Shown piece after piece: positions 1 through 19,246 of a stretch of 19,246 nucleotides of DNA. Source of the DNA: an uncultured Eubacterium sp. (GTDB taxonomy: Bacteria > Bacillota > Clostridia > Peptostreptococcales > Anaerovoracaceae); contig UQNP01000021.1 in NCBI GenBank assembly GCA_900542385.1, forward strand, positions 1 to 19,246, written 5' to 3'. The notes beneath the pieces are model-generated. The model was not told the DNA's origin and did no database searches. It was given only the letters and a program-made list of their open reading frames with translations. Position 1 is the stretch's first letter, and the number at the start of each line of letters is the position of its first letter. The position numbers were made by a program, and so were the translations under genes.

Positions 1-80
1 ATATAGTTTTACAATAACCTCTAAGCATTGCAATTACTGCGTTATTTTTAAAGTCCATATGAATTTAATAATATAAGAGA

Positions 81-105
81 GGTTCGATCCCCCTATGCTC
101 CACCA
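81..105 (+). other. 3' fragment of a tRNA gene, probable attachment site
   Basis: The stretch holds a T-loop TTCGATC (83-89), the 3' side of the T-stem (90-94), acceptor 3' strand ATGCTCC (95-101), discriminator A (102) and encoded CCA (103-105). Bases 1-80 contain no matching 5' acceptor strand, D-arm or anticodon arm, and the 5' T-stem (78-82, AGAGG) pairs with CCCCT with one mismatch, so this is not an intact tRNA. U at position 70 and A73 fit tRNA-Ala (G3:U70), but other isoacceptors are possible. A tRNA 3' end without its 5' half, followed by its own terminator, is what remains at the far junction when an integrase-borne element enters a tRNA 3' end. The element would lie to the left. 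Bases 1-80 hold no gene I can recognise. Confidence 0.7.
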
Positions 106-120
106 TAGCCCAACAATTAT

Positions 121-156
121 AAATCCTTGTAAGTACGTGTTTACAAGGATTTTTTA
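121..156 (+). terminator. Rho-independent terminator behind the tRNA remnant
   Basis: A 12-bp perfect stem (121-132 with 141-152) and an 8-base loop are followed by a run of T. It points along the plus strand, so it is most simply the original terminator of the tRNA gene whose 3' end lies just upstream. It sits 48 bases beyond the addB stop, and the hairpin could also slow minus-strand transcripts, although the T-rich tail on that strand is weak. Confidence 0.85.
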
Positions 157-203
157 ATGCCTTGAAATTTTATTTAATGCGCTGAAAGCAGCTGGCGTAA
201 ATA

Positions 204-3200
204 TCACACCTGTTCAAAACCGCAGCCTTTGAAAGCTGTGTCAAACATGCAGATGCTTTTATACCCGCAGTATTTGCATGCGTTCTTATATTTACCATCC
301 ATATCCTTTACCGATTCTCTCTTAGGTCTTATATCGATATTTCCGTCATAGATTTCTCTGCATATCCTCTCAAGCTGCACATCCACCTGATGCGAAAGCT
401 CATCAAACTCCTCTCCCGTAAACAGGTATCCTCCGGCAGAGGGTGCATATTCTCCCGTTTTCCTGACTTTCTTTATCGGGATAACGCTCGATTTCTCTTC
501 AAGCTCCTTATCCATAGCCTCTATCATATCCGGATCATTTACTACGATCCCTTCCATCCTGTAGGAGTCTTCTATCCTCTTGCGGGCTTCCTCTTCCCCG
601 ATCTTCACGGATCTTGCGTCGGCATCTACATCGGGCTCATGTATCTTGAACAGAAAAACTCCTGCCGGTTTTTCTTTTTCTCCGGACGCCGCTTTCATGT
701 ACACCATCAGCTGAAGTTTGTATCCCTTTCTGAAATATTCTACGTCGACAGAATCTCCTCCCGTCTTGTAATCAACTATCCTTACAGCTCCCCCTGCATC
801 CGGCGCCTCATCACCCGTATCGAGCACATCCATCCTGTCTATCTTGCCTCTTATCACGACTTCTTTGCCGCCCACATCCACTTTTACAGGCGGCAGGCTC
901 TTTCCTACCCCGAAGCTCCTTTCAAAGTACATATCCTTTATATTTCCTTTTCGCACCTGCTTTACGAGTGACCATACAGCTTCACTGCATATATCGATTA
1001 TCCTTTCCGTTCTGTACTTCTCATTTTTACCGTATTTCAGAAGACCTTCCCTGTAATTGCCAGCTTCTGCTTCTATGATCTCTCTGACATCCTTAAGGCA
1101 CTGTTCCTCTGTGACCGTTGCCCATGAAAAAGGATCGCCCTTCGTATATTTCTGAGACAGCTTCATAATACATTCATGGTAAACGTCTCCCGTTTCGCGG
1201 GCACCCATTTCAAACACGCGGGCCTCATCCGGATGAAGCCCGTACAAAATAAAATGGGAAAAAGGACAGCTGCTGTATTTTTCAAGCCGGGAAGCGCTGA
1301 CTTCCATGCGTTCCCTGTCCCCTCTGTAAAGAGCATCAGCGAACTTCTCACCGAGACTGGCCGCAGAATTGTCAAACATCATTCCTTTCGCTATCCTGCC
1401 GAATCCATCCGCATCATTCGCTTTGTACCACCTGGCCGTCTCAAGCCAGATATCATCTATTTCGCCATCATCCATACAGTTTCTGAAAGCATCTGCAATG
1501 TAGGACAAAGTTCCTGCGGCGGATGTTATCATCTCCATAGGGTCCTTCTCTCCCAGATCCCCCTCCGTCTTAATATCCGCAGAAAGCTTTCTAAAAATCT
1601 CAGAAGGATTTGAATCCTCACCTTTTTCGTCAGTTCTGCTGAAGCTCATATACAGTTTTTCAGAGGGCAGAGATAAGATCCTGTATATAGCAAGACGTTC
1701 TTCCCGCCTCATCACCTCATCGCTTTTAACCATCTCAAGATCAAAGCTTTCCAACACATTCTTTTCTTTCTCGTTCAGAAGTCCTTCATCACTGTCGTCA
1801 AGAGGAAATATCCCTTCATTGGCACCGACGATCAAAACAGCCTTTATCCTGCTGATCCTGGTCCTCTGCATAGTTCCTATAATAACTGTATCAGAAGTTA
1901 CCGGCACAAGACCTATTTCAACTTCCGAAAGACCTGCTTCGAGAAGGTTCAGCAATTCTTTGTTTGAAACTCTGTCTTCCCCTGCAATCTCCGTTATCTG
2001 ATCGAATATATCGCACACGGCATTCCAGCTCTGAGCCGTTTCCGCAGCGCCTTCCTCAAGCCCCTGCCGGCTCTGTACAGACATCATCTCGTCTATTCTT
2101 TCAGGCATCCTGAAACTCTCGCTCAGGAATTTGTACAAGCCTTTTATCTTTTCTTCCGCCGTATTGTATCTGCCAATGCTTTCTTTTACATTCTCTATAA
2201 GATCCGTCATAACAAGTCGCATATCGTTTAACTTCTCCAGGTCTTGCTCCGTATACGACTCACCTTCTCTGAAAAAAGGTTTTTTCCAGGCTTCTCCCCT
2301 TACTCTGAACTGCTGTATATAATTTTCCAGTGCTTCTGTTTTATCTTCTTCAAATCCCATGAATCCTGATTTCATCAGTTTCATCATCGATTCACTGCGG
2401 TACCCAAAAGACGCAGCTTCCATCAGCGCAAGGATGAATCCTACAGCAGGATGGTGCAGGATCTTTCTCTTTTTATCAACAAACACAGGTATGCCCCATC
2501 TTATGAATGTCCGTCTCAGCACACCGGTCCTTACAGAAGTATCATTGCATATCACTGCTATATCTCTGAACCTGTAGCCCTCATCTCTCACCAGTTTAAG
2601 GATATAAGCAGCTGCTTTATCAGCCTCCGCGTATATATTCGATGTATCTGCCAATATCACCGGCTTATCCGACTGCCATACGTTTTTTCTGTGATACTTC
2701 TCTGATTTTTCCAGGGATATTTTCCTGACATCTTCATTGAGCTCCTCTGCCGTCAGCATCAGTTTTTCAATAATATGCTGCGTAAGAGAAAACATCTCTC
2801 CGCTTTCATCGGCCAGCATACACGCTTTGTCGCTGTATACATCGTCACTGTATGTCATTACGACGTTCAGATTCCCGGCAGTCTTCAATATCCTTTCCAT
2901 CACCAGAAAATTCTTGGGTGTAAAAGTATCAAATCCGTATATCCATACATCTGAAGAAGCCACAAGATCTGAGGAGAGTATCCTTTTTCCGTAGAATGCT
3001 ATGTAATCCTCGGAATCTGTATATTTATCCTTTATTTCGTTTTCATATTCCCGATATATCATCAGAAGATCATCCAGCTTATGCTTCAAGAGACTGCTTT
3101 CTTCAAGAGAATCCCTTACATCTTCAAGCATATCAGGCACTATGTCCGCCCTCTTCATTTCAGAAATAAATCCGTTTACCATCTCTGCAAATGAATCTTT

Positions 3201-3515
3201 ATCCTTAAGGCCTCTATATATACCGAGCCGCTCTCCGTTTTTCCTTATTATCCTCGAAAGCAGCATATGCCTGCCATACTTATCTATCATATCGGGAAGT
3301 TCTCCATCGGTTTCCCTTATCACTTTGCTTCCCAGTGAAGAAAAATCCACGACGCTCAGATCCATCAGACCCTTTTTACCAAGATAAAAAAAGGCATCTC
3401 TTTCTGCCTGCAACGAAAACTGATCCGGTACAAGCAGCAGAGTCCTGCCTTTTATATTTTCAAATATGAATTTTTCTCTGTCGATATTTTCACTGCCGTA
3501 GTAAATGTTAAGCAT
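204..3515 (-). CDS. addB: AddB-type subunit of the AddAB helicase-nuclease
   Basis: This 1103-residue protein matches AddB in length and layout. AddAB processes double-strand breaks up to Chi and loads RecA. The N-terminus (LLLVPDQFSLQAE, 26-38) is the usual AddB opening. The C-terminal RecB-like nuclease is intact: GKIDR (890-894) and DYK (915-917) carry the catalytic acids and lysine. The Fe-S staple is also present: C750, C1080, C1083 and C1089, the arrangement known from Bacillus AddB. The glycine-rich Walker A normally found near residues 7-14 is replaced by GSENIDREK, so nucleotide binding here is doubtful. The ATG follows GTGAGG at good spacing. The gene starts 17 bases after the stop of the MarR-flavoprotein gene, so it is probably the last gene of the fab operon. 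No addA is present downstream in the window. Confidence 0.9.
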   Translation of the reverse strand: MLNIYYGSENIDREKFIFENIKGRTLLLVPDQFSLQAERDAFFYLGKKGLMDLSVVDFSSLGSKVIRETDGELPDMIDKYGRHMLLSRIIRKNGERLGIYRGLKDKDSFAEMVNGFISEMKRADIVPDMLEDVRDSLEESSLLKHKLDDLLMIYREYENEIKDKYTDSEDYIAFYGKRILSSDLVASSDVWIYGFDTFTPKNFLVMERILKTAGNLNVVMTYSDDVYSDKACMLADESGEMFSLTQHIIEKLMLTAEELNEDVRKISLEKSEKYHRKNVWQSDKPVILADTSNIYAEADKAAAYILKLVRDEGYRFRDIAVICNDTSVRTGVLRRTFIRWGIPVFVDKKRKILHHPAVGFILALMEAASFGYRSESMMKLMKSGFMGFEEDKTEALENYIQQFRVRGEAWKKPFFREGESYTEQDLEKLNDMRLVMTDLIENVKESIGRYNTAEEKIKGLYKFLSESFRMPERIDEMMSVQSRQGLEEGAAETAQSWNAVCDIFDQITEIAGEDRVSNKELLNLLEAGLSEVEIGLVPVTSDTVIIGTMQRTRISRIKAVLIVGANEGIFPLDDSDEGLLNEKEKNVLESFDLEMVKSDEVMRREERLAIYRILSLPSEKLYMSFSRTDEKGEDSNPSEIFRKLSADIKTEGDLGEKDPMEMITSAAGTLSYIADAFRNCMDDGEIDDIWLETARWYKANDADGFGRIAKGMMFDNSAASLGEKFADALYRGDRERMEVSASRLEKYSSCPFSHFILYGLHPDEARVFEMGARETGDVYHECIMKLSQKYTKGDPFSWATVTEEQCLKDVREIIEAEAGNYREGLLKYGKNEKYRTERIIDICSEAVWSLVKQVRKGNIKDMYFERSFGVGKSLPPVKVDVGGKEVVIRGKIDRMDVLDTGDEAPDAGGAVRIVDYKTGGDSVDVEYFRKGYKLQLMVYMKAASGEKEKPAGVFLFKIHEPDVDADARSVKIGEEEARKRIEDSYRMEGIVVNDPDMIEAMDKELEEKSSVIPIKKVRKTGEYAPSAGGYLFTGEEFDELSHQVDVQLERICREIYDGNIDIRPKRESVKDMDGKYKNACKYCGYKSICMFDTAFKGCGFEQV

Positions 3516-3532
3516 AGGATATCCTCACTTGT

Positions 3533-4999
3533 TTATGTTTCAAACTCCCTGAAAACATCCTTTACGGTATCTATTCTTCCGATACTTTCGGCCTGCTCAC
3601 TGCAAAACATAAGCCCTCCGTCGTAATCCCCCTCTACACTGCGTTTCACCGCTTCAAATATATCATAGTCCTCGCACTTGCCTTCGGCTACTCTGTCGGT
3701 AAAGGAGTTCTTCATCGCTCTAACAGATGTTTTCATCGGACTTCTGATTATTGTAACATCATTTCTTTCACAGTTCAAATACCGTTTCTTGTATTCATCC
3801 GGTGCATCGCACTCCTCTGTCAAAACGAATCTGGTTCCCATGAGGAAACCGTCGGCTCCGTACTTATAGGCCGTCTCTGCGTCTTCCTTTGTAAAAATAC
3901 CGCCGCCTACTATCAGAGGGCAGTTTTCAAACTTGGAAAGCTCAGATTTTATATCTGCTATAATTCTATGCCATTCCTGCTCCGCTCTGTCGAGCTGGTC
4001 CTCTCTGAAGCCGAGGAGCCCTGCTGCGAAAGGTCCTTGCAGGATAAATCCATCCGGCATACGATTGTATTTCTGCGACCAGGTCCTTATTATGGCAGAA
4101 GCTGCCCGTTTTGAAGAGACTGTAGGTACAAGAGCCACTTTCTTGTCGCCGCAGTACTTCGGAAGATCTCTCGGTATGCTTCCGCTCGTGACGATCACCT
4201 GCGCTCCGCTTTTTACTGCTGCATCGACATATGCAGGAGCGTTTGGATTGCTCCACATCACAGTGACTCCTATAAGTCCGCCGCCACCAGCTTCATCGCG
4301 CCGCCTTTTGGCTTCGCTGACCGCTTCACGCACTCCTTCTATGTTTGCAGTCAGCCTGTCTTTCTCATAATCAGGACGTCTGTATCCTATATCCGTCGTT
4401 CCTATAAGACCAAGACCGCCTTCGGCAGCAACAGATGACGCCAGTCCGGCGCCGGCTATACAAATACTCATCCCTGCCTGCACTATAGGGACAGGCAGTT
4501 CATGAGGTCCGAGTTTTATAGGCTTCAGCTCGAATGGTGATGTTTTGACGTACACCATACTGCTTTTTGCCATAAAATACTGGTTTATATTGTCTATAGC
4601 CGATACAAAATACTGCAGCTTGTCGAAAGGTACCTGCGAAACAGCGCCTTTAACGATCCTCTCCATAAACTGCTCATACTCACGAGCGGCCTGCTCTCCC
4701 TTGTCGGTGAGCGCAACCTTTACGATGCGCCTGTCCTTATCATCGCGAAGCCGCTCAACATAACCTTTTTTCACAAGCTTATTAACCGTCGACGTCAGAG
4801 TACTCACTTTTATCTCAAGAATATTCGCCACATGAGTCATGGTTTTCGGTCGCCCAATCCCTATTGCCGTTACGGCATGTATCTCTGTCCGCGAAAGGTC
4901 TGCAAAATCGGAATTCTTCAGATTTTCATCCTGAAGCTTGTGAATTATTTTAAAGAGACCGCTCATTGTTTCGTATATTTTCTTTACATTTTTATCCAA
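3533..4999 (-). CDS. FabT-like MarR repressor fused to a nitronate monooxygenase/FabK-like flavoprotein domain
   Basis: One uninterrupted 488-residue frame. Residues 1-145 are a MarR protein: recognition region THVANILEIKVSTLTSTVNK (55-74) and a wing with the family's D-x-R signature (DDKDRR, 86-91). Residues about 158-488 are an FMN-binding TIM barrel of the nitronate monooxygenase/FabK family: PIVQAGM (171-177), VGGGI (364-368) and MGTRF (387-391). The family motif around the catalytic histidine (usually GPxAGGHxGF) reads GPFAAGLLGF at 322-331, so the histidine is leucine 328. The FabK encoded upstream keeps its histidine. The start is the ATG with AGGAG seven bases before it. The gene lies 24 bases after fabZ and 17 before addB. 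Inference: a one-component repressor of the fab operon with an inactive-enzyme sensor domain for flavin, redox state or acyl groups. Residual catalysis cannot be excluded. Confidence 0.88.
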   Translation of the reverse strand: MDKNVKKIYETMSGLFKIIHKLQDENLKNSDFADLSRTEIHAVTAIGIGRPKTMTHVANILEIKVSTLTSTVNKLVKKGYVERLRDDKDRRIVKVALTDKGEQAAREYEQFMERIVKGAVSQVPFDKLQYFVSAIDNINQYFMAKSSMVYVKTSPFELKPIKLGPHELPVPIVQAGMSICIAGAGLASSVAAEGGLGLIGTTDIGYRRPDYEKDRLTANIEGVREAVSEAKRRRDEAGGGGLIGVTVMWSNPNAPAYVDAAVKSGAQVIVTSGSIPRDLPKYCGDKKVALVPTVSSKRAASAIIRTWSQKYNRMPDGFILQGPFAAGLLGFREDQLDRAEQEWHRIIADIKSELSKFENCPLIVGGGIFTKEDAETAYKYGADGFLMGTRFVLTEECDAPDEYKKRYLNCERNDVTIIRSPMKTSVRAMKNSFTDRVAEGKCEDYDIFEAVKRSVEGDYDGGLMFCSEQAESIGRIDTVKDVFREFET

Positions 5000-5023
5000 T
5001 GATTATCTCCTGACCTTTTTATT

Positions 5024-5449
5024 TTAACTAAACGCGAACATTATCTCACATTTGCACGCCAGCTCATCACCTACATAAGCTTCAGCAAGACCTGTACCCG
5101 CATTTTTCCTAAGTCTGTCAAGGGTCACTTTGAGAGTGAGAACATCTCCCGGCGTCACCTGTTTTTTGAATTTAGCATTTTTTATAGCTCCGAAAACAGC
5201 GAGTTTACCTTTGTTCTCAGGCATGGAAAGCACTGCTATAGCTCCTGCCTGAGCAAGCGATTCAACTATCAGCACTCCAGGCATGATAGGTCTTCCCGGA
5301 AAATGTCCCTGGAAGTAATATTCATCTTCCCTGACATATTTTCTGGCAACGATCGATTCTCCCACATTGAGTTCCTCTACTTCATCTACAAGCAGAAACG
5401 GCTCTCTATGCGGTATTATTTCTTTTATCTGTTCTTTGTTAAGAAGCAT
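5024..5449 (-). CDS. fabZ: 3-hydroxyacyl-ACP dehydratase FabZ
   Basis: FabZ removes water from 3-hydroxyacyl-ACP to give trans-2-enoyl-ACP in the cytosolic elongation cycle. The 141-residue length is normal. The hot-dog-fold active site is complete: H49 in GHFPGRPIMPGVL (48-60) and E63 in VESLAQ. The N-terminal IIPHREPFLLVDEV (11-24) is also typical. The ATG has AAAGGAAG upstream. It sits between fabF (39-base gap) and the MarR fusion gene. In streptococcal fab clusters accB precedes fabZ; here it does not. Confidence 0.96.
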   Translation of the reverse strand: MLLNKEQIKEIIPHREPFLLVDEVEELNVGESIVARKYVREDEYYFQGHFPGRPIMPGVLIVESLAQAGAIAVLSMPENKGKLAVFGAIKNAKFKKQVTPGDVLTLKVTLDRLRKNAGTGLAEAYVGDELACKCEIMFAFS

Positions 5450-5488
5450 GCTTATCTTCCTTTCTCTACGACATTTTCATCTTTACTC

Positions 5489-6721
5489 TTATTCCGCAAA
5501 TTTTTTCATTATCAGCGTTCCGTTATGTCCTCCAAATCCCAGGGAATTGGAAAGAACATAGTTTATATTGGCTTCTCTTCCTTCGTTTGGAACATAGTCA
5601 AGAGTAAGTTCCGGATCAGGCTTTTTAAGACCTATTGTAGGAGGTATAAATCCTTCAACTATAGTCTTGGCGCATATTACAGCCTCAAGACCTCCTGCTG
5701 CGCCGAGAAGATGTCCCGTCATGCTCTTGGTTGAGCTTACAGGCACCTTTGTATCTTCTCCGAAAATTTTCTTTATTGCAAGTGTTTCAAAAGCATCGTT
5801 GTAAGGAGTTCCCGTTCCGTGAGCATTTATATAATCTATATCCTCCGGAGTGATGCCTGCATCATCTATAGCCATCTTTATAGCTTTTGCTGCGCCTTCT
5901 CCATCAGGTGCCGGCGAAGTTATATGGTATGCATCGGATGTTGCTCCGTATCCTACTATCTCTCCGTATATCTTTGCACCTCTTGCTTTTGCATGCTCAA
6001 GCTCTTCAAGTACCAGGAAGCCTGCACCTTCTCCAAGTATGAAGCCGTTTCTTTCAACATCGAACGGTATGGAAGCTCTGTCCGGATCTTTTGTAGGATT
6101 CATCGCCGTCATATTTGAAAAACCGGAAAAGCATACAGGTGAAAGCACTGATTCTGCTCCGCCTGCCAGTATTACATCATTGTAGCCATGCTTTATATTT
6201 CTATAAGCTTCACCAACGTTGTGAGTACCGGCAGCACAGGCCGATACTATACCGAAGCTCGGTCCCTGAGCTTTGAATTCCATTGAAATGTTTCCAGCTA
6301 TCGCATTAGGCATTACCATAGGTATGAGAAGGGCTGACGCTCTTCCCGGCGTATTTTTCTTTACACACTTGGTCACTTCATGCTCCATAGTTGCAATACC
6401 GCCTATACCTGTACCTCCGTATATTCCGAATCTATCCGGATCCACATTTTCTCCGCTGACGATACCGCTGTCGCTTATCGCTTCACGCGCTGCAGTAAGC
6501 GCATACTGATCTGCTATATCAAGTCTCTTTGCAGCTCTCTTATCTCCAAAGTCAAAGTCTTTTACTTCCGCTGCCAGAGTGACTTTATGACCTTCAAGGT
6601 CAAATCTCGTTATTTCCGCAATACCGTGTCTTCCATTTTTTATGGAATCCCACATTGCATCAACGTTGTTCCCTACCGGCGATACGACGCCAAGTCCTGT
6701 AACTACTACTCTCTTTTCCAT
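5489..6721 (-). CDS. fabF: 3-oxoacyl-ACP synthase II FabF
   Basis: This condensing enzyme elongates acyl-ACP with malonyl-ACP. The 410-residue length is standard. The Cys-His-His triad is visible: C162 in SACAAG, H301 in NAHGTGTPYND and H337 in KSMTGHLLGAAG, with K332 beside it. The opening KRVVVTGLGVVSPVGN (3-18) is diagnostic. It follows fabG by 24 bases in the same operon. Because FabZ is the only dehydratase seen and no FabA or FabM lies here, the window does not show how unsaturated chains would be made. Confidence 0.97.
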   Translation of the reverse strand: MEKRVVVTGLGVVSPVGNNVDAMWDSIKNGRHGIAEITRFDLEGHKVTLAAEVKDFDFGDKRAAKRLDIADQYALTAAREAISDSGIVSGENVDPDRFGIYGGTGIGGIATMEHEVTKCVKKNTPGRASALLIPMVMPNAIAGNISMEFKAQGPSFGIVSACAAGTHNVGEAYRNIKHGYNDVILAGGAESVLSPVCFSGFSNMTAMNPTKDPDRASIPFDVERNGFILGEGAGFLVLEELEHAKARGAKIYGEIVGYGATSDAYHITSPAPDGEGAAKAIKMAIDDAGITPEDIDYINAHGTGTPYNDAFETLAIKKIFGEDTKVPVSSTKSMTGHLLGAAGGLEAVICAKTIVEGFIPPTIGLKKPDPELTLDYVPNEGREANINYVLSNSLGFGGHNGTLIMKKFAE

Positions 6722-6745
6722 ATATCTTTATCCTCCGATCACCCT

Positions 6746-7489
6746 TTACATTATTATTCCGCCGTCTACGGCTATTATCTGTCCTGTAATATACGAACTC
6801 AGATCCGATGCTAAGAACAGCGCTGCGTTTGCTATATCCTGAGGCTGTCCCATCCTCTGCATGCTTATATTTTTAGCAGCTCCTGCTTTCTGCTCTTCTG
6901 TAAGTACAGCCGTCATATCTGTTTCAACAAATCCCGGAGCTATACCATTGACTCTTATGCCCCTTCTTCCAAGTTCCTTTGCTGCCGACTTAGTCATTCC
7001 CACAAGTCCTGCCTTCGATGCACTGTAGTTTACCTGCGCAGGATTTCCTTTAAGTCCTGATACAGATGACATACTGATTATGGAGCCGCTTCTCTGCTTT
7101 ATCATGAGCGCTGATATCTCTTTAGTCATATAAAAAGATCCATTCAGATTGACATCTATAACTCTTGAAAAATCCTCAGGACTCATTTTTATCATGAGTT
7201 TGTCGTTGGTTATTCCTGCGTTGTTTACAAGAATGTCTACTTTCTTGTCAAATTCATCTTTTATTATCTGCGCTACATTCACAGCTGTCTGCGGATCTGT
7301 TATATCTCCGTTTACCATTCTGACTCTCGTGCCGAATTCTTTGAGTTCCGCTTCAGTCTGATCAGCGGCCTCTTTACTGCTGATATCGCAGATTATAACG
7401 TTAGCACCGTTTTTACAGAATGTCTCAGCTATGCATTTACCTATGCCTCTTACACCGCCTGTAATAACTGCTGTTTTTCCTTTTAACAT
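6746..7489 (-). CDS. fabG: 3-oxoacyl-ACP reductase FabG
   Basis: NADPH-dependent short-chain dehydrogenase that reduces 3-oxoacyl-ACP. Cofactor motif TGGVRGIG lies at 10-17, NNAG at 89-92, the catalytic serine near 141-142 and YSASK at 155-159, so the active site is complete. I start it at the ATG ending at 7489 (247 residues), because AGG lies seven bases before it; a GTG six bases further upstream (7495) has no usable ribosome site. The stop is followed 24 bases later by fabF. The fabD-fabG-fabF order is the usual one. Confidence 0.96.
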   Translation of the reverse strand: MLKGKTAVITGGVRGIGKCIAETFCKNGANVIICDISSKEAADQTEAELKEFGTRVRMVNGDITDPQTAVNVAQIIKDEFDKKVDILVNNAGITNDKLMIKMSPEDFSRVIDVNLNGSFYMTKEISALMIKQRSGSIISMSSVSGLKGNPAQVNYSASKAGLVGMTKSAAKELGRRGIRVNGIAPGFVETDMTAVLTEEQKAGAAKNISMQRMGQPQDIANAALFLASDLSSYITGQIIAVDGGIIM

Positions 7490-7506
7490 ATCCACACCTG
7501 CTTTCT

Positions 7507-8496
7507 TTACTCTCCGTCAGCCAGTTCTTTTATCCTGGATACGGTTTCACTCAAAGATTCAACGTTTTCCACGTTGAGAGCTTCAATACCTTTGCATGTT
7601 TTTTTTGTAAGGCCGGTAAGGGTAGTTCCCGGTCCGATCTCCACCATAGCCTTAACGCCGTCAGCTTCAAATTTTCTTATGATCTCTTCCCAGTATACCG
7701 GGCTCATCGCCTGTTTTGACATTATATCCACAAGGTATGCCTGCAGATCTCCTCCATCGTAGTCTTTCATGTAATCATCCGCAGTCAAGTCTGCATATAC
7801 AGTTTTTTCAGGCTTTTTTAATTTTACTTCCATGAGAACATCCTTGAGTTTTTCAGCTGCCGGAACCATCATCGGACTGTGAAAAGCAGTGCTGACACTC
7901 AAAGGGATAGCTTTTATCTTGTTTTCTGCCGCCACCTTGCAGAATCTCTCTATGGCTTCCTTATCTCCCGCTACTACTGTCTGCTTAGGAGAGTTGAAGT
8001 TTACTCCTTCAAGGATACCGTCTTCTCTTGCCTGTTCAACGGCTTCCAGGATCTTTTCTCTCTTGCCGAGGCCCGCTACCATCGCACCTTTGTTTTCACC
8101 GTTTTCATCAAGGCCGGCCTCCTTCATGAGGACACCTCTCTTTGCCACGATATCCACACCTTCGCCGATATCCTCTATAACACCTGCTGCTGTAAGAGCC
8201 GAATATTCGCCAAGACTGAATCCGGCAACAGCGCTTATTTCCACTTTTTCATCAAGGCCGTTCTTTTTGAGCTCAGATAAAAAAGCTTCATATGCAGCCA
8301 TGCTTACTGTATACACCGTCGGCTGAGTGACATGAGTCTGCTTGAGCGTCTCCTCGTCTCCTTCAAAGCACCATTCCTTTACCTGTTCTCCAGCTGTATC
8401 AAAAACTTTCCTGGCTTCAGGATAAGAATCATAAAGATCCTTTCCCATTCCGCTATACTGCGCTCCCTGCCCTGCAAATACTATTCCTATCTTCAT
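7507..8496 (-). CDS. fabD: Malonyl-CoA:ACP transacylase FabD
   Basis: FabD loads malonyl groups from CoA onto ACP. GQGAQ lies at 9-13, the nucleophile S94 in GFSLGEYS (92-99), and the partner H206 in STAFHSP. The chosen ATG (ending at 8496) follows AAGGAGGAGAG and gives the standard MKIGIVFAGQGAQ opening and 329 residues, slightly long for the family. An upstream in-frame ATG at 8529 would add an arginine-rich stretch without a ribosome site. The first 44 bases overlap the end of fabK in another frame, which suggests translational coupling. Confidence 0.96.
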   Translation of the reverse strand: MKIGIVFAGQGAQYSGMGKDLYDSYPEARKVFDTAGEQVKEWCFEGDEETLKQTHVTQPTVYTVSMAAYEAFLSELKKNGLDEKVEISAVAGFSLGEYSALTAAGVIEDIGEGVDIVAKRGVLMKEAGLDENGENKGAMVAGLGKREKILEAVEQAREDGILEGVNFNSPKQTVVAGDKEAIERFCKVAAENKIKAIPLSVSTAFHSPMMVPAAEKLKDVLMEVKLKKPEKTVYADLTADDYMKDYDGGDLQAYLVDIMSKQAMSPVYWEEIIRKFEADGVKAMVEIGPGTTLTGLTKKTCKGIEALNVENVESLSETVSRIKELADGE

Positions 8497-9406
8497 AAAT
8501 CTCTCTCTCCTCCTTGAACATCTCTTCAATTATCTCCGCAGCAGACTGCTCTTTATTTACCAGTCCTGCGATCTGCCCGGACATTATATTACCGTTGTCG
8601 GCATCTCCGTCCCTTACGGCTGCCGCCAGCGTTCCTGTACAAAGTTCGTTTATCTCTTCTTCAGGCGCATTCTGCTTTTCCAGCGACAATATCTTTCTTG
8701 CAAGCTTATTTTTTATTATTCTTACAGGATGGCCTGTGCTTCTTCCTGTAGCAACTGTCGATGAGTCCTTCGCTTTGATTATGGCATCTTTATAGCCCTG
8801 AGCTACTATGCATTCATCAGCAACAAGGAATCTCGTTCCCACCTGTACGCCTTTCGCTCCAAGCATATAAGCCGCCGCTATACCTCTTCCGTCAGCGATA
8901 CCTCCTGCTGCTATAACAGGTATTTTAAGCGCATCTACCATCTGAGGCACAAGCGCCATCGTAGTCGTCTCTCCAATATGTCCTCCTGCTTCTGTTCCTT
9001 CAGCCACTACAGCATCGGCTCCTGCTCTTTCTACACGGATAGCCAAGGTTACATTGGCCACTACGGGTATGACCTTTATGCCGCACTCCTTCAGCTTTGA
9101 TATATATTTCCCCGGATTTCCCGCACCTGTAGTTACTACCGGCACCTTTTCCTCGCACACTACATCCATCAGCTCATCCACGTTATCCGCCAGCAGCATT
9201 ATATTGACTCCGAAAGGATTATCCGTAAGTTCGCGGGTTTTTCTGATCTGGTCTCTCAGCCAATCGGCGCTCTGACCTCCTGCGGCTATTATTCCAAGAC
9301 CTCCTCCGTTGCTTACGGCAGAAGCCAGATTGTATTCTGCGATCCTCGCCATAGCTCCCTGGATTATAGGGTACTTCGTACCCAAGATTTCACAAACGTT
9401 TACCAT
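8453..9406 (-). CDS. fabK: FMN-dependent enoyl-ACP reductase FabK
   Basis: FabK performs the last reduction of the elongation cycle in many Firmicutes in place of FabI. The 317-residue protein shows YPIIQGAMA (12-20), GGGLG and the catalytic loop EGTEAGGHIG (136-145) with H143, plus GGIADGRG and VGTRF for FMN phosphate binding. The ATG at 9406 is preferred because AGGAGG lies five bases before it; an in-frame codon at 9424 has no such signal. Its last 15 codons overlap the start of fabD. It provides the internal comparison showing what the fused flavoprotein domain at 3533-4999 lacks. Confidence 0.95.
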   Translation of the reverse strand: MVNVCEILGTKYPIIQGAMARIAEYNLASAVSNGGGLGIIAAGGQSADWLRDQIRKTRELTDNPFGVNIMLLADNVDELMDVVCEEKVPVVTTGAGNPGKYISKLKECGIKVIPVVANVTLAIRVERAGADAVVAEGTEAGGHIGETTTMALVPQMVDALKIPVIAAGGIADGRGIAAAYMLGAKGVQVGTRFLVADECIVAQGYKDAIIKAKDSSTVATGRSTGHPVRIIKNKLARKILSLEKQNAPEEEINELCTGTLAAAVRDGDADNGNIMSGQIAGLVNKEQSAAEIIEEMFKEEREIYEDRNSICRAGSAV

Positions 9407-9449
9407 ACATACCTCCTGATTCAACTGCTAACCTCTGTTTACTATCTGT

Positions 9450-10436
9450 TTACCACTCTATTATAGCTGATGCGGCGCAGAGTCCGCCGCCAAATCCTAC
9501 CAACGCTACTATATCGCCTTTCTTAAGGTTGCCTGTTTCCTTCAGATCGAAAAGCGCCATAGGCACTGTCGCCGATGAAACGTTGCCGCTTTTCTCTATG
9601 CTTATCTGGAATTTGTCGAGAGGCTGCTTTATTTTCTGAGCTATCGCCTGTATTATCCTCCCGTTGGCCTGATGAAGCACAAACCAATCTACATCATCAT
9701 AGGTCATTTTCGCCTTATCAAGTGCTCCCTTGAGCACTTCCTCCACAGCTCCGACAGCAAATTTGAAAACGACTCTGCCTTTCATCTTAAGAGGCTCCGG
9801 CGTCAGATCATCCTCCCAGAAAGGAGAATTTATATAATTTGCTTTACATGTTATCGCTTCTTTTTCATCATCGTAATTTTTAACATAGGTAGACAATATA
9901 CCCCGCCCTTCTGAAGCTTTCTCGAGAACTGCCGCTCCCGCTCCGTCTCCAAACAGTATACAGGTCTCCCTGTCTTCCCAGTTGGTTATCCTTGTAAGTC
10001 TCTCACTTCCTATCACGAGAGCCCTGCCGGTTCCTTCCGCATGCTCCCCTGCCGGTATGCTCCCGTTCATAAGCGACTCTGCTATCCACATAGCGTAGAT
10101 GAATCCGCTGCACGCTGCGTTGATATCGAATGCTACAGCATTAGTAAGCCCAAGCGCTTTTTTTATCTCTGCAGCCATGCTCGGAGTGATGTGATCCGGA
10201 GTGATCGTGGCAAACACCACAAGACCCACGGATTCCCGCTCTATTCCCTCAAGAGCCTGCTCTGCCGCTCTTGCCGCCATATCCAGGGAGCTTTCGTTAG
10301 TGGCAACGTGTCTTTGGGCTATTCCCGTTCTGTCATATATCCATTCATGACTTGTATCTACATGATTGGATATTTCATCGTTTACCACTATTCTCTCAGG
10401 AAGATATTTCCCAATACCAATTATTTTTACGCTCAT
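9450..10436 (-). CDS. fabH: 3-oxoacyl-ACP synthase III FabH
   Basis: FabH starts fatty acid synthesis by condensing an acyl-CoA primer with malonyl-ACP. The triad is C109 (NAACSG), H255 (VLHQAN) and N285 (GNVSSATVP). The 328-residue length is normal. It is the first gene of the operon; its ATG follows AAAGGG. Just upstream lie a well-formed promoter and a FabT-like operator. In streptococci and many clostridia acpP follows fabH, but here fabK begins only 43 bases later, so no acp gene is present. Confidence 0.97.
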   Translation of the reverse strand: MSVKIIGIGKYLPERIVVNDEISNHVDTSHEWIYDRTGIAQRHVATNESSLDMAARAAEQALEGIERESVGLVVFATITPDHITPSMAAEIKKALGLTNAVAFDINAACSGFIYAMWIAESLMNGSIPAGEHAEGTGRALVIGSERLTRITNWEDRETCILFGDGAGAAVLEKASEGRGILSTYVKNYDDEKEAITCKANYINSPFWEDDLTPEPLKMKGRVVFKFAVGAVEEVLKGALDKAKMTYDDVDWFVLHQANGRIIQAIAQKIKQPLDKFQISIEKSGNVSSATVPMALFDLKETGNLKKGDIVALVGFGGGLCAASAIIEW

Positions 10437-10455
10437 TCATTCGCCCTTTCTTTTA

Positions 10456-10470
10456 ATTTCACTATCAAAT
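10456..10470 (-). promoter_or_regulatory. Possible second, weaker FabT-like site
   Basis: Read on the minus strand this is ATTTGATAGTGAAAT. Its first half copies the operator half-site ATTTGAT; the second half is degenerate. Its centre is 16 bases from that of the perfect palindrome next door, about one and a half helical turns. It could extend repressor binding along the fab leader, or be chance in AT-rich DNA. Confidence 0.35.
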
Positions 10471-10471
10471 A

Positions 10472-10486
10472 CTTTGATTATCAAAG
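10472..10486 (-). promoter_or_regulatory. FabT-like operator at the fab transcription start
   Basis: CTTTGATTATCAAAG is a perfect palindrome with 7-bp arms around a central base. The known streptococcal FabT site is built on TTTGATTATCAAA, which is present exactly (10473-10485). It begins seven bases after the -10 box, so it covers the predicted +1 to +15 and would block initiation when bound. The operon it precedes encodes a MarR protein, the obvious candidate ligand. Confidence 0.85.
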
Positions 10487-10493
10487 CATTTAT

Positions 10494-10522
10494 ATAATAC
10501 AATAAAAAAAGGAAAAAGTCAA
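10494..10522 (-). promoter_or_regulatory. Sigma-A promoter of the fab operon
   Basis: The -35 TTGACT (10517-10522) and -10 TATTAT (10494-10499) are separated by exactly 17 bases. Transcription would start near 10487, about 50 bases before the fabH ATG. The -35 box lies inside the downstream arm and base of the terminator hairpin of the preceding phosphatase gene. Confidence 0.8.
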
Positions 10523-10548
10523 CTTGCCGCAGCGGTATAGCTTTTTCC
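10504..10548 (-). terminator. Rho-independent terminator of the HAD phosphatase gene
   Basis: On the minus strand an outer stem GGAAAAAG / CTTTTTCC (10541-10548 with 10511-10518) encloses a short GC stem (CCGC/GCGG type) and is followed by seven T. It lies 45 bases after the phosphatase stop and separates that gene from the fab operon while sharing bases with the fab -35 element. Confidence 0.8.
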
Positions 10549-10592
10549 TCTACATATCCTTCTTAATATCACAGAGCGGAGCTGCACTCATA

Positions 10593-11246
10593 TTATTTTT
10601 CACCGAGCAGCTCAAGCAGATCCTCAGCCTTATGTATCACATAATCGGGAGCATCACTCCCAAAATTTCCGTCTGCATCGAGAGCTTCCGACCACGATAC
10701 GAGCACTGATTTGACTCCGGCGTTTTTCGCGCATAAAATATCGTACATAGTGTCTCCGAGCATAATGCTGCTTTGCGGAGCCGATCCCAGTTTTTTCAAA
10801 GCTATGTAAACAGGTTCCGGATCAGGCTTGTGCTTTTTCGTATCATCGGCAGTCACCACCACATCGAAATATTCATTTATCTCATACTTTTCAAGTCCCT
10901 GAGATGTGGTCTGCCTGAGCCTGGAAGTTACCATTCCCAACTTATATCCTTTAGCTCTAAGTTCAGCAAACAGCTCTTTCATGCCGGGAAACAGGCTTAT
11001 AAGCTCTCCAAAATTGTCCCTATGATAACTTCTATAGATCTCTATGGCTTCTTCAACAGGTACATCCGGGAAAAATTTTCTCATAGTGTCTTCCAGAGGC
11101 TCCCCAAAGGTCTGTATCAATTTTTTTTCATCTTCCAATCTGTTTTCTATAGTCTTGAAAGTGTGCTGCCACGACATTAGTATCACTTGATTAGTATTCA
11201 TCACTGTCCCGTCAAAATCAAAAAGCACTGTATCTATATTATTCAT
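10593..11246 (-). CDS. HAD-superfamily phosphatase, PpaX/phosphoglycolate phosphatase-like
   Basis: A 217-residue HAD hydrolase of subfamily IA. Motif I is DFDGT (10-14) with D10 as nucleophile and D12 as acid/base; motif II is VTS (106-108); the lysine is K140 in KHKPDPEP; motif III is GDTMYD (164-169). The helical cap lies between motifs I and II. The closest named types are pyrophosphatase PpaX and phosphoglycolate phosphatase; the substrate cannot be decided from sequence. The ATG has AAGGGAG seven bases upstream. It sits between two terminators, so it is probably transcribed alone, or by read-through from the decarboxylase gene. Confidence 0.88.
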   Translation of the reverse strand: MNNIDTVLFDFDGTVMNTNQVILMSWQHTFKTIENRLEDEKKLIQTFGEPLEDTMRKFFPDVPVEEAIEIYRSYHRDNFGELISLFPGMKELFAELRAKGYKLGMVTSRLRQTTSQGLEKYEINEYFDVVVTADDTKKHKPDPEPVYIALKKLGSAPQSSIMLGDTMYDILCAKNAGVKSVLVSWSEALDADGNFGSDAPDYVIHKAEDLLELLGEK

Positions 11247-11261
11247 GATCCTGCTCCCTTT

Positions 11262-11296
11262 AAAAGAAAACCGGGCGGATTCAACCGCCCGGTTTT
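11262..11296 (-). terminator. Strong terminator after the decarboxylase beta-subunit gene
   Basis: On the minus strand a 12-bp perfect stem AAAACCGGGCGG / CCGCCCGGTTTT with a 6-base loop is followed by CTTTT. It starts 57 bases beyond the upstream gene's stop. It ends only about 16 bases before the phosphatase ATG, directly ahead of that gene's ribosome site. Confidence 0.88.
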
Positions 11297-11326
11297 CCGG
11301 TGTATAAAAATGATTTCAGAGATTTT

Positions 11327-11356
11327 AGTATATTTATATAGCTGCACTATCATCAA
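11327..11356 (-). promoter_or_regulatory. Possible promoter for the HAD phosphatase gene
   Basis: TTGATG (11351-11356) and TATACT (11327-11332) are 18 bases apart, with the -35 overlapping the decarboxylase stop region. A transcript from here would start near 11320 and carry the strong terminator hairpin in its leader. Support is limited to the box sequences in an AT-rich stretch. Confidence 0.35.
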
Positions 11357-12510
11357 TATCCGCCGAACATAGACAGCATTACTGCCGCAGCAACTGCCGA
11401 GCCTATTACGCCGGCTACGTTAGGACCCATGGCATGCATCAGCAGGTAGTTTGAAGGATTTGCCTTCTGACCTTCGATCTGCGATACACGAGCTGCCATA
11501 GGAACTGCGGATACACCTGCAGATCCGATGAGAGGATTGATCTTTCCGCCAGCCAATACGTTCATCAGCTTAGCGATAAGAACACCGCCTGCAGTACCTA
11601 CTGCAAAAGCAAGTACTCCGAGCACTACTATCTTAAGAGTAGAAGCTGTAAGGAATGTAGTTCCTGTAGCTGAAGCTCCTACGCATGTTCCCAGCAGTAT
11701 TACCAGTATATTCATGAGAGCATTTCCTGCAGTATCAGCAAGTCTTCCAACTCTTCCGCACTCTTTAAAGAGATTTCCGAGCATCAGCATACCGATAAGA
11801 GGCGCTGCCGATGGAAGCAGAAGTGTTACTACTGTAGTAACTGCGATAGGGAAGAGTATCTTTTCTCTCTGAGATACTACTCTGAGCTGTTCCATCTTGA
11901 TCTCTCTTTCCTTCTTAGTGGTAAGAGCCTTCATGATAGGCGGCTGTATTACAGGTACGAGCGCCATGTATGAGTATGCCGCAACCGCTATAGGTCCGAG
12001 CAGATGATCAGCAAGCTTCGTAGTCAAGTAAATAGCCGTAGGACCGTCGGCTCCGCCGATGATACCTATGGAAGCAGCCTCCTGAGCATTGAATCCGAGG
12101 ATTATAGCTGAGAAGAATGCGAAGAATATACCAAGCTGAGCAGCCGCACCCATTATCAACGACTTAGGATTTGCAATGAGCGGACCGAAGTCGGTCATTG
12201 ATCCTACCCCTAAGAATATAAGGGATGGTATTATAGGTTTGAGCGCATAAAACGCTGTGAATATACCTGCATCCGAAAGCTGAGCTGAGTTCGTTATCTC
12301 AAAGTCGTGAATGAACATGCCTGTCATCGGCAAGTTCGAAAGAAGCATACCGAAAGCTATCGGTACGAGAAGCAGAGGCTCAAATCCTCTTCTGATTGCA
12401 AGATATAAGAAAATAAACGATACTACAATCATTATTCCGTTCTGGTATGTGAAGTTCGCCAGTCCGGTATCGCCCCACAAACTTACAAACGAATCTACTA
12501 TGGCACCCAT
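11353..12510 (-). CDS. Na+-transporting carboxylic-acid decarboxylase, beta subunit (OadB/GcdB/MmdB family)
   Basis: This integral membrane subunit couples decarboxylation of a biotin-bound carboxyl group to Na+ export. The 385-residue protein is hydrophobic throughout, with many membrane helices. The family signatures are present: SMTDFGPLIANP (104-115), with the conserved aspartate D107, and GGADGPTAI (152-160). The start is the ATG at 12510, because AAGGAG lies nine bases before it; the in-frame ATG at 12540 would place that ribosome site inside the gene. No alpha, gamma or biotin-carrier subunit lies nearby, so the substrate (oxaloacetate, glutaconyl-CoA or methylmalonyl-CoA) stays open. 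It has its own promoter and terminator. Confidence 0.93.
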   Translation of the reverse strand: MGAIVDSFVSLWGDTGLANFTYQNGIMIVVSFIFLYLAIRRGFEPLLLVPIAFGMLLSNLPMTGMFIHDFEITNSAQLSDAGIFTAFYALKPIIPSLIFLGVGSMTDFGPLIANPKSLIMGAAAQLGIFFAFFSAIILGFNAQEAASIGIIGGADGPTAIYLTTKLADHLLGPIAVAAYSYMALVPVIQPPIMKALTTKKEREIKMEQLRVVSQREKILFPIAVTTVVTLLLPSAAPLIGMLMLGNLFKECGRVGRLADTAGNALMNILVILLGTCVGASATGTTFLTASTLKIVVLGVLAFAVGTAGGVLIAKLMNVLAGGKINPLIGSAGVSAVPMAARVSQIEGQKANPSNYLLMHAMGPNVAGVIGSAVAAAVMLSMFGGY

Positions 12511-12566
12511 ATTCTGTCTCTCCTTTTCCTTAAATGACATAAAGATGGTAAAACATCATCGTAGGA

Positions 12567-12595
12567 ATAATACCACATATAGCAGCTTAATACAA
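12567..12595 (-). promoter_or_regulatory. Promoter of the decarboxylase beta-subunit gene
   Basis: TTGTAT (12590-12595), a 17-base spacer and TATTAT (12567-12572) preceded by TGG (extended -10). The predicted start near 12560 gives a leader of about 50 bases. The region lies between the tex stop and the decarboxylase start, so this gene appears independent of tex. Confidence 0.65.
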
Positions 12596-12646
12596 GCCTG
12601 TATTTTTATAAATACTGTATACAAAACGTCTCTCATCCGCATTATA

Positions 12647-14911
12647 TCACAGTTTCATGGTCAGCCCGATCTTTTTTCTCTCCCTGTCTATCGTCAATAT
12701 TTTTACTTTAACAGTATCTCCTACAGATACTACATCCATAGGGTGCTTAACATAACCCGAGCTCATTTCGGATATGTGTACCAGACCGTCGTTTTTCACT
12801 CCGATGTCCACAAATGCTCCGAAATCCACTACGTTCCTCACCGTTCCCTCAAGCTCCATACCTGTTTTCAGATCCTCAAAAGATTTTACATCTCTTCTGA
12901 AAACAACTGCCGGTGCATTTTCCCTCGGGTCTCTTCCCGGTTTTTTCATCTCATCTACTATATCTTTAAGTGTAGGAACTCCTATATCAAGATCTGACGC
13001 CATATTTTCCATTGCCCGCGACAAAACTTCTGCCGAGTCCTCTTTCTTCTTGCCAAAAGCACTTAGAGCCTTAAGATCTTTTACGCGCCTGCCTCCTGCG
13101 TTTTCGCTTTTCCCTGCATTTTTTCCGTAGACGTCTTTGATCCTTTTTTCTATATCAGCTATTCCTCCGTGCTGCAGTTCAGACTTGTCTACGCCGAGAG
13201 TTTTGAGCATTATTTCAGCCGCCTTGTAGGATTCAGGATGTACTGCCGTACTGTCTAACGGGTTCGTACCTCCCGCGATCCTCATGAATCCGGCACACTG
13301 ACTGTAAGTCTTATCTCCAAGTTTTGCAACTTTCTTCAGCTCTTTTCTCTCTTTGAAAGATCCGTGCTCCTCTCTGTATGCTACTATATTTTTTGCTATG
13401 CCTGAATTTATGCCGGCAACACGTGCGAGAAGCGGAGCAGATGCGGTATTCAGATCTACACCGACACGGTTTACACAGTTTTCCACCACATCATCAAGAG
13501 CTTTTTCAAGATATGTCTGGTTTATATCGTGCTGATACTGTCCAACGCCTATACTCTTTGTCGGGATCTTTACCAGCTCCGCAAGCGGATCCTGCAGTCG
13601 TCTTCCCAAAGACATGGCTCCCCTTACGGTAACATCCAAATCGGGGTATTCTTCTGTCGCCAGCTTGGACGCAGAATATACAGATGCTCCCGCTTCATTT
13701 ACTATCGTATATTTGATGTCACGTCCGCTTTTCTTAATGAACTCGGCTACGACCTCTTCTGTTTCTCTCGATGCCGTACCATTTCCTATGACTATCGTGT
13801 TTATCTTGAACTTATCAGCAAGCTTGCCTAAGACCGCTTCCGTTCCCTTTACATCATTTTTCGGCTCTGTCGGAAATACTGTGGTGTATGCCAGCAGTTT
13901 CCCCGTTTCATTGATAACTGCCACTTTGCATCCCGTCCTGTATCCCGGGTCTATGCTTATGATCCTTGCACCTTTCACAGGCGGCACCATTAAAAGTTTT
14001 TCTGTGTTTTTCGCAAAAACTTTTACGGCTTCACCTTCTGCTCTCTCCGTCAGCATGCCGCGCATTTCTCTTTCTATGGACGGCGCCATCAGCCTTTTGT
14101 ATCCATCTGCCGCCGCTTCTCTTAAAATATCCGCAAACACTGATGAGTCATCTTTTATAATCCTCTTGCATATCATATTTTCCATTTTATCAGTATCAAC
14201 GGAGATCTTCACTTTGAGCTTCTTTTCCTTTTCTCCTCTGTTTATGGCAAGCACACGGTGATTCGGGATCTTTTCTATCTTTTCACTATGATCGTAATAC
14301 ATGTCATATACAGTGCTCTCTTCCGCATCCACAGCTTCCGAGTCTACCGTTCCGGTTTCAGCCGTCTTTTTCCTCAGATCTGCCGTAAGGTCGGGATCAT
14401 CGGAGATCATCTCTGCAATGATGTCCTTCGCACCCTTAAGCGCATCCTGTGCAGAAAGCACACCTTTTTCTTCATTTATATATGACTTCGCAGCTTCCTG
14501 AGGAGTCTCTGCATCATCCGACTGTTCCCATATCAAAAGCGCCAGAGGCTCCAGGCCTTTCTCCTTTGCCTTTGATGCCCGCGTCGCCTTTTTCTTTTTA
14601 TAAGGTTTATAGAGGTCCTCCACTCTCTGAAGGACCTCTGCTTTTTCTATCTCATTTTCAAGTTCTTCCGTAAGTTTGCCCTGCTCGTCTATGAGCCTTA
14701 ATACTTCTTCTTTCCGCTCTTCAAGATTTCGAAGGTAGGCAAGCCTTTCATCAAGAGTTCTGAGCACTTCGTCGCTCAGCGCCCCGGTAGCCTCTTTCCT
14801 GTATCTTGCTATAAATGGGATCGTATTCCCCTCATCTATTAAAGCTATCGTATTTTCCACCTGTTTTCTCTTTATCCCGAACTCCGAGGCAAGAACTCCT
14901 GCAATATCCAT
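12647..14911 (-). CDS. tex: Tex family RNA-binding transcription accessory protein
   Basis: Tex is a conserved nucleic-acid-binding protein related to eukaryotic Spt6. The 754-residue protein shows the Tex N-terminal helical region (1-200), a YqgF/RNase H-like domain opening with IISIDPGYRTGCKVAV (317-332), a helix-hairpin-helix region (about 485-545) and a C-terminal S1 domain (683-752, VVDFGAFVDIG at 694-704). Between about 593 and 637 there is a lysine/serine/glutamate-rich stretch that looks longer than the linker I expect here. The ATG is eight bases after AAGGAG, which lies in the last codons of prfB; the intergenic gap is five bases, so the pair is co-transcribed and probably coupled. 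Confidence 0.96.
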   Translation of the reverse strand: MDIAGVLASEFGIKRKQVENTIALIDEGNTIPFIARYRKEATGALSDEVLRTLDERLAYLRNLEERKEEVLRLIDEQGKLTEELENEIEKAEVLQRVEDLYKPYKKKKATRASKAKEKGLEPLALLIWEQSDDAETPQEAAKSYINEEKGVLSAQDALKGAKDIIAEMISDDPDLTADLRKKTAETGTVDSEAVDAEESTVYDMYYDHSEKIEKIPNHRVLAINRGEKEKKLKVKISVDTDKMENMICKRIIKDDSSVFADILREAAADGYKRLMAPSIEREMRGMLTERAEGEAVKVFAKNTEKLLMVPPVKGARIISIDPGYRTGCKVAVINETGKLLAYTTVFPTEPKNDVKGTEAVLGKLADKFKINTIVIGNGTASRETEEVVAEFIKKSGRDIKYTIVNEAGASVYSASKLATEEYPDLDVTVRGAMSLGRRLQDPLAELVKIPTKSIGVGQYQHDINQTYLEKALDDVVENCVNRVGVDLNTASAPLLARVAGINSGIAKNIVAYREEHGSFKERKELKKVAKLGDKTYSQCAGFMRIAGGTNPLDSTAVHPESYKAAEIMLKTLGVDKSELQHGGIADIEKRIKDVYGKNAGKSENAGGRRVKDLKALSAFGKKKEDSAEVLSRAMENMASDLDIGVPTLKDIVDEMKKPGRDPRENAPAVVFRRDVKSFEDLKTGMELEGTVRNVVDFGAFVDIGVKNDGLVHISEMSSGYVKHPMDVVSVGDTVKVKILTIDRERKKIGLTMKL

Positions 14912-14916
14912 CTGTT

Positions 14917-16018
14917 CTACTCCTTCTGCTTAAGTTTTTCATTTATAAAGTAATCTATATCTCCATCCATCACTGCATCTACATTGCCGACTTCCGCCCC
15001 GGTCCTGTGGTCTTTGACCATAGTGTATGGATGGAACACATAGGATCTTATCTGGCTTCCCCATGTTATCTGGCTGTAGTCTCCTTTAAGCTCTTCCAGA
15101 TTTTCCTTTTTTTCCTGTTCTTTCAGTTCTATCAGCTTTGACATGAGCAGTTTCATCGCAGTATCTTTGTTCTGATGCTGAGAACGTTCGTTTTGACAAG
15201 TCACCACTATATTGGTCGGTATATGGGTTATCCTTATTGCCGAGTCAGTCTTGTTTACATGCTGACCGCCGGCTCCGCTGGACCTGAAAGTGTCTATCCT
15301 CAAATCATCAGGGTTTATCTTCACATCCACATCTTCATCGATCTCCGGGGTCACGTCAAGGGATGCAAATGATGTATGCCTTCTACCGGACGAGTCGAAA
15401 GGCGATATTCTAACAAGCCTGTGCACGCCCTTTTCATTCTTTAGATATCCGTACGCATTTTCACCTTCTACCAGAAGCGTCGCGCTTTTTATACCGCCCT
15501 CTGTATCGTCCTGCATATCTATCAGCTTCGCCTTATAACCCTTTTTCTCACACCATCTCGTGTACATCCTGAACAGCATTTCCGCCCAGTCCTGAGCATC
15601 TGTCCCTCCGGAGCCTGCGTGCACCGATATTATGGCATTGTTTTTATCGTATTTACCGTTCAGAAGCGTCTTCAGCCTGAGGCTCTCAAGATCATCGGAA
15701 AGTGCTTTGAATTCATCCTCAGCTTCGTTGGCCGTCTCTTCATCTCCATCCTCTTCCGCCATCTCGACGAGCACCTCAAGATCCTCAAGTCTCTGTCCGA
15801 GTTTATCGAGGGTCTGAAGATTGTCTTCTATGGATTTTTTTTCTTTCATGTACTTTTGAGCTGATTCCGCGTCGTCCCAAAATCCCGGTCTGCTTATTTC
15901 TTCTTCTATTTCAGCAAGCCTGGCTTCAAGTTTGTCCCGGTCAAAGGGACTCACCTGCCTCTTTGAGAACTTTCCGCAGCGCAGGCAGAGAGCTCTTTAT
16001 TTGTTCTGTCTGTATCAT
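14917..16018 (-). CDS. prfB: Peptide chain release factor 2, with programmed +1 frameshift
   Basis: RF2 ends translation at UGA and UAA. Translation starts at the ATG at 16018 (AAAGGA eight bases upstream), reads 25 codons and meets an in-frame TGA (15941-15943) after CTT. A +1 shift at CTT-T continues into the main frame, giving 366 residues in all. The RF2 anticodon-like SPF lies at about 205-207 and GGQ at about 250-252, the E. coli GGQ position. Without the shift only a 25-residue peptide is made, so RF2 controls its own synthesis. A simple ORF call would begin at an internal GTG (15954), which I reject. It follows secA across a repeat array and precedes tex by five bases. Confidence 0.96.
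15940..15956 (-). other. prfB +1 programmed frameshift site
   Basis: On the minus strand the site is AGGTGAG, three bases, CTT, TGA, C. The Shine-Dalgarno-like AGGTGAG stands at the same three-base distance from the slippery CTT as in E. coli prfB, and the stop is in the weak TGA-C context. Low RF2 leaves the ribosome paused at TGA long enough to slip onto GAC. All known elements are present. Confidence 0.95.
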
Positions 16019-16047
16019 ATATCAATTCCTTTCATCGTTATTCAACA

Positions 16048-16260
16048 GGGGAATTACATCAGCTCACTTCGTTCACTGTGTCAATTCCTTGCGTCGTTGG
16101 TCGCCACGGACTAAAGTCCTGCGACATATGACGGGGGAATTACATCAGCTCACTTCGTTCACTGTGTCAATTCCTTGCGTCGTTGGTCGCCACGGACTAA
16201 AGTCCTGCGACATATGACGGGGGAATTACATCAGCTCACTTCGTTCACTGTGTCAATTCC
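16048..16260. repeat. Perfect 86-bp tandem repeat array between secA and prfB (2.5 copies)
   Basis: Two modules alternate A-B-A-B-A. Module A (41 bp) is at 16048-16088, 16134-16174 and 16220-16260; module B (45 bp) is at 16089-16133 and 16175-16219. I see no difference between copies. Module A has terminal inverted repeats GGAATT/AATTCC. Module B holds an interrupted palindrome, GTCGC-GGACT / AGTCC-GCGAC (16100-16125 and 16186-16211). A diverged partial copy of the module junction continues at 16022-16040 up to the prfB ribosome site. The secA stop codon (16253-16255) lies inside the third A module. No T-run follows the hairpins, so they are not standard terminators; RNA processing, attenuation or a mobile palindromic repeat family are possible. 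Confidence 0.92.
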
Positions 16261-19012
16261 TCCCACAGCAATGTTTATATTTTTTACCGCTGCCGCATGG
16301 GCATGGATCGTTCCTGCCGACTTTAGGTGTCTCTCTTCTGACGGTCTGCTGCTTGTTCTCCCTCTTAGGCACTGCCGCCTGGCGAGGTATCTGAGCATCA
16401 CCGCCTCCCGGCTGCACAGCAGACTCATCCTCAAATTCTTCTTTTCTGCCTTCACCGCTTCCCATTACATTCTTTCTTTCAGTTTTTGTCTGTACCGTTA
16501 CATTGTAGCAGAACTTGACAAAATCTTCTTTTATAGAATGAATCATCATCTCAAACATATCGAAGCCTTCCTGAGCATAAGCGGCGGCAGGGTCCTGACC
16601 GCCGAGACCTCTGAGCCCTATACCGCTCTTGAGCTGATCCATAGCATCTATATGATCCATCCACTTATTGTCTACTACTCTTATGAGGATCATCCTCTCG
16701 ACTTCACGCAGCTTGTCTTCACCGATCTCCTCTTCCTTTGCTTTGTAAAGGTCTTCAAAATCTGCATACAACCCTGCCTTGAGGCTTTCTTCATCCATAT
16801 CGGACAAAGTTTCTTCGTCAAATTCAAGCGGCTCAAACTTAGGAGTAAGCTTCCTAAGCGATTTATTCAAGGTATCAAAATCCCATTCTTCAGGAAATTT
16901 AGATGCCATCACTATAGGGTCCGCAATCTCATCTATGAGTTCATGGGTCATCGATACCAGGTCTTCGCGCAGATCTTCTCCAAACAGTACTTTCTTTCGT
17001 TCACCGTATATTATCTCACGCTGTTTGTTCATGACATTATCGTACTGCAATACATATTTTCTTATGGAGAAGTTCTTTCCCTCTACTTTTTTCTGGGCAT
17101 TTTCTATCTGTTTAGTTATAAAGCCCGACTCAATGGCTTCATCTTCTTCGACTCCCAGCTTCTGAACCACCGACTGCATCCTCTCTCCTCCGAACAGACG
17201 CATAAGGTCGTCCTCCATCGAAACGCAGAACTGGGTCGTACCAGGGTCACCCTGTCTTCCTGAACGTCCTCTGAGCTGGTTGTCTATACGTCTGGATTCA
17301 TGACGTTCTGTACCTATTATATAAAGTCCTCCCAGCTCTTTTACCTTTTCCTGTTCTTCTTTTCTTTCTTCTTTATATTTATCGTGCAGTCTGCTGAAAG
17401 TTTTCCTTGCCTCTATCAGCTCAGGATCATCGCTTTGAACAAATCCGGTGGCAAAGGAGATCGCCTCTTCATCGTATCCTTCTTTTGCCATTTCACGTCT
17501 TGCTTCGAACTCAGGATTTCCTCCGAGTATTATGTCTGTTCCTCTTCCTGCCATATTGGTGGCTATCGTCACAGCTCCGAGACGTCCGGCTTCCGCTATT
17601 ATCTGAGCCTCCTGCTCATGATGCTTTGCATTGAGTACATTGAAGTCCTTTATTCCCCGTTTTCTTAAGGCATCAGCTATAAGCTCCGACTTCTCTATGG
17701 AAACGGTACCCACAAGTACAGGCTGCCCTTTTTTATGCGCTTCCTCTACAGCATCGACTACTGATTTGAATTTGCCTTTTTCAGTAGAATAGACTGCGTC
17801 TTTGAGATCTTCTCTTACAACAGGCTTGTTGGTAGGTATAACGACTACGTCCATATTGTATATATCTCTGAACTCGCTTTCCTCCGTCTTAGCCGTACCT
17901 GTCATACCTGCAAGCTTCTGATACATTCTAAAGTAATTCTGCAAAGTTATGGTAGCAAGGGTTTTGGATTCAGACCTTACCAGCACTCCTTCCTTTGCTT
18001 CTATCGCCTGATGAAGTCCGTCGCTGTACCTTCTGCCGAACATCATTCGTCCTGTGAATTCATCTATTATGATGATCTCACCGTCTTTTTTGATGTAATC
18101 GACATCTCTTTTCATCATGTTTCTCGCTTTAAGCGCCTGGAGCACATGGTGGTTTATTTCCATATTTTCAGGGTCCGAGAAGTTCTCTACGCCAAAATAC
18201 TTCTCACATTTTTCTACGCCGTCTTCTGTGAGAGATATCTGTTTTTCCTTTTCTTCCACAGTGAAATCTTCATCTCTCTTCAGTGTACGTACAAAGGAAT
18301 CCGCTTTTTTGTACATATCGGTAGACTTATCGCCTTTTCCCGATATTATGAGAGGAGTTCTCGCTTCATCTATCAATATGGAGTCCACCTCGTCGACTAT
18401 CGCGTAGTTGAGTCCGCGCTGCATCATCTGCTCTTTGTATATTACCATGTTGTCTCTCAGGTAATCGAATCCATATTCATTGTTTGTGCCGTATGTTATA
18501 TCGGCGTTATAAGCTGCTCTTCTCTCCTCTTCAGATATGCCGTGTATCACGCAGCCTACCGTGAGCCCCAGAAAAGTGTAAAGTTTGCCCATCCATTCCA
18601 TATCTCTTTTAGCAAGATAATCGTTTACGGTCACGACATGCACACCTTTTCCTTCAAGGGCATTCAGATACGCAGGCAAAGTAGCTACCAGCGTTTTACC
18701 TTCACCTGTCTTCATTTCGGATATTCTTCCCTGATGAAGAACTATCCCCCCTATTACCTGTACGTAAAAATGCTTCATTCCGAGGCTTCGCCATGCACCC
18801 TCTCTGCATACTGCAAATGCCTCCGGAAGTATATCATCGAGGCTCTCTCCTCCTGCGATCCTTTTTTTGAACTCTTCAGTTTTTTCTCTGAGCTGTCCGT
18901 CTGTCAGTTTCTGGAACTCTTCATCATAAGACATAACCTTGTCAGCTATTTTGGAAACCTTTTTCACTTCCTTCTCATTAAGGTCTCCAAAAATCTTTTC
19001 CATAAGGCTCAT
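16253..19012 (-). CDS. secA: Preprotein translocase ATPase SecA
   Basis: SecA drives proteins through SecYEG by ATP hydrolysis. The 919-residue protein has Walker A MKTGEGKT (100-107), Walker B DEVD (207-210), the preprotein-crosslinking region, NMAGRGTDI (486-494) and GRSGRQGD (582-589) of the second motor domain, and the helical scaffold. The C-terminus has the zinc-binding SEC-C motif with C904, C906, C915 and C916. That motif and the full length mark the main housekeeping SecA. The ATG at 19012 follows AAAGGGGAAA; another in-frame ATG three codons later is possible. secA-prfB adjacency is common in Firmicutes. The last codons and stop run into the repeat array. Confidence 0.97.
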
Positions 19013-19049
19013 TTATCGTTTCCCCTTTCTGAAATTTACAAACTAATAC

Positions 19050-19058
19050 AGTATATCA
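19050..19058 (-). promoter_or_regulatory. Possible extended -10 promoter of secA
   Basis: TGATATACT on the minus strand is an extended -10 element about 38 bases before the secA ATG; no good -35 box stands at 16-18 bases. A second AT-rich candidate, TATAAT, lies further upstream. The rest of the 234-bp region 19013-19246 has no gene I can support. Confidence 0.35.
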
Positions 19059-19204
19059 GTTTATTGTTTCCTTTTGGTGATGACAGTGTTAATAAATGTT
19101 AAAACTATATCAAGACTCATACAGTATTTTTATTCTAAATTGCTGCTGATACATAATTATACATTATCCATATCTAAAAATAAACATCAATATTGCGATT
19201 AGCC

Positions 19205-19224
19205 TTGAAATGTTGGAATTTCAA
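19205..19224. repeat. Short inverted repeat upstream of secA
   Basis: TTGAAAT and ATTTCAA form a perfect 7-bp inverted repeat around a 6-base centre. It is about 190 bases from the secA start near the window edge. It could be an operator or a hairpin belonging to a gene beyond the window; no T-run supports a terminator. Confidence 0.4.
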
Positions 19225-19246
19225 TCTTCTAATACTTTGAGTACTA

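What the first reader, a model, noticed from the sequence alone, without database searches (positions are those of the whole stretch)
3533..4999. FabT-like repressor fused to a FabK/nitronate-monooxygenase-like domain
A MarR DNA-binding protein (residues 1-145) runs in one frame into an FMN-binding TIM barrel (158-488) related to the enoyl reductase that the same operon encodes. Known FabT proteins are stand-alone and respond to acyl-ACP. A repressor carrying its own flavoprotein domain would be a different way to sense fatty acid status, such as FMN redox state, an enoyl or acyl ligand, or an oxidised lipid. I do not know of a described regulator with this architecture.
Basis: partly seen in the sequence, partly recalled or inferred. 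Interest (0 to 1): 0.88.

Follow-up and report, generated by a model that had tools for sequence, protein, structure and literature searches.

The report
Fatty-acid repressor carrying a dead enzyme
A bacterial switch that probably turns fat-making genes off is fused to a copy of a fat-making enzyme that has lost its catalytic parts but keeps the surface for grabbing its substrate carrier, so an enzyme appears to have become a sensor.

The parts
3533..4999 (-). CDS of the FabT-FabX-like fusion, 488 aa, TTG start, last gene of the fab operon
4565..4999 (-). MarR/FabT-like DNA-binding head, residues 1-145
   Evidence: PF12802/PF01047; FabT model NF050133 residues 14-142, 94 bits, under its 200-bit cut-off; 6jbx, a fatty acid biosynthesis transcriptional regulator, E 2.3e-17
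4532..4564 (-). linker, residues 146-156, next to the least confident part of the model
   Evidence: pLDDT 59 in block 141-150
3536..4531 (-). FabX-like TIM barrel, residues 157-488
4016..4018 (-). L328, the place of FabX catalytic His182
   Evidence: role of H182 from PMC8626469
4061..4111 (-). residues 297-313, equivalent of FabX alpha7, the ACP-docking helix (R298, R305, K310)
3665..3682 (-). approximate place (residues 440-445) where the [4Fe-4S] loop of FabX (C300, C304, C308) is missing; C320 aligns with D446
10473..10485 (.). FabT-type operator TTTGATTATCAAA, the only match in the window even with one mismatch allowed
10494..10522 (-). promoter-like match upstream of fabH (TTGACT-17-TATTAT, 10 of 12, tied best of 16 in the scan; shuffles give 11.9); the operator lies just behind it
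9450..10436 (-). fabH
8453..9424 (-). fabK, passes TIGR03151 (463 bits)
7507..8529 (-). fabD (best model TIGR00128, 230 bits, under its cut-off of 261)
6746..7495 (-). fabG
5489..6721 (-). fabF
5024..5449 (-). fabZ, ends 24 bp before the fusion

Best explanation
The protein is the autoregulated repressor of the fab operon. Its MarR/FabT-like head binds the palindrome TTTGATTATCAAA at the fabH promoter and blocks transcription of fabHKDGFZ and of its own gene. Its barrel is FabX that was fused to the head, first as a working enzyme and then, in this lineage, stripped of catalysis. What remains is a receptor: the basic alpha7 helix docks acyl carrier protein, and the phosphopantetheine arm and acyl chain enter the old substrate tunnel. 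Loss of the [4Fe-4S] domain, which in FabX closes the tunnel end against the acyl chain, would let long end-product chains in. Long-chain acyl-ACP binding then strengthens DNA binding, so finished product represses its own synthesis. Shown by sequence: fusion, single origin, synteny, operator, loss of catalytic residues, retained basic helix, constraint. Inferred: repression, the ligand, the sign of its effect, the tunnel argument, activity of the early fusions.
Against: No experiment. The FabT model score is below its curated cut-off (94 of 200 bits). R160, I156 and T130 of the FabX docking site are not kept, and E175, which binds the phosphopantetheine arm in FabX, is Q, so acyl-ACP binding may be lost or changed. 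Basic residues on a surface helix fit other roles too. The head alone might bind acyl-ACP as in streptococci. L142 and L143 (a side branch) show no box; L003 is cut short and shows none. Of the 12 genomes with a single site, three (G058, G107, G003) do not have it shown at fab genes. In G130 the fusion stands without recognisable fab genes, behind an integrase and a transposase-like gene and beside a short run of N. Fusion rows are close kin of the query and not independent. The promoter match is weak evidence (16 found, 11.9 expected).
Confidence: 0.5

Rival explanations
1. Classical FabT in disguise: the MarR head itself senses acyl-ACP as in streptococci; the fused barrel is a structural or dimerising appendage.
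For: Head resembles FabT; FabT needs no second domain (PMC13046290); unfused sister in G038.
Against: Barrel is as conserved as the head after loss of catalysis, and three basic ACP-docking positions are near-invariant while N99 and Q240 are not.
Confidence: 0.2
2. Flavin or redox sensor: FMN still binds and its redox state, or oxygen, sets DNA binding.
For: Part of the FMN site is kept: G220 107/107, G221 106/107, T243 as T or S 106/107 in cluster-less fusions (that these hold the phosphate is recalled); H182F FabX keeps about 80% FMN.
Against: Window has N99 to T, E175 to Q, Q240 to L; N99 kept in only 41 and Q240 in 21 of 107.
Confidence: 0.12
3. Enzyme still: the barrel lost dehydrogenation but keeps another activity on acyl-ACP (for example isomerisation) and the fusion is a bifunctional trigger enzyme. 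This is likely true of the His-keeping relatives such as P0100.
For: No stand-alone FabX is among the matches listed for the ten cluster-less genomes of the sample (list reaches down to about 88 bits), so something else, or this, must make unsaturated chains if they are made; long-term constraint.
Against: His182 position is L, Y, M, I, Q, T or F, with no common replacement; E175 changed; cluster gone.
Confidence: 0.15
4. Relic: the barrel is decaying ballast behind a working repressor.
For: Loss of catalytic residues and cluster.
Against: 87 barrel columns at 98% or more in the 51-member window clade; pairwise identity equal to the head's.
Confidence: 0.03

Closest known systems
FabT (Streptococcus, Enterococcus, Lactococcus)
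   Same: MarR head, gene inside the fab operon it is thought to control, palindromic TTTGA-type box at the fab promoter
   Different: FabT is stand-alone and first gene of the operon (PMC13046290) and has no barrel; here it is the last gene with a 330-residue C-terminal domain
FabX of Helicobacter pylori (dehydrogenase/isomerase)
   Different: His182, E175, N99, Q240 replaced; [4Fe-4S] ligands missing; DNA-binding head added
FapR (Bacillus, Staphylococcus)
   Same: works alike: a fatty-acid repressor whose effector domain has the fold of fatty-acid enzymes without enzymatic function and binds an acyl thioester (PMC5052256 passages)
   Different: unrelated domains (hot-dog fold); malonyl-CoA or malonyl-ACP relieves repression, whereas here a product is thought to strengthen it
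FabK enoyl-ACP reductase
   Same: NMO superfamily, encoded in the same operon
   Different: 73 against 453 bits for its model; more distant than FabX by sequence and fold

Membership tests
FabT | NCBIfam equivalog score (NF050133, 200 bits) | tested here: not met
   94 bits; 0 of 30 genomes reach it, and in the control set of 14, which includes Lactococcus lactis, none does either
FabT | MarR winged helix-turn-helix | tested here: met
   PF12802 42 bits over cut-off 27
FabT | palindromic box at fab promoters | tested here: met
   window exact; 19 of 22 loci
FabT | stand-alone protein of about 145 residues | tested here: not met
   488 aa fusion
FabT | acyl-ACP as corepressor | not testable with these tools
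   needs a DNA-binding assay with acyl-ACP
FabX | NMO TIM barrel of FabX type | tested here: met
FabX | catalytic His182 | tested here: not met
   L328
FabX | four Cys of the [4Fe-4S] cluster | tested here: not met
   three missing, one aligns with D446
FabX | ACP docking by basic alpha7 | tested here: inconclusive
   K152R, K159R, R164K conservative; R160T, I156A, T130R not; binding untested
FabK | NCBIfam equivalog score (TIGR03151, 453.1 bits) | tested here: not met
   73 bits
Nitronate monooxygenase superfamily (PF03060) | Pfam gathering score | tested here: met
   119 bits over 28

The most novel reading that the evidence does not exclude
A pathway enzyme became the sensor of the repressor of its own pathway, and the steps survive in living genomes: separate neighbours fabT-fabX (G038), a fused and probably bifunctional repressor/UFA enzyme (Anaerovorax type), loss of the catalytic His with the cluster still present (L114, G084), then loss of the cluster (window clade). 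In the last state FabX is a pure acyl-ACP receptor that reports end product to the FabT head in cis.
Probability: 0.5. Interest if true: 0.9.

Novelty: new variant of a known kind. Interest (0 to 1): 0.8.

Why it matters
How one-component regulators acquire ligand domains is usually guessed from end states. Here enzyme and repressor of one operon fuse once and the enzyme is then stripped of catalytic residues while part of its carrier-binding face is kept, with intermediates in extant genomes. It would also be a new way to sense fatty-acid end product, parallel to FapR but built from another enzyme, and the His-keeping relatives would be enzymes that repress their own operon. Each step is directly testable with purified proteins.

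Tried and rejected
FabK kinship of the barrel: rejected. Frameshift or assembly artefact: rejected. Relic domain: disfavoured by constraint. Alternative enzyme for unsaturated fatty acids in the cluster-less genomes: only a FabZ count was made (a second FabZ-like gene in G126, G062, G027, G132, G069 and G083 out of 30, with no pattern); FabM and desaturases were not searched. Further regulon sites (20 regions chosen from the sites): two precede fabH (G026, and the unfused G038), one a PYC_OADA/HMGL-like carboxyltransferase (G112), one an AMP-binding enzyme (G069); one lies near a contig end (G003), five lie inside long ORFs, and ten have no clear link, so no wider regulon is claimed. The Streptococcus box is printed as ANTTTGACTGTNAAATT in PMC8406281 (passage); it shares the TTTGA and AAA parts only. 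Fold search: the MarR head was not folded alone, so its fold rank was not tested separately. Tree caveats: the quick tree (4 changes of the His state) holds two long rows (L117, L118) that were dropped in the careful tree (3 changes); L117 keeps His and cluster and stood beside L114 in the quick tree, so the order 'His first, then cluster' rests on L114 alone; the Cys-loop columns were not removed from either tree. Script errors: one search read the His column one place off (corrected); one search had a counter error (repeated correctly). One search has 225 rows after four short ones (P0078, P0110, P0109, L053) and the duplicates L100 and L111 were dropped; P0001 is the window's own protein; the two stand-alone rows without His (P0101, P0112) look like cut fusions and were left out.

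Papers: PMC8626469 passages, outline and two sections; PMC13046290 first of three parts; PMC9083066, PMC8406281, PMC4996995, PMC5052256, PMC11091888 and PMC9260719 passages only; others as search listings.

Full report
WHAT IS THERE. The ORF of the finding is exact in position but lies on the minus strand: TTG at 4999, stop at 3533, 488 aa, 24 bp behind fabZ with a GGAG ahead of it. The same frame of the plus strand has stops. Pfam finds MarR at 34-92 and NMO to 483, both above cut-off. The operon reads fabH, fabK, fabD, fabG, fabF, fabZ, fusion; fabK, fabF, fabG and fabZ pass an NCBIfam equivalog cut-off, fabH a subfamily one, fabD stays under its own (230 of 261 bits). An addB-type nuclease follows.

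IT IS A FAMILY. A protein search returned 204 hits, 120 listed; of the 111 best-ranked, 110 carry both domains, from 100% down to 37% identity. Of 197 genomes in the group around G001 (the genome of L001), 30 had a full-length hit: 29 one-ORF fusions and one genome, G038, with separate adjacent genes in the order fabZ, fabT, fabX. fabZ lies directly upstream in 28 of the 29 fusion loci; L098 (G130) is the exception: there an integrase and a transposase-like gene precede the fusion beside a short run of N, and no FabF or FabZ hit is found in the genome. Pieces in G181, G170 and G087 look cut or broken and were not counted. In 291 genomes spread over the class, G001 itself was the only fusion at E 1e-60 or better; 55 others had a match without the head.

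FROM ENZYME TO SENSOR. Among 225 barrel rows, the His182 position is H in 85 of 87 rows without a head (the two others look like cut fusions) and in 27 of 138 with a head; the rest are L 76, Y 20, M 6, I 3, Q 3, T 2, F 1. All 27 His fusions keep the four-Cys pattern; of the 111 others only 4 do. These rows were gathered by similarity to the window and over-represent its clade; in the genome sample 15 of 29 fusions keep His and 19 the cluster. A careful tree of 72 rows puts all 46 fusions in one clade (99/98) whose sister (100/100) is the unfused pair of G038; the fewest changes are 1 for fusion, 3 for His and 1 for the cluster. L114, which has lost His but keeps the cluster, branches next to the cluster-less clade (98/92), so His may have gone first; this rests on one row, and a long row that keeps both (L117) was left out.

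WHAT WAS KEPT. Mapping the FabX residues named in the paper: in the window N99 is T246, E175 is Q321, H182 is L328, Q240 is L386, C300, C304 and C308 are missing, C320 aligns with D446. Part of the FMN site stays (G366, G367, G388, T389; that this is the phosphate end is recalled). The ACP-docking helix alpha7 stays basic: K152, K159 and R164 are R298, R305 and K310; across 107 cluster-less fusions these positions are K or R in 107, 101 and 104. In FabX, R164A abolishes acyl-ACP binding and the acyl end abuts the cluster that closes the tunnel. Barrel and head are equally conserved in cluster-less fusions (mean identity 0.574 and 0.582 over 3081 pairs of 79 rows), so the barrel is under constraint. 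Against: R160, I156, T130 and E175 are not kept.

THE OPERATOR. TTTGATTATCAAA occurs once in the window, 36 bp from the fabH start; shuffles give 0.10 on average even with one mismatch allowed. It follows a promoter-like match (TTGACT-17-TATTAT, one of two at 10 of 12; the scan found 16 against 11.9 in shuffles), about where transcription should start. In 22 fusion loci whose first fab gene was seen, 18 have a box with at most one mismatch within 400 bp (11 exact); a nineteenth, L139, has it before an acyl-carrier-protein gene that starts the operon; L003 is cut short, and L142 and L143 lack it. Over whole genomes the pattern is rare: 23 of 30 genomes have it, and in nine its sole site is at the fab operon or its fabH (with 41, 63, 65, 86); three other genomes with one site (G058, G107, G003) do not show it at fab genes. 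The pattern read backwards gave 5 hits in all 30. The fusion is the best FabT-model hit in 29 of 30 genomes.

MECHANISM. Lactobacillales FabT represses weakly and acyl-ACP strengthens it (PMC13046290). Fusing an acyl-ACP-binding enzyme to such a head gives it a ready receptor. My reading is that early fusions both make unsaturated chains and repress, and that in the window's clade the barrel is a receptor only, with the tunnel opened by loss of the cluster. The operator and the fab target are well supported; ligand and sign are inferred. FMN sensing cannot be excluded because part of the FMN site remains.

NOVELTY. Seven full-text searches found no report of this architecture; only open-licence papers are held. 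FapR is the best functional parallel. I file it as a new variant of a known kind: a one-component fatty-acid repressor with an enzyme-derived effector domain.

Noticed in passing
L005, L009, L011, L015, L018, L021, L025, L029, L033, L034, L037, L041, L046, L050, L073, L075, L076: FabT-type box within 250 bp upstream of stand-alone FabX genes, mostly in Clostridia (17 of 76), suggesting FabX is an unsaturated-fatty-acid enzyme of these bacteria under FabT control.
   Followed up: partly
G192, G001, G112, G088, G082, G008, G003 (genomes of L096, L100, L112, L113, L116, L118, L111): These cluster-less genomes show no stand-alone FabX among the matches listed and a single FabZ; how, or whether, they make unsaturated fatty acids is open.
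   Followed up: partly
L119-L124: A separate fusion branch with FabX T243 changed to E or D and His kept in three of six, while all six keep the cluster cysteines; the two examined (L142 = G058, L143 = G107) lack the usual box.
   Followed up: no
L128 (G130:C39): The fusion stands behind a phage-integrase-family gene, an unassigned gene and a PD-(D/E)XK transposase-family gene with a short run of N, and no FabF or FabZ is found in the genome.
   Followed up: partly
L139 oriented 3535-5490 (minus strand of the locus): In this relative the fab operon starts with an acyl-carrier-protein gene and an AMP-binding enzyme behind the box.
   Followed up: partly
L158 about 1997-2009; L159 about 1975-1987: Long-form boxes before a PYC_OADA/HMGL-like carboxyltransferase (G112) and an AMP-binding enzyme (G069), possible further regulon members.
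   Followed up: partly
15940-15946, minus strand: CTTTGAC at the start of the release factor 2 gene looks like the usual programmed +1 frameshift site (motif recalled).
   Followed up: partly
11353-12540, minus strand: A decarboxylase beta subunit (TIGR01109) and a Tex-like gene lie upstream of the fab operon and are in the same order in relatives such as L001 and L126.
   Followed up: no
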